64,000 nucleotides of DNA from Bacteroidota bacterium (GTDB lineage: Bacteria > Bacteroidota > Bacteroidia > Flavobacteriales > Flavobacteriaceae), in NCBI GenBank assembly GCA_021793375.1, contig JAJYSY010000001.1, forward strand, positions 1-64,000, read 5' to 3'. A program made the position numbers and the translations under genes. Shown here piece by piece: positions 1 through 64,000 of the stretch. The notes beneath the pieces were generated by a model, which saw only the letters and a list, made by a program, of their open reading frames with translations, ran no database searches and was not told the origin of the DNA. Numbering within the stretch: position 1 is the first letter of the stretch; each line of letters begins with the position of its first letter.

Positions 1-78
1 TGTTTAAAATTTTCTTGATTTATTTAATAGTTTAAGTAAGCTTTTAGAATAGTATGCTTATAAAAACTTCAAATTTCG

Positions 79-86
79 TATCTTTG
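79..86 (+). promoter_or_regulatory. Candidate -7 element of the folE promoter
   Basis: TATCTTTG matches the Bacteroidota -7 consensus TAnnTTTG and ends 29 nt before the chosen folE ATG. I see no clear -33 TTG at the expected distance, so this rests on the -7 box and its position. Confidence 0.5.
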
Positions 87-115
87 CATTTCTAAAATAT
101 TTGAGTATATATTTA

Positions 116-793
116 ATGAAAGAAGAAACTTTGAATAAAATTGACGAAATAGGAGAAAATCATATCGGAACAAGTGTTGAAACTCCTCTTCGTCAGGACG
201 CTTTTGAGATGACAGATGATGAAAAAATAGCGGCGATAGAAAAAAATGTAGGACATATTATGGAGGTTCTCGGACTGGATTTAACTGATGATAGTTTGAA
301 AGGAACTCCTAAAAGAGTAGCTAAAGCTTATGTAAACGAGCTTTTTGGAGGGCTGAATCCTAAGCGAAAACCGAAAATGTCTGTGTTTGATAATAATTAT
401 AAATATGGAGAGATGTTGGTTGAGAAAAACATTACTGTTTATTCAACTTGTGAACATCATTTGCTGCCTATTGTTGGTCGTGCACACGTAGCTTATATTT
501 CTAATGGAACGGTAATCGGACTTTCTAAAATGAACAGAGTGGTAGATTATTATGCAAAAAGACCACAGGTTCAGGAAAGATTAACGCTTCAGATTGTAAA
601 AGAATTACAAAAAGCTTTGGGGACTGAAGATGTGGCTTGCTTGGTAGATGCCAAACATTTATGTGTGAACAGCAGGGGAGTGAAAGACATTGAAAGTAGC
701 ACGGTAACTGCAGAATTTGGAGGGAAATTTAAAGATCCGGCGGTGAGAAGAGAATTCTTAGATTACGTCAAATTAGAGACTACTTTTGAATAA
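116..793 (+). CDS. folE: GTP cyclohydrolase I
   Basis: Converts GTP to 7,8-dihydroneopterin triphosphate, the first step of tetrahydrofolate and pterin synthesis, in the cytoplasm. At 225 aa it has normal family length. The zinc and active-site motif CEHHLLP lies at residues 112-118, so the Zn ligands are Cys112 and His115, with Cys183 in the later HLCVNSRGV motif. GLSKMNRVV and RPQVQERLT are also intact. I start at the ATG at 116: an in-frame TTG at 101 would put the start only about 15 nt below the -7 box and adds five non-conserved residues. It is followed 49 nt later by cysS on the same strand. Confidence 0.97.
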   Translation: MKEETLNKIDEIGENHIGTSVETPLRQDAFEMTDDEKIAAIEKNVGHIMEVLGLDLTDDSLKGTPKRVAKAYVNELFGGLNPKRKPKMSVFDNNYKYGEMLVEKNITVYSTCEHHLLPIVGRAHVAYISNGTVIGLSKMNRVVDYYAKRPQVQERLTLQIVKELQKALGTEDVACLVDAKHLCVNSRGVKDIESSTVTAEFGGKFKDPAVRREFLDYVKLETTFE

Positions 794-842
794 GATTCAA
801 CAGATTTATTTTCTATTTTAAAACTTAACTACAATTTTCTTT

Positions 843-2330
843 ATGAAACTTTACAAATCTCAAGAACTTAAAATATATAATTCCATTTCAGGAAAAAAGG
901 AAATTTTCAAAAGCCAAACAGAAGGCTATGTAGGAATGTATGTTTGTGGACCAACGGTTTACAACAAAGTACATTTAGGAAATTGCCGAACTTTTATTTC
1001 TTTTGATTTGGTGTTTCGTTATTTAAGACATTTGGGATATAAAGTTCGCTATGTTCGAAATATTACCGATGTAGGGCATTTAGAAAATGATGCAGAAACC
1101 GGAGAAGATCGCATTGCTAAAAAAGCAAGATTAGAACAGTTGGAACCCATGGAAATTGTACAGAAATACACGGTGGATTTCAGAAATATTCTTCAGGAAT
1201 TCAATAATATTCCACCCAGTATAGAACCTACTGCAACCGGGCATATTGTAGAGCAAATAGAAACCACAAAAAAAATCATAGAAAAAGGATTGGCTTATGA
1301 AGCAAATGGTTCTGTGTATTTTGATGTGATGAAATATAATGAATCAGAACATTACGGGATTTTAAGCGGAAGAAAATTAGAAGATATGATTCCCAACACC
1401 CGAGAATTGACAGCGCAATCCGATAAGAAAAATCCGCAAGATTTTGCATTGTGGAAAAAAGCAGAACCTGAGCATATTATGCGTTGGCCTTCTCCTTGGG
1501 GAGTAGGTTTTCCGGGGTGGCATTTGGAGTGTACGGTGATGAGTTCAAAATATTTAGGAGAAAGTTTTGATATTCATGGGGGAGGAATGGATTTGAAATT
1601 TCCGCATCATGAATGCGAAATTGCACAAGGCCAAGCCGCCAACGGAGTAGCTCCTGTAAATTATTGGATGCACGCCAATCTTTTGACGCTGAATGGTCAG
1701 AAAATGGCAAAAAGTACCGGAAATAATATTTTGCCGGAAGAATTATTCACCGGAGAAAATAAAAATCTCAGCAAAGCTTATGCACCAAGTGTGGCGCGCT
1801 TTTTTATGATGCAAGCCAATTATAGAAGTGTATTGGATTTTTCTGATGAAGCTTTGCAAGCAGCAGAAAAAGGATTCCACAGATTGATGGATGCTATGTT
1901 GTTATTGCCAAATTTAAAAGCAGAAAAAAATTCTTCTTTTGATGTTGAAAAATGGAAGCAATCTTGCTATGATGCGATGAATGATGATTTTAATACCCCG
2001 GTTTTAATTGCTAAACTTTTTGATGCGGTAAAAATCATCAATTCTGCAAAAGCCGGTTCGGAAAAATTAACTGCAGAAGACATCAAATTATTAGCAGAAA
2101 CTTTAAAGATTTTCAGTTTTGATATTCTGGGATTAAAACCATTGGATGCTTTGCAAAGTGGAAATGAAAATGCAGAGCGATTAGGAAAAGTAGTGGAATT
2201 GTTGATCGATTTAAGAAAAAGAGCAAGAGATAACAGGGATTTTGAAACCAGTGATAAAATTAGAGATGAACTGGCAAAATTAGATATTCAATTAAAAGAC
2301 GGAAAAGAAGGAACCGTTTATACTTTATAA
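843..2330 (+). CDS. cysS: Cysteinyl-tRNA synthetase
   Basis: Class Ia aminoacyl-tRNA synthetase that charges tRNA-Cys. The Rossmann fold carries the HIGH-type signature as HLGN (residues 44-47), preceded by Cys35, a zinc ligand in the family ([10 protein letters not shown]). The KMSKS loop is present as KMAKS at residues 287-291. The C-terminal part (about 340-495) is the helical anticodon and DALR region. Its 495 aa is slightly longer than the roughly 460 aa E. coli enzyme, which is usual for Bacteroidota. yidD begins 6 nt after the stop, so the two are almost certainly cotranscribed. Confidence 0.97.
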
Positions 2331-2336
2331 AGCTTA

Positions 2337-2576
2337 ATGCTTAAGAAAATACTTATAGCGCCTTTTGTTTTATTGGTAAAAATTTATCAGTGGATTATAT
2401 CGCCTTTGTTGCCTAAATCTTGTAGATATGAACCCACTTGTTCGCATTATACATTAGAAGCTTTAAAAGTTCACGGACTTTGGAAGGGGGGAATTTTATC
2501 CATAAAAAGAGTTGCCAAATGCAATCCTTGGGGAGGTTCAGGTTATGACCCTGTTCCGCCGGCAAAAAAAGATTAA
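2337..2576 (+). CDS. yidD: Membrane protein insertion efficiency factor YidD
   Basis: Small membrane-associated protein (79 aa) that assists YidC/Sec membrane insertion. The family signature is complete: an N-terminal amphipathic or membrane helix (residues 4-25), the [11 protein letters not shown] motif with its paired cysteines, and [13 protein letters not shown] near the C-terminus. In many bacteria yidD sits beside rnpA and yidC. Here it is in a cysS-yidD pair instead, separated by only 6 nt, so its expression probably follows cysS. Confidence 0.95.
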
Positions 2577-2614
2577 ATAATAATTGATTTGATTAGCTAC
2601 TGTTTTGAAATAGC

Positions 2615-2622
2615 TATATTTG
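2615..2622 (+). promoter_or_regulatory. Candidate -7 element of the lgt promoter
   Basis: TATATTTG fits TAnnTTTG exactly. A TTTG at 2588-2591 lies 23 nt upstream as a possible -33 element. The lgt ATG follows 20 nt downstream. Confidence 0.55.
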
Positions 2623-2642
2623 TGATTCACTAAATTAAATTT

Positions 2643-3494
2643 ATGCTGTTTAACGCCATAACATGGGATCCATCCTTAGGAATAGATTTAGGTTTTTTTG
2701 AAATTAGATATTACAGTTTAATGTACCTCATCACTTTTGTGTTGGGTTGGTATATTATGAAATATATCTATAAAAAAGAAAACATAAAAATTGAAAAACT
2801 CGATTCCTTATTTATTTATACGGTTTTAGCAACTTTGATTGGAGCAAGATTAGGACATGTGATTTTTTATCAATCCGAATTGTTTTTAGAAGATCCGCTG
2901 TCAGTGTTTTTGCCTTTTCAGTTTGTGCCGGAATTTCAATTCACCGGTTTTCAAGGACTCGCCAGTCATGGAGCGGCATTAGGAATTATGGTAGCCATGT
3001 ATATCTACTGCAAGAAAATATTACATAAGCCTTTGTTGTGGATTTTAGATAGAATTGTAATCCCAACAGCAGTAGGAGGAATGTTTATCCGAATAGGAAA
3101 TTTTATGAATTCTGAAATTGTAGGAAAACCTACAAATGCAGATTATGGAGTTATTTTTGTGGATTATCCTGCAAAAATAGGATCATTGGCAGAAGCAGTG
3201 CCCAGACATCCTGCGCAATTATATGAAGCAGCTTGTTATTTGATTATATTTTTTGTGTTGTGGATTATTTATCAAAAAACTAAAAAATCTAAACAAATGG
3301 GCTATTTATTTGGAATGTTTATGTTGTTGATTTGGGCGGTGCGTTTCTTGATTGAGTTTGTTAAAGAACCTCAAGTAGAAGAAAGAGCCACCTGGATTTT
3401 AAACACCGGACAGCTTTTGAGTATTCCGTTTGTGATATTGGGATTATATCTTATTTTTACTGCTAAAAACAGACCTGAACCTTCTGTTAAATAA
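2643..3494 (+). CDS. lgt: Prolipoprotein diacylglyceryl transferase
   Basis: Inner-membrane enzyme that moves diacylglycerol from phosphatidylglycerol onto the lipobox cysteine of prolipoproteins, the first step of lipoprotein maturation. The 283 aa protein is a seven-helix membrane protein by hydropathy. The Lgt signature RIGNFMNSEIVGKP (about residues 150-163) contains the conserved Arg, Asn and Glu, and the HPAQLYEA motif is present near residue 193. It has its own candidate promoter. A lipoprotein, the class of protein Lgt modifies, is encoded 9 nt downstream. Confidence 0.97.
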   Translation: MLFNAITWDPSLGIDLGFFEIRYYSLMYLITFVLGWYIMKYIYKKENIKIEKLDSLFIYTVLATLIGARLGHVIFYQSELFLEDPLSVFLPFQFVPEFQFTGFQGLASHGAALGIMVAMYIYCKKILHKPLLWILDRIVIPTAVGGMFIRIGNFMNSEIVGKPTNADYGVIFVDYPAKIGSLAEAVPRHPAQLYEAACYLIIFFVLWIIYQKTKKSKQMGYLFGMFMLLIWAVRFLIEFVKEPQVEERATWILNTGQLLSIPFVILGLYLIFTAKNRPEPSVK

Positions 3495-3503
3495 TTTTGA
3501 GAA

Positions 3504-3989
3504 ATGTTGAGAAAATACTTTTTAATAATATTGATTTTTGGAGTTTTTGTTGCATGTAAAGAAGAAACTTCAAAACGACAATCTATAGAAACAGAAGAGA
3601 TAGAATTCTCAAAAGGAGGAGAATTTAGTTTTTATAAAGAAGGAGAGATTTTTAAAACTATAGATATAGAGTTAGCGATTACCGATTACGAACAACAAAC
3701 CGGATTGATGTACAGAAAAAGCATGGAAGAAGATCAAGGCATGCTTTTTATTTATGAAGATGAACGTCCGCGTCCTTATTTTTATATGAAAAACACTTAT
3801 ATAGGATTGGATTTGATCTATATATCTGCAGACGAAAAAATTGTAGATATCAATAAAAATGCAAAACCTTTAGATGAAACTTCTCTTGACTCTGAAGCTC
3901 CCGCAAAATATGTTTTGGAAGTCAACGCCGGAATGGCCGATAAATGGAATTTAAATATAGGCGATCAAGTTTCTTTTGAAATAGAATAA
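3504..3989 (+). CDS. DUF192 family lipoprotein
   Basis: 161 aa. A hydrophobic N-terminal segment ends in the lipobox GVFVAC (Cys at about residue 18), so this is predicted to be an envelope lipoprotein. Residues 45-161 fit the DUF192 fold: DIELAITDYEQQTGLMYR near the start, then GMLFIYEDERPRPYFYMKNT, with a YVLEVNAG motif near the end. DUF192 has no established biochemical function. It lies 9 nt after lgt and is probably cotranscribed. Its stop codon is one base from the stop of the convergent serine hydrolase gene, and no terminator separates them. Confidence 0.9.
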   Translation: MLRKYFLIILIFGVFVACKEETSKRQSIETEEIEFSKGGEFSFYKEGEIFKTIDIELAITDYEQQTGLMYRKSMEEDQGMLFIYEDERPRPYFYMKNTYIGLDLIYISADEKIVDINKNAKPLDETSLDSEAPAKYVLEVNAGMADKWNLNIGDQVSFEIE

Positions 3990-3990
3990 A

Positions 3991-5298
3991 TCACTCTTTC
4001 TTTTTATCCAAATCAAAAGAAAATCCATTTTGTGTAAATTTTAAACTGTTTTCTTCAGGGAAAAATTCAATTTGTAAATTTGCCGGTTTAAACTCAAAAT
4101 TATTCTCTGAAGTTTCTTTTAATTCAAAAGAAGACTGCCCGGTTGCTTTTCCATATAAAGAACTATTGTGTTCAAAGATTTCCAATTCCAAAGGAAAATT
4201 TTCTCCGGAATACACACCGGTATATAATTCTGCGTTTTTTATAGGTTTTAAAGTAGGAATTTCATAATCATAACCAAAATAAATATCTAAAGCTCCTAAA
4301 AGTGCATCGTTTAAAGATGTTCTGCTTCCGTTAGACAGCAAACTGATTCCTGTTTTTTCATTAGGAAAATATAAGCTTATCGATTGAAAACCATCAATTC
4401 CTCCGGTGTGGCCATAAGCTGTTTTATCTCTGTAAGGAATTTTGAAAATTCCCAATCCAAAATCTCCGGGGTATTCAATCATTTTATTTAAAGAAGATTT
4501 TTTGATGATTTTTTCATTAAATAAAGCATCAAAAAACTCAGTTAATTCAGAAATATCAGAAACAATTCCACCTGCTCCCATTGGGATATTCATATTTGTT
4601 TGTGGGGTCAATTCCCAGTTTTTTTCTCCAAAATAAGATAAAGCTTCATTGTTTTTTGGTTTTATTTTTTCTCCAAAACGCGTTCTTTTTAAATTTAAAG
4701 GTTTTAAAATTCGTTTTTCCAAAACAACTCCAAAGTCTTTTCCTTCAACTTCTTCAATAATAAAACTCAGTAAAACATAATTGGTATTGGAATAATTTGT
4801 GTTTTTTTTCGGTTCAGAATTGCCTTTGTTTTCTTTAAATATTTTTAATAATTCCGATTTAGATTTGGGTTCTTCCAGCCATTCCAAATAATTTTCATCA
4901 TCTGTGAAATTATACAATCCACTTTGGTGAGCCAATAAATTTTCTATAGTGATTTTAGAAGCATTGGGAATTTCAGGGAAATATTTATCGAGTTTAGTGT
5001 CTAATTGAAGTTTGTTTTCTTCAACTAATTGCATAATAATTGTAGCGGTAAAAGTTTTAGAAATCGAACCGATGCGATATAAAGTATGTCTGTTGTTTTT
5101 GCTTCTTAATTCTACATCTTTATATCCAAAAGAATTGGTGTAAACCCTATCACCATTTTGAAAAATGGCCAAACTTCCCATCAATTGTTGTTGATTATCC
5201 AAATGGGTGAATAAACTATCCAGTTTTGCTTCGTTAAAAGATTGTGCATAAATAGAAAAAGAAAATAAAAGCAGAAAAAGAGAAGTTAGTTTTTTCAT
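3991..5298 (-). CDS. Class C beta-lactamase-like serine hydrolase, exported
   Basis: Secreted or periplasmic member of the serine beta-lactamase/D-Ala-D-Ala peptidase clan (Pfam Beta-lactamase). An N-terminal signal peptide (residues 1-18, ending SIYAQ) precedes the catalytic domain. The SxxK motif is SISK at residues 78-81, a YSN motif follows near residue 172, and the HTG triad appears as GHTGGIDGF. A C-terminal domain of about 90 aa follows the catalytic part. Substrate cannot be told: peptide hydrolase, esterase or muropeptidase are all possible. I start at the ATG at 5298. An in-frame ATG at 5325 overlaps a TAnnTTTG box and would place nine residues ahead of the signal peptide. Confidence 0.9.
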   Translation of the reverse strand: MKKLTSLFLLLFSFSIYAQSFNEAKLDSLFTHLDNQQQLMGSLAIFQNGDRVYTNSFGYKDVELRSKNNRHTLYRIGSISKTFTATIIMQLVEENKLQLDTKLDKYFPEIPNASKITIENLLAHQSGLYNFTDDENYLEWLEEPKSKSELLKIFKENKGNSEPKKNTNYSNTNYVLLSFIIEEVEGKDFGVVLEKRILKPLNLKRTRFGEKIKPKNNEALSYFGEKNWELTPQTNMNIPMGAGGIVSDISELTEFFDALFNEKIIKKSSLNKMIEYPGDFGLGIFKIPYRDKTAYGHTGGIDGFQSISLYFPNEKTGISLLSNGSRTSLNDALLGALDIYFGYDYEIPTLKPIKNAELYTGVYSGENFPLELEIFEHNSSLYGKATGQSSFELKETSENNFEFKPANLQIEFFPEENSLKFTQNGFSFDLDKKKE

Positions 5299-5322
5299 GA
5301 TTTTGAAATTGTTAAGTTTTTT

Positions 5323-5330
5323 CAAAGATA
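5323..5330 (-). promoter_or_regulatory. Candidate -7 element of the serine hydrolase promoter
   Basis: On the minus strand this reads TATCTTTG. It overlaps the upstream in-frame ATG at 5325, so transcription from here would only include the ATG at 5298. That supports the shorter, signal-peptide start. Confidence 0.55.
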
Positions 5331-5398
5331 GAAAAATAATGCTTTTGATTTAATGAAATTTTAAAGCAACATCGAGTTGATAATCATTTATAAAATAG

Positions 5399-5406
5399 TA
5401 CTTTTG
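5399..5406 (+). promoter_or_regulatory. Candidate purH promoter -7 element with -33 TTG
   Basis: TACTTTTG fits TAnnTTTG. A TTG at 5377-5379 lies 19 nt upstream, the classic Bacteroidota spacing. The purH ATG follows 26 nt downstream. Confidence 0.6.
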
Positions 5407-5432
5407 CAGTTCTAAATTAAGAATTTCTCGAT

Positions 5433-6956
5433 ATGAGTTTGCAAAAGGAAAAATCCGCATTAATTTCAGTTTTTAATAAAGAAGGAATTGCAGAAATTGC
5501 TTCAGAATTACACGCTTTAAATTATAAAATATATTCCACCGGAGGAACAGAAAAATTTATCAGAGATTTAGATATACCTGTTATTCCTGTGGAGGAAGTA
5601 ACTGATTATCCTTCTATTTTAGGTGGGAGAGTAAAAACACTTCACCCTAAAGTTTTTGGAGGAATTTTAAATCGTCGTGATTTTGAAAACGATCAGAAAG
5701 AAGTTGCGCAATATGAAATTCCAAATTTAGATGTGGTAATTGTAGATCTTTATCCTTTTGAAAAAACTGTTGCTTCAGGAGCTTCTGAAGAAGATATTAT
5801 TGAGAAAATTGATATTGGAGGAATTTCTCTGATCCGCGCAGCAGCAAAAAACTTTAAAGATGTTTTCTGTGTTTCTTCACAAGAAGATTATCCGGAATTT
5901 TTAAACTTGCTTTCTGAAGGAAAAGGAGATTTTTCTTTAAAAGATAAAAAGAGATTTGCTGCAAAAGCTTTTAATATTTCTTCGCATTATGACACTGCGA
6001 TATTTAATTATCTCAATGAAGAAGAAAAAGCTTTAAAGTTGAGTTTAAATAAAGCTAAAACTTTAAGATATGGAGAAAATCCACATCAAAAAGGAGAATT
6101 TTACGGAAATTTCGAAGAGATTTTTACACAGCTTCACGGAAAAGAACTTTCTTATAACAACTTGTTGGATGTTGATGCAGCAGTAAATTTAATGAATGAA
6201 TTTAAAGGAGAAGATCCAACTTTTGCTATACTTAAACACAATAATGCTTGCGGATTAGCACAGCGCGATAAGTTGGTTGATGCTTATAAAAGTGCATTGG
6301 CCGGAGATCCTGTTTCTGCATTTGGTGGAATTTTAATCAGTAATACAGAAATTGATGAAGAAACCGCAAAAGAAATTCATACTTTGTTTTGTGAAGTGGT
6401 GATTGCACCATCTTTTACAACAGCAGCATTAGAAATTTTAAAAGGAAAAAAGAACAGAATTCTTTTAGAACAAAAACCTGTTAATTTTGAAGAAAGAACA
6501 GTACGCACTTGTTTAAATGGAATTTTGGTTCAGGATAAAGACAACATTACAGATGTTGCAGAAGATTTAAAAACTGTAACACAAGAAAAACCTACTTCAC
6601 AACAAATAGAAGATTTGTTGTTTGCTTCTAAAATAAGTAAGCACACCAAATCCAATACAATTGTTTTGGCAAAAAACAAACAACTTTGTGCCAGTGGAAC
6701 CGGACAAACTTCTCGTGTAGATGCTTTAAGACAAGCGATTGAAAAAGCCGGTAGTTTTTATTTTGAATTAGAAGGAGCAGTGATGGCAAGCGATGCATTT
6801 TTTCCTTTTCCTGATTGTGTGGAAATAGCAGGAAAAGCAGGAATAAAAGCAGTTTTACAACCGGGAGGTTCTAAAAATGACCAATTAAGTGTAGATTACT
6901 GTAATGAAAATCAAATTGCGATGGTATTTACAGGAAGAAGACATTTTAAACATTAA
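5433..6956 (+). CDS. purH: Bifunctional AICAR transformylase / IMP cyclohydrolase
   Basis: Catalyses the last two steps of de novo purine synthesis, AICAR to FAICAR to IMP. The N-terminal MGS-like cyclohydrolase domain (about residues 1-190) carries GGRVKTLHPKVFGG. The transformylase domain (about 200-507) carries the catalytic Lys-His pair in LKHNNACG and the RYGENPHQ motif. At 507 aa the length is normal. purK, an earlier step of the same pathway, lies elsewhere in this window at 44.5 kb. mreB starts 46 nt downstream. Confidence 0.97.
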   Translation: MSLQKEKSALISVFNKEGIAEIASELHALNYKIYSTGGTEKFIRDLDIPVIPVEEVTDYPSILGGRVKTLHPKVFGGILNRRDFENDQKEVAQYEIPNLDVVIVDLYPFEKTVASGASEEDIIEKIDIGGISLIRAAAKNFKDVFCVSSQEDYPEFLNLLSEGKGDFSLKDKKRFAAKAFNISSHYDTAIFNYLNEEEKALKLSLNKAKTLRYGENPHQKGEFYGNFEEIFTQLHGKELSYNNLLDVDAAVNLMNEFKGEDPTFAILKHNNACGLAQRDKLVDAYKSALAGDPVSAFGGILISNTEIDEETAKEIHTLFCEVVIAPSFTTAALEILKGKKNRILLEQKPVNFEERTVRTCLNGILVQDKDNITDVAEDLKTVTQEKPTSQQIEDLLFASKISKHTKSNTIVLAKNKQLCASGTGQTSRVDALRQAIEKAGSFYFELEGAVMASDAFFPFPDCVEIAGKAGIKAVLQPGGSKNDQLSVDYCNENQIAMVFTGRRHFKH

Positions 6957-6963
6957 TTTTATT

Positions 6964-6971
6964 TAAATTTG
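6964..6971 (+). promoter_or_regulatory. Possible -7 element upstream of mreB
   Basis: TAAATTTG fits TAnnTTTG in the 46-nt purH-mreB gap, 31 nt before the mreB ATG. No TTG is found at -33, so readthrough from purH is an equally good explanation. Confidence 0.35.
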
Positions 6972-7002
6972 ATATTTTAATACCGCTAAGCTTTAGCTAC
7001 TT

Positions 7003-8031
7003 ATGGGATTTTTTGATTTTTTGACAGAGAACATAGCCATTGATTTAGGAACAGCAAACACTTTAGTAATTCATAAAGACAAAGTAGTTGTTGACAGTCC
7101 GTCAATCGTGGCTCGTGATAGAATTACAGGGAAAATTATTGCAGCGGGAAAAGAAGCTGCTTTAATGCAAGGAAAAACGCATAAAGATATTCAAACTATC
7201 CGGCCGTTAAAAGATGGAGTAATTGCTGATTTTGAAGCAAGTGAGCAAATGCTAACGATGTTTATTAAAGAAATCCCAGCTTTAAAAAAGAAATTATTTA
7301 CTCCCTCTTTATTGATGGTTATTTGTATTCCATCCGGAATTACAGAAGTAGAAATGCGAGCGGTAAAAGAAAGTGCAGAACGCGTAAACGGAAAAGAAGT
7401 TTACCTGATTCATGAACCTATGGCGGCAGCAATAGGAATTGGCGTTGACATCAAACAACCCAAAGGAAATATGATTGTAGATATCGGCGGAGGAACTACA
7501 GAAATTGCGGTTATTGCTTTAGGAGGAATCGTTTCTGACAAGTCTGTAAAAGTAGCCGGAGATGGATTTACTGCAGATATTGTTTATTATATGAGAACTC
7601 AGCACAATTTATATATTGGAGAAAGAACTGCTGAGAAAATTAAAATTCAAATCGGTGCAGCTACAGAAGATTTAGAAAATCCACCGGAAAATATGGAAGT
7701 TCAAGGTAGAGATTTATTGACCGGAAAACCTAAACAAGTCGAGATTTCATATAGAGAAATAGCCAAAGCTATTGATAAATCTATTTTGAGAATTGAAGAC
7801 GCTGTGATGGAAACTTTATCAGAAACTCCACCGGAATTGGCAGCAGATATTTATAACACCGGAATTTATTTAGCGGGCGGAGGATCTATGCTAAAAGGAT
7901 TGGACAAGAGATTGTCTCAAAAAACAGATCTTCCTGTTTTTATAGCAGAAGACCCTTTAAGAGCTGTGGTAAGAGGAACCGGGATCTGTCTTAAAAATAT
8001 TGACGCCTATAAAAGTGTATTGAAGAAATAG
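7003..8031 (+). CDS. mreB: Rod shape-determining protein MreB
   Basis: Actin-like ATPase that polymerises beneath the inner membrane and directs lateral peptidoglycan synthesis. At 342 aa it has typical length. The phosphate-1 loop IDLGTANT (residues 13-20), the phosphate-2 motif IVDIGGGTTEIAV and the adenosine motif LAGGGSMLKG are all intact. The N-terminal hydrophobic MGFFDFLTENIAI fits membrane attachment. It is the first gene of mreB-mreC-mreD-mrdA-rodA, all co-directional with gaps of 13 nt or less. Confidence 0.97.
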   Translation: MGFFDFLTENIAIDLGTANTLVIHKDKVVVDSPSIVARDRITGKIIAAGKEAALMQGKTHKDIQTIRPLKDGVIADFEASEQMLTMFIKEIPALKKKLFTPSLLMVICIPSGITEVEMRAVKESAERVNGKEVYLIHEPMAAAIGIGVDIKQPKGNMIVDIGGGTTEIAVIALGGIVSDKSVKVAGDGFTADIVYYMRTQHNLYIGERTAEKIKIQIGAATEDLENPPENMEVQGRDLLTGKPKQVEISYREIAKAIDKSILRIEDAVMETLSETPPELAADIYNTGIYLAGGGSMLKGLDKRLSQKTDLPVFIAEDPLRAVVRGTGICLKNIDAYKSVLKK

Positions 8032-8044
8032 AAAGCAATGAACA

Positions 8045-8866
8045 ATGACAAATATTATTGATTTTTTTATTCGTCATAAAAATACATTGCTCTTTATTTT
8101 TTTATTGTTGATTTCTTTAGGCTTAACTTTTCAATCTCATTCTTATCAAAGAAGTAAGTTTATCAGTTCTTCGAACGCTGTAAGCGGAGGAGTTTTTAAA
8201 GTTAGAAATAATATAGAAAGCTATTTCGGCTTAAAAGAAAGCAACCACAGATTGATTAATGAAAATAAAAAACTCCGAGAAAAAATTCTTAATTTTCAAG
8301 GCGAAAACAATACTTATATATTTCCGGATACTACTGGTTTTTCTGCTAATTATACTATTTTTAATGCTAATGTGATTTCAAATAATTATTCAAAATTGGA
8401 TAATTATATTTTGATTGATAAAGGAGGAAAAGACAATTTAGAAGAAGACCAAGGCGTGATAACAAGTCAAGGAATTGTTGGTGTTGTAGAAAAAACCTCT
8501 AAAAACTATTCGAGGGTTATTTCCATATTAAATACCAATTTAGCCGTAAGTGCACAATTAAAAAACTCGGAACATTTTGGAACTTTAAGTTGGAATGGAG
8601 GAAACCCTAATGTGGTAGAGCTTTCAGATGTCCCAAGACTTGCCAAAATAGAAAAAGGAGATACCATCATAACCAACGGAAGATCTTTGATTTTTCCTAA
8701 AGGAATTCCAATCGGAAATGTCATCAATTATGAACTTGATGAAGCAGAGGATTACTATGTTGTTCAAGTAAGACTTTTTAATGATATGACAAACATTGGA
8801 AATGTTTACGTGATTAGAAATAATTCAAAAGAGGAAATAGAAAACTTAAACTATTCCGATGAGTAA
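8045..8866 (+). CDS. mreC: Rod shape-determining protein MreC
   Basis: Bitopic inner-membrane scaffold of the elongasome that binds and activates PBP2. One transmembrane helix (about residues 10-28) is followed by a coiled coil (about 65-90, rich in NENKKLREK) and the beta-barrel MreC domain with the signature DQGVITSQGIVGVV. Length is 273 aa. It starts 13 nt after mreB and its last 8 nt overlap mreD, so translation of the two is probably coupled. Confidence 0.94.
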   Translation: MTNIIDFFIRHKNTLLFIFLLLISLGLTFQSHSYQRSKFISSSNAVSGGVFKVRNNIESYFGLKESNHRLINENKKLREKILNFQGENNTYIFPDTTGFSANYTIFNANVISNNYSKLDNYILIDKGGKDNLEEDQGVITSQGIVGVVEKTSKNYSRVISILNTNLAVSAQLKNSEHFGTLSWNGGNPNVVELSDVPRLAKIEKGDTIITNGRSLIFPKGIPIGNVINYELDEAEDYYVVQVRLFNDMTNIGNVYVIRNNSKEEIENLNYSDE

Positions 8867-9365
8867 TGAATCTTTTATAAATATAGGCAGATTTGTGTTG
8901 TTGGTTTTACTCCAGGTAGTGGTGTTAAACCAAATCAACTTTTTAGGATATGTCAATCCTTCTTTATATATATTATTTCTTTTAGTTTTGCCTATAAATT
9001 ATCCAAGTTGGCAAGTGATTTTGTTGGGTTTTTTATTGGGTTTGTCTGTTGATTTTTTTGAAGATACCGGAGGAATTCATGCCGCAGCTTGTTTGGTAAT
9101 TTCTTATTTCAGACCGGGTTTGTTAAGAGCTTCTTATGGGTTGAGTTATGATTATCAAACCATGAAATTTCATGATACTTCTATCAAAGAAAGACTCACT
9201 TTTGTGATCACTATGGTTTTTATTCATCAATTGGTGTTGTCTTTATTAGTGTTTTTTAACTTCTCTCATATAATTTTAATACTTAAAAACACGTTGTTTT
9301 CGGGAATATTTACTGTACTTTTAATACTTGTGGTAACTTCATTATTCCGAAAAGCTAAACGATAA
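8859..9365 (+). CDS. mreD: Rod shape-determining protein MreD
   Basis: Polytopic inner-membrane elongasome protein of 168 aa with about five hydrophobic helices. Family-typical features are the LGFLLGLSVDFFEDTGG segment (about residues 55-72) and a short basic C-terminus. Sequence conservation in MreD is low, so the call rests on hydropathy, this motif and its position between mreC and mrdA. It overlaps mreC by 8 nt. Confidence 0.9.
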   Translation: MSNESFINIGRFVLLVLLQVVVLNQINFLGYVNPSLYILFLLVLPINYPSWQVILLGFLLGLSVDFFEDTGGIHAAACLVISYFRPGLLRASYGLSYDYQTMKFHDTSIKERLTFVITMVFIHQLVLSLLVFFNFSHIILILKNTLFSGIFTVLLILVVTSLFRKAKR

Positions 9366-9368
9366 TAA

Positions 9369-11237
9369 ATGCGTAAATTTTTACTGTTTTTCTTAATCAT
9401 ATTTATAGGACTTGTTTTTATAGGTCGTTTGCTTTATTTGCAAATTTTTGATCCTTCTTTTAGTATTATTTCAGAACGAAATGCCATAAAAACAGAATAC
9501 ATCTATCCTCAAAGAGGAAATATTTATGATAGAAATGGAAAGTTAATGGTTTCTAATCAACCAATTTATGATGTAATGGTAATTCCGCAGGAAGTAAAAG
9601 AATTTGATACTTTGGAATTTGCAAATCTGTTGACTATAACTCCGGAAAGATTGAGAACTCAATTGGATAAAGCCAAAATATATTCTCCACGCTTAGCATC
9701 AGTTGTGGTTCCGCAAGTTTCAAAACAAGAATATGCTTATATTCAAGAGAAAATGCGAAAATTCCCCGGATTTTATATTCAAAAACGAGCTTTAAGAGAT
9801 TATAAAGTCAGCGGAGCAGCTAATGTTTTGGGGTATATTTCAGAAGCCAGTCCACATGATGTAAATACTAATTCTTATTATGAACCCGGAGATTTGATAG
9901 GAAGAAGTGGAATAGAACAACAATATGAAGAAATATTAAGAGGAAAAAAAGGAGTAAAATATTTACAAACAGATCGATTTAGTAAAGCTATAGGTCCCTA
10001 CAAAGAAGGTGTTTTTGATACGTTGCCCGTTAAGGGAAAAGATTTAACTTTAAGTATTGACATGGAACTCCAAGAATATGGAGAAATGTTAATGCAGCAA
10101 AAACGTGGAGGAATTGTAGCTATAGAACCCGCAACCGGAGAAATACTAAGTTTAGTTACTGCACCGAGTTATGATCCCAGTTTGTTAGTAGGAAGAAAAC
10201 GCTCTGAAAATTTCACCAGATTGTGGAATGATACCATAAATAAACCTTTATTAGACAGAAGTTTGCTGGCTACTTATCCGCCAGGATCGACTTTTAAACC
10301 CATTTCAGGAGCAATAGCTTTACAAGAAGGCGTGGTAAATAAGAATACAAAAATCTCTTGTCATAACGGATTTTCTTACGGAAGAAGAGGACGAATGGCT
10401 TGTGCGGCTCATGCTTCTCCATTATCTATTGTTGCAGCAACGGCACAGTCTTGTAACACTTATTTTGCCAAATCTTATTGGTGGACCATAGATAATTATG
10501 AAACTCCACAAGAAGGAATGGATTCTTGGAAAGATTATTTAGCGAGTTTTGGATTAGGAAATTTCTTGGGGTATGATCTTCCAACCGGAAGGCCGGGATT
10601 TATTCCTTCAGCAGAATATTATAACAGAACTTATAATTATCCTACTTACAAATGGTCGGCAACTTATACATTATCTAATGGAATTGGACAAGGAGAAGTT
10701 TTAACTACACCTATTCAATTGGCAAATTTAAGTGCTATAATTGCCAACAGAGGTTGGTATTATACCCCGCATGTATTGCAAAAAATAGATGGAAATCATA
10801 TAAAAGATGAACAATACACGGTAAAAAAATATTCAAAAGTAGAAGAGAAGCATTTTGAGCCTATAGTAGAGGGGATGAATGATGTTTATAATTATGGAAC
10901 AGCAAGTTTTACACAAATTCCCGGAATTGAAATTAGCGGAAAAACAGGAACTGCTGAAAACTTTACCAGAATAAACGGAAAAAGAGTACAGCTTACAGAT
11001 CATTCTATATTTATTGCTTTTGCTCCAAAAAATGATCCGGAAATAGCTATTGCAGTATTTGTGGAAAATGGACGTTGGGGATCAAGATATGCGGCAAGAA
11101 TTGCCAGTTTAATGATAGGAAAATATTTGAAAGGAACAGTAGATAGACAAGATTTGGAAGACTGGATTATGGAAAATGGATTAGAAGAAGAATATGCCAA
11201 AGAACAAAGTGGTATTGATTTTAAAATAAACGAATAA
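9369..11237 (+). CDS. mrdA: Penicillin-binding protein 2 (elongasome transpeptidase)
   Basis: Class B PBP that crosslinks peptidoglycan during lateral growth, with RodA as its glycosyltransferase partner. It has an N-terminal membrane anchor (about residues 4-25), a PBP dimerisation/pedestal domain (about 45-210) and a transpeptidase domain. The catalytic motifs are STFK at 307-310, SCN at 361-363 and KTG at 525-527. Its 622 aa is normal. The last base of the stop is also the first base of the rodA ATG, so the partner proteins are translationally coupled. Confidence 0.97.
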   Translation: MRKFLLFFLIIFIGLVFIGRLLYLQIFDPSFSIISERNAIKTEYIYPQRGNIYDRNGKLMVSNQPIYDVMVIPQEVKEFDTLEFANLLTITPERLRTQLDKAKIYSPRLASVVVPQVSKQEYAYIQEKMRKFPGFYIQKRALRDYKVSGAANVLGYISEASPHDVNTNSYYEPGDLIGRSGIEQQYEEILRGKKGVKYLQTDRFSKAIGPYKEGVFDTLPVKGKDLTLSIDMELQEYGEMLMQQKRGGIVAIEPATGEILSLVTAPSYDPSLLVGRKRSENFTRLWNDTINKPLLDRSLLATYPPGSTFKPISGAIALQEGVVNKNTKISCHNGFSYGRRGRMACAAHASPLSIVAATAQSCNTYFAKSYWWTIDNYETPQEGMDSWKDYLASFGLGNFLGYDLPTGRPGFIPSAEYYNRTYNYPTYKWSATYTLSNGIGQGEVLTTPIQLANLSAIIANRGWYYTPHVLQKIDGNHIKDEQYTVKKYSKVEEKHFEPIVEGMNDVYNYGTASFTQIPGIEISGKTGTAENFTRINGKRVQLTDHSIFIAFAPKNDPEIAIAVFVENGRWGSRYAARIASLMIGKYLKGTVDRQDLEDWIMENGLEEEYAKEQSGIDFKINE

Positions 11238-12490
11238 TGAGCGCTAAAAACCTACCGGATTGGATAAGCATATTAATATTTATAATATTGGTTGTCTTTG
11301 GATGGATGAATATACTTTCTGCCTCAATGGGAGAAAATAGTAGTTTTCATGGTTTTGATTTTAGTGAAATTTATACCAAACAAGCAGTTTGGATTGCTTT
11401 GAGTTTTTTATTGGCAATTCTTATTCTAATGATAGAAAGTAAATTTTACCAAAGATTTTCCAGTCTTATTTATTTGATTTCTTTGCTCTCTTTAGTAGGC
11501 TTATTTATTTTTGGGAGAACCATATCAGGACAAACCGCTTGGTATTCTTTTGGAAGTTTTAGTATTCAGCCGGCAGAGTTTGTAAAAGCTTCTACAGCAT
11601 TGGCATTAGCAAATTATTTGAGCGATATCCAAACAGACATCGCTTCTTTTAAACATCAGGTTAATGCATTCGTTATTTTGTTTATTCCTGCAGTATTAAT
11701 TTTAGGACAACCGGATCCGGGAAGTGCTTTGATTTATGCAGCTTTTATTTTTCCATTGTATAGAGAAGGACTTTCAGAAGGATATCTACTTTTTGGTTTT
11801 TCAGTGATTTTACTTTTTGTGACTACTTTGTTATATGGTTCTATATGGGTTTCTCTTGGAGTAGCACTCATTATAGGATCTGTTTTGTTTTTAGGAAAAC
11901 AAAGAAAACACTTGTTAAGAATTCTTATTATCGGAGTTGCTTCCATATTATTTTCTTTTTCGGTAAGTTATATTTTCGAAAATGTTTTTCAACAACATCA
12001 CCGCGACAGATTTGATGTGGTTTTAGGGAAAGCATCCGATTTAAAAGGAATAGGATATAATACTCATCAAAGTATTGTAGCCATTGGAAGTGGAGGCTGG
12101 AGTGGAAAAGGATGGAAAGAAGGTACTCAAACCAAAGGAAATTTTGTTCCGGAACAACACACCGATTATATATTTAGTACAGTTGGAGAAGAGTGGGGGT
12201 TTATAGGCAGTGCAGGGATGGTGTTGTTATTTGTATTCTTAATAGGTAGAATTATTTTTCTCGCAGAGCGACAACGATCTACTTTTTCGAGAGTGTATGG
12301 ATATGGTGTAGCAGGAGTATTATTTGTCCACTTTACAGTTAATATTGGAATGGTGATAGGGATTTTACCAACAGTGGGAATTCCTTTGCCGTTTTTAAGT
12401 TATGGAGGTTCTTCTTTATGGGGATTTACGATATTACTTTTTATCTTTTTAAGATTAGATGCTGATCGAAAACAAATAACAGGTTCTTAA
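11237..12490 (+). CDS. rodA: Peptidoglycan glycosyltransferase RodA
   Basis: SEDS-family polymerase that makes glycan strands from lipid II together with PBP2. The 417 aa protein has about ten transmembrane helices. The SEDS signatures are visible: QPAEFVK, GQPDPGSAL, the catalytic-Asp loop in EQHTDYIFS, and LPFLSYGGSS near the end. It overlaps mrdA by one base and closes the mre operon. A hairpin follows 6 nt after the stop. Confidence 0.97.
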   Translation: MSAKNLPDWISILIFIILVVFGWMNILSASMGENSSFHGFDFSEIYTKQAVWIALSFLLAILILMIESKFYQRFSSLIYLISLLSLVGLFIFGRTISGQTAWYSFGSFSIQPAEFVKASTALALANYLSDIQTDIASFKHQVNAFVILFIPAVLILGQPDPGSALIYAAFIFPLYREGLSEGYLLFGFSVILLFVTTLLYGSIWVSLGVALIIGSVLFLGKQRKHLLRILIIGVASILFSFSVSYIFENVFQQHHRDRFDVVLGKASDLKGIGYNTHQSIVAIGSGGWSGKGWKEGTQTKGNFVPEQHTDYIFSTVGEEWGFIGSAGMVLLFVFLIGRIIFLAERQRSTFSRVYGYGVAGVLFVHFTVNIGMVIGILPTVGIPLPFLSYGGSSLWGFTILLFIFLRLDADRKQITGS

Positions 12491-12495
12491 AAAAG

Positions 12496-12527
12496 AAAAA
12501 ACCACAATCAAAAGGAAAGTGGTTTTT
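12496..12527. terminator. Bidirectional terminator between rodA and dnaN
   Basis: Inverted repeat AAAACCAC (12498-12505) / GTGGTTTT (12519-12526), flanked by an A run on the left and T run on the right. It can serve both the rodA and the convergent dnaN transcripts. Confidence 0.75.
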
Positions 12528-12553
12528 GGTAAGTTCTTATAAGTTTTTTGTTA

Positions 12554-13672
12554 TTAATTCAGCATCACCGGCATAACCAGCATGATAACTTCTTCTCCTT
12601 CTTCCAACCCATCTTTAGGCGTTAGAATACCGGCTCTGTTTGGTAAACTCATGGCTAATTGCACATCATCTGAATTTAGATTGGTCAACATTTCAGTTAA
12701 AAAACGAGAGTTGAAACCTATTTGTAAATCATCACCGCTATAATCACAAGTTAAGCGTTCATCTGCTTTATTGCTGAAATCAATATCTTCTGCAGAAATA
12801 TTGAGTTCTGATCCGGCGATAGTTAGTTTTATTTGATGAGTAGTTTTGTTAGAGAAAATAGAAACCCTCTTTACTGAATTCAAAAATTGTTGGCGTTCAA
12901 TATTAAGCACATTAGGATTTTCTTTAGGGATTACCGCTTCATAGTTAGGGTATTTCCCGTCAATTAATCTACAAGTAAGTTGAATATCTTCAAAGAGGAA
13001 TTTAGCATTACTATCGTCATATTCAATTTTTACTTCTTCTTCACTACCGGCCAAAATGCTTTTTAAAATGTTTAATGGTTTTTTAGGCATGATAAATTCA
13101 GCATCAGCAGAAGAGCTGAGATCTTTTCTGGAATATTTTACCAATTTATGCGCATCGGTAGCTACAAAAGTTAAGCCATCAGCAGAAAATTCAAAAAGCA
13201 CTCCACTCATCATCGGACGTAAATCATCGTTTCCTGTGGCAAAAATTGTTTTGTTTATAGCTGTAGCTAAAACATCAGCAGTCATACTTGTATTTTGTGC
13301 ATCTTCAATTTCCATTACTGTAGGAAATTCATCTCCATCAGCATAAGCTAAAGCATATTTTCCTTGGCTTGAACTCAACTCAACAGTGTTATTATCTTCT
13401 TGCACAACAAAAGTCAAAGGTTGTTCAGGAAAAGTTTTTAAAGTATCTAATAACAAACGTGCAGGAACAGCAATATTTCCCGAGTCGTTAGAATCTACTT
13501 CTAAACTTGCAGTCATAGTGGTTTCCAAATCAGAAGCAGAAACCTTTAATTCATTTTCTTTTAGCTCAAAAAGGAAATTATCTAAAATAGGCAATGTGTT
13601 ATTGTTATTAATAACCCCTCCTAAGATTTGTAAATGCTGGAGTAAATAAGAACTCGAAACTATAAACTTCAT
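12554..13672 (-). CDS. dnaN: DNA polymerase III beta subunit (sliding clamp)
   Basis: Ring-shaped homodimeric processivity clamp of the replicative polymerase. At 372 aa it shows the three clamp domains (about 1-120, 130-250, 255-372). Recognisable stretches are LPILDNF early, FATGNDDLRPMMSGV in the second domain, and the C-terminal MLVMPVMLN, which matches the usual ...PMRL end. It is not next to dnaA or recF here. A -7 element sits 26 nt upstream of the ATG. Confidence 0.96.
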   Translation of the reverse strand: MKFIVSSSYLLQHLQILGGVINNNNTLPILDNFLFELKENELKVSASDLETTMTASLEVDSNDSGNIAVPARLLLDTLKTFPEQPLTFVVQEDNNTVELSSSQGKYALAYADGDEFPTVMEIEDAQNTSMTADVLATAINKTIFATGNDDLRPMMSGVLFEFSADGLTFVATDAHKLVKYSRKDLSSSADAEFIMPKKPLNILKSILAGSEEEVKIEYDDSNAKFLFEDIQLTCRLIDGKYPNYEAVIPKENPNVLNIERQQFLNSVKRVSIFSNKTTHQIKLTIAGSELNISAEDIDFSNKADERLTCDYSGDDLQIGFNSRFLTEMLTNLNSDDVQLAMSLPNRAGILTPKDGLEEGEEVIMLVMPVMLN

Positions 13673-13697
13673 CGTATTTAATTTTCAGTTTAAAACA

Positions 13698-13705
13698 CAA
13701 ATATA
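13698..13705 (-). promoter_or_regulatory. Candidate -7 element of the dnaN promoter
   Basis: The minus strand reads TATATTTG, an exact TAnnTTTG, 25-32 nt upstream of the dnaN ATG. Confidence 0.55.
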
Positions 13706-13802
13706 TCTTATTAACATTAGCTGCGTGAAAAAAAATCATAAAATTTTTAATAAGAGTACATTAATTTTTATCTTGCACCTCGATTATTAACAAATTTTAC
13801 TT

Positions 13803-15728
13803 ATGAAAATCAAAAAATACTTACTTAGCTTTTCTGCTGTGGCACTTATTGCTGCTTCAGGAATGGGGCAGACAGCGCAGCAAAGAAAGCAAATTACAAA
13901 AGACTATAATCAACAAGAGTTGAAGATAGTAGCAAAGGAATATGAAAATATTTTCAAGCAGCAAAGACAAAGAGCTCTTGATTACGCAAAAGAAAACGAT
14001 ATACCTACGGTGATTACTAAAGAAAATGGAGAGAAATCATATTTACACCGTATGGATGAAGAAGGGAATTTAATTTATTATAAAAATAATAGCATCATTG
14101 GTGCCCAAACTATTGGGGTAAATAAACTGTGGGACGGAGAAGGTGGTCTTGTAGAGCTTCAAGGAGAAGGCATGTTAGGTGGAGTTTGGGACGGTGGAAT
14201 TGCGAGAGAAACTCATGAGCTTTTGGAAGGACAAGTTATAGTAATGGATAGTTTAAGTTCGATAGATAGTCATGCAACTCACGTAACAGGAATAATGGTA
14301 GGAAAGAAATTGGAAGAAGGTGATGGAGTAGATGCCAGAGGGATGGCATACAAAGCAGAAGCACTTTCTTATGACTGGTTTAGTGATATTAGTCAGATGT
14401 TAAACGAAGCTTCAAATGGGTTGTTAGTTTCAAATCACTCTTATGGATTAGATTTGTCTAAAGTACCGAATCCAAAAATGGAAGTGGGAAGATATGATCA
14501 AAAAAGTGGTTCTACAGATTACATTATGCATTTAGCTCCAAAATACACAGTAGTTACATCAGCTGGTAATGATAGATTCCCGGCTTATATAAATCCAAAT
14601 CCGGAAGATGGAGGGTATAATATTCTTGGTGGAGAAATGGCAACTGCTAAAAATAGTATTGTTGTTAGCGCTGTAGGCGCTGTTCCTGTTTATGCAGGCC
14701 CGGGATCAGTAAGTATGTCTTCCTTTAGTAGTTGGGGCCCAACAAATGATTTTAGAATAAAACCTGATATTGCAGCAAATGGAGTGGCTGTTTACTCAAG
14801 CCTTTCAGGGTCAGATACACAGTATGGACCTTCAAATGGAACTTCAATGGCAGCTCCAAGTGTAGCAGGAGCGCTTTTGTTGATTCAAGAACTTGCAGCT
14901 GATTTACATGATGGAGAGTACTTGAGTTCAGCAATGCTAAAAGCTATTATGATTCAAACTGCTCGACAAGCAGACAATGAATTAGGACCGAATCCGAGAT
15001 ATGGATGGGGACTAATGGCTGCTGATAAAATGGTTGAATTGATGTTAGATGCAAATAATGATGGAGAATCTTTTTATGAAGAAATTACTCTTGATGGAGA
15101 AAATACACTTTATACCAGAAATATTGGTAGTGTAAACGAAGATGAATTAAAAGTAACTATTGCTTGGACTGATCCAAAGGGAGATACGCAAGCCTTAGGG
15201 GATAATACGCCTGTACTGGTAAATGATCTTGACTTAAGAATTGTAGATTCTAAAGGGAAGACTTATCATCCTTGGAGATTAGACCCAAGTTCTTTCGATG
15301 CTCCGGCGTTGAGAGATGGGGATAATAGTGTAGATAACGTAGAACAAGTATTAATTTTAGATCCTGATCCTACTGAAAGATATACAATAAAAGTAAATTA
15401 TAAAGGAGAACTTAAAGGAGGAGAGCAAGCATTTGCAATTGCCGCCACAGGAACTGAATTACTTGGTGTAGAAGACCACAAACTATCAGGATTCTCAATT
15501 TATCCTAATCCGGCTTCTGATCAGGTGAATCTAAACCTTGAAAAATCAGGAGAAGAAGTAGCTGTTGAGGTATTTGATATTAATGGAAGAAAAGTTATCC
15601 AAACAAAATTTGATGGAGCTTCAAACTTTGAAGAATCATTAAATGTATCTAACTTAAATTCTGGAGTTTATTTTGTGAAAGTTAATACAGATGGTAAAAC
15701 AGCAACACAAAAATTAATCATTAAGTAA
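13803..15728 (+). CDS. T9SS-exported subtilisin-family (S8) serine protease
   Basis: Secreted S8 peptidase of 641 aa. A signal peptide covers residues 1-22. Residues 23-120 may be a propeptide. The catalytic domain has Asp130 in GVWDGG, His157 in SHATHVTG, the oxyanion Asn256 in SAGND and Ser348 in GTSMAAP. The usual HGTHVAG is HATHVTG here. A beta-sandwich region (about 430-550) follows, then a T9SS type A sorting domain (about 559-641: FSIYPNPAS, DINGRKV, LNSGVYFVKV, QKLIIK), so export and surface anchoring or release by type IX secretion is expected. A paralogue with the same architecture lies at 29.6 kb. The substrate is unknown. Confidence 0.92.
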   Translation: MKIKKYLLSFSAVALIAASGMGQTAQQRKQITKDYNQQELKIVAKEYENIFKQQRQRALDYAKENDIPTVITKENGEKSYLHRMDEEGNLIYYKNNSIIGAQTIGVNKLWDGEGGLVELQGEGMLGGVWDGGIARETHELLEGQVIVMDSLSSIDSHATHVTGIMVGKKLEEGDGVDARGMAYKAEALSYDWFSDISQMLNEASNGLLVSNHSYGLDLSKVPNPKMEVGRYDQKSGSTDYIMHLAPKYTVVTSAGNDRFPAYINPNPEDGGYNILGGEMATAKNSIVVSAVGAVPVYAGPGSVSMSSFSSWGPTNDFRIKPDIAANGVAVYSSLSGSDTQYGPSNGTSMAAPSVAGALLLIQELAADLHDGEYLSSAMLKAIMIQTARQADNELGPNPRYGWGLMAADKMVELMLDANNDGESFYEEITLDGENTLYTRNIGSVNEDELKVTIAWTDPKGDTQALGDNTPVLVNDLDLRIVDSKGKTYHPWRLDPSSFDAPALRDGDNSVDNVEQVLILDPDPTERYTIKVNYKGELKGGEQAFAIAATGTELLGVEDHKLSGFSIYPNPASDQVNLNLEKSGEEVAVEVFDINGRKVIQTKFDGASNFEESLNVSNLNSGVYFVKVNTDGKTATQKLIIK

Positions 15729-15746
15729 GTATTATTCTATAAAGAT

Positions 15747-15784
15747 AAAAAGACCTTTTTGCTCAAACAAAAAGGTCTTTTTTT
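15747..15784. terminator. Strong bidirectional terminator
   Basis: Near-perfect 15-bp inverted repeat, 15747-15761 against 15768-15782, with core AAGACCTTTTT / AAAAAGGTCTT, a 6-nt loop and a T run. It separates the convergent protease gene and fad operon. Confidence 0.85.
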
Positions 15785-15806
15785 ATTCATTTAATTTCTT
15801 AAAATC

Positions 15807-17606
15807 TTAAAAACAATATTCATTGGCTTCAATAAGTTGCTTTGCAATACTGTTTTTTAATTCACTGATGTTCGGGTAGTTTTGATATTTAGTAAATCTT
15901 CTCAAGCCCATTAACAACATTCTTTGTTCATCTCCGCTTGAAAAGGAAATAATTCCTTCTTTTCCTTTTGCAGAAATTAATTCTACTGCTTGATAAACAT
16001 ATAATCTTGTCATAGCTATTTGCCCGGCTTGATTTTCTTTTCCTTTTTCTTTAATGGATTTTTCTGTTCTTAAAATAGCAGATTCTATCATAAAAATTTC
16101 AATTAGCATATCTGCAGCAGACATCAATAAATTTTGATGTTTTTCAAGGTCTGCTCCATATTTTTGAACAGCCGATCCGGCTACCATTAAAAAAGCTTTT
16201 TTAAGTTTTTCTAAGATTTCCTTTTCTTCAGATAAAGGTTCGGAAAAATCAGGAATATCAAAAGATGGAATAGAAGTCAACTCTTCTTGAATTGCCATGG
16301 CAGGAGTCATTAAATCAATTTCTCCTTTCAATGCTTTTTTAAGCAACATTCCCACGCTGTGCATTCTGTTGATTTCATTTGTTCCTTCGTAGATTCTGGA
16401 AATTCTTGCATCTCTCCAAGCTGCTTCCATAGGGGCATCTTTAGAATATCCCATTCCTCCATAAATCTGAATTCCTTCATCACTACAGTTTTGCATATCT
16501 TCAGAAGCTGCAACTTTTAGCAAAGAACATTCTACTGCAAAATCTTCTACAGCTTTTAATTCAGCTTCGGTGTCGCTCAATCCTTCTTTGATAAAATCTT
16601 CTTTTCTGTTTTCGATGAGTTTTGCGGCGCGATAAGTAGCAGATTCCCCTACATAAGCAGAAGTTGCCATATCGGCTAATTTAGATTTTATGCCTTCAAA
16701 ATCAGCTATCTTGGTGTTGAATTGTTTGCGTTCGTTTGCATATTCTATAGAATAACTAATCACTCTTCTTTGTGCATCTAAACAAGCAGCAGCTAATTTA
16801 ATTCTTCCGATATTTAAAATATTCATCGCAATTTTAAATCCTTGTCCGCGATCTGACAACATATTTTCTATCGGAACTTTGGTGTCTTCAAAAAATACCT
16901 GACGAGTAGAAGAGGAATGAATTCCCAATTTGTTTTCTTCATTTCCCAATTTAATTCCGTTAGGATTGTCTTTGTCATATTCTACAATAAAAGAAGAAAT
17001 GTATTTATCGTCTTCGATTCTGGCAAAAACAATAAACAAATTACAAAATCCGGCGTTTGAAATCCACATTTTTTGTCCGTTGATGATATAATGTTTTTTA
17101 TCCTCAGACAATTCTGCTTTTGTTTTTCCTGAATTTGCATCACTTCCTGCGGTGGGTTCTGTTAAAGCATAAGCACCAAACCACTCTCCTGTTGCTAATT
17201 TTGGAAGGTATTTTTCTTTTTGCTTTTCATTTCCATATAAAGCTATGGGTAGAGTTCCAATTCCTGTGTGAGCTCCATAAGCTGTTGCCATAGAACCAGT
17301 GGCTCCTGAGAAATAATCAGTAACCAGAACAGAAGAAGAAAAGCCCATGTCCAATCCATTGTATTTTTCGGGAAGGGTGATTCCTAAAAAGCCTAACTCA
17401 CCGGCCTTTTTCATCAATTCTTCTGTGAGTTCATAATCTCCTTTTTCAAAACGCTCCCGATTGGGAACCATTTCACGATCTACAAATTCTTTTACAGCAT
17501 CGCGCATCATGCGTTGCTCTTCGTTGAAATCTTCTGGGGTAAAAACATCTTCAAAAGTAGATTCCTTAATGATGAATTCACCACCTTTTAATGTTTTATT
17601 TGCCAT
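15807..17606 (-). CDS. fadE: Acyl-CoA dehydrogenase (third gene of the fad operon)
   Basis: FAD enzyme that introduces the trans-2 double bond into acyl-CoA, the first step of each beta-oxidation round. The 599 aa contain the normal N-terminal, middle and C-terminal ACAD domains (to about residue 420), with the FAD/substrate segment LTEPTAGSDA and the catalytic Glu in RIYEGTNEI, plus an extra helical domain of about 170 aa. Length and architecture resemble Bacillus FadE rather than E. coli FadE. I start at the ATG at 17606 (MANKTLKGG); an in-frame ATG at 17645 would add 13 unconserved residues. It is the promoter-distal gene of fadN-fadA-fadE. Confidence 0.93.
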   Translation of the reverse strand: MANKTLKGGEFIIKESTFEDVFTPEDFNEEQRMMRDAVKEFVDREMVPNRERFEKGDYELTEELMKKAGELGFLGITLPEKYNGLDMGFSSSVLVTDYFSGATGSMATAYGAHTGIGTLPIALYGNEKQKEKYLPKLATGEWFGAYALTEPTAGSDANSGKTKAELSEDKKHYIINGQKMWISNAGFCNLFIVFARIEDDKYISSFIVEYDKDNPNGIKLGNEENKLGIHSSSTRQVFFEDTKVPIENMLSDRGQGFKIAMNILNIGRIKLAAACLDAQRRVISYSIEYANERKQFNTKIADFEGIKSKLADMATSAYVGESATYRAAKLIENRKEDFIKEGLSDTEAELKAVEDFAVECSLLKVAASEDMQNCSDEGIQIYGGMGYSKDAPMEAAWRDARISRIYEGTNEINRMHSVGMLLKKALKGEIDLMTPAMAIQEELTSIPSFDIPDFSEPLSEEKEILEKLKKAFLMVAGSAVQKYGADLEKHQNLLMSAADMLIEIFMIESAILRTEKSIKEKGKENQAGQIAMTRLYVYQAVELISAKGKEGIISFSSGDEQRMLLMGLRRFTKYQNYPNISELKNSIAKQLIEANEYCF

Positions 17607-17684
17607 TTTAGTTGGTGTTTTATTTGTTAATATTCTTAATTCCAAAGAATTAAAAATTAGTTTAAGTTGTTGTTTTTACAAGTT

Positions 17685-18875
17685 TTAAAAAACCTCAAAA
17701 ACTCCTGCTGCTCCTTGACCTGTTCCTACGCACATTGTAACTAAAGCATGTTTGTTTTGAAGTTTTCTCTTTTTCATTTCATCGATTATTTGCACAGAAA
17801 GTTTAGCTCCTGTACAACCTAAAGGATGTCCTAAAGCAATAGCTCCTCCATTTACATTTACCAAATCAGGATTCATATTTAATTCTCTGATAACGGCAAG
17901 AGATTGAGAAGCAAAAGCTTCATTCAATTCGATGAGTTCTATATTGTCAAGTTTTAAATCTGCCATTTTCAAAGCTTTTGGAACAGCTTTTACAGGACCG
18001 ATTCCCATGATTTTAGGTTCTACGCCTGCAGCGGCATAACTCACCAATCTTGCTTCGGGTTCAAGATTCAATTCTTTTACTAATTTTTCACTCATCACTA
18101 ATACAAAAGCTGCTCCATCACTCATTTGAGAAGAAGTTCCTGCAGTAACGCTTCCTCCTTGAGCAAAAACAGGTCGTAATTTTTCTAAGGCTTCAACTGA
18201 AGTGTCTTTACGCGGACCTTCGTCTTTATCAACGGTATATTTTCTGGTTTTCTTTTTATTGTTTTCCACATAAGTTTCTTCAACTTCTATGGGTACAATC
18301 TGATCAGAAAATCTTTTTTCTTCTTGTGCTTTTAAAGCTTTTTGATGAGAATTATAAGCGAATTTATCTTGATCTTCTCTCGAAATATTATATTTATTGG
18401 CCACTTCTTCTGCGGTAAGTCCCATTCCCCAATAATAATCTGCATGACCTTGTTTGGCGAGTTTATAACTCGGGGAAGGCTTAAATCCACTCATCGGAAC
18501 ATAACTCATGCTTTCCGTTCCTCCGGCGATAATACAATCGGCCATTCCACTTTGAATTTTTGCGGTGGCAATTGCTATGGTTTCCAATCCGGAAGAACAA
18601 AACCTGTTGACGGTCATTCCGGGAACTTCAATCTCATCAAGTCCCATCAAAGAAATGAAACGCCCCATATTTAATCCTTGTTCTGCTTCAGGCATAGCAT
18701 TTCCTACAATCACATCGTCAATGCGTTTTTTATCCAATTCAGGAACTTGTTTTAAGAGGTATGCAATGGTTTCTGCAGCCATTTCATCGGGGCGTTTAAA
18801 ACGAAAAACTCCACGAGGAGCTTTGCCTACTGCAGTTCGATATCCTTTTACTATATATGCTGTTTGTAAACTCAT
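17685..18875 (-). CDS. fadA: Acetyl-CoA C-acyltransferase (thiolase)
   Basis: 3-ketoacyl-CoA thiolase that releases acetyl-CoA in the last step of beta-oxidation. At 396 aa it shows the nucleophile Cys93 in NRFCSSGLE, the [15 protein letters not shown] motif with the catalytic His, and the second catalytic Cys in [12 protein letters not shown] near the C-terminus. It sits between fadN (54 nt upstream) and fadE (78 nt downstream), in the same orientation. A role in acetoacetyl-CoA synthesis cannot be excluded from sequence alone, but the operon argues for degradation. Confidence 0.95.
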
Positions 18876-18929
18876 TTTTCTATTTTATAAAAGCGATTAA
18901 TTCTATTTTTTTTACGAATTGTTGAAAGT

Positions 18930-21335
18930 TTAATTTCTTAAAGGTTTTCCTTTTTTCAACATATGTTGTAAACGCTCTAATGTTTTGCGTTCTCCACAAA
19001 GTGATAAGAAAGCTTCTCTTTCTAAATCAAGGAGATATTGCTCACTGACTTTAGTGCTTTCCGATAAATCTCCACCGGACATTACATAAGCCAATTTATC
19101 CACAATTTTCTGATCGTGTTCACTGATAAATTTTCCGGCTTGCATTTGATTTGTTCCTACCAATAAAGCTCCTAAAGCTTGTTTTCCTAAAACTTTAATG
19201 TCTTTTCTTGGAATAGGTTTGGTATATCCGTTTTCTGCCATCAACAAAGCTTGTTTTTTAGCAATAGCTAATTGTCTGTCGCGATTGACTACCACAAGAT
19301 CTTTTCCGGGTTGAAGAATATCTAAATCATAAGCTTCATAAGCAGAAGTAGAAACTTTTGCCATTCCGATGGTAATTAATCTTTCTTGTAATCTGTTTAA
19401 TTCCACATCTCCTTTTGCAAAAGAATCAGCAGCTCTTAAAGCCATTTCTTTTGAGCCTCCACCGCCGGGAATTAAACCTACACCTACTTCAACTAAACCT
19501 ATATAAGTTTCTGCAGCGGCTACAATACGATCAGCGTGAAGAGATAATTCACAACCTCCGCCTAAAGTCATATTATGTGGAGCAGAAATCACCGGAACAG
19601 AAGAATACCTCATTCGCATAGAAGTTTGCTGAAAATAATGAACAGCTTGATTGAGTTCTTCATATTCTTGTTCGATGGCCAACATAAAAATTAATCCGAT
19701 GTTGGCGCCCACAGAAAAATTTTGTCCTTCGTTGTATAAAACCATTCCTTGGAAATCTTTTTCAGCCAAATCAATAGCTTTGTTTAAACCATTTAAGATT
19801 CCGGAACCGATTGCATTCATTTTGCTGCGGAATTCTACGTTTAAAATTCCATCTCCCAAATCTTGAGCAATCATTTCATCATTTTTAAAAACTTCTTTAG
19901 GTTTGCGAATATTATCTAAAATAATAAACGCCTCTTGGTTTGGAATTTTAACCTGTTTTTTCTCAGCGATATCATAATAATAAGACTTGGCATTTTTTAC
20001 GGAATAAAACTGATTTTGCTTTTCAGTAATCATTTCTTCCACCCATTTAGGAAGATTTAGATTTTCTGATTTAATCAGCTCAATTCCCTTTTCTACGCCA
20101 ATGGCGTCCCAAATTTGAAAAGGACCGTGTTCCCAACCAAATCCGGCACGCATAGCATCATCTATTTTATAAATTTCATCACTTATTTCCGGAAGTCTGC
20201 TCGCAGCATAAGAAAATAATGCGGCAAAGTTTTTTCTGTAGAATTTTCCTGCTTTTCCTTGATCTGCCAATAAAACTTTATAACGATCAGCTAAATCAGC
20301 AATGGTTTTAGTTTGTTCTAAAACATTGAAAGTAGCTTTTTTTCTGTCTCTATATTTTAAAGTATTTAAGTCTAAAGATTTGATTTCACTCGATCCGTTT
20401 TCTTTTTTAATCTTTTTATAAAAACCTTGTCCGGTTTTGCTTCCCAACCATTTGTTTTCCATCATGGTTTGAATAAAATCGGGCAAAGCAAATAGTTCAT
20501 GTCTTTCATCTGCCGGGCAGTTTTCATGCAATCCGTTGGCAACATGCACCAAAGTGTCTAAACCAACAACATCAACTGTTCTGAAAGTTGCAGATTTAGG
20601 GCGGCCCAAAACAGGTCCGGTTAATTTATCTACTTCTTCAATGGTGAGTTCCAATTCTTTTACTTGATGAAACAAACTCATAATGCTGAAAATTCCGATT
20701 CTGTTTCCAATAAAAGCCGGGGTATCTTTAGCAATAACAGTTTGTTTTCCCAAGAATTTCTCTCCATAAGAATTTAAAAAATCTATGGTTTCAGCAGAGG
20801 TTTTCGGACCAGGAATAATTTCTAATAAACGCAGATATCGCGGGGGGTTAAAAAAATGTGTTCCGCAAAAGTGTTTTTGAAAATCTTCACTTCTATTTTT
20901 ACTCATCAGATGAATAGGAATTCCGGAGGTGTTGGAAGAAACCAAAGTTCCGGCTTTGCGATATTTTTCAATTTGATCAAAAACTTTTTGTTTGATATCT
21001 AAGCGTTCTGTTACAACTTCAATAATCCAATCTGTTTCTGCTATTTTTTTGATATCATCTTCTAAATTTCCGGTAGAGATTCGATCGGCAAATTTTTTAT
21101 GATAAATAGGAGAAGGATTTGATTTTAAGGCTTTTTGAAGAGCAGTGTTTACAATCCGATTTCTTACTGCTTTATCTTTTAAAGTTAATCCTTGTTTTTC
21201 TTCTTTTTCAGTAAGTTCTGAAGGAAGAATATCTAATAATAAAACTTGAACACCAATATTAGCGAAATGACAAGCAATAGCGCTGCCCATAATTCCGGAG
21301 CCGATGATGGCTACTTTATTTATATGTCTTTTCAT
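18930..21335 (-). CDS. fadN: 3-hydroxyacyl-CoA dehydrogenase / enoyl-CoA hydratase fusion
   Basis: Bifunctional beta-oxidation enzyme of 801 aa. The dehydrogenase comes first: the NAD-binding GSGIMG at residues 12-17, the catalytic His in GTHFFNPP, and 3HCDH C-terminal helical domains to about residue 440. The crotonase domain follows at about 480-690, with both catalytic Glu residues visible in LGGGCEL and VEVGVGLIPGGGG. This domain order is that of Bacillus FadN; E. coli FadB/FadJ have the hydratase first. It leads the fadN-fadA-fadE operon. I found no TAnnTTTG box in the 225-bp divergent region towards cmk, so the promoter is unassigned. Confidence 0.95.
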   Translation of the reverse strand: MKRHINKVAIIGSGIMGSAIACHFANIGVQVLLLDILPSELTEKEEKQGLTLKDKAVRNRIVNTALQKALKSNPSPIYHKKFADRISTGNLEDDIKKIAETDWIIEVVTERLDIKQKVFDQIEKYRKAGTLVSSNTSGIPIHLMSKNRSEDFQKHFCGTHFFNPPRYLRLLEIIPGPKTSAETIDFLNSYGEKFLGKQTVIAKDTPAFIGNRIGIFSIMSLFHQVKELELTIEEVDKLTGPVLGRPKSATFRTVDVVGLDTLVHVANGLHENCPADERHELFALPDFIQTMMENKWLGSKTGQGFYKKIKKENGSSEIKSLDLNTLKYRDRKKATFNVLEQTKTIADLADRYKVLLADQGKAGKFYRKNFAALFSYAASRLPEISDEIYKIDDAMRAGFGWEHGPFQIWDAIGVEKGIELIKSENLNLPKWVEEMITEKQNQFYSVKNAKSYYYDIAEKKQVKIPNQEAFIILDNIRKPKEVFKNDEMIAQDLGDGILNVEFRSKMNAIGSGILNGLNKAIDLAEKDFQGMVLYNEGQNFSVGANIGLIFMLAIEQEYEELNQAVHYFQQTSMRMRYSSVPVISAPHNMTLGGGCELSLHADRIVAAAETYIGLVEVGVGLIPGGGGSKEMALRAADSFAKGDVELNRLQERLITIGMAKVSTSAYEAYDLDILQPGKDLVVVNRDRQLAIAKKQALLMAENGYTKPIPRKDIKVLGKQALGALLVGTNQMQAGKFISEHDQKIVDKLAYVMSGGDLSESTKVSEQYLLDLEREAFLSLCGERKTLERLQHMLKKGKPLRN

Positions 21336-21560
21336 AGAAAAGTAATTGAAAGATTTAGTCTCTGTTAAAAATAAACATTTTGGAACATCTAAAATAATAA
21401 AAAGAATAGATTAACAGGAACTTAACCGGATATTTTTCACAGGTTTATGGCAAAAAAAACAAGAAAAGAGCAGTCGTTTTTAAATTATTGATATTAACTA
21501 TAACAATTCGTTTTTGTTTTGTTTTAAAATTTTATTTTAGCAAAAGTAAAAATAGAAATC

Positions 21561-22250
21561 GTGAGAAAAATTATCATAGCTATAGACGGATTCTCCTCTA
21601 CCGGAAAAAGCACAATAGCTAAAGAATTGGCAAAATCTTTAGAATATATTTATGTAGATACCGGAGCAATGTATAGAGCTGTGGCTTTATTTGCTTTGAG
21701 AAATGAATTTATTTCTTCCAAATCTTTTGAAAGAGAAAAACTGCTTGCTCAACTTGAAAATATTAAACTGGAATTTGTTTATAATAAAAATCTTGGCTTT
21801 GCAGAAATGTATTTAAACGGAGAAAACGTTGAAAAAGAAATCCGTGGAATGGAAGTTTCTCAATATGTAAGCAGAATTGCAGAAATTCCTCAAGTGCGTA
21901 AAAAACTGGTGGAACAACAACAGCAAATGGGAAAAGAAAAAGGAGTAGTGATGGATGGGCGAGATATTGGAACAGTAGTTTTTCCGGAAGCAGAATTAAA
22001 GTTGTTTATGACAGCTTCAGCAGAGATTAGAGCACAGAGAAGATTTGAAGAATTACAAACCAAAGGAGAAAAAGTTTCTTTTGAAGAGGTTTTGGAAAAT
22101 GTGCAGAAAAGAGACGAGTTGGATAGTAACAGAAAAGATTCTCCACTGCGAAAAGCCTCAGATGCTATTGAAATTGATAATTCTAACTTAAACAGAAAAG
22201 CTCAATTTGAAAAAATTTTAAAATTAGCACAAGATAGCATTTCAGCATAA
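21561..22250 (+). CDS. cmk: Cytidylate kinase
   Basis: Phosphorylates CMP and dCMP with ATP. The 229 aa include the P-loop GFSSTGKST at residues 10-18, a DTGAMYRAV segment and the MDGRDIGTVVFP motif typical of CMP kinases. The start is GTG at 21561: the conserved IIIAIDG strand begins three residues later and no ATG lies nearby in frame. A box TATTTTAG (21533-21540), one base off TAnnTTTG, lies 20 nt upstream. Confidence 0.95.
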   Translation: MRKIIIAIDGFSSTGKSTIAKELAKSLEYIYVDTGAMYRAVALFALRNEFISSKSFEREKLLAQLENIKLEFVYNKNLGFAEMYLNGENVEKEIRGMEVSQYVSRIAEIPQVRKKLVEQQQQMGKEKGVVMDGRDIGTVVFPEAELKLFMTASAEIRAQRRFEELQTKGEKVSFEEVLENVQKRDELDSNRKDSPLRKASDAIEIDNSNLNRKAQFEKILKLAQDSISA

Positions 22251-22274
22251 ATAAATTTATCAAAAAGAATTCCT

Positions 22275-22282
22275 TAAGTTTG
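22275..22282 (+). promoter_or_regulatory. Candidate -7 element upstream of the DUF2911 gene
   Basis: TAAGTTTG fits TAnnTTTG and lies 44 nt upstream of the ATG at 22327. No clear -33 element was seen. Confidence 0.4.
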
Positions 22283-22326
22283 TCTTGATTTTTTAATCAG
22301 CTAAACATTTAAAAACTTATTATTTT

Positions 22327-23175
22327 ATGAAACATTATTTGTCAGCGCTTCTTTTCAGCGGAATGTTAACTTTTTCAGTTGCTGCGCAAGAATTTCAAAT
22401 GCCGGCTGCCAGTCCTTCGGTAAAAATAGAACAAGATTTTTCAACCTCTTTTATCAAGCTGAATTACAGTCGCCCTTCTGTGAAAGAAAGAAAAATATTT
22501 GGAGATTTAATTCCTTATGATGAGGTGTGGAGAACAGGAGCAAACTCAACCACACAAATAACTTTTGGCGAAGCGGTAAAAGTGATGGGTAAAGAAGTTA
22601 AAGCAGGAACTTATACGCTTTACACCATCCCGGGAGAAAAAGAATGGGTTGTGATTTTAAACACGGATTTAGATAATTGGGGAGCAGATGGATATAACAA
22701 AAGGAAAAATGTTGTAGAAGCTAAAATTCCGGTTGAAAGATTAAATAAACAACAAGAAACATTTTCTTTTACAGTAGAAGATCTTACAAAAAACACGGCT
22801 AATTTAACTTTAGCTTGGGCAGATGTAAAAATAAATATTCCGATTGAAGCAGATAATCATAAACGAATTATGGCACATCTGAAAAGAGAATTGGCAGGAG
22901 AAAATCCTCCTTATCACAGAGCAGCAGGATATTATTTGGAAACCGGAGAAAAATTAGAAGATGCTTTAAAGTATATTGGAGAAGCCATCAAAGAAAATCC
23001 GGAAGCTTATTATATGTATTGGACAGAAGCACAGATTTATGAAAAGTTGGGGCATTCAAAAATGGCTTTAAGATCAGCACAGAAATCAGCAGATATTGCC
23101 AGAAAGACTTCTCCTGCTTTTGCACATGAATACGAACGAAATCTCAAAGAAATGAGCCAGAGATTAAACAAATAA
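22327..23175 (+). CDS. DUF2911 protein, exported, with TPR-like C-terminus
   Basis: 282 aa. A signal peptide (residues 1-20, ending SVAAQ) predicts export. Residues about 25-175 form the DUF2911 domain, with its typical NYSRPSVKERKIFGDLIPY and VWRTGANSTTQI stretches. A helical C-terminus (about 185-282) has TPR-like spacing (EDALKYIGEAIKENPEAYYMY). DUF2911 is common in Bacteroidota and has no known activity. It is monocistronic, bounded by a promoter box and a strong terminator. Confidence 0.88.
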   Translation: MKHYLSALLFSGMLTFSVAAQEFQMPAASPSVKIEQDFSTSFIKLNYSRPSVKERKIFGDLIPYDEVWRTGANSTTQITFGEAVKVMGKEVKAGTYTLYTIPGEKEWVVILNTDLDNWGADGYNKRKNVVEAKIPVERLNKQQETFSFTVEDLTKNTANLTLAWADVKINIPIEADNHKRIMAHLKRELAGENPPYHRAAGYYLETGEKLEDALKYIGEAIKENPEAYYMYWTEAQIYEKLGHSKMALRSAQKSADIARKTSPAFAHEYERNLKEMSQRLNK

Positions 23176-23197
23176 TTTTAAGAAAAACACAAGAATT

Positions 23198-23226
23198 AAA
23201 AAAGCCGGGAAAATCCGGCTTTTTTT
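23198..23226 (+). terminator. Rho-independent terminator after the DUF2911 gene
   Basis: Stem AAAAAAGCCGG (23198-23208) / CCGGCTTTTTT (23215-23225), loop of 6 nt, ending in seven T. It lies 22 nt after the stop. Confidence 0.85.
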
Positions 23227-23271
23227 ATAGAAATTTCAAAAATCTTAAAAATTAGCTATCACATATTTTAG

Positions 23272-23279
23272 TATTTTTG
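23272..23279 (+). promoter_or_regulatory. Candidate -7 element of the DUF368-DUF368-aroE operon
   Basis: TATTTTTG fits TAnnTTTG and lies 31 nt upstream of the first DUF368 ATG, just after the preceding terminator. Confidence 0.5.
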
Positions 23280-23310
23280 ACAGCATTTAAAATAATTATA
23301 AACCGGCCAA

Positions 23311-24246
23311 ATGGAAAGAAGATTAAAAGATTATTTATTGATATTTTTAAAAGGAATAGGAATGGGAGCAGCAGATGCTGTTCCGGGAGTTTCCGGTGGA
23401 ACAATAGCTTTTATCTCCGGAATTTATGAAGAGTTGATTACCACTATTGGGAAAGTAGATTTCTCTTTGATAAAAACTTGGAAAAACAAAGGTTTTTCAG
23501 CGATGTGGAAGCAACTCAATGGAAATTTCTTGCTCGCTTTATTGATGGGAATAGGAATCAGTATTTTCAGTTTGATGCATGTGGCGAGTTATATGTTGGA
23601 AAATCACCCAATTTTAATTTGGTCTTTCTTCTTTGGATTAGTTTTAGCCAGTATTTGGTTTGTTTCTAAAGAAATAAAACGTTGGCATTTAGGAACTTTA
23701 TTGGTTTTGATTATCGGAGCTGTTACAGCGTATTTTATAACTACTTTAACTGCGGCACCCTCTGCTGAACACAGTAATTTTTATTTGTTTTTATCAGGAG
23801 CTATTGCAGTGGTGGCAATGATTTTACCCGGGATTTCCGGTTCTTATATTTTGGTGCTTTTAGGAACTTATAAAGAAATATCTGATGCTGTTACAGATTT
23901 GGATTTTAAAAAATTATTTTTTGTAGCCACAGGAATTATTGTTGGATTATTATCTTTTTCTAAAATTTTAAAATGGCTTTTTTCTAAATATGAAACATTA
24001 ACATTAGCAGCTTTAACCGGATTTATTATCGGGTCATTAAACAAGATGTGGCCGTGGAAAAAAACCTTGGAAGAAAAAGTTATAAATGGAGAAACACATA
24101 TTACAGCAGAACAATCCGTTTTACCGGCTCAATTTGAAGGAGATCCGAAAATTCTTGCCGCTTTTATTTCATTTTTAATCGGATTTCTGTTAATTTTATT
24201 CTTAGAAAACATAGCCAAAAAAATGAGCCCCTCCAATGAGAAATAA
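23311..24246 (+). CDS. DUF368 (PopT-like) membrane protein, copy 1
   Basis: Polytopic inner-membrane protein of 311 aa with about eight to nine helices. The family motif MGAADAVPGVSGGTIAF appears near residues 18-34, and a related LPGISGSYILVLLG near 172-185, which suggests two halves with inverted symmetry and re-entrant loops. DUF368 members (PopT) have been reported to return undecaprenyl phosphate across the membrane. That role for this copy is inference. Its last 11 nt overlap a second DUF368 gene, so the pair is translationally coupled. Confidence 0.92.
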   Translation: MERRLKDYLLIFLKGIGMGAADAVPGVSGGTIAFISGIYEELITTIGKVDFSLIKTWKNKGFSAMWKQLNGNFLLALLMGIGISIFSLMHVASYMLENHPILIWSFFFGLVLASIWFVSKEIKRWHLGTLLVLIIGAVTAYFITTLTAAPSAEHSNFYLFLSGAIAVVAMILPGISGSYILVLLGTYKEISDAVTDLDFKKLFFVATGIIVGLLSFSKILKWLFSKYETLTLAALTGFIIGSLNKMWPWKKTLEEKVINGETHITAEQSVLPAQFEGDPKILAAFISFLIGFLLILFLENIAKKMSPSNEK

Positions 24247-25255
24247 AACGCGAAATCTTAAAGATAGATTATTTCTGGTATTGAAAGGTATTGGCATGGG
24301 AGCAGCAAATAAAGTTCCCGGAGTTTCAGGAGGAATTGTTGCTTTTGTAGCTGGATTTTATGAAGAATTTATTTATTCGCTTCAAAAAATAAATGGAAAT
24401 GCTTTTTTATTACTCATCAACGGGAGGTTTAAAAGCTTTTTCAATTATATCAACGGAAGGTTTTTAAGCTTATTATTTTTGGGAATGATCATCAGTTTTT
24501 TTAGTGTTTCTAAAATACTGGATTATCTCATTACACATTATGAATTATATGTTTGGGCAGGTTTTTTTGGAATGATTATTGGCTCAATTTATTATGTAGC
24601 AAAAGATTTTAAATTAAAATCTTTTAGAAATATACTTATTATTTTATTGGGAATCGCCGGAGGTGTAGCCATCAGTATGCTTGAGCCTGCAAAAGAAAAC
24701 GATAATTTATGGTTTGTTTTTTTCTGCGGAATAATAGGAATCACAGGAATGACTTTACCAGGACTTTCCGGATCTTTTATCTTAATGCTGATCGGGAATT
24801 ATGTGTTGTTATTGGTAGATTCTGTCAATGCTTTATATGATACAATTGCACAAATATTAACATGGAATTTTTCTTTTGTATATGATGAAGAACATGTTAA
24901 CTTGCTCAAAGTTTTAGCTTCTTTTACATTAGGTTCAATTGTGGGGTTAGTTACCTTATCCCATGTTTTGGCTTATGTTTTAAAAAGATTTAAAGATCAA
25001 GTATATGCTTTGATTATCGGTTTTATAACCGGGTCTTTAGGAGTGGTTTGGCCGTGGAAAGAAAAATTGATAAGAGAAAATCAATTGGGAGAAATAGCTT
25101 TAGATAAAACAGGAGAACCCATAATTACTGATTATGTACGTTATTGGCCAAATTTAGGAGAAGTTTCGACTTGGTGGGCTATTTTTTTTATTTTTGTAGG
25201 AATTCTGATCGTATTTGGTCTGGAACACTACGGACAAAAACACATTGAAGTATGA
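24236..25255 (+). CDS. DUF368 (PopT-like) membrane protein, copy 2
   Basis: 339 aa paralogue of the preceding gene with the same topology. It repeats the two signature segments, MGAANKVPGVSGGIVAF and LPGLSGSFILMLIGNY. It also shares the GSLxxxWPWK element of copy 1 in the later half (GSLGVVWPWK here, GSLNKMWPWK there). It differs by a longer connector and C-terminus. Overlaps: 11 nt with copy 1 and 4 nt (ATGA) with aroE. The two copies may act separately or as a heteromer; the sequence does not decide this. Confidence 0.92.
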   Translation: MRNKTRNLKDRLFLVLKGIGMGAANKVPGVSGGIVAFVAGFYEEFIYSLQKINGNAFLLLINGRFKSFFNYINGRFLSLLFLGMIISFFSVSKILDYLITHYELYVWAGFFGMIIGSIYYVAKDFKLKSFRNILIILLGIAGGVAISMLEPAKENDNLWFVFFCGIIGITGMTLPGLSGSFILMLIGNYVLLLVDSVNALYDTIAQILTWNFSFVYDEEHVNLLKVLASFTLGSIVGLVTLSHVLAYVLKRFKDQVYALIIGFITGSLGVVWPWKEKLIRENQLGEIALDKTGEPIITDYVRYWPNLGEVSTWWAIFFIFVGILIVFGLEHYGQKHIEV

Positions 25256-25980
25256 AAACATACGGACTAATAGGAAACCCTGTAGAACATTCTTTTTCAG
25301 AAAAATATTTTTCTGAAAAATTTGAAAATGAAGGGATTGACGCAAAATATAAACTTTTTAAACTTGAAGACTTGACAGCGTTTCAAGAATTGTTGAAAAA
25401 AGAAAAAAAATTAAAAGGATTGAATGTAACTTCTCCTTTTAAAGAAAAAATAATTCCTTTTTTAGATGAAGTAGAACAACAAGCTAAAAATATCGGTGCG
25501 GTAAATACCATAAAATTTGAAGATGGAAAAAGAATAGGATATAACACTGATAGTTTCGGATTTCTGAAGTCACTATTTCCAATTATAGAAAAACAACATA
25601 CAAATGCACTGATTTTAGGAACAGGAGGAGCTGCAAAAGCTATTGCACAAGCTTTGAAATCTATGGGGATTGAATACCAAATGGTTTCGCGAACTCCTGC
25701 AGAAAATCAATTGGCTTATACAGACTTAACAGAAGAAATTATAAAGGAAAACTTGCTAATTATTAATTGTACACCTTTGGGAACTTATCCAAATGTTGAA
25801 GAATCTCCGAATATTCCTTATGATGGATTAACGCAAAAGCATTTGTTGTATGACTTGACGTACAACCCTGTGGTAACTCAATTTCTTGCACAAGGACAAA
25901 TGCGAAAATGTAAAATATTTAACGGTCAGAAAATGTTGGAATTTCAAGCAGAAAGAAGCTGGGAAATTTGGAATGAATAA
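25252..25980 (+). CDS. aroE: Shikimate dehydrogenase
   Basis: NADP-dependent reduction of 3-dehydroshikimate to shikimate in aromatic amino acid and chorismate synthesis. The catalytic Lys64 lies in NVTSPFKEK and Asp100 in YNTDSFGF. The nucleotide-binding loop is LGTGGAAKA. At 242 aa it is shorter than the roughly 270 aa E. coli enzyme, as usual in flavobacteria. It starts inside the stop of the second DUF368 gene (ATGA overlap), so it is probably translated from the same mRNA. Confidence 0.95.
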   Translation: MKTYGLIGNPVEHSFSEKYFSEKFENEGIDAKYKLFKLEDLTAFQELLKKEKKLKGLNVTSPFKEKIIPFLDEVEQQAKNIGAVNTIKFEDGKRIGYNTDSFGFLKSLFPIIEKQHTNALILGTGGAAKAIAQALKSMGIEYQMVSRTPAENQLAYTDLTEEIIKENLLIINCTPLGTYPNVEESPNIPYDGLTQKHLLYDLTYNPVVTQFLAQGQMRKCKIFNGQKMLEFQAERSWEIWNE

Positions 25981-26137
25981 TAATTGACAAAAGACAGAAA
26001 ATCATAAAAAATAAACCGAAGAAACAGGAATTCTTTGGCAGGTTGAAATAGACTTATTATATTTAATTTTTATATAAAATGAACACTACCCATTTAGATT
26101 TAAAACGATAAATTTAAATGTGGAAAATCACAGATTT

Positions 26138-28096
26138 ATGTTGGAAAACGAACAAAACGAAGCAGAAAAAGCAAAAGTTGAGGTTGAAAACACTTCAAAA
26201 GAAGCAAGTAAATTAGATACTTCTGAAAAAACTGAAGAACAAACTTCAGAGGATATAGCACAAGAAGCAAGTCAAGCTTCAGAAAAACCTGAACAAACAA
26301 AAGAAACTCAACAAGAGGAAGACGAAGAATCTTTAAGATCATCAGATGAAGAGGAGGAAGTAGAAGATGAGTATTACGGAATCCTTGTTAAAGCTTATGA
26401 TGAGATGAATTTAGATGCTCTTGGAGAAGAGTTGGAGCGTTTGTTAAATGATCATGAAGTAAGAAAAATTCGTCAACACGTTCGAGAAATTAAAGCTGAA
26501 TTTGATCTGAAATTTGGTGAAGAAAGAAAAAATAAAAAAGAAGAATTTCTTGAAAATGGAGGAAATATAATAGATTTCTCCTATTCCACAGAAGCAGAAA
26601 GGAAATTCAATAAGCTTTACTTTGAATACAAAGAAAAACGAGATAATTATTACAAAAGCGTAAGAAAAAATCTACAAGAAAATCTGGAACGTCGTTTAGC
26701 TATTATTGAAGAACTGAAATCCATCACCGGAGTGGGAACAGATATGAATAAAAACTTCAAAGCATTTAAAGAATTACAAGAGCGATGGAAAAAAGCCGGT
26801 CCTGTTCCGAGAAATGATTATAAAGACACTTGGAATACTTATCATCATCACGTAGAGCGTTTTTATGATTTCTTACATTTAGATCGTGAGTTTAGAGAAA
26901 TGGATTATAAATATAATCTGGAACAAAAACTCAAAATGATTGATCGTGCAGAAGAATTGATTGAAGAAAAAAATGTAAATCGCGCATTTAGAGAACTTCA
27001 AAATCTTCATAGAATGTGGAAAGAAGAAGTAGGACCTGTGGCAAAAGAATACAGCGATGCGATTTGGGAGAAATTCAGTGCGGCAACAAAGAAAATACAT
27101 GAAAACCGCAGAGCTTATTTTGAAGAAATAGATAAAGAAAGAGAGAAAAATCTTGAAGCAAAACAAGAAATTATAGATAAGATAGAAACTTTAGAAGAAC
27201 AAGAAATTTCTTCTCATAATCAAGCGCAGAAAAAAATTAAAGAATTTCAAAAACTGAGAGATGAATTCTTTAAAGCAGGAAGAGTTCCCAAAAAAGACAA
27301 TCAAAATGTTTGGGATGCCTTTAAAACAGCTTCAAGAGCTTTTAATCACAAGAAAAATGAGTTTTACAGAAAACGAAAAGAAGAACATAAAAACAATCTT
27401 GAAAAGAAATTAGAACTCATTGAAATAGCAGAAGAACACAAAGATTCTGAAGATTTTGAAACCGTAACCCCACTGATGAAAAAAATTCAGGCAGATTGGA
27501 AAAAAATCGGTTATGTGCAGAGAAATAAAAGCGATAAAATCTGGAAAAGATTTAAAAAAGCTTGTAATCATTATTTTGACAGATTGCATGCGCTTCAAGA
27601 TGAAAAAGATAAAGTTGCTTTAGAAGCATATCATAAAAAAGAAGAATTGCTGAAAGAAGTAAAAGCTTTGGAATTGACAAAAGACAGATCAAAAGATTTG
27701 CCGGTTATCAAAGAAAAAATAGAAGCTTGGAAAAACATAGGAAACGTTCCTAAAAATAAAAGAAATATTGAAGGAAAATTCAATAAAGCTTTAGATAAAC
27801 TATTTCAGCAAATAGATATGAACAGGAAAGATGCTGAAATGCTGAAATATGAAAATCATTTAGAAGCTTTAAAAGAAGCAGAAAATGATGATAAAATCAG
27901 AAAAGAAGCTTCTTTTTTATATAAGAAAATCGATCAAACTTCAGATGAAATTCGTCAGTTGGAAACTAATTTAGAGTTTTTTGACAATGCAGATAGAGAT
28001 AATCCATTGATGAAAGATACTTTTAAAAATATAGATCGATTAAAGCAACAACTTAAAATTTGGGAAGCCAAATTAGAAAAAGTAAAACGCTTATAA
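26138..28096 (+). CDS. DUF349 repeat protein, coiled and highly charged
   Basis: 652 aa, cytoplasmic (no signal peptide). The N-terminus (about 1-80) is a low-complexity Glu/Lys/Ser/Gln tail. At least five DUF349 repeats of about 70-75 aa follow. Each carries a core such as ERWKKAGPVPR, RMWKEEVGPVA, DEFFKAGRVPK, ADWKKIGYVQR and EAWKNIGNVPK, and the whole is predicted to be helical. DUF349 function is not established. I use the ATG at 26138. An in-frame GTG at 26120 is possible, and an ATG at 26118 is out of frame. The downstream methyltransferase starts 1 nt after the stop. Confidence 0.88.
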   Translation: MLENEQNEAEKAKVEVENTSKEASKLDTSEKTEEQTSEDIAQEASQASEKPEQTKETQQEEDEESLRSSDEEEEVEDEYYGILVKAYDEMNLDALGEELERLLNDHEVRKIRQHVREIKAEFDLKFGEERKNKKEEFLENGGNIIDFSYSTEAERKFNKLYFEYKEKRDNYYKSVRKNLQENLERRLAIIEELKSITGVGTDMNKNFKAFKELQERWKKAGPVPRNDYKDTWNTYHHHVERFYDFLHLDREFREMDYKYNLEQKLKMIDRAEELIEEKNVNRAFRELQNLHRMWKEEVGPVAKEYSDAIWEKFSAATKKIHENRRAYFEEIDKEREKNLEAKQEIIDKIETLEEQEISSHNQAQKKIKEFQKLRDEFFKAGRVPKKDNQNVWDAFKTASRAFNHKKNEFYRKRKEEHKNNLEKKLELIEIAEEHKDSEDFETVTPLMKKIQADWKKIGYVQRNKSDKIWKRFKKACNHYFDRLHALQDEKDKVALEAYHKKEELLKEVKALELTKDRSKDLPVIKEKIEAWKNIGNVPKNKRNIEGKFNKALDKLFQQIDMNRKDAEMLKYENHLEALKEAENDDKIRKEASFLYKKIDQTSDEIRQLETNLEFFDNADRDNPLMKDTFKNIDRLKQQLKIWEAKLEKVKRL

Positions 28097-28097
28097 A

Positions 28098-28745
28098 ATG
28101 AATTTGCAACATAGTTGTCCTTTATGTTTATCGACTGCCAATTTCTTTTGGCAGTCCGATAAAAAGGAAAATTATTATGCTTGCAAAACCTGTGAAGGCA
28201 TATTTTTATCTCCTCAAAACAGACTTTCCAAAGCAAAAGAATTCGAGCGTTATCAACTTCATGAAAACGACGTAAATGATCCGGATTATCAAAATTTTGT
28301 AAATCCTATTATACAAGCTGTTCAAAAAGATTTTTCAACAAATACTATAGGTTTGGATTTCGGATGTGGTTCAGGACCGGTAGCGGCAAAAATGCTGAGA
28401 GATAAAAATTATCAAGTCAATTTATATGATCCCTTCTTTTATAAAAAACCTGAGAGTTTAAAAAAACAATATGATTTTATTGTTTGTTGTGAAGTGATGG
28501 AACATTTTTATCATCCAAAAACGGAATTTGAAAAATTATATTCCTTATTAAAACCTAAAGGAAAATTATATTGTAAAACCAGTTTGATGAGTGAAGAAAT
28601 TGTAAATAATTTTGGAGAATGGTTTTATAAAGATGATCCGACTCATGTGTTTTTATATACGCCAAAAACGTTAGAAATTATCCAGAAAAATTACAGATTT
28701 TCTTCTTTTCAAATAGCAAAAGATTTTATTGTTTTCCAGAAGTGA
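28098..28745 (+). CDS. Class I SAM-dependent methyltransferase with N-terminal zinc ribbon
   Basis: 215 aa. An N-terminal CPLC...CKTC pair (residues 8-11 and 32-35) makes a likely zinc ribbon. The Rossmann methyltransferase fold follows, with motif I as GLDFGCGSGP and motif II acidic YDPFF. A CCEVMEHFYHP segment matches the post-I region of Methyltransf_11/23-type enzymes. The substrate is unknown; the zinc ribbon is compatible with RNA or protein targets. It is 1 nt from the DUF349 gene and so is part of that transcript. Confidence 0.85.
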   Translation: MNLQHSCPLCLSTANFFWQSDKKENYYACKTCEGIFLSPQNRLSKAKEFERYQLHENDVNDPDYQNFVNPIIQAVQKDFSTNTIGLDFGCGSGPVAAKMLRDKNYQVNLYDPFFYKKPESLKKQYDFIVCCEVMEHFYHPKTEFEKLYSLLKPKGKLYCKTSLMSEEIVNNFGEWFYKDDPTHVFLYTPKTLEIIQKNYRFSSFQIAKDFIVFQK

Positions 28746-28830
28746 TAATTAAGATTAGATTAACAAATAAAATCTTTGTAAGGCATTTGTTTTGCTGTTA
28801 AGTAATAGAAATTTAAAGATAATTTATAAG

Positions 28831-29442
28831 ATGAAAAAAATCATTACTTTTATTATATTGGTAAGTGTAACAACCTTAGGGTTTTCACAAGAAAAAACAA
28901 CTAAAGAAACCCCTGAAGGAAGTTGGACGGTTAATAAACAATATGATGAAGAAGGAAATTTAATTTCTAAAGATTCTACTTATTCTTATCACTCTTATAA
29001 CGGTAAAGCTATTACTAAAGCAGAAGCAGACAGTATTTATCAACAACTTAAAAAAGAGATACCTTCAGATTTTGCATCTTCAGCGTTTTTTAAAGATTTC
29101 AAATCAGAAGATATTCAAGATATTTTGGATGAAATAGATTTTCAATCTGTGGAAAATTTCCTCAATAATGAGGAATTAGGTGGATTTTTTGAGGAGTTTG
29201 ATTATGGAGGATTAAATGATTTGATAGAAAACTTTGATATTAATTCTTTTGACCATTCTTTTATAAAAGAATTTATAGATACACAAGATAAAGATATGCA
29301 GGATTTAATTCAAAAGTATATGAAAGATTTTGAATTGAATTTTAACGATCAAAAATCAGATGAAAATAAAATCAAAGCAGAAAAAGAACATTCTGAAAGT
29401 GAAGAGAATTTAATGAAGTCAGAATCGGCTCAGCACGTGTAA
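28831..29442 (+). CDS. Hypothetical secreted acidic protein
   Basis: 203 aa, not recognised. The start at 28831 gives a clean signal peptide (MKKIITFIILVSVTTLGFSQ); an earlier in-frame ATG at 28792 would bury it. The mature protein is strongly acidic. It begins with a short segment (PEGSWTVNKQYDEEGNLISKDS) resembling the start of many flavobacterial exported proteins, then a Phe/Asp/Glu-rich helical region of short irregular repeats (FLNNEELGG, EEFDYGG, ENFDINSF). It has no cysteine and no T9SS sorting domain. It is followed by a terminator. Confidence 0.7.
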   Translation: MKKIITFIILVSVTTLGFSQEKTTKETPEGSWTVNKQYDEEGNLISKDSTYSYHSYNGKAITKAEADSIYQQLKKEIPSDFASSAFFKDFKSEDIQDILDEIDFQSVENFLNNEELGGFFEEFDYGGLNDLIENFDINSFDHSFIKEFIDTQDKDMQDLIQKYMKDFELNFNDQKSDENKIKAEKEHSESEENLMKSESAQHV

Positions 29443-29482
29443 AAGTATTTTTTTACTAATCGGTTTTATAAAAATATTAATT

Positions 29483-29520
29483 ACCGCCTTAAGACAATTA
29501 ATTCTTGAGGTGGTTTTTTT
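29483..29520 (+). terminator. Terminator after the acidic secreted protein gene
   Basis: 12-bp stem ACCGCCTTAAGA (29483-29494) / TCTTGAGGTGGT (29503-29514) with two G-U pairs and an 8-nt loop, running into a T tract. Confidence 0.75.
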
Positions 29521-29604
29521 ATATTAAAAAATGGAACTTTTTATGGTGTTTGTATAAAAAGATAGTTGTTTTTGATAATTTAGGCGAATTATAAAAATAT
29601 TACT

Positions 29605-31501
29605 ATGAAACCTTATAAAACCCTTATTGTGTTTTGCGTTGTTTTGTTGATGACAAATTTTCTGTCTGCTCAACATATTCAACAACGTAAAAATATTACT
29701 AAAAACTATGATTTAAAGAAATTAAATCACTTATCTATTCAGCTTTCTCAAAAATTTTTGGAAGAAAGAAAATCAGCTTTAGATTATGCGAAAATACACG
29801 ATTTACCTTTGATGATAGAAAAAGAGAATGGAGAGAAATCTTATCTTTTTCGAATGGATAACAAAGGGAATTTGCTGTATGTAAAAGTAGATGGAAAAGC
29901 GGATGCTAAAACAATAGGAACGGATGAATTATATCCTCAAGGTGGATTGGGTTTATCTTTAGAAGGGGAAGGTATGAAAGCCGGAGTTTGGGATGCAGGA
30001 GCGGTGAGAGCTACACATGAATTATTAGAAGGAAAAGTGCTTCAACAAGATGGAGGAGAAGGAGAAAGTCCAAATCACGCTACTCATGTTGCGGGAATAG
30101 TTGCCGGTAAAGAATTGTCGGGAGGAATAGGAGAATTAGCAAAAGGGATGGCTTATAAAGCAAATATAGATGCTTATGATTGGTTTGATGACCTTGCGGA
30201 AATGTATAATGCAGCAGCAGATGGTTTGTTAGTTTCTAATCATTCTTATGGAATAGATTTAAGTCAAGTAGATGATTATCAGTCTATTTTAGGAAATTAT
30301 GATGAAGTCTCCGAAGCAGTAGATGATTTAATGAATTCTGCATCATACTACACATTGGTAACTTCAGCAGGAAATGATAGAAATGCAGGATATAATGCAT
30401 CACAAGGAGGATATAATTTGTTGGGAGGTTGGATGACAACAGCAAAAAATCCTATAGTAGTTGCTGCAGTAGAAAAAGGTCTTGATGTATCTCGGCCCTT
30501 CTAATGTGGTGATGTCTAACTTCAGCAGTTGGGGACCAACAATAGATAATAGGGTGAAACCTGATATTTCAGCACAAGGAGTAGAAGTGTTGTCCAGTAC
30601 AGCAAACTCCAATGATAGTTATGATTATTATAATGGAACCTCAATGGCGGCTCCCGGTGTAGCAGGCAGTTTATTGCTTTTGCAAGAGTTAAGCGCAGAT
30701 TTAAATCAAGGAGAATTCTTGAGATCTTCTACTTTAAAAGCAATTATAATTGCCACAGCGTTAGAAACCGGAGAAAATCCGGGACCTGACCCTAAATTTG
30801 GATGGGGATTGCTCAATACAGAAGCTGCAGCACAATTGATGTTGGATTCTCATGAAGGATCAAATGCTTTTTATCAAGAATTAAAATTAGAAGAAGAAAA
30901 CAATTCTTATAGCATAAAGGTTAAAGCAAACGATGAAGAAGAGTTGAAAGCGACTATTGCTTGGACAGATATTGCGGGAAACGGATTAGTAAATGATTTA
31001 GATTTGAGAATAACAGATAGTCAAGGTAATACTTTTTATCCTTGGCGTTTAAATCCTGGAGATATTACTGCGCCGGCTTTAAATGATGCAGATAATAATG
31101 TGGATAACGTAGAAAAAATATGGATAGAAAATGCTGTGGAAGGAGAGGAATATACTATAACAATCACACATAAAAATGAGTTGGAATCAGGAGAACAGGA
31201 ATTTGGTTTGGCAGTAACCGGAGTGCAGGAAGTTCCGCTTAGTAGTGAAAATCAGGAGCTTTCGGAAATAATGATTTATCCAAACCCAGCTACAGATCAA
31301 ATTAATATTGAATTAGAGCAGAGTAGTGGAGCAGTTGATTTACAGATTAATGATCTTAACGGACGTAAAGTTTTAATGCAAAAGATTGACGACTACTCTT
31401 CTTCTTATCAATTAGATATTTCTCATTTAGATACTGGAGTGTATTTTGTAGAAATTAAAACGAAAGGTAAAAAAGCAGTAAAAAAACTAATTGTAAAATA
31501 A
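29605..31501 (+). pseudogene. T9SS subtilisin-family protease, broken by a +1 frameshift
   Basis: Paralogue of the protease at 13.8 kb: signal peptide to about residue 22, Asp130 in GVWDAG, His158 in NHATHVAG and Asn in SAGND are in the first frame (29605-30504). Ser in GTSMAAP, the C-terminal beta region and the T9SS type A domain (MIYPNPATD, LDTGVYFVEI, KLIVK) are in a second frame ending at 31501. The frame changes at the A5 run 30473-30477. Removing one A restores VEKVLMYLGPSNVVMSNF, which aligns with AVPVYAGPGSVSMSSF of the paralogue. As read, translation ends at 30504 before the catalytic Ser. This is a true inactivating mutation or a homopolymer sequencing error; everything else in both halves looks intact. 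Confidence 0.88.
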
Positions 31502-31530
31502 ATTATTAGAAAAAATATCTTTACAATTTA

Positions 31531-31558
31531 AGCTCTCTATAATCGAAGAGCTTTTTTT
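31531..31558 (+). terminator. Terminator after the frameshifted protease
   Basis: Stem AGCTCT (31531-31536) / AGAGCT (31547-31552), 10-nt loop, then seven T. It lies 29 nt after the stop. Confidence 0.7.
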
Positions 31559-31664
31559 ATGCTAATCCAATAAAATAATAAGGATGAAAACACCATAAGT
31601 TATTTTAAAATTGTATTTTGCTCTGTTTTAAAAAATCAAATTAACTAACCATATATAAAAGTGT

Positions 31665-33509
31665 ATGTCAGGAATAATTGGATATGTAGGAAAAAAAGAA
31701 GCTTACCCTATACTTATACATGGATTGAATTGTTTTGAGTTTAGAGGTTATGACAGTGTTGGAGTAGTTACTGTGGACAAAAATGAATTTGAGCTGAGGA
31801 AATTTGCAGGTAAATTAGCCGAGTTTAAAGAAAAAAACGAAGCTAATCAACCTAAAGGAAATATAGGACTGGCACATTCTCGTTGGGCAACCCACGGAAT
31901 GGCAGATGAAAATAATGCTCACCCTCATGTTTCTTACTCCGGAAGATTGGCAATTGTGCACAAAGGAATTGTAGAAAACTATTCCAGTTTAAAAGAAAAA
32001 CTGATAAAAGATGGATTTGAATTTAAATCAGATACAGATTCAGAAGTATTGATCAATTGGATAGAACATATCCAAAGCAAAAGTCAAAAATCTTTGCAAG
32101 AATCTATACAAATTGCTTTAAACCAAGTAGTGGGAGCTTATTCTATAATTGTTTTAGATAAAGAAGAAAACGCTTTGTATGCTGCAAGAAAAGGAGCGCA
32201 ATTGGTAATTGGAGTAGGTGCTGAAGAAGAAGAGTTTATTATAACTACAGATACTTCTCCTTTAGGAGGATATACCTCGCAAGTAATTTATATGGAAGAA
32301 GAAGATGTTTATCGATTGGCGCCCGGAGAAAAAATAAATCTTCTCAATTTAGATAATCTGCAGAAATCTCCAGTGATAGAAGAATTTGAAGAAGAATTAC
32401 ACGCTATTGAAAAAGGTGATTTTGATCATTTCATGCTCAAAGAAATCTATGAGCAACCCAAAGCTATCATCGATTCTTACAGAGGGAGAATGAGCGCTGT
32501 GGAGGGTTGGATAAAATTAGGAGGAATTACAGAATACAGAAATAAATTAAACAAAGCAAAACGTATTGTTTTTGCAGCTTGCGGAACTTCTTGGCACGCT
32601 TCATTAGTCGGAAAATATCTTATAGAAGAATTAGCCGGAATCCAAGTTTCTGTAGAGTACGCATCAGAATTTCGTTATAGAAAACCTGTGATAGGAAATG
32701 AAGATGTGTTTGTGGCTATTTCTCAATCCGGAGAAACAGCAGATACTATTGCAGCAATTGAATTGGCGAAACATAAACAAGCGTTGATTTATGGAATTTG
32801 TAATTCTGTGGGTTCTACTATTTCAAAAATGTCTCACGCCGGATCATACACTCATGCCGGTCAGGAAATTGGAATTGCTTCCACAAAAGCATTCACTTCT
32901 CAAGTGGTGATTTTAACTTTAATGGCTTTGCAATTAGCAGATTATAAAGGAAATTTATCAAAAACACAACTCAATTCTATTTTGTATGAATTAGAGCAAA
33001 TTCCATCTAAAGTAGAAGAAATATTAAAGTTGGATGCAGAAGTTAAGAAAATAGCCAAAGTTTATCATCAAGCTAATAATTTCTTGTTTTTAGGAAGAGG
33101 AGCGAATTATCCTATAGCTTTAGAAGGAGCATTAAAGCTGAAAGAAATCTCTTATATCCATGCAGAAGGTTATCCTGCAGCAGAAATAAAACACGGTCCT
33201 ATTGCATTGATTGACGAAAATATGCCGGTGGTGGTTTTAGCTACAAATGATAGTGCTTATGATAAAATTGTTTCTAATATTCAAGAAATAAAAGCCCGAA
33301 AAGGAAAAGTTATTGCAATTGTAAATAAAGGAGATACCGTAATCAAAGAAATTGCAGATCACAGTATTGAAATTCCAAAAACTTTAGAACTTTTTGCACC
33401 ACTTCTTTCCGTGGTTCCTTTGCAGCTGTTGGCTTATCATATTGCAGTGTGGAGAGGAGCAGATGTGGACAGCCCGAGAAATCTGACAAAGTCTGTAACT
33501 GTAGAATAA
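31665..33509 (+). CDS. glmS: Glucosamine-6-phosphate synthase with altered glutaminase site
   Basis: 614 aa, collinear with GlmS, which makes glucosamine-6-phosphate from fructose-6-phosphate and glutamine for peptidoglycan and LPS. The isomerase half (about 290-614) is intact: ACGTSWHAS, SQSGETADT, ASTKAFTSQ, LKLKEISYIHAEGYPAAEIKHGP and the C-terminal PRNLTKSVTVE. The N-terminal class II amidotransferase half keeps FRGYDS, SRWATHG and SDTDSEV but starts MSGIIGY instead of MCGIxGY. The catalytic Cys is therefore Ser (codon TCA at 31668-31670), and the oxyanion Asn of HNGIIEN is Lys100 in HKGIVEN. Glutamine hydrolysis is expected to be lost or very weak. It may be an ammonia-using or regulatory paralogue. 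Confidence 0.9.
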   Translation: MSGIIGYVGKKEAYPILIHGLNCFEFRGYDSVGVVTVDKNEFELRKFAGKLAEFKEKNEANQPKGNIGLAHSRWATHGMADENNAHPHVSYSGRLAIVHKGIVENYSSLKEKLIKDGFEFKSDTDSEVLINWIEHIQSKSQKSLQESIQIALNQVVGAYSIIVLDKEENALYAARKGAQLVIGVGAEEEEFIITTDTSPLGGYTSQVIYMEEEDVYRLAPGEKINLLNLDNLQKSPVIEEFEEELHAIEKGDFDHFMLKEIYEQPKAIIDSYRGRMSAVEGWIKLGGITEYRNKLNKAKRIVFAACGTSWHASLVGKYLIEELAGIQVSVEYASEFRYRKPVIGNEDVFVAISQSGETADTIAAIELAKHKQALIYGICNSVGSTISKMSHAGSYTHAGQEIGIASTKAFTSQVVILTLMALQLADYKGNLSKTQLNSILYELEQIPSKVEEILKLDAEVKKIAKVYHQANNFLFLGRGANYPIALEGALKLKEISYIHAEGYPAAEIKHGPIALIDENMPVVVLATNDSAYDKIVSNIQEIKARKGKVIAIVNKGDTVIKEIADHSIEIPKTLELFAPLLSVVPLQLLAYHIAVWRGADVDSPRNLTKSVTVE

Positions 33510-33531
33510 GAATAGACTTTTTGTAATTATA

Positions 33532-33570
33532 AAAGCCTTCAGTTTTAAAATAATTGAAGGCTTTATTTTT
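33532..33570 (+). terminator. glmS terminator
   Basis: Stem AAAGCCTTCA (33532-33541) / TGAAGGCTTT (33555-33564), followed by a T-rich stretch interrupted by one A. Confidence 0.75.
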
Positions 33571-33593
33571 TGAAATTAAGAAATAAAAACCAT

Positions 33594-33625
33594 AAAAAAA
33601 GCTGTTTCAAAACGAAACAGCTTTT
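33594..33625 (-). terminator. rpsA terminator
   Basis: 12-bp stem AAAAGCTGTTTC (33597-33608) / GAAACAGCTTTT (33614-33625) with loop AAAAC. The A run on its left is the T tract for the minus-strand rpsA transcript. Confidence 0.85.
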
Positions 33626-33651
33626 ATCAATTTATCAAGATTGAAAATATA

Positions 33652-35520
33652 TTATTTTCCTTCTTTTTCCATTTTATCTTTTAGTGCTTGAAGTTCTGCG
33701 TTAGCATCACCTAAAGTAGATTTGGACTCTTCTTGTTTTTGCTTAGCTTTTTTAGCAGCTTGCTTAACAATCTTAGCTTCTTCTTCTCTAAAGATAGAAG
33801 TATGAGAAGCTACAACACGTTTAAACTCTTTGTTAAACTCAATGATGATTAATTCTACTTCTTCTCCTTTTTCTAAAGTAGAACCATCTTCTTTCTCCAT
33901 ATGACGTTTAGGAATGAAAGCAGTGATATCTTCATTAAATTCAACAGTAGCCCCTTTATTTCCTACTAATTCAGAAATTTTAGCGGTGTGTTTAGTTCCA
34001 ACAGCAAACTCTTGTTCATATTTATCCCAAGGATTTTCTTTGGTTTGTTTGTGTCCAAGACTTAATTTGCGCTCACCAACATCTAATTCTAATACAACAA
34101 CCTCAAGCTTATCACCAAGGTTTGCAAACTCAGAAGGATGTTTGATTTTTTCAGTCCAAGATAAGTCAGAAATATAGATCAATCCATCAATACCTTCTTC
34201 AAGTTCAACAAATACTCCAAAGTTTGTAAAGTTACGAACAACTCCGGTGTGTTTAGAACCTACAGGATATTTAGAAGTGATATCTGTCCAAGGATCCGGC
34301 GATAATTGCTTCATTCCTAAAGACATTTTTCTTTCTTCGCGATCTAAAGTTAAGATTTGCGCTTCTACTTCATCTCCTACTTCAACAAAATCTTGTGCTG
34401 AACGCAAGTGTGTACTCCATGACATTTCTGAAACGTGAATAAGTCCTTCAACGCCTTCTTCAATTTCAACAAAAGCACCGTAATCAGCGATAACAACAAC
34501 TTTTCCTTTAACCTTGTCTCCAACTTTAAGATCTTCGTCAAGTGCTTCCCAAGGATGTTTTTTCAGTTGTTTTAATCCTAATTGAATACGTGTTTTTGCT
34601 TCGTCAAAGTCAAGGATTACAACATTAAGTTTTTGATCAAGTTCTACCACTTCACTTGGGTGGTTGATACGAGACCAAGATAAATCAGTGATATGAACTA
34701 ATCCGTCAACACCGCCTAAGTCAACAAATACTCCGTAAGAAGTAATGTTTTTAACGGTACCTTCAAGAACTTGTCCTTTTTCTAACTGACCGATGATTTC
34801 TTTCTTCTGTTTTTCGATGTCAGCTTCGATAAGTGCTTTATGAGAAACTACTACGTTTTTGAATTCTTGGTTGATTTTCACCACTTTAAATTCCATAGTT
34901 TTTCCAACATACGCATCATAATCACGAATTGATTTTACATCGATTTGCGAACCGGGTAAGAATGCTTCAATTCCGAAAACATCTACAATCATTCCTCCTT
35001 TTGTTCTGCACTCAATTTCACCGGTTACGATAGTGTTGTCTTCATAAGCTTTGTTGATTCTTTCCCAAGCTTTGATTACACGAGCTTTACGATGAGAAAG
35101 AATTAACTGCCCTGAAGCATCTTCTCTAATATCAACATAAACGTCAACCATATCGCCCACAGCAAGATCGGGGTTATAACGGAATTCGTTTAAGGAAATT
35201 ACTCCTTCACTTTTTGCATTGATGTCAATAATTGCATCACGCTCAGTGATGTTGATTACTTTACCTTGAACAACTTCATTATCTAAAGTATCAACAAAAT
35301 TTTCCTCAACTAATTTTTCAAATTCGTCAAGCTTATCATCTTCAATTTTGTCAATTCCTTCTTCGAAATTGTGCCAGTCAAACTCTGCTAAGAATTTTTC
35401 AGGATCTTGGTGCTGAGTTTCAACTGCAGGTTGTGAATCAGCTTTCATTCCATCAATTGGAGTAGCTTCTAATTGTGGATTTTCAGTTGATTCTTGTTTT
35501 GTTTCTTTTTCTTCAGCCAT
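33652..35520 (-). CDS. rpsA: 30S ribosomal protein S1
   Basis: mRNA-binding ribosomal protein of 622 aa with six S1 (OB-fold) repeats, visible through their starts: VVQGKVINITERDAIID, VTGEIECRTKGGMIVD, LEGTVKNITSYGVFVD, VKGKVVVIADYGAFVE, HTGVVRNFTNFGVFVE and HTAKISELVGNKGATVE. The C-terminus is a Lys/Glu/Gln-rich tail and the N-terminus an acidic, disordered extension of about 80 aa. I start at the ATG at 35520 (MAEEKETKQ); an in-frame ATG at 35577 would add 19 unlike residues but cannot be fully excluded. It converges on glmS with a terminator for each. Confidence 0.95.
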   Translation of the reverse strand: MAEEKETKQESTENPQLEATPIDGMKADSQPAVETQHQDPEKFLAEFDWHNFEEGIDKIEDDKLDEFEKLVEENFVDTLDNEVVQGKVINITERDAIIDINAKSEGVISLNEFRYNPDLAVGDMVDVYVDIREDASGQLILSHRKARVIKAWERINKAYEDNTIVTGEIECRTKGGMIVDVFGIEAFLPGSQIDVKSIRDYDAYVGKTMEFKVVKINQEFKNVVVSHKALIEADIEKQKKEIIGQLEKGQVLEGTVKNITSYGVFVDLGGVDGLVHITDLSWSRINHPSEVVELDQKLNVVILDFDEAKTRIQLGLKQLKKHPWEALDEDLKVGDKVKGKVVVIADYGAFVEIEEGVEGLIHVSEMSWSTHLRSAQDFVEVGDEVEAQILTLDREERKMSLGMKQLSPDPWTDITSKYPVGSKHTGVVRNFTNFGVFVELEEGIDGLIYISDLSWTEKIKHPSEFANLGDKLEVVVLELDVGERKLSLGHKQTKENPWDKYEQEFAVGTKHTAKISELVGNKGATVEFNEDITAFIPKRHMEKEDGSTLEKGEEVELIIIEFNKEFKRVVASHTSIFREEEAKIVKQAAKKAKQKQEESKSTLGDANAELQALKDKMEKEGK

Positions 35521-35640
35521 TGCTGATAATTGTTTGTATTCTGTATGGATTCCAGAAAATCTATAGGCGGTCGGCATACAGAAGAAATTTAATAAATAAA
35601 TTATCCCTTTTTATTTTCTTATAAACCGCAAAAAGGAGTG

Positions 35641-35648
35641 CAAAGATA
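35641..35648 (-). promoter_or_regulatory. Candidate -7 element of the rpsA promoter
   Basis: The minus strand reads TATCTTTG. It predicts a leader of about 110-120 nt before the chosen ATG, long for this window and compatible with leader-mediated control of a ribosomal protein gene. Confidence 0.55.
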
Positions 35649-35801
35649 CAACAATATTTTGAAAGACAATTAATTGAGTTTGAAAATATAAGTGTTATTT
35701 AAATTGAAAAAAATGTAATCCTAAAAAAAGAAATACTTGTTAAACGTATAAAAACACAAGAAAATCAATGAAAATAAAAACTTCTCTATAATTAGTTTCT
35801 T

Positions 35802-35809
35802 TATCTTTG
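35802..35809 (+). promoter_or_regulatory. Candidate -7 element of the exonuclease promoter
   Basis: TATCTTTG ends 16 nt before the ATG at 35826, predicting a very short leader of about 10 nt. Confidence 0.5.
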
Positions 35810-35825
35810 TTGAAAAATAATTTTC

Positions 35826-36602
35826 ATGCAACTTAAATTAACTAAACCAATCTGTTTCTTTGATTTAGAAACAACAGGAACCAATATCGCAAATGATCGA
35901 ATTGTAGAAATTTCTATACTAAAAGTTTTTCCTAACGGAAATAAAGAAAGTCATACTTGGCGTGTAAATCCGGGTGTTCCTATTCCTCCGGAATCCAGTG
36001 CTATTCACGGAATTTATGATAAAGACGTAGCTGATGAACCCACTTTTAAAGAATTATCTCCCAAGGTGAGTGAGCTGATAAAAGGAGCAGACTTAGCAGG
36101 ATATAATAGTGATCGTTTTGATATTCCTTTGTTAGCAGAAGAAATGTTGAGAGCCGGAGTGGATTTTGATATGAAAAATGTGGCAGCTGTTGATGTACAA
36201 ACAATTTTTCATAAAAAAGAAAAACGAACTTTAGAAGCAGCTTATAAGTTTTATTGCGACAAAGAATTGATTGGTGCACACTCTGCAGAAGCAGATACCA
36301 ATGCAACTTACGAAGTTTTAAAAGCTCAGCTTTCTCGTTATGAGGATTTAAAAAATGATATGAAATGGTTGGCAGAATTTAGTACACATAAAAAATTTGC
36401 TGATTTTGCCGGATTCATAGCTTATAATAAAGAAGGAAAAGAAGTTTTTTCTTTTGGAAAACATCGCGGAAAATTAGTAGAAGATATTTTGGAAAAAGAA
36501 CCCGGTTATTTTGGGTGGATACAAAATGCAAACTTTCCTTTATATACCAAAAAAGTTTTAAGCAGAATTAAACTAAGAAAACTTGAAGAAAAATTAAATT
36601 AG
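35826..36602 (+). CDS. DnaQ-like 3'-5' exonuclease with C-terminal DUF3820
   Basis: 258 aa. The DEDDh exonuclease domain (about 5-170) carries Exo I as FFDLETTG (Asp13, Glu15), Exo II in the GYNSDRFDIPLL segment and Exo III in GAHSAEADT, with the conserved His and Asp. A C-terminal DUF3820 module (about 205-255; FSFGKHRGKLVEDI and GYFGWIQNANF) is attached. It resembles stand-alone epsilon-like exonucleases common in Bacteroidota. Whether it proofreads for Pol III or acts in repair cannot be told. An FAH-family gene starts one base after its stop. Confidence 0.9.
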   Translation: MQLKLTKPICFFDLETTGTNIANDRIVEISILKVFPNGNKESHTWRVNPGVPIPPESSAIHGIYDKDVADEPTFKELSPKVSELIKGADLAGYNSDRFDIPLLAEEMLRAGVDFDMKNVAAVDVQTIFHKKEKRTLEAAYKFYCDKELIGAHSAEADTNATYEVLKAQLSRYEDLKNDMKWLAEFSTHKKFADFAGFIAYNKEGKEVFSFGKHRGKLVEDILEKEPGYFGWIQNANFPLYTKKVLSRIKLRKLEEKLN

Positions 36603-36603
36603 T

Positions 36604-37218
36604 ATGAAGTTTTTTTGTGTAGGAAGAAATTACCGCAAACATATTGAGGAGTTAGAAAATGAGCTCCCGCAAGAGCCGATTATTTTCAGTAAACCTGAAA
36701 CAGCAAAACTTCCTAAAGACCGAGATTTTTATATTCCTGAGTTTTCTGACAATATACACTATGAAGTAGAAGTATTGGTGAAAATCAAAAAAGTAGGAAA
36801 ATATATTCAACCTGAATTTGCACATAAATATTATGACCAAATCGGCTTGGGGATTGATTTTACCGCCAGAGATCTTCAGCAAAAATTAAAGAAAAAAGGT
36901 TTGCCTTGGGAAAAAGCAAAAGCTTTTGATGGTTCTGCTGTGGTAGGAGAAAAATGGTTTGATAAAAAAAACTTTGAAAACATTCAAAAAATTAATTTCT
37001 CTTTATTAAAAAATCAAGAAAAAGTACAAAAAGGAAATACTTCTGCTATGATTTGGAAAATAGACGAATTGATAGCAAATATTTCAAAATATTTCACCTT
37101 AAAAATGGGAGATATAATTTTTACAGGAACTCCGGCAGGAGTGGGAAAAGTAAAAGAAGAAGATGTTTTAGAAGGATTTATAGAAGAGCAATCAGTTTTT
37201 AAAGTAAATATAAAATAA
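36604..37218 (+). CDS. Fumarylacetoacetate hydrolase (FAH) family protein
   Basis: 204 aa, a short FAH-fold protein like FAHD1/YcgM, which act as acylpyruvate hydrolases or oxaloacetate decarboxylases. Visible motifs are CVGRNYRKHIEE at the start, the metal-binding Glu pair in HYEVEVLV, GLGIDFTARDLQ with an Asp ligand, and GDIIFTGTPAGVG near the end. The exact substrate is not deducible. It lies in a tight run exonuclease-FAH-cinA with gaps of 1 and 10 nt. Confidence 0.9.
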   Translation: MKFFCVGRNYRKHIEELENELPQEPIIFSKPETAKLPKDRDFYIPEFSDNIHYEVEVLVKIKKVGKYIQPEFAHKYYDQIGLGIDFTARDLQQKLKKKGLPWEKAKAFDGSAVVGEKWFDKKNFENIQKINFSLLKNQEKVQKGNTSAMIWKIDELIANISKYFTLKMGDIIFTGTPAGVGKVKEEDVLEGFIEEQSVFKVNIK

Positions 37219-37228
37219 AATTTAAAAT

Positions 37229-38470
37229 ATGAATGTTGAAATCATCACTATAGGAGATGAAATTTTAATCGGTCAAATCGTAGATTCCAATGCTGCTTTT
37301 ATAGGAAAAGAATTGACTAAAATAGGCATGGAAATTGTAAAAATTCAATCCATAAAAGATGAACAACAACAGATTTTAAAAACACTGCATCAGGTAGAAG
37401 AAGAAACAAAAGTTGTAATTCTCACCGGAGGATTAGGCCCTACAAGAGATGATATCACAAAAAAAACCTTAACAGCTTTTTTTGAAGATGAATTAATTCA
37501 AAACGAAAAAGCTTTAAACCAAGTAAAAGAAATTTTTTCAAGACTCAACAGACCTTTGTTGGTTGAAAATATCAATCAAGCATTATTGCCTTCAAAAGCA
37601 GAAGCTTTATTTAATAAATGGGGAACCGCTCCGGGAATGTGGTTTGAAGAAAATGATAAGATTTATATTTCTATGCCCGGCGTTCCGACGGAGATGAAAA
37701 ACTTGATGCGAGAAGAAGTTTTACCCAGATTAAAAAAGAAATTTAAAAGACCTTTTATTTTACAAAAAACCATTTTGACTTATGGATTGGGCGAAAGTTT
37801 TTTAGCCGATCAAATAAAGGATTTAGAAGATGCTTTGCCACAATATATGAGTTTGGCTTATTTGCCGGGCGTAGCAAGAGTGCGTTTGAGAATAATGGCA
37901 AGAGGAAAAAATGAAGTTGCTTTAGAAAAAGAAATAAACACTTGGATTAATCAGCTAAAAGAAAGAATAAAAAAACATTTTGGCGGAATAGAAGGAGAGT
38001 TTTCTTTAGAAGCTGAAATAGCGAATTTATTGACTTCACAAAAGAAAAGCATTGCGGTAGCAGAAAGTTGTACCGGAGGGAGAATAGCTAACTTATTTAC
38101 CAAAACTCCGGGAGCTTCAGCTTTTTTTAAAGGAGGAGTAATTCCTTATGAAACTAAAATGAAAGTTGAGGTTTTAGGAGTAGATCAAGAAATTATAGAT
38201 AAACATTCAGTGGTAAGTGCACAAACAGCTAAAGCTATGGCAATTCAAACCAGAAAGCTTTTTCAATCGGATATTGCATTATCTACCACAGGAAATGCCG
38301 GTCCTACCAAAGGCGATAGTAATGCAGAAATAGGAACTGTATATATAGGTATAGCAGATGCAGAAAAAGTAGAATCATTTAAATTTAATTTTGGAAAAAA
38401 CAGAGAAAAAGTAGTAGAACGCGCAGTGATAAAATCTTTTGAAATTTTAAAACAGAAAATTTCGGGATAA
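37229..38470 (+). CDS. cinA: CinA family protein (ADP-ribose pyrophosphatase / NMN deamidase type)
   Basis: 413 aa with the full two-domain architecture. The N-terminal MoCF/COG1058 domain (about 1-170) has GDEILIGQIVDSN and TGGLGPTRDD. The C-terminal PncC domain (about 250-410) has AVAESCTGGRIANLFT, GASAFFKGGVIPY and STTGNAGPTKGD. Known members work in pyridine nucleotide salvage; the competence name is historical. It is the last gene of a three-gene run, and 148 nt separate it from rpmB. Confidence 0.94.
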   Translation: MNVEIITIGDEILIGQIVDSNAAFIGKELTKIGMEIVKIQSIKDEQQQILKTLHQVEEETKVVILTGGLGPTRDDITKKTLTAFFEDELIQNEKALNQVKEIFSRLNRPLLVENINQALLPSKAEALFNKWGTAPGMWFEENDKIYISMPGVPTEMKNLMREEVLPRLKKKFKRPFILQKTILTYGLGESFLADQIKDLEDALPQYMSLAYLPGVARVRLRIMARGKNEVALEKEINTWINQLKERIKKHFGGIEGEFSLEAEIANLLTSQKKSIAVAESCTGGRIANLFTKTPGASAFFKGGVIPYETKMKVEVLGVDQEIIDKHSVVSAQTAKAMAIQTRKLFQSDIALSTTGNAGPTKGDSNAEIGTVYIGIADAEKVESFKFNFGKNREKVVERAVIKSFEILKQKISG

Positions 38471-38577
38471 TGCTGAAAAAACCTTAGTATTGCAAAATAT
38501 TTTTAAGCTAAAAGAAATAGAAACAGATAAAATAAATATTTTTCTCAAAAAAATTGTTTCTCTTTCAAAAAATTACT

Positions 38578-38585
38578 TAGCTTTG
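38578..38585 (+). promoter_or_regulatory. Candidate rpmB-rpmG promoter
   Basis: TAGCTTTG as -7 and TTG at 38554-38556 as -33, 21 nt apart. The rpmB ATG is 33 nt downstream. Confidence 0.6.
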
Positions 38586-38618
38586 CAACCCGATTTAATT
38601 TAAAAGAAGACTTGAATC

Positions 38619-38858
38619 ATGGCGAGAGTATGTGAACTTACCGGAAAAAAGGCGATGGTTGGAAACAACGTGTCGCACGCAATGAATAAAACCAGACGCA
38701 AATTCAATGTGAATTTGGTGAAAAAACGTTTTTACCTCCCAGAGGAAGATCGTTGGATAGCGCTTAAAGTTTCAACAAAAGCGTTAAAAAATATCAATAA
38801 AAAAGGAATCACAGCAGTAGTGAAAGAAGCTCGTTTAAAAGGCTACTTGAAAAAATAA
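38619..38858 (+). CDS. rpmB: 50S ribosomal protein L28
   Basis: 79 aa, basic. It begins ARVCELTGKKAMVGNNVSHA, the standard L28 N-terminus. Only one cysteine is present, so this is the zinc-independent form. It is first in the cluster rpmB-rpmG-DUF4295, which has its own promoter and terminator. Confidence 0.96.
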   Translation: MARVCELTGKKAMVGNNVSHAMNKTRRKFNVNLVKKRFYLPEEDRWIALKVSTKALKNINKKGITAVVKEARLKGYLKK

Positions 38859-38880
38859 GCTGATAAAAATATAGATTGAT

Positions 38881-39063
38881 ATGGCAACTAAAGGAAATAG
38901 AAGACAAGTAATTTTGGAGTGCACCGAGCAAAAAGCATCAGGTGTTAGCGGAATGTCACGTTACATCACTACCAAAAACAAAAGAAATACTCCGGATAGA
39001 TTGGAATTAAAAAAATACAATCCTTATCTGAGAAAAATGACAATTCATAAAGAAATAAAATAA
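38881..39063 (+). CDS. rpmG: 50S ribosomal protein L33
   Basis: 60 aa. It contains the L33 core [31 protein letters not shown]. The CxxC pairs of the zinc-binding form are missing and a single Cys remains, so this is the zinc-independent type. It lies 22 nt after rpmB and 6 nt before the DUF4295 gene. Confidence 0.95.
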
Positions 39064-39069
39064 AAAGCT

Positions 39070-39222
39070 ATGGCAAAGAAACCAATGTCCCGTGTTCAAA
39101 GGGGTTCAAAACGTTTGACAAAAGCCGTTAAAATGGTGAGATCTTCTAAAACAGGAGCTTATGTTTTTCAAGAAAAAATATTAGATCCTTCAGAAGTAGA
39201 TGCATATTTTAAGGAGAAATAA
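39070..39222 (+). CDS. DUF4295 small basic protein
   Basis: 50 aa, very basic at the N-terminus (MAKKPMSRVQRGSKRLTKAV), ending DPSEVDAYFKEK. It matches the DUF4295 family, found in Bacteroidota immediately after rpmB-rpmG. The context and composition suggest a ribosome-associated role, but no function is established. The gene is short but has a clear ATG 6 nt after rpmG, and the terminator follows 27 nt after its stop. Confidence 0.88.
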   Translation: MAKKPMSRVQRGSKRLTKAVKMVRSSKTGAYVFQEKILDPSEVDAYFKEK

Positions 39223-39249
39223 TAAGTTCACTTAAGTAAAAATTTTAAG

Positions 39250-39294
39250 AAGCCGTTTCGTTCTTTATTAAAAAAGACTACGAACGGCTTTTTT
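39250..39294 (+). terminator. Terminator of the rpmB-rpmG-DUF4295 operon
   Basis: Stem AAGCCGTTTCGT (39250-39261) / ACGAACGGCTT (39280-39290) with one bulged T, an 18-nt loop and six T. Confidence 0.8.
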
Positions 39295-39299
39295 GTTTG

Positions 39300-39307
39300 T
39301 ATATTTG
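39300..39307 (+). promoter_or_regulatory. Candidate -7 element of the ftsY promoter
   Basis: TATATTTG lies just past the preceding terminator and predicts an ftsY leader of about 70 nt. Confidence 0.5.
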
Positions 39308-39383
39308 TAGCTTTATTAATAAATTTTCTGAATATTTTTAGAGAAAAATAAATTTTAAAATTAATAACTTAAGTCGCGGGTCT

Positions 39384-40340
39384 ATGAGCTTGTTTAAAAG
39401 AATATTTTCAAAAGAAAAAAAAGAAACCCTTGATAAAGGTTTAGAGAAATCTAATAAAAGCTTTTTTGGAAAACTAAGTAAGGCTGTTGCCGGAAAATCT
39501 AAAGTAGATGAAGAAGTTTTAGATGATTTGGAAGAAGTCTTAATTTCCAGTGATGTTGGAGTAGCAACTACAATCAAAATAATAGAGCGTATTGAAGAAC
39601 GCGTTGCACGTGATAAATATTTAGGTACAGCAGAACTCAATAAAATATTAAGAGAAGAAATCGCCGGACTTTTAAGTGAAACAGGCTCAGGAGAATCTGC
39701 GGGATTTGTTTTTCCGGAAAGCAAAAAACCACACGTTATTATGGTAGTGGGAGTAAACGGAGTAGGAAAAACAACTACCATAGGAAAGTTGGCTAATCAA
39801 TTTAAAAAACAAGGCAAAAAAGTGGTTTTGGGAGCAGCCGATACTTTTAGAGCTGCAGCAATAGAGCAATTGGAAATTTGGTCAGACAGAGTGCAAGTAC
39901 CCATTGTAAAACAAAAAATGGGAAGTGATCCTGCTTCTGTGGCTTTTGATACACTTCAAAGTGCAGTTAAACAAGATGCAGATGTGGTGTTAATAGATAC
40001 TGCAGGACGTTTACATAATAAGGTAAACCTGATGAATGAGTTATCAAAAGTAAAGAGGGTGATGCAAAAAGTTGTAGAAGATGCTCCTCATGAAGTGTTG
40101 TTGGTATTAGATGGATCTACAGGACAAAACGCTTTTGAGCAAGCCAAACAATTTACAGCAGCCACACAAATTACTTCCTTGGCTGTTACAAAACTGGACG
40201 GAACTGCAAAAGGAGGAGTGGTGATAGGAATTAGCGATCAATTTAAAATTCCGGTGAAATATATCGGGGTAGGAGAAGGAATTGAAGATTTGCAAATTTT
40301 CAATAAAATGGAATTTGTAGATTCTTTTTTTAAACAATAA
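39384..40340 (+). CDS. ftsY: Signal recognition particle receptor FtsY
   Basis: SRP-receptor GTPase that docks ribosome-nascent chains at the inner membrane. At 318 aa it has only a short Lys-rich N-terminal extension and no long acidic A domain. The N domain is followed by the G domain with G1 GVNGVGKTTTIGKLA, G3 DTAGRLHNK and G4 TKLDGTAKGG, and the C-terminal GVGEGIEDLQIF is typical. It is followed within 2 nt by a small membrane-protein gene. Confidence 0.96.
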   Translation: MSLFKRIFSKEKKETLDKGLEKSNKSFFGKLSKAVAGKSKVDEEVLDDLEEVLISSDVGVATTIKIIERIEERVARDKYLGTAELNKILREEIAGLLSETGSGESAGFVFPESKKPHVIMVVGVNGVGKTTTIGKLANQFKKQGKKVVLGAADTFRAAAIEQLEIWSDRVQVPIVKQKMGSDPASVAFDTLQSAVKQDADVVLIDTAGRLHNKVNLMNELSKVKRVMQKVVEDAPHEVLLVLDGSTGQNAFEQAKQFTAATQITSLAVTKLDGTAKGGVVIGISDQFKIPVKYIGVGEGIEDLQIFNKMEFVDSFFKQ

Positions 40341-40342
40341 TT

Positions 40343-40642
40343 GTGAGTAATAATCAGCCTAAACCTTTTTCAAAAGAAAGAACAAAAATTATTGTTGGAC
40401 GGATAATATATTTTTACAGTATATTTTATGTCTTGATAAGAATATTTTCCGGTTTTCAAAACGATGCTTTTCTACCACATTTCTTAATAGCTATTCCTTT
40501 CATAGCTTTAGCAAGCATAGGCTTTACATTCGAAAAAAATAAAAATTATTCTTGGATTTATGTAATTATAGGAGTGGTGTTAATTTCTGTAATACGTTTT
40601 TATGAGCAAGAACTCTTTACCTATTTTTTGAAGTTATTTTAA
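40343..40642 (+). CDS. Small three-helix membrane protein of unknown function
   Basis: 99 aa starting at GTG 2 nt after ftsY, so probably cotranscribed. Hydropathy suggests three transmembrane helices (about residues 18-36, 42-62, 70-92) with a basic N-terminal cytoplasmic tail (KPFSKERTK). No family was recognised. Its position after ftsY hints at, but does not show, a membrane-biogenesis role. Confidence 0.65.
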   Translation: MSNNQPKPFSKERTKIIVGRIIYFYSIFYVLIRIFSGFQNDAFLPHFLIAIPFIALASIGFTFEKNKNYSWIYVIIGVVLISVIRFYEQELFTYFLKLF

Positions 40643-40716
40643 AATAATTAAGGAGGTTTTTTATTCTTAAGCAAAATTTAACTTAATAGAATTTGGAGTT
40701 ATAGAATTGTTTTTGT

Positions 40717-40724
40717 TATATTTG
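40717..40724 (+). promoter_or_regulatory. Candidate promoter of the T9SS cargo gene
   Basis: TATATTTG as -7 and TTTG at 40692-40695 as -33, 21 nt apart. The ATG is 31 nt downstream. This is one of the better matches in the window. Confidence 0.65.
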
Positions 40725-40755
40725 ACGACACAATTAAAAAATTAAATATTTTATT

Positions 40756-41688
40756 ATGAAAAAAATTACATTATTAATTGCCGCGTTTATAATGTCTATC
40801 GGACTTTACGCTCAAGAAGTGATTGTTGATCAAGGGCCTGCTGGGAAAGGAATTGCTGCAGGAATGTATGAAGAAGGAGGTGCTCAGGTTTTAGCTGAGG
40901 ATATAAACCTTGATTCTGATATGAGAATATTAGATGCTACGTTTTATGGGTTTTCAGTATTACCTAATACCTTGTCAGATGGGTTAGAAACTGACGGAGT
41001 TTTAACGCATTTCAACTTGTTTATTGTTCCGGCAGATGCTTCTGGATTGCCGGTTGATCTTTTAGATGAGTCAGTAATTGAATTGGAGATTCCTCTTGAC
41101 CATGAAGCTTTAGATGTTTTAACAGACATGGAGCCTCGTCAAGATGATCCAAATATGAATGAATGGCTGTATGTTTTTACTGTTGATGTAGCAGAGTTCT
41201 TAGGAGAAGATGATGCTGTATTGGCAGAAGGAGATTATTGGTTAGCTCCAGTTCCTTATTTTGAAGATGATTTTGAAGACACCGATTATATGTGGTATTG
41301 GATGAACTCTCAAACTTTTGGTAATGGAGAGCAACCTACTTATTACACTGGATCAGATGGATGGGTAAACCTAAACGAAGCAGCTGGATCTTTTGACTAC
41401 ATGGCTATGGCTATGACTGTAACTGGAGAAGAAGCTACTATGAGTGTTGATGATCATAACTTTGATTCTTTCACTCACTACATCAACAATAATGAATTGG
41501 TATTAGATGCTGTTTCTAACCAAATTGATGGTGTTGCTATCTATAACCTATTAGGTCAAGAAGTAGTAAACGAAAATATCAATGCTACTTCAGGAAGCAT
41601 CGATCTTAACGCATTAAGCGCTGGAGTTTATGTTACTAAAGTAACTATCGACGGACAAACAAAAACTTTCAAGTTTTCTAAAAACTAA
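40756..41688 (+). CDS. Secreted protein with T9SS type A sorting domain
   Basis: 310 aa. A signal peptide (1-19, ending GLYAQ) is followed by about 205 aa of acidic, beta-rich sequence without a recognised domain, although its spacing resembles a cell-surface jelly-roll. The C-terminal T9SS type A domain (about 235-310: VAIYNLLGQEVVN, LNALSAGVYVTKVTIDGQTKTFKF) predicts export through the type IX system. There are no catalytic motifs or cysteines. The gene is monocistronic, between a strong promoter match and a strong terminator, and AAC/ATC/GCT codons are frequent towards the 3' end, as in highly expressed genes. Confidence 0.85.
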   Translation: MKKITLLIAAFIMSIGLYAQEVIVDQGPAGKGIAAGMYEEGGAQVLAEDINLDSDMRILDATFYGFSVLPNTLSDGLETDGVLTHFNLFIVPADASGLPVDLLDESVIELEIPLDHEALDVLTDMEPRQDDPNMNEWLYVFTVDVAEFLGEDDAVLAEGDYWLAPVPYFEDDFEDTDYMWYWMNSQTFGNGEQPTYYTGSDGWVNLNEAAGSFDYMAMAMTVTGEEATMSVDDHNFDSFTHYINNNELVLDAVSNQIDGVAIYNLLGQEVVNENINATSGSIDLNALSAGVYVTKVTIDGQTKTFKFSKN

Positions 41689-41711
41689 TTAAAAGTTTTT
41701 AAATAATATTT

Positions 41712-41738
41712 AAAGCCCCTCTTTGTAGGGGCTTTTTT
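41712..41738 (+). terminator. Terminator after the T9SS cargo gene
   Basis: GC-rich stem AAAGCCCCT (41712-41720) / AGGGGCTTT (41727-41735), 6-nt loop, six T. Confidence 0.88.
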
Positions 41739-41840
41739 CATGGATAAAAGTCTTTAAAAAAAACTTCTAATTAAAATTATTGAAATTTTTAAGCAGTCTA
41801 TATCAGCGAAGATAAAATATGATTGGTAATATATAGATAT

Positions 41841-41871
41841 AAAAAAAGCTACACCTAAAAGATGTAGCTTT
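41841..41871 (-). terminator. Terminator of tRNA-Arg
   Basis: Stem AAAGCTACA (41845-41853) / TGTAGCTTT (41863-41871). The A7 run at 41841-41847 becomes a T tract on the minus strand, 12 nt past the tRNA 3' end. Confidence 0.75.
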
Positions 41872-41882
41872 CTGTTGTAGTG

Positions 41883-41956
41883 TGACCTCGGCAGGATTCA
41901 AACCTGCAACCTTCTGAGCCGTAATCAGATGCTCTATTCAGTTGAGCCACGAGGCC
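41883..41956 (-). tRNA. tRNA-Arg (ACG)
   Basis: The 74-nt minus-strand sequence folds as a cloverleaf: acceptor GGCCTCG / CGAGGTC with one G-U pair, D stem GCTC/GAGC, anticodon stem TCTGA/TCAGA enclosing TTACGGC (anticodon ACG), T stem GCAGG/CCTGC with TTTGAAT. The discriminator is A and CCA is not encoded. ACG, read as inosine-CG after deamination, decodes CGT, CGC and CGA. The 140 nt between it and the next gene upstream of 42100 hold nothing I recognise. Confidence 0.93.
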
Positions 41957-42099
41957 TTTTATCGTTCTTTTGAGAACGGTTGCAAATATAAGTATATTTC
42001 TGTAAATAAAACAAATCTTAAACAAAATATTTTAATTAAAAATAAATAGTGTTCTTTCTGAAGATTGTGTAATTAAAAAAAGAAGAAGTTTTAATTAGT

Positions 42100-42633
42100 T
42101 TATTGCTTTGGAGGAAAATCTTTAAAAAGTTTTTTAAGCATCTTGTCTAACTGTTTTCTTTTCTCTTCAGGAGTGGAATTTAAATTTATTTTAGCTTCAG
42201 AAATCCCTTGCCAAAACAATTCATTGTTATCCGGATGAGCAAATTCCACAGTGATGCTTAAAATGTTTTCAGTAGAATTGATAGGAATTCCACTGCCTAT
42301 ATTTCCGCTGACGCTGCTTCCATAAGTTCCAATGCTTATTCCTAAATTATGACGATGATTTTGTTGAAAAATTTCTGCATAGAAATTAATCATAAAATCC
42401 GGACTTTTGTCATTTAGAAATATACTGTCAGTTGCTAAGTTTTCTTTTATGGTAGATTTTATTCTTTTCTCCTCTAAATCATCTAAACCGGTTTCCATAT
42501 CATTATAGAAACTATAAGAAGAAAAAAGAGCATAGTTTAATTGATCGTCATAATCTGTATAGGATTGAATTCCTTTACAAGAAATGAGTAAAAAGAGAAA
42601 AATAACAATACAAGATTTCCAAACATACTTCAT
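42100..42633 (-). CDS. DUF4136 lipoprotein
   Basis: 177 aa. The N-terminal hydrophobic segment ends in the lipobox LLISC (Cys at about residue 19). The body fits DUF4136: SYTDYDDQLNYALFSSYSFY at the start, then a Gly/Ser-rich loop GTYGSSVSGNIGSG and LSITVEFAHPDNNELFWQGISEA near the end. It is an envelope protein of unknown function, common in Bacteroidota. It lies 41 nt after obg in the same direction. Confidence 0.85.
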   Translation of the reverse strand: MKYVWKSCIVIFLFLLISCKGIQSYTDYDDQLNYALFSSYSFYNDMETGLDDLEEKRIKSTIKENLATDSIFLNDKSPDFMINFYAEIFQQNHRHNLGISIGTYGSSVSGNIGSGIPINSTENILSITVEFAHPDNNELFWQGISEAKINLNSTPEEKRKQLDKMLKKLFKDFPPKQ

Positions 42634-42674
42634 GGAAGATGTGATTTATAAATGTAATAAAAAATAAAGAATTT

Positions 42675-43700
42675 TTACTTGTTAGAAGATTCAGAAGGCG
42701 AAAGATGTAAAATTTCCCAAAGTTTATCTTTCAATTCTTGAATTCCTTTTTGTCCTACAGAAGAAATAAAAACATATTCTATATCGGTAAAATCTTTTTG
42801 TAGTTCTTCGTCGATTTCTTGCTGTAATTCTTCATCGAGTAAATCGCTTTTAGAAATAGCAATTAATCTTTCTTTATCTAAAAGTTCAGGATTATATCTT
42901 CCTAATTCTTTGAGCAAGATGTCGTATTCTTTTTTGATATCATCTGTATCACAAGGAATGAGAAACAACAAAGTAGAGTTTCTCTCTATATGTCTTAAAA
43001 ATCTGTGTCCAAGCCCTTTTCCTTCTGCTGCTCCTTCGATTATTCCCGGGATGTCAGCCATTACAAAAGTTTGGTGATCACGATGAGATACAATTCCTAA
43101 GTTGGGCTTTAGAGTAGTAAATTCGTAATCTGCTATTTTTGGTTTTGCAGCACTAACCACAGAGAGTAAAGTTGATTTTCCGGCATTGGGAAAACCAACT
43201 AAACCAACATCTGCTAAAACTTTAAGTTCTAAAGTGATATCTCGTTCTATACCGGGCAAACCGGGTTGTGCATATCTTGGAGTTTGGCGTGTAGAAGATC
43301 GAAAATGCCAATTTCCTAATCCGCCTTTTCCTCCTTTGGCAACAATTAATTCTTCTCCGTGCTCTGTAAGTTCACCGATGATATTATTGGAATCTGTGTC
43401 TTTAATGACAGTTCCTAAAGGTACATTGATGATGATGTTTTCTCCATCAGCACCTCTTCGGCGTTGTTTGCTACCTTTTCCGCCATGTTCGGCTCTGATA
43501 TGTCTTTTGAAATTAAATTCATATAAAGTCCATAAATTCTTATTTCCGCGTAAAATAATATCTCCACCTTTTCCGCCATCACCGCCATCAGGTCCACCTT
43601 TATCTACAAATTTTTCTCTTCGTAAATGAGAGGAGCCTTCTCCGCCATTTCCAGACCTTACGTGAAGTTTTACATAATCGATAAAATTTCCGGTTTTCAT
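42675..43700 (-). CDS. obg: Obg family GTPase (CgtA)
   Basis: Essential GTPase in 50S ribosome assembly and stress control. The 341 aa consist of the glycine-rich Obg fold (about 1-158; [20 protein letters not shown]) and the G domain with G1 [11 protein letters not shown], switch [10 protein letters not shown]3 DIPGIIEGA and G4 SKSDLLD. It ends soon after the G domain, without a long C-terminal OCT extension. It follows adk by 69 nt on the same strand. Confidence 0.96.
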
Positions 43701-43769
43701 GAGTAAAATCTTTTTTGGAGATTAAAAAATAAGGAATTTATGAAAGTAAACAAAAGACAAAATCAGCTT

Positions 43770-44345
43770 TTATTTGAGCTGATCAATAACTTTGCTTAAT
43801 CTTTCTGTGATTTCTTCTATGCTGCCCACCCCATCAATACTGTGAAATTTATTTTCTTTTTGATAATAAGATTTTACAATATCTGTTTGGTCGTAATAAA
43901 CTTCAAGACGTTTACGGATGATTTCTTCATTGGCATCATCTTTTCTGCCGGAGCTTTTTCCACGATCCAATAATCTTTTTACTAAAATTTCATCATCAGC
44001 TTCTAAGGCAAGCATGGCATCAACTTTTGCATTTTTACTGGTTAAAAGTTCATCTAAACTTTCTGCTTGGGCTGTAGTTCTTGGAAAACCATCAAAAATA
44101 AAACCTTTTGCATCTTTGTTTTTTTCTACTTCAGAACGCAACATATTGATGGTAACTTGATCAGGAACTAATTTTCCTTCATCAATATAGGTTTTTGCTT
44201 CTTTTCCTAATGCTGTTTTGTTTTTTATATTGTAGCGAAATACATCTCCTGTAGATATATGAACTAAATTGTATTTCTCTTGCAAGCGCTCAGCTTGTGT
44301 TCCTTTGCCGGCACCAGGTGCGCCGAACAGTACTAAATTTACCAT
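43770..44345 (-). CDS. adk: Adenylate kinase
   Basis: Interconverts ATP + AMP and 2 ADP. P-loop GAPGAGKGTQ at residues 8-17, AMP-binding HISTGDVFR and GFPRTTAQAE, and the LID Arg in LLDRGKSSGRKDD. At 191 aa it is the short-LID form without the zinc-type insertion. It leads the adk-obg-DUF4136 minus-strand set, with a candidate promoter about 68 nt upstream of the ATG. Confidence 0.96.
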   Translation of the reverse strand: MVNLVLFGAPGAGKGTQAERLQEKYNLVHISTGDVFRYNIKNKTALGKEAKTYIDEGKLVPDQVTINMLRSEVEKNKDAKGFIFDGFPRTTAQAESLDELLTSKNAKVDAMLALEADDEILVKRLLDRGKSSGRKDDANEEIIRKRLEVYYDQTDIVKSYYQKENKFHSIDGVGSIEEITERLSKVIDQLK

Positions 44346-44412
44346 TAAATTTATATTTGTTATTTTCTCTTTACTGATGAGTTTTGGAAAGCTTTAAAAA
44401 AAGCTCAAACCA

Positions 44413-44420
44413 CAAATATA
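44413..44420 (-). promoter_or_regulatory. Candidate -7 element of the adk promoter
   Basis: The minus strand reads TATATTTG. It lies back to back with the purK promoter, whose elements start 20 nt further right. Confidence 0.5.
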
Positions 44421-44464
44421 ATGGATTTCAACCATATTGTTTGGTATAATGTAAAGGAAAGATT

Positions 44465-44472
44465 TACTTTTG
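44465..44472 (+). promoter_or_regulatory. Candidate purK promoter
   Basis: TACTTTTG as -7 and TTTG at 44440-44443 as -33, 21 nt apart. The purK ATG lies 31 nt downstream. Confidence 0.6.
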
Positions 44473-44503
44473 TGAATGAAATAATAATAAAGCTAAAATA
44501 TAG

Positions 44504-45658
44504 ATGAACAATTATTTTTCTTCAGACTTTAAATTAGGCGTGTTAGGAGGCGGACAATTAGGGAAAATGCTACTTTATGAAACTCGAAAATTTGATGTGC
44601 AAACCAATGTTTTGGACCCTAATCCGGAGGCGCCTTCTAAAATATCTTGCAATTATTTTGAAGAAGGAGATCTGCTGGATTTTGATACAGTTTATAATTT
44701 TGGAAAAAAAGTGGATGTGCTTACCATCGAAATTGAGACAGTAAATGTGGAAGCATTAGAAGCATTGGAAAAAGAAAACGTAATTGTTTATCCTTCAGCT
44801 AAAACCTTGAAAACTATTCAAGACAAAGGCGTGCAAAAAGAGTTTTATGAAAAAAATGAAATTCCCACTGCGGCTTTTAAAAATTATGCTTCAAAAGCAG
44901 AGTTGGTAAAAGATATTGAAGAAAAAAACATAGAATTTCCTTTTGTATGGAAAAGCAGAAAAGGCGGATACGATGGAAGAGGAGTAAGCGTAATAAAATC
45001 TAAGAAAGATCTTGAAAATTTAAGTGAAGATTCTTGTTTGGCAGAAAAATTAATTCCATTTAAAAATGAATTAGCAGTTGTGGTAGCAAGAAATAAAAAA
45101 GGAGAAGTAAAATCTTATCCGGTGGTAGAAATGGAATTTCATCCGGAAGCCAATCAGGTGGAATATGTGATTTGCCCTGCCAGAATTGAAGATGAAATAG
45201 CTCAAAAAGCCAGACAATTGGCTGAAAAAGTTTCTGCTTCTTTTAAGCATGTAGGATTGTTGGCGGTTGAAATGTTTCAAACACAAGAAGATGAAATATT
45301 AGTCAATGAAGTTGCTCCAAGGCCTCATAATAGTGGGCATTACAGTATTGAAGCTGCATTTACAAATCAATTTGAACAGCATCTTAGAGCTATTTTAAAT
45401 TTACCTTTGGGAAATACAGAAAGCAAAGTAGGAGGGGTGATGGTAAATTTAGTGGGAGAAGAAGGTTATGAAGGTCAAGTGCGTTATCAAAACATTGAAA
45501 AAATAATGAAACTTCCCGGAGTTACTCCGCATATTTATGGAAAGAAAATAACTCGTCCTTTTCGTAAAATGGGACACGTGACAATTGTAAACAAAGACTT
45601 AAGTAAAGCAAGAGAAATAGCAGAGCAAGTAAAAAATACTATTAAAGTAATCAGTTAA
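44504..45658 (+). CDS. purK: 5-(carboxyamino)imidazole ribonucleotide synthase
   Basis: ATP-grasp enzyme that makes N5-CAIR from AIR and bicarbonate in purine synthesis. 384 aa. The N-terminal LGGGQLGKMLLYE, the ATP-grasp segment WKSRKGGYDGRGV and the metal/ADP motif VNEVAPRPHNSGHYSIEA are complete. PurE is not adjacent in this window, unlike the purEK pairs of many bacteria. The DUF7033 gene starts 10 nt later. Confidence 0.95.
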   Translation: MNNYFSSDFKLGVLGGGQLGKMLLYETRKFDVQTNVLDPNPEAPSKISCNYFEEGDLLDFDTVYNFGKKVDVLTIEIETVNVEALEALEKENVIVYPSAKTLKTIQDKGVQKEFYEKNEIPTAAFKNYASKAELVKDIEEKNIEFPFVWKSRKGGYDGRGVSVIKSKKDLENLSEDSCLAEKLIPFKNELAVVVARNKKGEVKSYPVVEMEFHPEANQVEYVICPARIEDEIAQKARQLAEKVSASFKHVGLLAVEMFQTQEDEILVNEVAPRPHNSGHYSIEAAFTNQFEQHLRAILNLPLGNTESKVGGVMVNLVGEEGYEGQVRYQNIEKIMKLPGVTPHIYGKKITRPFRKMGHVTIVNKDLSKAREIAEQVKNTIKVIS

Positions 45659-45668
45659 AAGAATAGTT

Positions 45669-46952
45669 ATGATTCTGATATTTACACAAAAAATAACGAC
45701 GCGAAAAAAATATATTTTTAATCAAATATTTGGTGAAATATTAGGATTGGAATTAAAAATTACTTCAAAAATAGAAGAGTTTATTGCTTGCAAAGAATTG
45801 AAGTTTTCCTACGGAAAAAGTCGAATGGGAAATGAGTTGTTTGTAGAATCTATAGGATTGTTAAATAAACAAGGAATTTCAGATATAGAAATTGAGGTCA
45901 AAAAATGGGAGGATGTTCCATGTTTTTTTGAAGTAGGAGAAAAAAGTGATCTCCCTTTTGATATTTTTTCAGCAGCTTTTTATATGCTTTCTCGATATGA
46001 GGAATACTTACCTCATGTTAAAAATGAAAACAATAATTTTCCGGCAACAGAGAGTTTAGCTTTTAAACATAAATTCTTATCTCGTCCGGTGGTAGATATT
46101 TGGACACATAAGTTTAAAATAATTCTACAAAAACATTTTCCGGAGATTAAACTTCCCACAAGAAAATTTACAACAGAAAATATTCTTTCTGTTGCAGAAG
46201 TTTATAAATACAATAAAAAAGGATTGATGCGTAATCTTGGCGGAGGAATAAGAGATTTATTTCAACTAAGATTTAAAGAGATTTTTGAAAGAATAAGAAC
46301 CCAACTTTTTTGGGCACAAGATCCTTATGATGTTTATAGAGAATTACTACAGTTTAGTAAACAGCAAAAAATAAGATGGAAATTTATGTTTCAGTTGAGT
46401 GATTACTCTAAATATGATAAGAATATAGATCATAATAGATTGGCTTATCAAGCACAGATAAAATCATTGGGAGATTACGGGAAAATCGGTTTATTGATTG
46501 GTTATGAGGCAACTTATAAATTGAAACCGCTAAGAAAAGAAAAAAAACGTTGGGAAAATATAGCCAATCAAGAACTTGAAATGGCTTTGACTAATGATCA
46601 TGGAATTAATCTACCGGATTTATACAATAATTTTGACGCGATAGAAATAGCAAATGATTATTCTATGGGGTTTGTAGATAAGATTGGATTTAGAGCAGGA
46701 ACTTGTACTTCTTTTTTGTATTATGATTTAAAACTCGAACGAATTTCTCCTTTAAAAATACATCCTACTGCATTTAATAGTGAAGCTTTCAGGCCTCGAT
46801 CTTTTTTTGAAGTAAAAACTGTTTTAGAAAGAATTAAAGCCGATGTAAAAGAAGTAGGCGGAGAGTTGATAATGCTTTATAAAAACACTGATTTTGTAGA
46901 AGGAAAAAGAAAAGAAAAGTTTTTGCAGATTTTAGAAAAGATGAATGATTAA
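45669..46952 (+). CDS. DUF7033 / polysaccharide deacetylase-like protein
   Basis: 427 aa, no signal peptide. The N-terminal region (about 1-150; FSYGKSRMGNELF, DIFSAAFYMLSRYEEYLP) matches the DUF7033 domain seen in flavobacterial proteins annotated as polysaccharide deacetylases. The C-terminal part has the deacetylase-like layout (FMFQLSDYSKYDKNI, DYSMGFVDKIGFRAGTCTSF). From memory, homologues carry a His-Pro-Ser-[YF] metal-site segment where this one reads GLLIGYEA, so the metal-binding His may be missing. Its link to purK, only 10 nt apart, is positional only. Function uncertain. Confidence 0.75.
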   Translation: MILIFTQKITTRKKYIFNQIFGEILGLELKITSKIEEFIACKELKFSYGKSRMGNELFVESIGLLNKQGISDIEIEVKKWEDVPCFFEVGEKSDLPFDIFSAAFYMLSRYEEYLPHVKNENNNFPATESLAFKHKFLSRPVVDIWTHKFKIILQKHFPEIKLPTRKFTTENILSVAEVYKYNKKGLMRNLGGGIRDLFQLRFKEIFERIRTQLFWAQDPYDVYRELLQFSKQQKIRWKFMFQLSDYSKYDKNIDHNRLAYQAQIKSLGDYGKIGLLIGYEATYKLKPLRKEKKRWENIANQELEMALTNDHGINLPDLYNNFDAIEIANDYSMGFVDKIGFRAGTCTSFLYYDLKLERISPLKIHPTAFNSEAFRPRSFFEVKTVLERIKADVKEVGGELIMLYKNTDFVEGKRKEKFLQILEKMND

Positions 46953-47009
46953 AAAATCAATCAATAGAATTCTTTCTTAATAAAAACAAATAAAAAAATT
47001 AGATTCAAA

Positions 47010-48287
47010 TCAATATCCATATTTGTTTTTCCAGCGCAGTTTTAAAAATTGACGAAGAACTTTTTCTCGTTTGTTATCTCCGGGTTGAAAGAAAGAATTT
47101 CCTTTGATTTCTTCAGGTAAAAACTCAGCATTTACAAAACCTCCTTCATAATCGTGGGCATATTTATAATTTTCTCCATATCCCAGATCTTTCATCAGTT
47201 TGGTAGGGGCATTTCTAATAGGTAAAGGAACAGATAAATCTCCTGTTTTTCTGACCATTTGTTGGGCTTTATTTATCGCCATATAACTGCTGTTGCTCTT
47301 AGGAGAAGTAGCTAAATAAATCGCACATTGACTCAAAACAATTCTGGCTTCAGGATATCCTATGGTAGTTACGGCTTGAAAAGTGTTGTTGGCCATTACC
47401 AGAGCAGTTGGATTTGCCAAACCTATATCTTCACTTGCTAAAATTAATAATCTTCTGGCAATAAATTTTAAATCCTCTCCGCCTTCAATCATTCTGGCAA
47501 GCCAATAAACCGCTGCATTGGGATCACTCCCACGAATAGATTTGATAAAAGCAGAGATAATATCATAATGTTGTTCTCCGGTTTTATCATACCTCACCGT
47601 GTTTTGTTGAACTTTTTTGGTTACTAATTCATCGGTGATTACAATAGAATCCGTATTTTCAGAAAGAACAATCAACTCAAAAATATTTAGCAGTTTTCGA
47701 GCATCTCCACTGCTGAGTCGTAATAAAGCATGGGTTTCTTTTAATTCTATTTTCTTTTGAGAAATTATTTCATCTTCTTGAATAGCTTTGTCTAATAAAG
47801 CTAATAAATCTTCTTTGCTAAAAGAATTTAAAGTATATACCTGACAGCGTGACAATAAAGCAGGAATAACTTCAAAACTCGGATTTTCTGTAGTAGCTCC
47901 AATCAAAGTTATCCAACCTTTTTCTACTGCGCCCAACAGCGAATCTTGTTGAGATTTGCTAAAACGATGAATTTCATCTATGAATAAAATAGGGTTTTTT
48001 GTCGTAAATAAATTATCCTTTTTCTTTGCTTGGTTAATTACTTCCCTAACTTCTTTTACACCACTATTAATCGCACTTAAAGTAAAAAAAGGACGTTTGG
48101 TTTCGTTGGCAATAATATGTGCTAAAGTAGTTTTTCCTACTCCGGGAGGACCCCAGAAAATAAGAGAAGGAATAAGGTCATTCTTCAATTGTGTTCGCAA
48201 AGGACCATTCTCGCCTACAAGATGTTGTTGACTGAGATAATCTTTTAAAGTTTTTGGACGTAATCTTTCTGCTAAAGGTTTATTCAT
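47010..48287 (-). CDS. rarA: Replication-associated recombination protein A
   Basis: AAA+ ATPase of the clamp-loader group (MgsA/RarA) acting at stalled replication forks. 425 aa from the ATG at 48287 ([14 protein letters not shown]). Walker A is GPPGVGKTT and Walker [10 protein letters not shown], with sensor 1 in [11 protein letters not shown]. The C-terminal tetramerisation domain contains [21 protein letters not shown]. An in-frame ATG at 48317 would add ten hydrophobic residues, and a -7 box lies between the two ATGs, which favours the downstream start. Confidence 0.95.
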
Positions 48288-48292
48288 AACAG

Positions 48293-48300
48293 CAAAAATA
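48293..48300 (-). promoter_or_regulatory. Possible -7 element just upstream of rarA
   Basis: The minus strand reads TATTTTTG (TAnnTTTG) only 5 nt before the ATG at 48287. If used, the mRNA would be nearly or fully leaderless. Confidence 0.3.
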
Positions 48301-48451
48301 AGATTTGTAAATGACATATTAGCATAGAAATATCTTGGTATTTGTTTTGCGCTAAAACATTAAGATTTTTTAATTCTTATAAAGTTGTTTTTTACAATTC
48401 TTTAAAAATCGAAAATACTTGTTTATATTTTATCGTATTTTAAAATAATCC

Positions 48452-49210
48452 ATGAACACTTCAAAACCTCTTACTTTTTCTGCTGCGGTATATATTTATC
48501 CAATTTTATTAGTGTTGATGATATGGATTGTTTTTTGGATAGAACAAAGCTTTGGAGTAAATTTAAGAGCTTGGGGAATTAAACCAAGAGAGTTGATAGG
48601 TTTAAGAGGAATATTTTTCTCTCCTTTTTTACACGGAGGTACCACACATCTTTTAAGTAATTCTTTGCCTTTATTATTGTTGAGTTTGGCGTTGTTTTAT
48701 TTTTATAGAGGAATTGCTTTTAATGTTATTGTACTTGGCGGAATATTAACTGGGCTTTTAACTTGGATGATAGGTAGAGGAGGATCTGTGCATATTGGCG
48801 CCAGTGGAGTAGTTTATTTATTGGCGAGTTTTTTGTTTTTTAAAGGAATTTGGTCAAAGAATATGCGACTTATAGCAGTTTCTTTGGTGGTAGTTTTTAT
48901 TTATGGAAGTTTGATATGGGGCGTTTTTCCAGGAAAACCTAAAATCTCTTGGGAGGGTCATTTATCAGGTTTTGTAAGCGGGATAATATTTGCTTTATAT
49001 TATAGAAAATATAAGCTGATGATTGATGAAAACAATCCAAGAAAAAAAATCTTATCTAAAAGAGAAAAAGAATTTTTAAAACATTTTGATGAAGATGGAA
49101 ATTTTGTTCCCACTTCAGAATGGAAAAAAAGAGAAGCAGAACAAAAGCAATCCAATACTCTTGATGCAGAAATTACTTATCAATATATAACAAAGAAAAA
49201 GAAAAGATAA
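48452..49210 (+). CDS. Rhomboid-family intramembrane serine protease
   Basis: 252 aa with six transmembrane helices. The rhomboid signature is complete: HLLSN at residues 66-70, the nucleophile Ser118 in GASG, and the catalytic His170 in EGHLSGF. The first loop has WGIKPRELIGLRGI, in the usual place for the WR-containing L1 loop. A soluble charged C-terminal tail (about 195-252) follows. Substrates are unknown. It converges on rlmB with 2 nt between the stop codons. Confidence 0.94.
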   Translation: MNTSKPLTFSAAVYIYPILLVLMIWIVFWIEQSFGVNLRAWGIKPRELIGLRGIFFSPFLHGGTTHLLSNSLPLLLLSLALFYFYRGIAFNVIVLGGILTGLLTWMIGRGGSVHIGASGVVYLLASFLFFKGIWSKNMRLIAVSLVVVFIYGSLIWGVFPGKPKISWEGHLSGFVSGIIFALYYRKYKLMIDENNPRKKILSKREKEFLKHFDEDGNFVPTSEWKKREAEQKQSNTLDAEITYQYITKKKKR

Positions 49211-49212
49211 TT

Positions 49213-49944
49213 TTAAACTGTTTTCTGCCTGACTGCTTCATACAAGAAAAGTGCACAAGCCACAGAAACATTTAAAGAATCTGTTTTTCCTAAAATTGGA
49301 AGTTTTGCTTGCGAATCGCTCATTTTTAATAAAGCTTTAGAAACTCCTTTTCCTTCGCTGCCCATAATTACAGCAGTGGGTTTTTTGAAATCTACTTCAT
49401 ATAAAGAAGAGTTTGCTTTTTCTGAAGCCGCAATCACCTGAACAGCATAAGATTTTAATAAAAATATTGCATCTTTCAAATGATCAGTTTTACAAATAGG
49501 AATATTAAAAATAGCTCCTGCAGAAGTTTTTACCGCTTGCTCGTTTATGGCAGCACTTCCTTGTTTGGGAATAATAATCGCATCTGCTCCGGAACATTCT
49601 GCAGATCTTACAATAGCACCAAAATTTCTAACATCAGAAACTTCATCCAACAATACAAATAAAGGAGTGGAGTTTTTTTCAATTATTTCTTCGATAATAT
49701 TTTCCAAACGCTGTGTTTTAATAGGAGAAATTTTAGCCACAACTCCTTGGTGATTTCCCGAAACCATATGATTTAGTTTTTGGAAAGGAACAAAAGAAGT
49801 AGGAATATTAGCTTGATGAATTTTTGCAATAAGCTTTGAAATTCCCGGATTTTCCAAACCTCTTTGAAAAAAAACTTTATCGATTTCTTGTCCGCTGTTT
49901 AAAGCTTCTTCCAAACTGTGGATACCAAATATAGTTGCGCTCAT
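49213..49944 (-). CDS. rlmB: 23S rRNA 2'-O-methyltransferase of the SpoU/RlmB type
   Basis: 243 aa. An N-terminal substrate-binding domain (about 1-80) is followed by the SPOUT trefoil-knot domain with DEVSDVRNFGAIVRSA (motif 1), IMGSEGKGVS (motif 2) and LNVSVACALFLYEAVRQ (motif 3). The best-matching member methylates G2251 of 23S rRNA; other TrmH-family targets cannot be ruled out. Confidence 0.9.
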   Translation of the reverse strand: MSATIFGIHSLEEALNSGQEIDKVFFQRGLENPGISKLIAKIHQANIPTSFVPFQKLNHMVSGNHQGVVAKISPIKTQRLENIIEEIIEKNSTPLFVLLDEVSDVRNFGAIVRSAECSGADAIIIPKQGSAAINEQAVKTSAGAIFNIPICKTDHLKDAIFLLKSYAVQVIAASEKANSSLYEVDFKKPTAVIMGSEGKGVSKALLKMSDSQAKLPILGKTDSLNVSVACALFLYEAVRQKTV

Positions 49945-50044
49945 AAAATTAAATCTATTTTTTCTACAGAAAATTAAAAAGCTAAATATAAACTATAAAA
50001 TAAACCTTAGAGATTAAAAATAAATAATTTTTTAAAGAAGAAAA

Positions 50045-51748
50045 TTAAAAAGAAGCAATTAAGCTGATATGAACTTTGGTATTTTCAAACTTAAAAGATT
50101 CGCCATCAGATTTTCCGTTGGCAAAAGCAAGATTTAATAAACCGGCTTTGGTTTGTAAACCCAATCCAAAACCTATTCCGTAAAGGTTATTTTTTTCGTT
50201 TTGAACATCGTTTTTTAAATGTGCATAATCTATAATGCTGTGAGCGTATAAACTTGGAGATAATAAAAACCTATATTCCGATTGAATTCCACTAAAAAAA
50301 GAGGCGCTCAAACTATTTTCTTCAAAACCTCTAACAGAATGAACTCCGCCAAATCTAAAAAGTTCATTAGAAATATAATTGTCAGAAAAAAGAACAGAAA
50401 CATCGCTCGAAACATAAATACTATTGCGATAATCTATATTAAAAATATGTGCTCCGGAAAAAACAACATTTTGTTGATTGCTTTTTTCAGCTTCTCTGTC
50501 TCTTTGTCCAAAACCTATGGTGAAATTTAAATCTGTTTGAATGGGGAAAAGCGGATTTTCTGTGTTTCTGTCTAAATAATTTCCACCAAAAGTGATAAAA
50601 TAAGCATCAAAACTATCAAAGTTTTGTCCGATAAGACTTGAATTATCTTTTAATAAATCTGTAGAAGAAGTGTTTTTATAACCGGATTCTATTTCCCATT
50701 TAGAATTGATTTGATAATTTAATTTAGCAGATTGACTGTTGGTGGTATAAGAAGAATCTTGTTTGAATAAATCCAATTCTAATTTTACTCCAAAAGGAGT
50801 AGAAAAAATATAAGGTAATTTTAATTGGGTATTAAAATGCTGTTGATTTGTTCCAGTATTTTTATAATGAATAGCTAAGGATTCTCCATAATTTAAATTG
50901 TTGACTAAGCTTAAAGAAATATCTCCGTCCAACTGAAAATTCCCGGTTTCTTCATCGGTAGAAAAACCTAAAAAACCTTCAAAATTATTACTGTTTTTCT
51001 TTTCGAGATACAGATATAAAACTGTTTGGTCTTTTGTAAACAACACTTCCGGATTTCGAGGAACATTTACAAAATTTAGATTCTTCAAATCCAATACTTT
51101 CTTATCTAATTTGGTTTTATTAAAAACTTGTCCTTTTTTTATTCTGATAAAGTTTTTAATATAAGACTTCGGAAATTTCTCATAACCTTTTATGGTGATG
51201 CTATCTACCAATCGCTGATTAGAAATATCAATATGAAGATTAGCTATCAGTTGATTTTCTTTATCTAATGCTAAATCGATTAATTTTAAATTGCTAAAAG
51301 GTTTTCCTTCATTAATAAAAATGTCATTTAATTTTTGCAGAGTTTCTTCTGCTTTTGTAAAAGGGATAATAAAATAATCTGTAGTGTTTTTTACGCCTAT
51401 TTTTTGTAGCTGTTTTGTAGATAGCTGATCAGAAGAATAAAAAACTTTAATGTCATTTTGTTTTTTATTTAAATTTAAAGTAGTGGTGTAAACAGAGTCT
51501 TTTATTTTTTGCAAAGGAGTGGATTGGATGTTGATATATCCAATTCTTTCTAATTTTTTAAAAGTATGCTTGACTTCTTTTTGAATAGAAGAGAAAGAAG
51601 GGTGATCTGACTTATATTTTAAGTCCTCAATTATTTTTGTTTCAGTAGAATCTTTTCCTTTAATAAATAAAGAGAGATTCTGCGTGTACAGTTGACAACA
51701 GCATAAGAAAAAAAACAGCAGAGAAAATATGTTTTTATACAGACTCAA
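50045..51748 (-). CDS. Omp85 superfamily outer membrane protein (BamA/TamA-like)
   Basis: About 567 aa. The N-terminal signal sequence is LLFFFLCCCQLYTQN. Residues about 25-270 form a soluble, POTRA-containing region (SITIKGYEKFPKSYIKNF). The C-terminal 300 aa are a beta-barrel of alternating strands with the Omp85 L6 motif VRGFEEN and a terminal Phe (SLIASF), as in outer membrane proteins. The coding frame contains no ATG at all. I take TTG at 51748 because it yields a compact signal peptide and lies below a -7 box at 51788-51795; a TTG at 51790 overlaps that box. Too short for BamA, so an assembly, translocation or surface-antigen role is open. Confidence 0.82.
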   Translation of the reverse strand: MSLYKNIFSLLFFFLCCCQLYTQNLSLFIKGKDSTETKIIEDLKYKSDHPSFSSIQKEVKHTFKKLERIGYINIQSTPLQKIKDSVYTTTLNLNKKQNDIKVFYSSDQLSTKQLQKIGVKNTTDYFIIPFTKAEETLQKLNDIFINEGKPFSNLKLIDLALDKENQLIANLHIDISNQRLVDSITIKGYEKFPKSYIKNFIRIKKGQVFNKTKLDKKVLDLKNLNFVNVPRNPEVLFTKDQTVLYLYLEKKNSNNFEGFLGFSTDEETGNFQLDGDISLSLVNNLNYGESLAIHYKNTGTNQQHFNTQLKLPYIFSTPFGVKLELDLFKQDSSYTTNSQSAKLNYQINSKWEIESGYKNTSSTDLLKDNSSLIGQNFDSFDAYFITFGGNYLDRNTENPLFPIQTDLNFTIGFGQRDREAEKSNQQNVVFSGAHIFNIDYRNSIYVSSDVSVLFSDNYISNELFRFGGVHSVRGFEENSLSASFFSGIQSEYRFLLSPSLYAHSIIDYAHLKNDVQNEKNNLYGIGFGLGLQTKAGLLNLAFANGKSDGESFKFENTKVHISLIASF

Positions 51749-51787
51749 TATAGTGAAGAAATAAAGATTTTTGTCAAAAGACAAGCT

Positions 51788-51795
51788 CAAAAATA
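51788..51795 (-). promoter_or_regulatory. Candidate -7 element of the Omp85-type gene
   Basis: The minus strand reads TATTTTTG. Transcription from here would begin below 51790 and leave the TTG at 51748 as the first reasonable start. Confidence 0.4.
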
Positions 51796-52096
51796 AGAAG
51801 AAGCAAAAGAATATAGTTGAAAAAGAGAAAAAATCATGAATAAATTAGAATTAATTCATTTTTTTTGATGAGTTTTGCATTTTTAAATGTAAAAATAGTT
51901 TGCAATAGACTATGAAAAAGCAGGAAAATAAATAATTAATAAAGTTGAGACACACTTGTTTAGGCGTCTTTTTGATAGAAAAGCAAATAATTTGAAAAAT
52001 TAATAAAGTAAAGTTTGAAAACTTGAAATATCTTTTTACATTTGCAAACCCTAAAAATAGGGAAAATATAATTAATGATATTAGTGTAAGTACATT
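51796..52096. other. Intergenic region with the rpsL promoter and leader
   Basis: About 300 bp, very AT-rich, between the Omp85-type gene and rpsL. The left 200 bp show no conserved ORF, RNA or repeat. The right end holds the rpsL promoter (TTTG 52014-52017, TACATTTG 52037-52044). Just downstream, at 52049-52062, a small hairpin CCCTA/TAGGG with a four-A loop sits at the predicted transcript 5' end. Confidence 0.7.
52014..52044 (+). promoter_or_regulatory. Promoter of the str-S10-spc ribosomal cluster
   Basis: TTTG (52014-52017), a 19-nt spacer and TACATTTG (52037-52044). This is a full -33/-7 match and the only such pair seen ahead of this gene cluster. The leader to rpsL is about 45 nt. 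Confidence 0.7.
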
Positions 52097-52471
52097 ATGC
52101 CAACAATTTCACAGTTAGTAAGAAAAGGAAGGACTCGTCCAACTACCAAAAGTAAATCGGTAGCTCTGGAGTCATGTCCACAGAAACGTGGAGTGTGTAC
52201 TCGTGTATATACAACCACACCAAAGAAGCCAAACTCTGCTATGCGTAAAGTCGCAAGGGTGCGTTTGACTAATGGAAAAGAAGTCAACGCTTATATCCCA
52301 GGAGAGGGTCATAACCTTCAAGAGCACTCAATCGTATTGGTTAGAGGGGGGAGAGTGAAAGACTTACCTGGAGTTCGATATCACATTGTTCGTGGTGCAT
52401 TAGATACTGCGGGAGTGGAAGGTCGAGGACAGAGACGTTCAAAGTATGGGACTAAACGCCCTAAAAAATAA
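52097..52471 (+). CDS. rpsL: 30S ribosomal protein S12
   Basis: 124 aa decoding-centre protein. [13 protein letters not shown] and [13 protein letters not shown] are intact, so the Lys residues linked to streptomycin resistance (about K43 and K88) are wild type. It is first gene of the cluster, followed 66 nt later by rpsG. Confidence 0.97.
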
Positions 52472-52537
52472 TTTCGAGTTGAACGTTAGAGTTACGTTTG
52501 GCGCGAAGCTGAAAAGATTAACCTATTAAATGAAGTA

Positions 52538-53014
52538 ATGAGAAAAACAATAGCCGAAAAACGAGCACTTCTGCCGGATCCTAAATTTGAAGATCAGCTT
52601 GTTACCCGTTTTGTTAACATGATGATGTTGCACGGTAAGAAGTCATTATCATTCAAAATCTTTTATGATATGATCGATATCGTAGAAGAGAAAAAAGAAG
52701 ACGACGAAAAAACTGCGCTTGAAGTGTGGAAAGAAGCATTGTCTAATGTGATGCCGCATGTTGAAGTGCGTAGTAGACGTGTAGGAGGAGCAACTTTCCA
52801 AATTCCTACTCAAATTCGTCCAGACCGTAAAGTGTCAACTGCAATGAAATGGTTGATTCAAGCTGCGAGAAAACGTAATGAAAAATCAATGTCCGCTAAA
52901 CTTGCAGCGGAAGTATTGGCTGCAGCAAAAGAAGAAGGTGCAGCTGTGAAAAAGCGTGTAGATACGCATCGTATGGCGGAAGCAAATAAAGCATTCTCTC
53001 ACTTTAGATTCTAA
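52538..53014 (+). CDS. rpsG: 30S ribosomal protein S7
   Basis: 158 aa primary 16S-binding protein of the small-subunit head. It has the typical [33 protein letters not shown] and WLIQAARKR segments. fusA starts 6 nt after its stop. Confidence 0.97.
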
Positions 53015-53020
53015 AATAAA

Positions 53021-55132
53021 ATGGCACAACGCGATTTAAAATATACAAGAAATATTGGTATAGCCGCTCACATTGACGCGGGAAAAACAACAACCACAGA
53101 AAGAATATTGTTTTACACCGGGATTAACCATAAGATTGGTGAAACTCACGACGGTGCAGCGACGATGGACTGGATGGAGCAAGAGCAGGAAAGAGGTATT
53201 ACGATTACTTCTGCTGCTACGCACTGTAAGTGGATGTTTAAAGATCAAGAATACACGGTAAATATTATTGATACGCCGGGACACGTTGACTTTACAGTAG
53301 AAGTAGAGCGTTCTTTACGTGTTTTAGATGGGATGATTGCACTTTTTAGTGCTGCAGACGGAGTTGAGCCGCAGTCAGAAACGGTTTGGCGTCAAGCTGA
53401 TAAATATAAAGTTCCTCGTATTGGATTTGCCAACAAGATGGACCGTGAAGGGGCAGACTTGTTTGAAGTATGTAAACAGATTGAGGAAATGTTAGGAGGA
53501 AATCCTGTGCCATTGCAAGTTCCGATTGGATCAGGGCTTGATTTTAGAGGTGTGGTAGATTTGATTTCTAATAAAGCTATCGTTTGGAATGATGAGGATT
53601 TTGGAATGACTTTCGAAGAGATTGAAATTCCGGAAGATTTAAAAGCAGACGTAAAAGAATACAGAGGGAAATTGATTGAAGCTGTAGCGGAGTATGATGA
53701 AGAATTGTTAGAGAAATTCTTTGAAGATGAAAACTCTATTACAGAAGATGAAATTATCAATGCATTGCGTGCAGCAACTATTGATATGTCTATTATTCCA
53801 ATGCTTTGTGGGTCTTCTTTTAAAAATAAAGGGGTGCAGGCGTTGTTGGATGCTGTAATGCGTTATTTGCCTTCTCCGCTTGATGTAGAGGCAATTGAAG
53901 GAACTAATCCGGATTCAGGAGAAACTGAAACTCGTATTCCGGATGTGAAATCTCCTTTCTCAGCTTTAGCATTTAAGATTGCTACAGATCCATTTGTTGG
54001 TCGTTTAGCTTTCTTTAGAGTTTATTCCGGTGCGCTTGATGCAGGTTCTTATGTTTATAACGCACGTGCAGGAAAAAGAGAAAGAATTTCAAGAATGTAT
54101 CAAATGCACTCTAATAAGCAAGAGCCAATCGATAGAATCGAGGCTGGAGATATTGGAGCTGCAGTTGGATTTAAAGATATTAAAACAGGAGATACCTTAA
54201 CTGATGTGGATCACCCAATCGTATTAGAATCCATTACTTTCCCTGATCCGGTTATCGGTATCGCTGTAGAGCCTAAAACTAAGGCAGATGTTGATAAGCT
54301 TGGAGCAGCTTTAGGAAAACTTGCAGAAGAAGATCCTACTTTCCAGGTTAAAACAGATGAGACTTCAGGTCAAACTATAATCTCAGGAATGGGAGAGCTT
54401 CATATCGAAGTTTTAATCGACCGTTTAAAGAGAGAGTTTAAAGTTGAAGTAAATGAAGGTGAGCCGAGAGTAGAGTATAAAGAGGCTGTTACTAAAACTA
54501 CTGAGCACAGAGAAACTTATAAGAAACAAACTGGAGGTAGAGGTAAATTTGCTGATATCGTTTTTGAGATGGGGCCGGTAGATGAAGACTTTGAAGAAAA
54601 AGGAATTCAGTTTGTTGATGAAATTAAAGGAGGAAGAATTCCTAAGGAATTTATCCCTTCAGTTAAGAAAGGTTTCGAAGATGCAATGAAAAATGGTCCG
54701 CTTGCAGGATTCCAGATGGATACCTTGAAAATTGTATTGAAAGATGGATCTTTCCACGCAGTTGACTCTGATCAGTTGTCTTTTGAGCTTGCAGCAAAAT
54801 TAGGATATAGAGCAGCAGCCAAAGCAGCGGGGGCTATTGTATTGGAGCCTATAATGAAGATAGAAGTTGTAACTCCGGAAGAAAACATGGGAGATATCGT
54901 AGGAGACTTAAACAGACGTAGAGGTCAAGTAAATGATATGTCAGATCGTTCTGGAGCAAAAATTATAAAAGCTGATGTTCCTTTATCAGAAATGTTTGGA
55001 TATGTAACCACATTAAGAACATTGTCATCAGGAAGAGCAACATCTACAATGGAGTTTTCTCACTACGCAGAAACGCCTCCAAATATTCAAGAGGAAATTA
55101 TTAAAGCAGAAATTGGCGCTAACAACGAATAA
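53021..55132 (+). CDS. fusA: Elongation factor G
   Basis: Translocation GTPase of 703 aa with all five domains. G1 is AHIDAGKTT (about 16-24), switch [13 protein letters not shown]3 DTPGHVDF and G4 NKMDREG. Domain IV begins near residue 485 and contains GGRGKFADI; the C-terminus is SHYAETPPN. tuf, which often follows fusA in other phyla, is absent; rpsJ follows 11 nt later, as usual for Bacteroidota. Confidence 0.97.
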
Positions 55133-55143
55133 GAGCAATTAAA

Positions 55144-55449
55144 ATGAGTCAGAAAATTCGAATAAAACTAAAATCTTACGATCATAACTTGGTTGATAAA
55201 TCATCAGAAAAGATCGTGAAAACTGTAAAGACTACCGGAGCTGTAGTAACAGGTCCGATTCCTTTACCAACTAAAAAGAAGATTTTTACTGTTTTGCGTT
55301 CGCCTCACGTAAATAAAAACGCACGTGAGCAGTTTGAACTGAACGCATACAAAAGACTTCTTGATATTTATAGTTCCTCTTCAAAGACAATTGATGCGCT
55401 TATGAAATTGGAGCTGCCAAGTGGAGTAGAGGTAGAGATTAAAGTTTGA
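55144..55449 (+). CDS. rpsJ: 30S ribosomal protein S10
   Basis: 101 aa, also the NusE antitermination factor. It has [15 protein letters not shown] and [22 protein letters not shown]. It opens the S10 part of the cluster right after fusA, which shows that the str and S10 groups are joined. Confidence 0.97.
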
Positions 55450-55499
55450 TAGAACAAACAAAGAGAGTTAAAAGAATTTATTAATAATAAACAATAATA

Positions 55500-56114
55500 A
55501 TGTCTGGGTTAATTGGAAGAAAAATCGGAATGACCAGTCTGTTCGATGAGAACGGGAAAAATATACCGTGTACGGTAATTCAAGCTGGTCCTTGCGTTGT
55601 TACCCAAGTCAGAACCGAAGAGGTAGATGGGTATGACGCCCTTCAACTTGGTTTCGATGACAAAAAAGACAAACGTAGCTCAATGGCCGCAAAAGGTCAC
55701 TTTAAAAAAGCAGGTACGGTTGCCAAACAAAAAGTCGCGGAATTTCAAGATTTTGAAGAGGAATTTAAATTAGGAGATGAAGTAACAGTTGATGTTTTCG
55801 AAGTAGGAGAATTTGTTGACGTTTCCGGAATCTCAAAAGGAAAAGGATTTCAAGGAGTTGTAAAAAGATACGGCTTTAGAGGATCTACACGAACTCACGG
55901 GCAGCAAAGTGTTTTGCGTGCAGGGGGTTCTATAGGTGCAGCTTCACCACCAGGGCGTGTTTTTAAAGACATGAAAATGCCTGGTAGAACTGGAGGAAAA
56001 AAAGTAAAAGTACTAAACTTAGAAGTGTTGAAATTAGACAAGGAAGAAAATCTTATTATAGTAAAAGGTTGTGTTCCGGGTCATAAAAACGCTTATGTAA
56101 CCATTGAGAACTGA
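55500..56114 (+). CDS. rplC: 50S ribosomal protein L3
   Basis: 204 aa. It begins [17 protein letters not shown], with the peptidyl-transferase-facing loop [16 protein letters not shown] and [15 protein letters not shown]. Its last base overlaps the rplD ATG, so translation is coupled. Confidence 0.96.
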
Positions 56115-56743
56115 TGAAATTAACTGTATTAGATAAATCCGGAAAAGAAACGGGTAAAGAAGTAGAGCTTTCTGAAGAAGTTTTTGGTGTAGAGCCTAAC
56201 GAGCATGCTATTTATCTTGATGTAAAGCAGCATTTGGCAAATAAGCGTCAAGGTACGCATAAAGCTAAAGAGAGAGCTGAAGTAACCGGAAGTGGAAGAA
56301 AGATAAAAAGACAAAAAGGAACAGGTACAGCTCGTGCGGGAGACATTAAAAACCCACTTTTTAGAGGTGGAGGAAGAGTATTTGGTCCTCGCCCAAGAAG
56401 CTACCGTTTCAAACTGAATAAAAATATAAAGCGTTTGGCAAGAAAATCTGCGATAAGTGCAAAAGTTAAAGAAGGAAACCTTTTAGTGGTAGAAAACTTT
56501 AGCTTTGATGCGCCTAAAACCAAAGAATATATCCAAGTTTTGGAATCTTTAAAGGTTGCAGATAAAAAATCTCTTTTTGTGTTTGCTGAGTCAAATAAAA
56601 ACGTATATTTGTCGGCGCGCAATTTCAAAGGGTCTAATGTTGTAAGAGCTTCACAGTTAAGCACTTATAATATAATGAACGCTGATAAGCTTGTCGTTGT
56701 AGATGAAGCTTTAGAAGAAATTGAAACCAATCTGAATAAATAA
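56114..56743 (+). CDS. rplD: 50S ribosomal protein L4
   Basis: 209 aa, with the tunnel-lining loop visible as GTGTARAGDIKNPLFRGGG. L4 represses its own operon in E. coli; I see no matching leader structure here. It begins in the rplC stop codon and ends 5 nt before rplW. Confidence 0.96.
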   Translation: MKLTVLDKSGKETGKEVELSEEVFGVEPNEHAIYLDVKQHLANKRQGTHKAKERAEVTGSGRKIKRQKGTGTARAGDIKNPLFRGGGRVFGPRPRSYRFKLNKNIKRLARKSAISAKVKEGNLLVVENFSFDAPKTKEYIQVLESLKVADKKSLFVFAESNKNVYLSARNFKGSNVVRASQLSTYNIMNADKLVVVDEALEEIETNLNK

Positions 56744-56748
56744 TTGCT

Positions 56749-57039
56749 ATGAGTATCTTAAAAAAACCTATAATTACGGAGAAAGCTAACTTAGATAGTG
56801 AGCTAAATAACCGTTTTGCATTTGTGGTTGATACACATGCAAATAAAATTGAGATTAAGAAGGCTGTAGAAGAAACTTACGGAGTTACAGTTGTAAAAGT
56901 AAGAACAATGAATGTTCGTCCGGATCGTAAGGTGCAATACACTAAAGATGGTGTAATGTCTGGAAAAACAGCAGCTTATAAAAAAGCAATTGTTCAAGTA
57001 GCTGATGGAGATACCATCGATTTATATAGTAATATTTAA
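56749..57039 (+). CDS. rplW: 50S ribosomal protein L23
   Basis: 96 aa at the exit of the peptide tunnel, where SRP and trigger factor dock. It shows the core KKPIITEKAN, FVVDTHANKIEIKKAVEETYGV. It lies 5 nt after rplD and 9 nt before rplB. Confidence 0.95.
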   Translation: MSILKKPIITEKANLDSELNNRFAFVVDTHANKIEIKKAVEETYGVTVVKVRTMNVRPDRKVQYTKDGVMSGKTAAYKKAIVQVADGDTIDLYSNI

Positions 57040-57048
57040 AATCAAACA

Positions 57049-57885
57049 ATGTCGGTAAAAAAGTTAAAACCCTCAACGCCAGGACGTCGCTTTAGAGTAG
57101 TGAATACTTACGATGCTATTACTACTGATAAGCCGGAAAAAAGTCTATTGAGACCTATCAAAAGAACTGGTGGGCGTAACCATAGCGGTAAAATGACTAT
57201 GCGTAATAGAGGTGGTGGTCATAAAAGACGCTACCGTTTGCTTGATTTCAAACGCAATAAAAATGATATTCAAGCAGAAATTTTATCTATTGAGTATGAT
57301 CCGAATAGATCTGCATTTATAGCGTTAGTAAACTATGAAGATGGTGAGAAGCGTTATGTAATTGCGCAAAACGGAATGAAAGTCGGGCAGAAGATTGTTT
57401 CTTCGGATAAGCAAATTCCTACACAAATAGGAAATTCAATGCCGCTTTCTCAAATTCCTTTCGGAACAGTAATTTCTTGTATAGAGCTTAATCCGGGGCA
57501 GGGAGCAGCATTGGTTAGAAGTGCAGGAACATTTGCACAGTTAGTGGCCAGAGAAGGAAAATATGCTACAATTAAATTGCCTTCAGGAGAAGTTCGTATG
57601 ATATTAGCTTCTTGTCGTGCAACAATCGGAGCTGTTTCCAATAGCGATCACACTTTAGTGGTTTCTGGTAAAGCTGGTAGAACGAGATGGTTGGGCAGAC
57701 GTCCAAGAACTCGTCCGGTAGCGATGAACCCGGTGGATCACCCGATGGGAGGTGGAGAAGGAAGAGCTTCAGGAGGGCATCCGCGTTCGCGTAAAGGTCT
57801 TCCGGCTAAAGGTTATAAGACACGTTCTTTAACCAAGAGAAGTAATAAATATATTGTTGAACGAAGAAAGCGTAGAAAGAAATAA
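57049..57885 (+). CDS. rplB: 50S ribosomal protein L2
   Basis: 278 aa. The peptidyl-transferase-proximal motif [17 protein letters not shown], including the universally conserved His, is intact. The N-terminus has [12 protein letters not shown] and the C-terminus is a Lys/Arg-rich tail. Confidence 0.97.
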
Positions 57886-57888
57886 GAT

Positions 57889-58167
57889 ATGGCACGTTCA
57901 TTAAAAAAAGGACCTTATGTCCATTATAAGTTAGAGAGAAAAGTTGCTCAGAATGTTGAGTCTGGAAAGAAAAGTGTAATAAAAACTTGGTCCAGAGCTT
58001 CAATGATTACTCCTGACTTTGTTGGTCAAACTATAGGGGTTCATAACGGAAAACAATTTATACCGGTTTATGTTACAGAAAACATGGTTGGTCATAAATT
58101 AGGTGAATTTGCTCCAACTCGTTCTTTTAGAGGGCATACAGGAGCTAAAAATAAAGGTAAAATATAA
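57889..58167 (+). CDS. rpsS: 30S ribosomal protein S19
   Basis: 92 aa. [18 protein letters not shown] and [22 protein letters not shown] are typical. It starts 3 nt after rplB. Confidence 0.96.
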
Positions 58168-58172
58168 GAGTT

Positions 58173-58580
58173 ATGGGAGCTAATAAAAGAGAAAGAGCTG
58201 AAAGACTCAAGGCTGAAAGAAGGCAAGTTGCTTTTGCTAAGCTGAATAATTGCCCTACTGCCCCGCGTAAAATGCGTTTAGTCGCTGATTTAATACGCGG
58301 AAAAAGAGTAGAAGAAGCATTGCAAATATTAAGGTTTAACCCAAAAGAAGCTGCAGGACGATTAGAAAAGCTCTTGTTGTCTGCAATCGCTAATTGGCAA
58401 AACAAAAATGAAGATGCTGATGTGGAATCTGCTGATTTGTTTATAAAAGAAATCCGAGTGGATGGAGCAGGAATGTTAAAACGCTTGCGTCCGAGAGCTC
58501 AGGGTCGTGCTACTCAAATTAAAAAACGCTCTAATCATGTAACCCTTGTTTTAGGGGAATATAATACTGTTGAAAGTTAA
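58173..58580 (+). CDS. rplV: 50S ribosomal protein L22
   Basis: 135 aa. [19 protein letters not shown] and the tunnel hairpin [16 protein letters not shown] are present, with no insertion of the macrolide-resistance kind visible. Confidence 0.96.
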
Positions 58581-58583
58581 GAT

Positions 58584-59294
58584 ATGGGACAAAAGACAAA
58601 TCCAATAGGAAATAGACTTGGGATCATCAGAGGTTGGGAATCCAACTGGTATGGAGGAGAAGATTATGGAGATAAAATTGCGGAAGACGAAAAAGTAAGA
58701 AATTATATTCACGCTCGTTTGTCTAAAGCAAGTGTTTCACGAATTATAATTGAGCGTACTTTAAAATTGATGACCGTTACCATTACAACAGCCAGACCGG
58801 GTATAATCATTGGTAAAGGTGGTCAAGAAGTTGATAAGCTTAAAGAAGAATTGAAGCAACTAACCGGAAAAGAAGTTCAAATCAATATTTTTGAAATCAA
58901 AAGACCGGAATTAGACGCTCATTTGGTGGCAGCAAGTATAGCACGTCAAATCGAAAATCGTATTTCTTATAGGAGAGCGACTAAAATGGCAATTGCAGCA
59001 GCAATGCGATTAAATGCAGAAGGAATTAAAGTTCAGATTTCAGGACGTTTAAACGGTGCTGAAATGGCAAGAACAGAATCCTTTAAAGAAGGTCGAATTC
59101 CTTTGTCAACTTTCCGTGCAGATATCGATTATGCAATGGTAGAAGCGCATACTACATACGGAAGATTAGGTGTGAAAGTATGGGTGATGAAAGGTGAAGT
59201 GTATGGAAAACGTGAACTTTCTCCATTAGTGGGAATGAAGAATAAAGGAGGAAAAGGAGGAAGACGTTCAAGAAGGAAAAAAGGAAGATCTTAA
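58584..59294 (+). CDS. rpsC: 30S ribosomal protein S3
   Basis: 236 aa. It begins [13 protein letters not shown]. The KH domain GxxG loop appears as [10 protein letters not shown], and the mRNA-entry Arg-rich region as [11 protein letters not shown]. It ends with a very basic Lys/Arg/Gly tail ([16 protein letters not shown]). Confidence 0.96.
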
Positions 59295-59320
59295 TTAGAA
59301 CGCTTTAAAGTTATTAGAAA

Positions 59321-59740
59321 ATGTTACAGCCAAGACGAACAAAGTATAGAAAACAACAAAAGGGCCGCATTAAAGGAAATGCTGGACGCGGACACCGATT
59401 AACCAATGGTACTTTCGGTATAAAAACAATGGATGCTGCGCTTATAACCGCTCGCCAAATTGAGGCAGCGCGTATTGCAGCTACTCGTTATATGCAAAGA
59501 GAAGGATCCATCTGGTTGAGAATTTTTCCAGATAAACCTATCACAAAGAAACCTCTTGAGGTTAGAATGGGTAAAGGAAAAGGTAACGTTGAGCTTTGGG
59601 CAGCTCCGGTTAAACCAGGAAGAATGTTAATTGAACTGGGAGGAGTTTCTCAAGCAACAGCTAAAGAGGCTTTACGCCTTGCAGCACAAAAGTTGCCGGT
59701 AAGAACGAAATTTGTTGTGGCTCGAGACTATAAAGAATAA
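59321..59740 (+). CDS. rplP: 50S ribosomal protein L16
   Basis: 139 aa. [18 protein letters not shown] and [19 protein letters not shown] are standard, as is the [18 protein letters not shown] loop near the A-site tRNA. Confidence 0.96.
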
Positions 59741-59745
59741 GAAAA

Positions 59746-59937
59746 ATGAAACAGTCAGAAATAACTAAACTAACGGATAGTAAATTGTTGGAGGAAATCC
59801 AAAAGAAAAACAAAGCGTTATCAGAATTAAAGATGGCACATGCTGTTTCTCCTTTAGAAAATCCTTCGCAGTTGAGAACGATTCGTAAATCGATCGCTCG
59901 ATTAAATACAGAATTGACTAAACGACAAGGAAAATAA
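59746..59937 (+). CDS. rpmC: 50S ribosomal protein L29
   Basis: 63 aa helical hairpin protein beside L23 at the tunnel exit. The ENPSQLRTIRKSIARLNTEL segment matches the family core. It starts 5 nt after rplP. Confidence 0.94.
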   Translation: MKQSEITKLTDSKLLEEIQKKNKALSELKMAHAVSPLENPSQLRTIRKSIARLNTELTKRQGK

Positions 59938-59955
59938 TTTAATTCGGTTTAAAAA

Positions 59956-60213
59956 ATGGAAAAAAGAAATTTAAGAAAAGAACGAATTGGTGTTGTCGTA
60001 AGCAATAAGATGGAGAAATCTATCGTTGTGGCTGAAACTAAAAAAAGCCCTCATCCGATGTACGGAAAATTCGTTTTAAAAACGAAAAAATATGTGGCTC
60101 ACGATGAGAATAACGACTGCAACGAAGGTGATACGGTTAAAATAATGGAGACTCGTCCGCTAAGTAAAAGAAAAAGCTGGCGACTCGTTGAAATCATTGA
60201 AAGAGCTAAGTAA
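59956..60213 (+). CDS. rpsQ: 30S ribosomal protein S17
   Basis: 85 aa OB-fold protein. [33 protein letters not shown] and [17 protein letters not shown] follow the family pattern. Confidence 0.96.
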
Positions 60214-60215
60214 TT

Positions 60216-60584
60216 ATGATACAACAGGAAACTAAGTTAAAAGTAGCCGATAATACCGGGGCAAAAGAAGTGAAAACTATCCGCGTCTTAGGAGGTACCA
60301 GAAAAAGATATGCCTCTGTAGGAGATAAAATAGTGGTTAGTGCACAAGAAACTACACCGGGAGGTCAAATAAAAAAAGGCGAGGTAGCTACAGCAGTAGT
60401 AATACGTACAAAAAAGAATGTACGTCGCCCGGACGGATCCTATATTCGCTTTGATGACAACGCTTGTGTGTTGCTTAATGCTGCAGGAGAAATGCGAGGT
60501 ACAAGAGTTTTTGGACCTGTTGCAAGAGAATTGCGAAGCGAAAAATTTATGAAAATTGTTTCATTGGCACCAGAAGTGCTATAA
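60216..60584 (+). CDS. rplN: 50S ribosomal protein L14
   Basis: 122 aa. It begins [17 protein letters not shown] and contains [13 protein letters not shown] and [14 protein letters not shown], all invariant family features. Only 2 nt separate it from rpsQ. Confidence 0.97.
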
Positions 60585-60594
60585 CAAAAAGAAA

Positions 60595-60906
60595 ATGGCA
60601 AAGCTTAAAATAAAAACAGGAGATCAGGTAAGAGTAACGGCCGGAGAAAATAAAGGACGTGAAGGAAAAGTGATGCGTGTTCTTATAGAACAAAACAAAG
60701 CAATTGTGGAAGGGGTGAACTTAATTAAAAGACATCTTAAGCCAAGTGCTAATAATCCGCAAGGAGGAATTGCAGAACGCGAAGCACCAATCCATATCTC
60801 AAACCTAACCTTGCTTGATAAAAATGGAAAACCTACAAGAGTAGGGTACCGTATGGAAGGAGATAAAAAAGTAAGGTTTGCTAAAACAACTAATGAAGTC
60901 ATCTAA
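60595..60906 (+). CDS. rplX: 50S ribosomal protein L24
   Basis: 103 aa with a KOW motif ([15 protein letters not shown]) and a C-terminal [11 protein letters not shown] stretch. I start at the ATG at 60595 ([10 protein letters not shown]), 10 nt after rplN. An in-frame upstream start inside rplN would add 13 unlike residues. Confidence 0.95.
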
Positions 60907-60914
60907 GGAAGATT

Positions 60915-61466
60915 ATGAATTACGTACCTAAGCTTAAAAAAGAATATAACGAAAGAGTCAAGTCAGCACTAACTGAACAATTCAGTTATAAAAACATTAT
61001 GGAAGTGCCGAAACTGACTAAAATTGTGGTGAGTAAAGGAGTTGGCGAAGCTGTGGCTGACAAGAAATTAATTGACCATGCGGTTGATGAATTAACTCAA
61101 ATAACAGGTCAAAAAGCTGTACCTACATTATCTAAAAAAGACGTAGCTGCATTCAAATTACGTAAAGGAATGCCCATCGGTGCAAAAGTTACGCTTAGAG
61201 GAAATATGATGTATGAGTTTTTAGACCGTTTAGTTACTGCTGCATTACCACGTGTAAGAGACTTTCAAGGAATCAACCCTAAAGGTTTCGACGGAAGAGG
61301 AAATTATAATATGGGAATAAAAGAGCAAATCATATTTCCGGAAATTAATATCGATCAGGTAAAAAGAGTTAGTGGAATGGATGTCACATTCGTAACTACA
61401 GCAGAAACAGACAGAGAAGCAAAAGCATTGCTTACAGAGTTAGGCTTACCTTTTAAAAAGAATTAA
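60915..61466 (+). CDS. rplE: 50S ribosomal protein L5
   Basis: 183 aa 5S-rRNA-binding protein. [37 protein letters not shown] and [13 protein letters not shown] are typical. Confidence 0.97.
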
Positions 61467-61469
61467 ATT

Positions 61470-61739
61470 ATGGCAAAAGAATCAATGAAAGCCCGCGAAC
61501 GTAAACGTCAAAGGCTTGTAGAAAAATACGCAGAAAAAAGACGTCAGCTTAAAGAAGCAGGCGATTATGAAGGTCTTCAAAAATTACCAAAAAATTCAAG
61601 TCCTGTACGCTTACACAACAGATGTAAATTAACAGGAAGACCAAGAGGATATATGAGACAATTTGGTATTTCACGTGTTAAATTCAGAGAATTAGCCAAT
61701 CAAGGCTTAATTCCGGGAGTGAAAAAAGCAAGTTGGTAA
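61470..61739 (+). CDS. rpsN: 30S ribosomal protein S14
   Basis: 89 aa, the long zinc-independent form: no CxxC pairs, one Cys in [16 protein letters not shown]. It ends [11 protein letters not shown], the usual S14 C-terminus. Confidence 0.96.
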
Positions 61740-61764
61740 ATTAATAATAAAAAAATTAGACGAA

Positions 61765-62166
61765 ATGTTTACAGATCCGATTGCAGATTATTTAACACGA
61801 TTAAGAAACGCTCTGGCAGCAGGTCATCGCGTTGTTGAGATTCCGGCTTCTAACATGAAAAAAGAAATTACTAAAATTCTTTTTGATCAAGGATATGTTT
61901 TAAGCTATAAATTTATTGGAGAAAAAGAAGGTATCGAAACCATTAAGATAGCACTGAAATACGATAAGAATACAAAGGAATCTATCATTAAAGAAATTCA
62001 ACGTATTAGTAAACCCGGACTAAGAAAATATGCTGGCTATAAAGATATGCCAAGAATATTAAACGGTTTGGGAATCGCTATTGTTTCTACCTCTCGTGGA
62101 GTGATGACAAACAAGCAAGCGAGCAAAGAAAAAGTTGGCGGGGAATTACTCTGCTATGTTTACTAA
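61765..62166 (+). CDS. rpsH: 30S ribosomal protein S8
   Basis: 133 aa. It begins FTDPIADYLTRLRNA and ends with the family signature STSRGVMTNKQASKEKVGGELLCYVY. In E. coli S8 regulates the spc operon; no equivalent site was identified here. Confidence 0.96.
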   Translation: MFTDPIADYLTRLRNALAAGHRVVEIPASNMKKEITKILFDQGYVLSYKFIGEKEGIETIKIALKYDKNTKESIIKEIQRISKPGLRKYAGYKDMPRILNGLGIAIVSTSRGVMTNKQASKEKVGGELLCYVY

Positions 62167-62186
62167 TAAAATATAAAAGAAAACCC

Positions 62187-62729
62187 ATGTCAAGAATAGG
62201 TAAAAATCCAATTGCAATTCCTGAAGGAGTAACAGTAGATATCAAAGACAACGAAATCACTGTGAAAGGAAAGCTTGGTGAGTTAAAACAAGAATACTCA
62301 GAGATTGATATAAAGATAGAAGACGGGGAAGTTATTTTGGAACGCGCTTCTGAAGAAAAAGAAATCAGATCAAAACACGGATTATACCGTGCGCTTATCC
62401 AAAATATGATTACTGGTGTTTCAGAAGGCTACACCAAAGAATTAGAATTGATCGGTGTGGGATATAGAGCCACAAACCAAGGACAAAAACTTGAAATTAC
62501 ACTTGGTTTTTCACACACAGTAGTAATAATGTTAGCCCCTGAAATTAAAGTTGAAACAATTTCAGCTAAAGGAAAAAATCCGGTGATTAAATTGACTTCA
62601 CATGACAAACAACTCGTAGGTCAAGTAGCAGCTAAAATTAGAGCATACCGTAAACCTGAACCTTACAAAGGAAAAGGAATTAAGTATGTTGGGGAATATA
62701 TTAGAAGAAAAGCAGGTAAATCAGCTTAA
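62187..62729 (+). CDS. rplF: 50S ribosomal protein L6
   Basis: 180 aa, two L6 domains. SRIGKNPIAIPEGV, GVGYRATNQGQKLEITLGFSH and the C-terminal EPYKGKGIKYVGEYIRRKAGK are all conserved. Confidence 0.97.
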   Translation: MSRIGKNPIAIPEGVTVDIKDNEITVKGKLGELKQEYSEIDIKIEDGEVILERASEEKEIRSKHGLYRALIQNMITGVSEGYTKELELIGVGYRATNQGQKLEITLGFSHTVVIMLAPEIKVETISAKGKNPVIKLTSHDKQLVGQVAAKIRAYRKPEPYKGKGIKYVGEYIRRKAGKSA

Positions 62730-62741
62730 TAAAACGCGATT

Positions 62742-63095
62742 ATGGCAGTTTCAAAAATTAACAGAAGAAATCGAATTAAAAACGGAATTCGTAAAAAAAT
62801 ATCAGGTAATTCTGAACGTCCTCGTTTATCAGTTTACCGAAGCAATAAAGAAATTTATGCTCAAATAATTGATGATGAAGCTTCTAATACATTAGTATAT
62901 GCTTCTTCACGAGATAAAGATATAGATGCTAAAGGAACAAAAACAGAAATTGCAGCTGCAGTTGGTGAAGCCTTAGCAAAAAAATCTATCGAAGCAGGAG
63001 TAGAAAAAGTTGCTTTTGATCGTAACGGATATTTATATCACGGAAGAGTTAAAGCTTTAGCAGAAGGAGCACGTAAAGGAGGACTTAAATTTTAA
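62742..63095 (+). CDS. rplR: 50S ribosomal protein L18
   Basis: 117 aa 5S-rRNA-binding protein. [19 protein letters not shown] and [26 protein letters not shown] match the family. Confidence 0.96.
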
Positions 63096-63106
63096 GAAAA
63101 AGTTTT

Positions 63107-63631
63107 ATGTATCAGGATTATAAAAATGTAGAATTTGTAAAACCAAGTGGTCTTGATTTAAAAGATCAACTGGTAGGAGTACAACGAGTTGCCAAAGTAA
63201 CAAAAGGTGGACGAACATTCGGTTTCTCTGCTATTGTTGTAGTAGGTGACCAAAATGGAGTTGTAGGACAAGGACTTGGAAAATCTCAAGAAGTAGCCAG
63301 TGCAATTGCAAAAGGAATTGAAAACGCAAAGAAAAACTTAGTTCGTATTCCTTTAAATAACGGAACAGTACCACACGAACAAAAAGGAAAATATAGCGGA
63401 GCAAGAGTTTTGTTAATGCCGGCTTCTGAAGGTACGGGAGTAATTGCAGGAGGACCTGTGCGTGCAGTTGTAGAGTTAGCTGGGATTAAAGATTTGCTTT
63501 CTAAAAGCCAAGGATCTTCTAACCCTCACAACGTGGTAAAAGCTACTTTTGACGCTTTATTAAAAATGCGTAGTGCTGAAACAGTAGCCAGAGAACGTGG
63601 AATTTCACTCGACAAAGTGTTTAACGGCTAA
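63107..63631 (+). CDS. rpsE: 30S ribosomal protein S5
   Basis: 174 aa. [24 protein letters not shown] and [20 protein letters not shown] are invariant family stretches. It starts 11 nt after rplR. Confidence 0.97.
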
Positions 63632-63643
63632 AAGCAAGAAAAA

Positions 63644-63826
63644 ATGGCGAAAATAAAAGTTACACAAACAAGAAGTACAATTAAAAGTACTGCAGGTCAA
63701 AAAAGAAATTTAGAAGCTTTAGGGCTTAAGAAAATTGGGCAAAGTGTTGTACATAATGACACTCCCAATATTATCGGAATGATCAATAAAGTAAAACATT
63801 TGGTTTCTGTTGAAGAAACAAAATAA
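63644..63826 (+). CDS. rpmD: 50S ribosomal protein L30
   Basis: 60 aa. [20 protein letters not shown] and [18 protein letters not shown] are the normal L30 pattern. rplO starts 7 nt after its stop. Confidence 0.95.
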
Positions 63827-63833
63827 TAATGAT

Positions 63834-64000
63834 ATGAAATTACATAATTTAAAACCCAGCAAAGGATCCGTAAAAAACCCAGGAAAACGACTTGGACGCG
63901 GAGTGCCTTCAGGAAAGGGAAGAACTTCAGGGCGTGGGCACAAAGGTGCTAAATCTCGTTCTGGATACGCTAAAAAAATCGGATTTGAAGGTGGGCAAAT
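63834..64000 (+). CDS. rplO: 50S ribosomal protein L15, N-terminal part
   Basis: Starts at the ATG at 63834 and runs off the right edge; 55 codons are visible. It has [20 protein letters not shown] and the glycine/arginine-rich [19 protein letters not shown] typical of L15. secY would be expected next in this gene order. Confidence 0.95.

Follow-up and report, generated by a model that had tools for sequence, protein, structure and literature searches.

Why should a flavobacterium carry two different DUF368 genes side by side, and do their products form one machine or two? The question is raised by a locus in a member of the Flavobacteriaceae (assembly GCA_021793375.1, contig JAJYSY010000001.1), and the window referred to below is the whole stretch of 64,000 nucleotides that was analysed. 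The Vibrio cholerae and Staphylococcus aureus members of DUF368 have been described as candidate translocases of undecaprenyl phosphate (C55-P) that are needed at alkaline pH: mutants are reported to have defects in alkaline C55-P recycling, and expression of either protein in E. coli lptD4213 to confer amphomycin resistance (PMC9876793). In Pseudomonas, a DUF368 protein is described as able to substitute for a DedA flippase, the two being nearly exclusive (PMC12893004), and DedA proteins of COG0586 are said to be rarer where DUF368 is present (PMC10127716). An earlier note on this DNA, made from the letters alone, had proposed that the two copies are coupled in translation and act as a heteromer or as two transporters of different specificity.

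The layout is as that note described it, with two unequal DUF368 proteins, here called A and B, encoded by tandem, overlapping genes in one operon-like unit. All three genes lie on the + strand, and the overlaps of 11 and 4 nt agree to the base with the open reading frame coordinates:

23198–23225, − strand: inverted repeat of terminator type in the gap that separates A from the DUF2911 gene upstream of it (consensus scan)
23311–24246, + strand: gene A, acid-type (VCA0040-like) DUF368 protein of 311 aa (open reading frame, PF04018)
24236–24246, + strand: A/B overlap of 11 nt (open reading frame ends)
24236–25255, + strand: gene B, Asn-type DUF368 protein of 339 aa (open reading frame, PF04018, clade)
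25252–25255, + strand: B/aroE overlap of 4 nt (open reading frame ends)
25252–25980, + strand: aroE, shikimate dehydrogenase of 242 aa, the conserved neighbour 3' of B (PF08501, TIGR00507)

The aroE product scores 88.9 bits with PF08501 and 196.9 bits with TIGR00507, whose cut-off is 200.2. Between 23175 and 23311, a sigma-70-type scan found no promoter-like site and a spaced Bacteroidota-type promoter pattern found no match; a single promoter for A and B is plausible. No DUF368 copy beyond A and B was found in the genome (2.34 Mb in 101 contigs, 88.9% complete). These two are 35% identical, and the description of the copies as diverged therefore holds. The sole Rfam match above gathering score in the window is a tRNA-Arg (acg) at 41882–41956 on the − strand.

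Both proteins are members of PF04018 (cut-off 26 bits), A matching with 317 bits over positions 1–238 of the 246-position model and B with 249.5 bits over positions 1–235. The claim that each keeps both PG[VIL]SG[GS] segments is borne out, and every residue found unchanged across the sampled members of both types is retained as well, so that A and B share a common core. The motifs, and the positions at which the two types part, are as follows:

23374–23376, + strand: Asp22 codon of A, the type-defining acidic residue (type comparison)
23383–23400, + strand: first tip motif of A, PGVSGG, residues 25–30 (invariant alignment positions; helix break in the model)
23827–23844, + strand: second tip motif of A, PGISGS, residues 173–178 (alignment, model)
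24043–24045, + strand: Lys245 codon of A, before WPWK (type comparison)
24308–24313, + strand: Asn25-Lys26 codons of B, counterpart of Asp22-Ala23 in A (type comparison)
24317–24334, + strand: first tip motif of B, PGVSGG, residues 28–33 (alignment, model)
24758–24775, + strand: second tip motif of B, PGLSGS, residues 175–180 (alignment, model)
24797–24799, + strand: Asn188 codon of B, in GNY (type comparison)
24803–24931, + strand: longer B stretch between GNY and the conserved Gly that follows (spacing 44; the window's A has 21)
25043–25045, + strand: Val270 codon of B, counterpart of A's Lys245 (type comparison)

AlphaFold2 models of the two proteins (mean pLDDT 94.1 for A and 93.6 for B) predict the same plan twice in each: a helix pair broken at PG[VIL]SG, then three long helices with short ones between. 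In the model of A, the first motif is the break between helices 5–23 and 29–35. Asp22 and Asn25 are predicted to lie in the last turn before the first helix break, the tip position being taken from the secondary structure of the models. No solved structure related to A was found by sequence at E values up to 1, and the search for fold relatives in the PDB gave nothing significant: the best Foldseek E values were 0.08 (A) and 0.8 (B), and the best fold matches, both ZIP transporters, had Z scores of 7.1 (A) and 6.8 (B), in the range that the tool calls common.

The pair is ordinary for its family. Among 299 Flavobacteriaceae genomes, 292 have a DUF368 match; by hand count, 283 carry at least two, 9 carry one and 7 none. 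Third matches occur in some, and those inspected were fragments at contig ends or weak matches, hence rejected as further copies. The tandem order A-B is found in 187 of 199 distinct family loci, chosen by score, and aroE follows on the same strand in 183 of these 187. The 12 others comprise 9 single-copy loci, most of them deliberately fetched, 2 in which B is cut by the contig end (L273, L275), and 1 (L105, Lacinutrix himadriensis) in which A is split into two overlapping frames by a frameshift or a sequencing error, with B and aroE intact. As a check on bias, we took 50 further genomes with lower scores, and in all 50 the two matches are adjacent on one contig and strand. The DUF368 tandem is thus an old pair common to nearly the whole family, and a recent local duplication found only in this strain, which the earlier note had named as a refutation of its proposal, is therefore ruled out. 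In the named collection, the nearest locus is that of the metagenome-assembled genome 'Bacteroidetes bacterium DX1.bin50'. Over the C-terminal stretches that were compared, its A and B do not differ from those of G022, which belongs to the window's genus; the next-nearest loci belong to Mesonia, Aquimarina, Tamlana and other Flavobacteriaceae. In genus g127 of the family, 7 of the 8 sampled genomes have no DUF368 match (G127, G314, G336, G342, G376, G381 and G386, the eighth being G347), and all 8 have a DedA match of at least 60 bits.

Outside the family, DUF368 is matched in 42 of 119 genomes of the class, one of them below the cut-off, with a single match in each except the window's own, and genomes of other classes with DUF368 also have one match each. 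At the level of the order, 55 of 98 genomes have a match and two copies occur in families f1, f2, f3, f9 and f13. The copies are neighbours in f3, f9 and f13, and in both sampled f2 genomes A and B are on separate contigs; one f10 genome has two near-identical copies of B. The proximity to aroE extends to the single genes. A alone precedes aroE in 26 of 34 class loci and 15 of 17 order loci, and B alone in 5 of 7 and 14 of 16, so that aroE comes after a DUF368 gene, in the same orientation, at 31 of 41 distinct class loci and 29 of 33 single-type order loci, a widespread arrangement in Bacteroidia (the order seen at 25252–25980 of the window and at loci L142–L169 and L206–L213). Elsewhere in the phylum, in other classes, the count is 0 of 14 loci.

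The spacing of the genes bears on the proposed coupling. With the start of B taken as the ATG nearest to the profile start, A and B overlap at 80 of 189 junctions, are separated by 0–30 nt at 99 and by more than 30 nt at 10; B overlaps aroE at 159 of 182. Translational coupling of A and B is plausible in that 179 of the 189 junctions show an overlap or a distance of no more than 30 nt. The 11-nt overlap described in the earlier note, however, is present at only 4 of the 189, and the varying length rules it out as a conserved signal. No A-B fusion was found among the open frames listed in the surveyed genomes, a 543-aa open frame in the sister genome G022 being merely an open stretch upstream.

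A and B represent two types that are set apart by the residue three positions before the first PGVSGG, which is acidic in all 264 A-type sequences (Asp in 255, Glu in 9) and Asn in all 217 B-type sequences. Asn188 is likewise present in all 217 B-type sequences and in none of the 264 A-type ones. The position of A's Lys245 is Lys in 242 of 264 A-type sequences, just 3 of the 14 A sequences from other classes having it, and in 0 of 217 B-type sequences, 207 of which have Val or Ile. The spacing after GNY is 44 in 187 of 190 family B sequences and 21 or 35 in 192 of 195 family A sequences. Lys26 had to be discarded as a mark of all B: it is present in 188 of 190 family sequences, but of the 20 order-level ones only 6 have it and 14 do not, and all 7 class-level ones are without it.

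The types also separate in phylogeny. In a tree of 121 sequences, the second copies of the family, the B-only families and two class-level singles form one clade (SH-aLRT 100). With the type-specific columns blanked, a single branch still separates the Asn-type sequences from the rest, both in a quick tree (129 rows; SH-aLRT 99) and in a careful one (89 rows; UFBoot 100, SH-aLRT 100, 100% of 200 bootstrap trees), and each of the two trees needs one change. What we call here the Asn-type DUF368 subfamily is thus a single clade. B is under strong constraint and is not decaying. In pairwise comparisons of genomes within two selected subsets, its distances fall below those of A for 2849 of 2926 pairs and for 2028 of 2415; one subset was chosen by likeness to B, the other by family-profile score. 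There are also irregular cases: G128 and G234 (L258, L259) combine a strong DedA with a basal, short-spacing B that clusters with sequences from other Bacteroidia families, and this B is possibly a foreign replacement of the native pair; G208 has an odd A together with a strong DedA.

The genomic relation to DedA offers a further view of the family. By hand count, a strong DedA match (at least 60 bits) is present in 38 of the 43 order genomes that lack DUF368 and in 8 of the 55 that have it. The two families tend to replace each other, a pattern that rests on few clades, since f4, f15 and genus g127 supply 37 of the 38; strict exclusion is ruled out by the 8 genomes that have both. In f10, DedA is unmatched in 10 genomes that have DUF368, and the 4 of these that were typed have B only, so B may be able to serve alone there. 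Five other f10 genomes lack both DUF368 and a strong DedA, so that f10 may not need a flippase of these families, which limits the argument that B serves alone. No DedA match was found in the window's genome. Because its genus mate G022 has the DUF368 pair plus a DedA of 63 bits, this absence may be an assembly gap. BacA (PF02673), matched in 54 of 59 order genomes with the window's own counted among the misses, also has no match in that genome (G000), probably again an assembly gap given its completeness of 88.9%.

The reading we favour, with a probability of roughly 0.45, is that A and B are separate flippases, most likely of C55-P, with A the canonical, VCA0040-like protein and B an acid-less one that would move the same lipid with a different proton or pH coupling. 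Each protein would fold alone into two similar halves, each made up of a re-entrant hairpin and the three long helices after it, and the hairpin tips PGVSGG and PG[IL]SGS would form the putative substrate site; in a presumed membrane orientation, both would return the spent lipid carrier, a polyprenyl phosphate, to the cytoplasmic leaflet. A would be the canonical form, with an acidic first tip like that of VCA0040, which is needed at alkaline pH. In DedA proteins, acidic residues at the first re-entrant tip are described as the mark of UndP flippases driven by the proton-motive force, and a scramblase-like branch as one without acidic first-tip residues (PMC10127716). By analogy with these subfamilies, A may be a coupled flippase and B may work without the acid, moving the lipid with no titratable group and hence with an altered proton or pH dependence. 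Together the pair could cover a wider range of conditions, as DUF368 and DedA do in Vibrio cholerae. The role of the acidic residue in coupling is a guess, because the residue is not family-wide. Outside the phylum, the position is Asp in Vibrio, Halomonas and Roseburia, Asn in Fusobacterium, Ser in Acetoanaerobium and Leu in Latilactobacillus. Distant members (aligned at 23–32% identity) have Leu, Ser or Asn; the Haladaptatus row, truncated or misaligned at this point, is uninformative.

A bolder form of this account, which we regard as speculative and rather unlikely in full, is that the Asn-type is an unrecognised DUF368 branch, distributed over several families of Bacteroidia, in which a proton-binding acid was lost and which works as an uncoupled, scramblase-like or pH-independent C55-P translocase, holding the place of DedA in the Flavobacteriaceae beside the coupled acid-type protein in one transcription unit.

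The earlier note's suggestion of two specificities would have A recycling C55-P and B moving another lipid, such as another polyprenyl phosphate, a glycosylated lipid or a non-phosphate lipid. That the copies differ in function is supported, if indirectly, by the fixed residue difference at the motif and by the occurrence of each type alone elsewhere; that they differ in substrate we consider unlikely. The fixed or near-fixed differences close to the motifs (Asp22 to Asn25, Lys245 to Val or Ile270, and Asn188) and the spacing of 44 in most Flavobacteriales B would fit a changed substrate, particularly as tip residues in DedA are thought to track substrate class (PMC10127716). On the other side, the residues invariant in both types are retained in B, and in B-only genomes without a DedA match B would be the sole C55-P flippase of a known family. 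Gene context points to no other lipid, both types sitting before aroE. None of this favours another lipid for B above a single lipid with different coupling.

The heteromer, in its strong form an obligate or main A-B flippase whose coupled tandem genes secure equal amounts of the two subunits, is improbable. It would account for the tight tandem in nearly all family loci and for the close junctions, and UptA, a DedA protein with the same proposed function, is described as being in monomer-dimer equilibrium (PMC11474028). However, each gene is kept without the other. Within the family, G023, G251, G116 and G347 have only A (as does G062, whose A lies near a contig end) and G187 has only B; beyond it, all 13 distinct f6 loci are A, and all fetched distinct loci are B in f7 (3), f8 (2), f14 (3) and f10 (5). 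In f2 the two genes are on different contigs, and no fusion joins them in the frames listed. Moreover, the A proteins of the family form two clades, A and A', with three in neither, and either can fill the A slot: on a FastTree of B from 186 genomes the A/A' label changes 8 times, at least 7 of these changes being required by branches with good support, as though the occupant of the A slot had been swapped. Nor does covariation, which the earlier note had offered as a check, single out the pair. Strong couplings number 25 per 10,000 pairs for A-B against 37 for A-aroE and 35 for B-aroE, in what is a weak test (147 genomes, an effective number of only 91, a reduced alphabet, and a within-protein value of only 28 for B, with 75 for A and 84 for aroE), and partial distance correlations are 0.30 for A-B, 0.32 for A-aroE and 0.53 for B-aroE. 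Given the single-type lineages and a covariation not above the aroE controls, an obligate A-B heteromer is unlikely; a facultative A-B complex may still be compatible with this separability.

Finally, we think it scarcely probable that A and B are redundant paralogues kept for dosage with a neutral residue switch. That either type can go missing would fit this, but the switch has no exception in 481 sequences and B varies less between genomes than A does, which does not resemble relaxed redundancy.

Relative to the literature searched, what is new is the clean split into acid-type and Asn-type proteins, each able to stand alone and the two paired in nearly all sampled Flavobacteriaceae. A full-text search, covering titles and abstract openings of papers outside subscription journals, found no treatment of the pair in Flavobacteriia or of the Asn-type branch. 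As separate flippases that differ in coupling, A and B would offer a natural pair with a fixed acid-to-amide change beside the motif, whose members also occur alone, and thus a ready test of how C55-P flippases are energised. The pair could also explain how the lipid carrier is recycled in the many Flavobacteriaceae without a strong DedA.

Among known systems, the VCA0040-type proteins (NF052564, the polyprenyl-phosphate transporter equivalog; PF04018) are the closest, and both A and B match nearly the full model. With 378.8 bits for A and 229.4 bits for B, both fall below the equivalog cut-off of 400 bits. A shares the acidic tip and is 46% identical to a Vibrio campbellii homologue over 87% of A's length; in B the acidic position is taken by Asn, and the segment that follows GNY is longer. 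PopT (NF052563), which we take to be the Staphylococcus type, belongs to the same Pfam family and is matched more weakly (A 125.6, B 90.4 bits), far below its cut-off, also 400 bits.

A more distant resemblance is to BacA/UppP, the C55-PP phosphatase, described as having two re-entrant pairs, each followed by three membrane helices (PMC5852022), and the helix plan predicted for A and B resembles the interdigitated inverted repeat reported for it. The BacA loops are given as PxSS and PGxS (PMC5852022), those of A and B being PGVSGG and PG[IL]SGS, with Gly in place of the Arg of BacA's PGxSR. The proton-accepting Glu21 of BacA (PMC5852022) and Asp22 of A, which precedes Pro25, each stand three residues before the loop proline; aligned on the serine, Asp22 and Glu21 (E. 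coli, L354) are one residue apart. The BacA structure 6fmt superposes on the model of B with a Z score of 4.6 and an rmsd of 2.8 over 91 residues. Profile comparison with hhalign gives probabilities of 4.2% and 0.6%, which lend no support to homology, and we treat the likeness as a lead. The DedA flippases of C55-P (COG0586, UptA) are a different Pfam family, PF09335 being absent among the Pfam matches of A and B (E 0.001). They have the same proposed job as DUF368 proteins, tend to alternate with them in genomes, and are described as having two re-entrant hairpins and subfamilies split by acidic tip residues (PMC10127716, PMC12893004).
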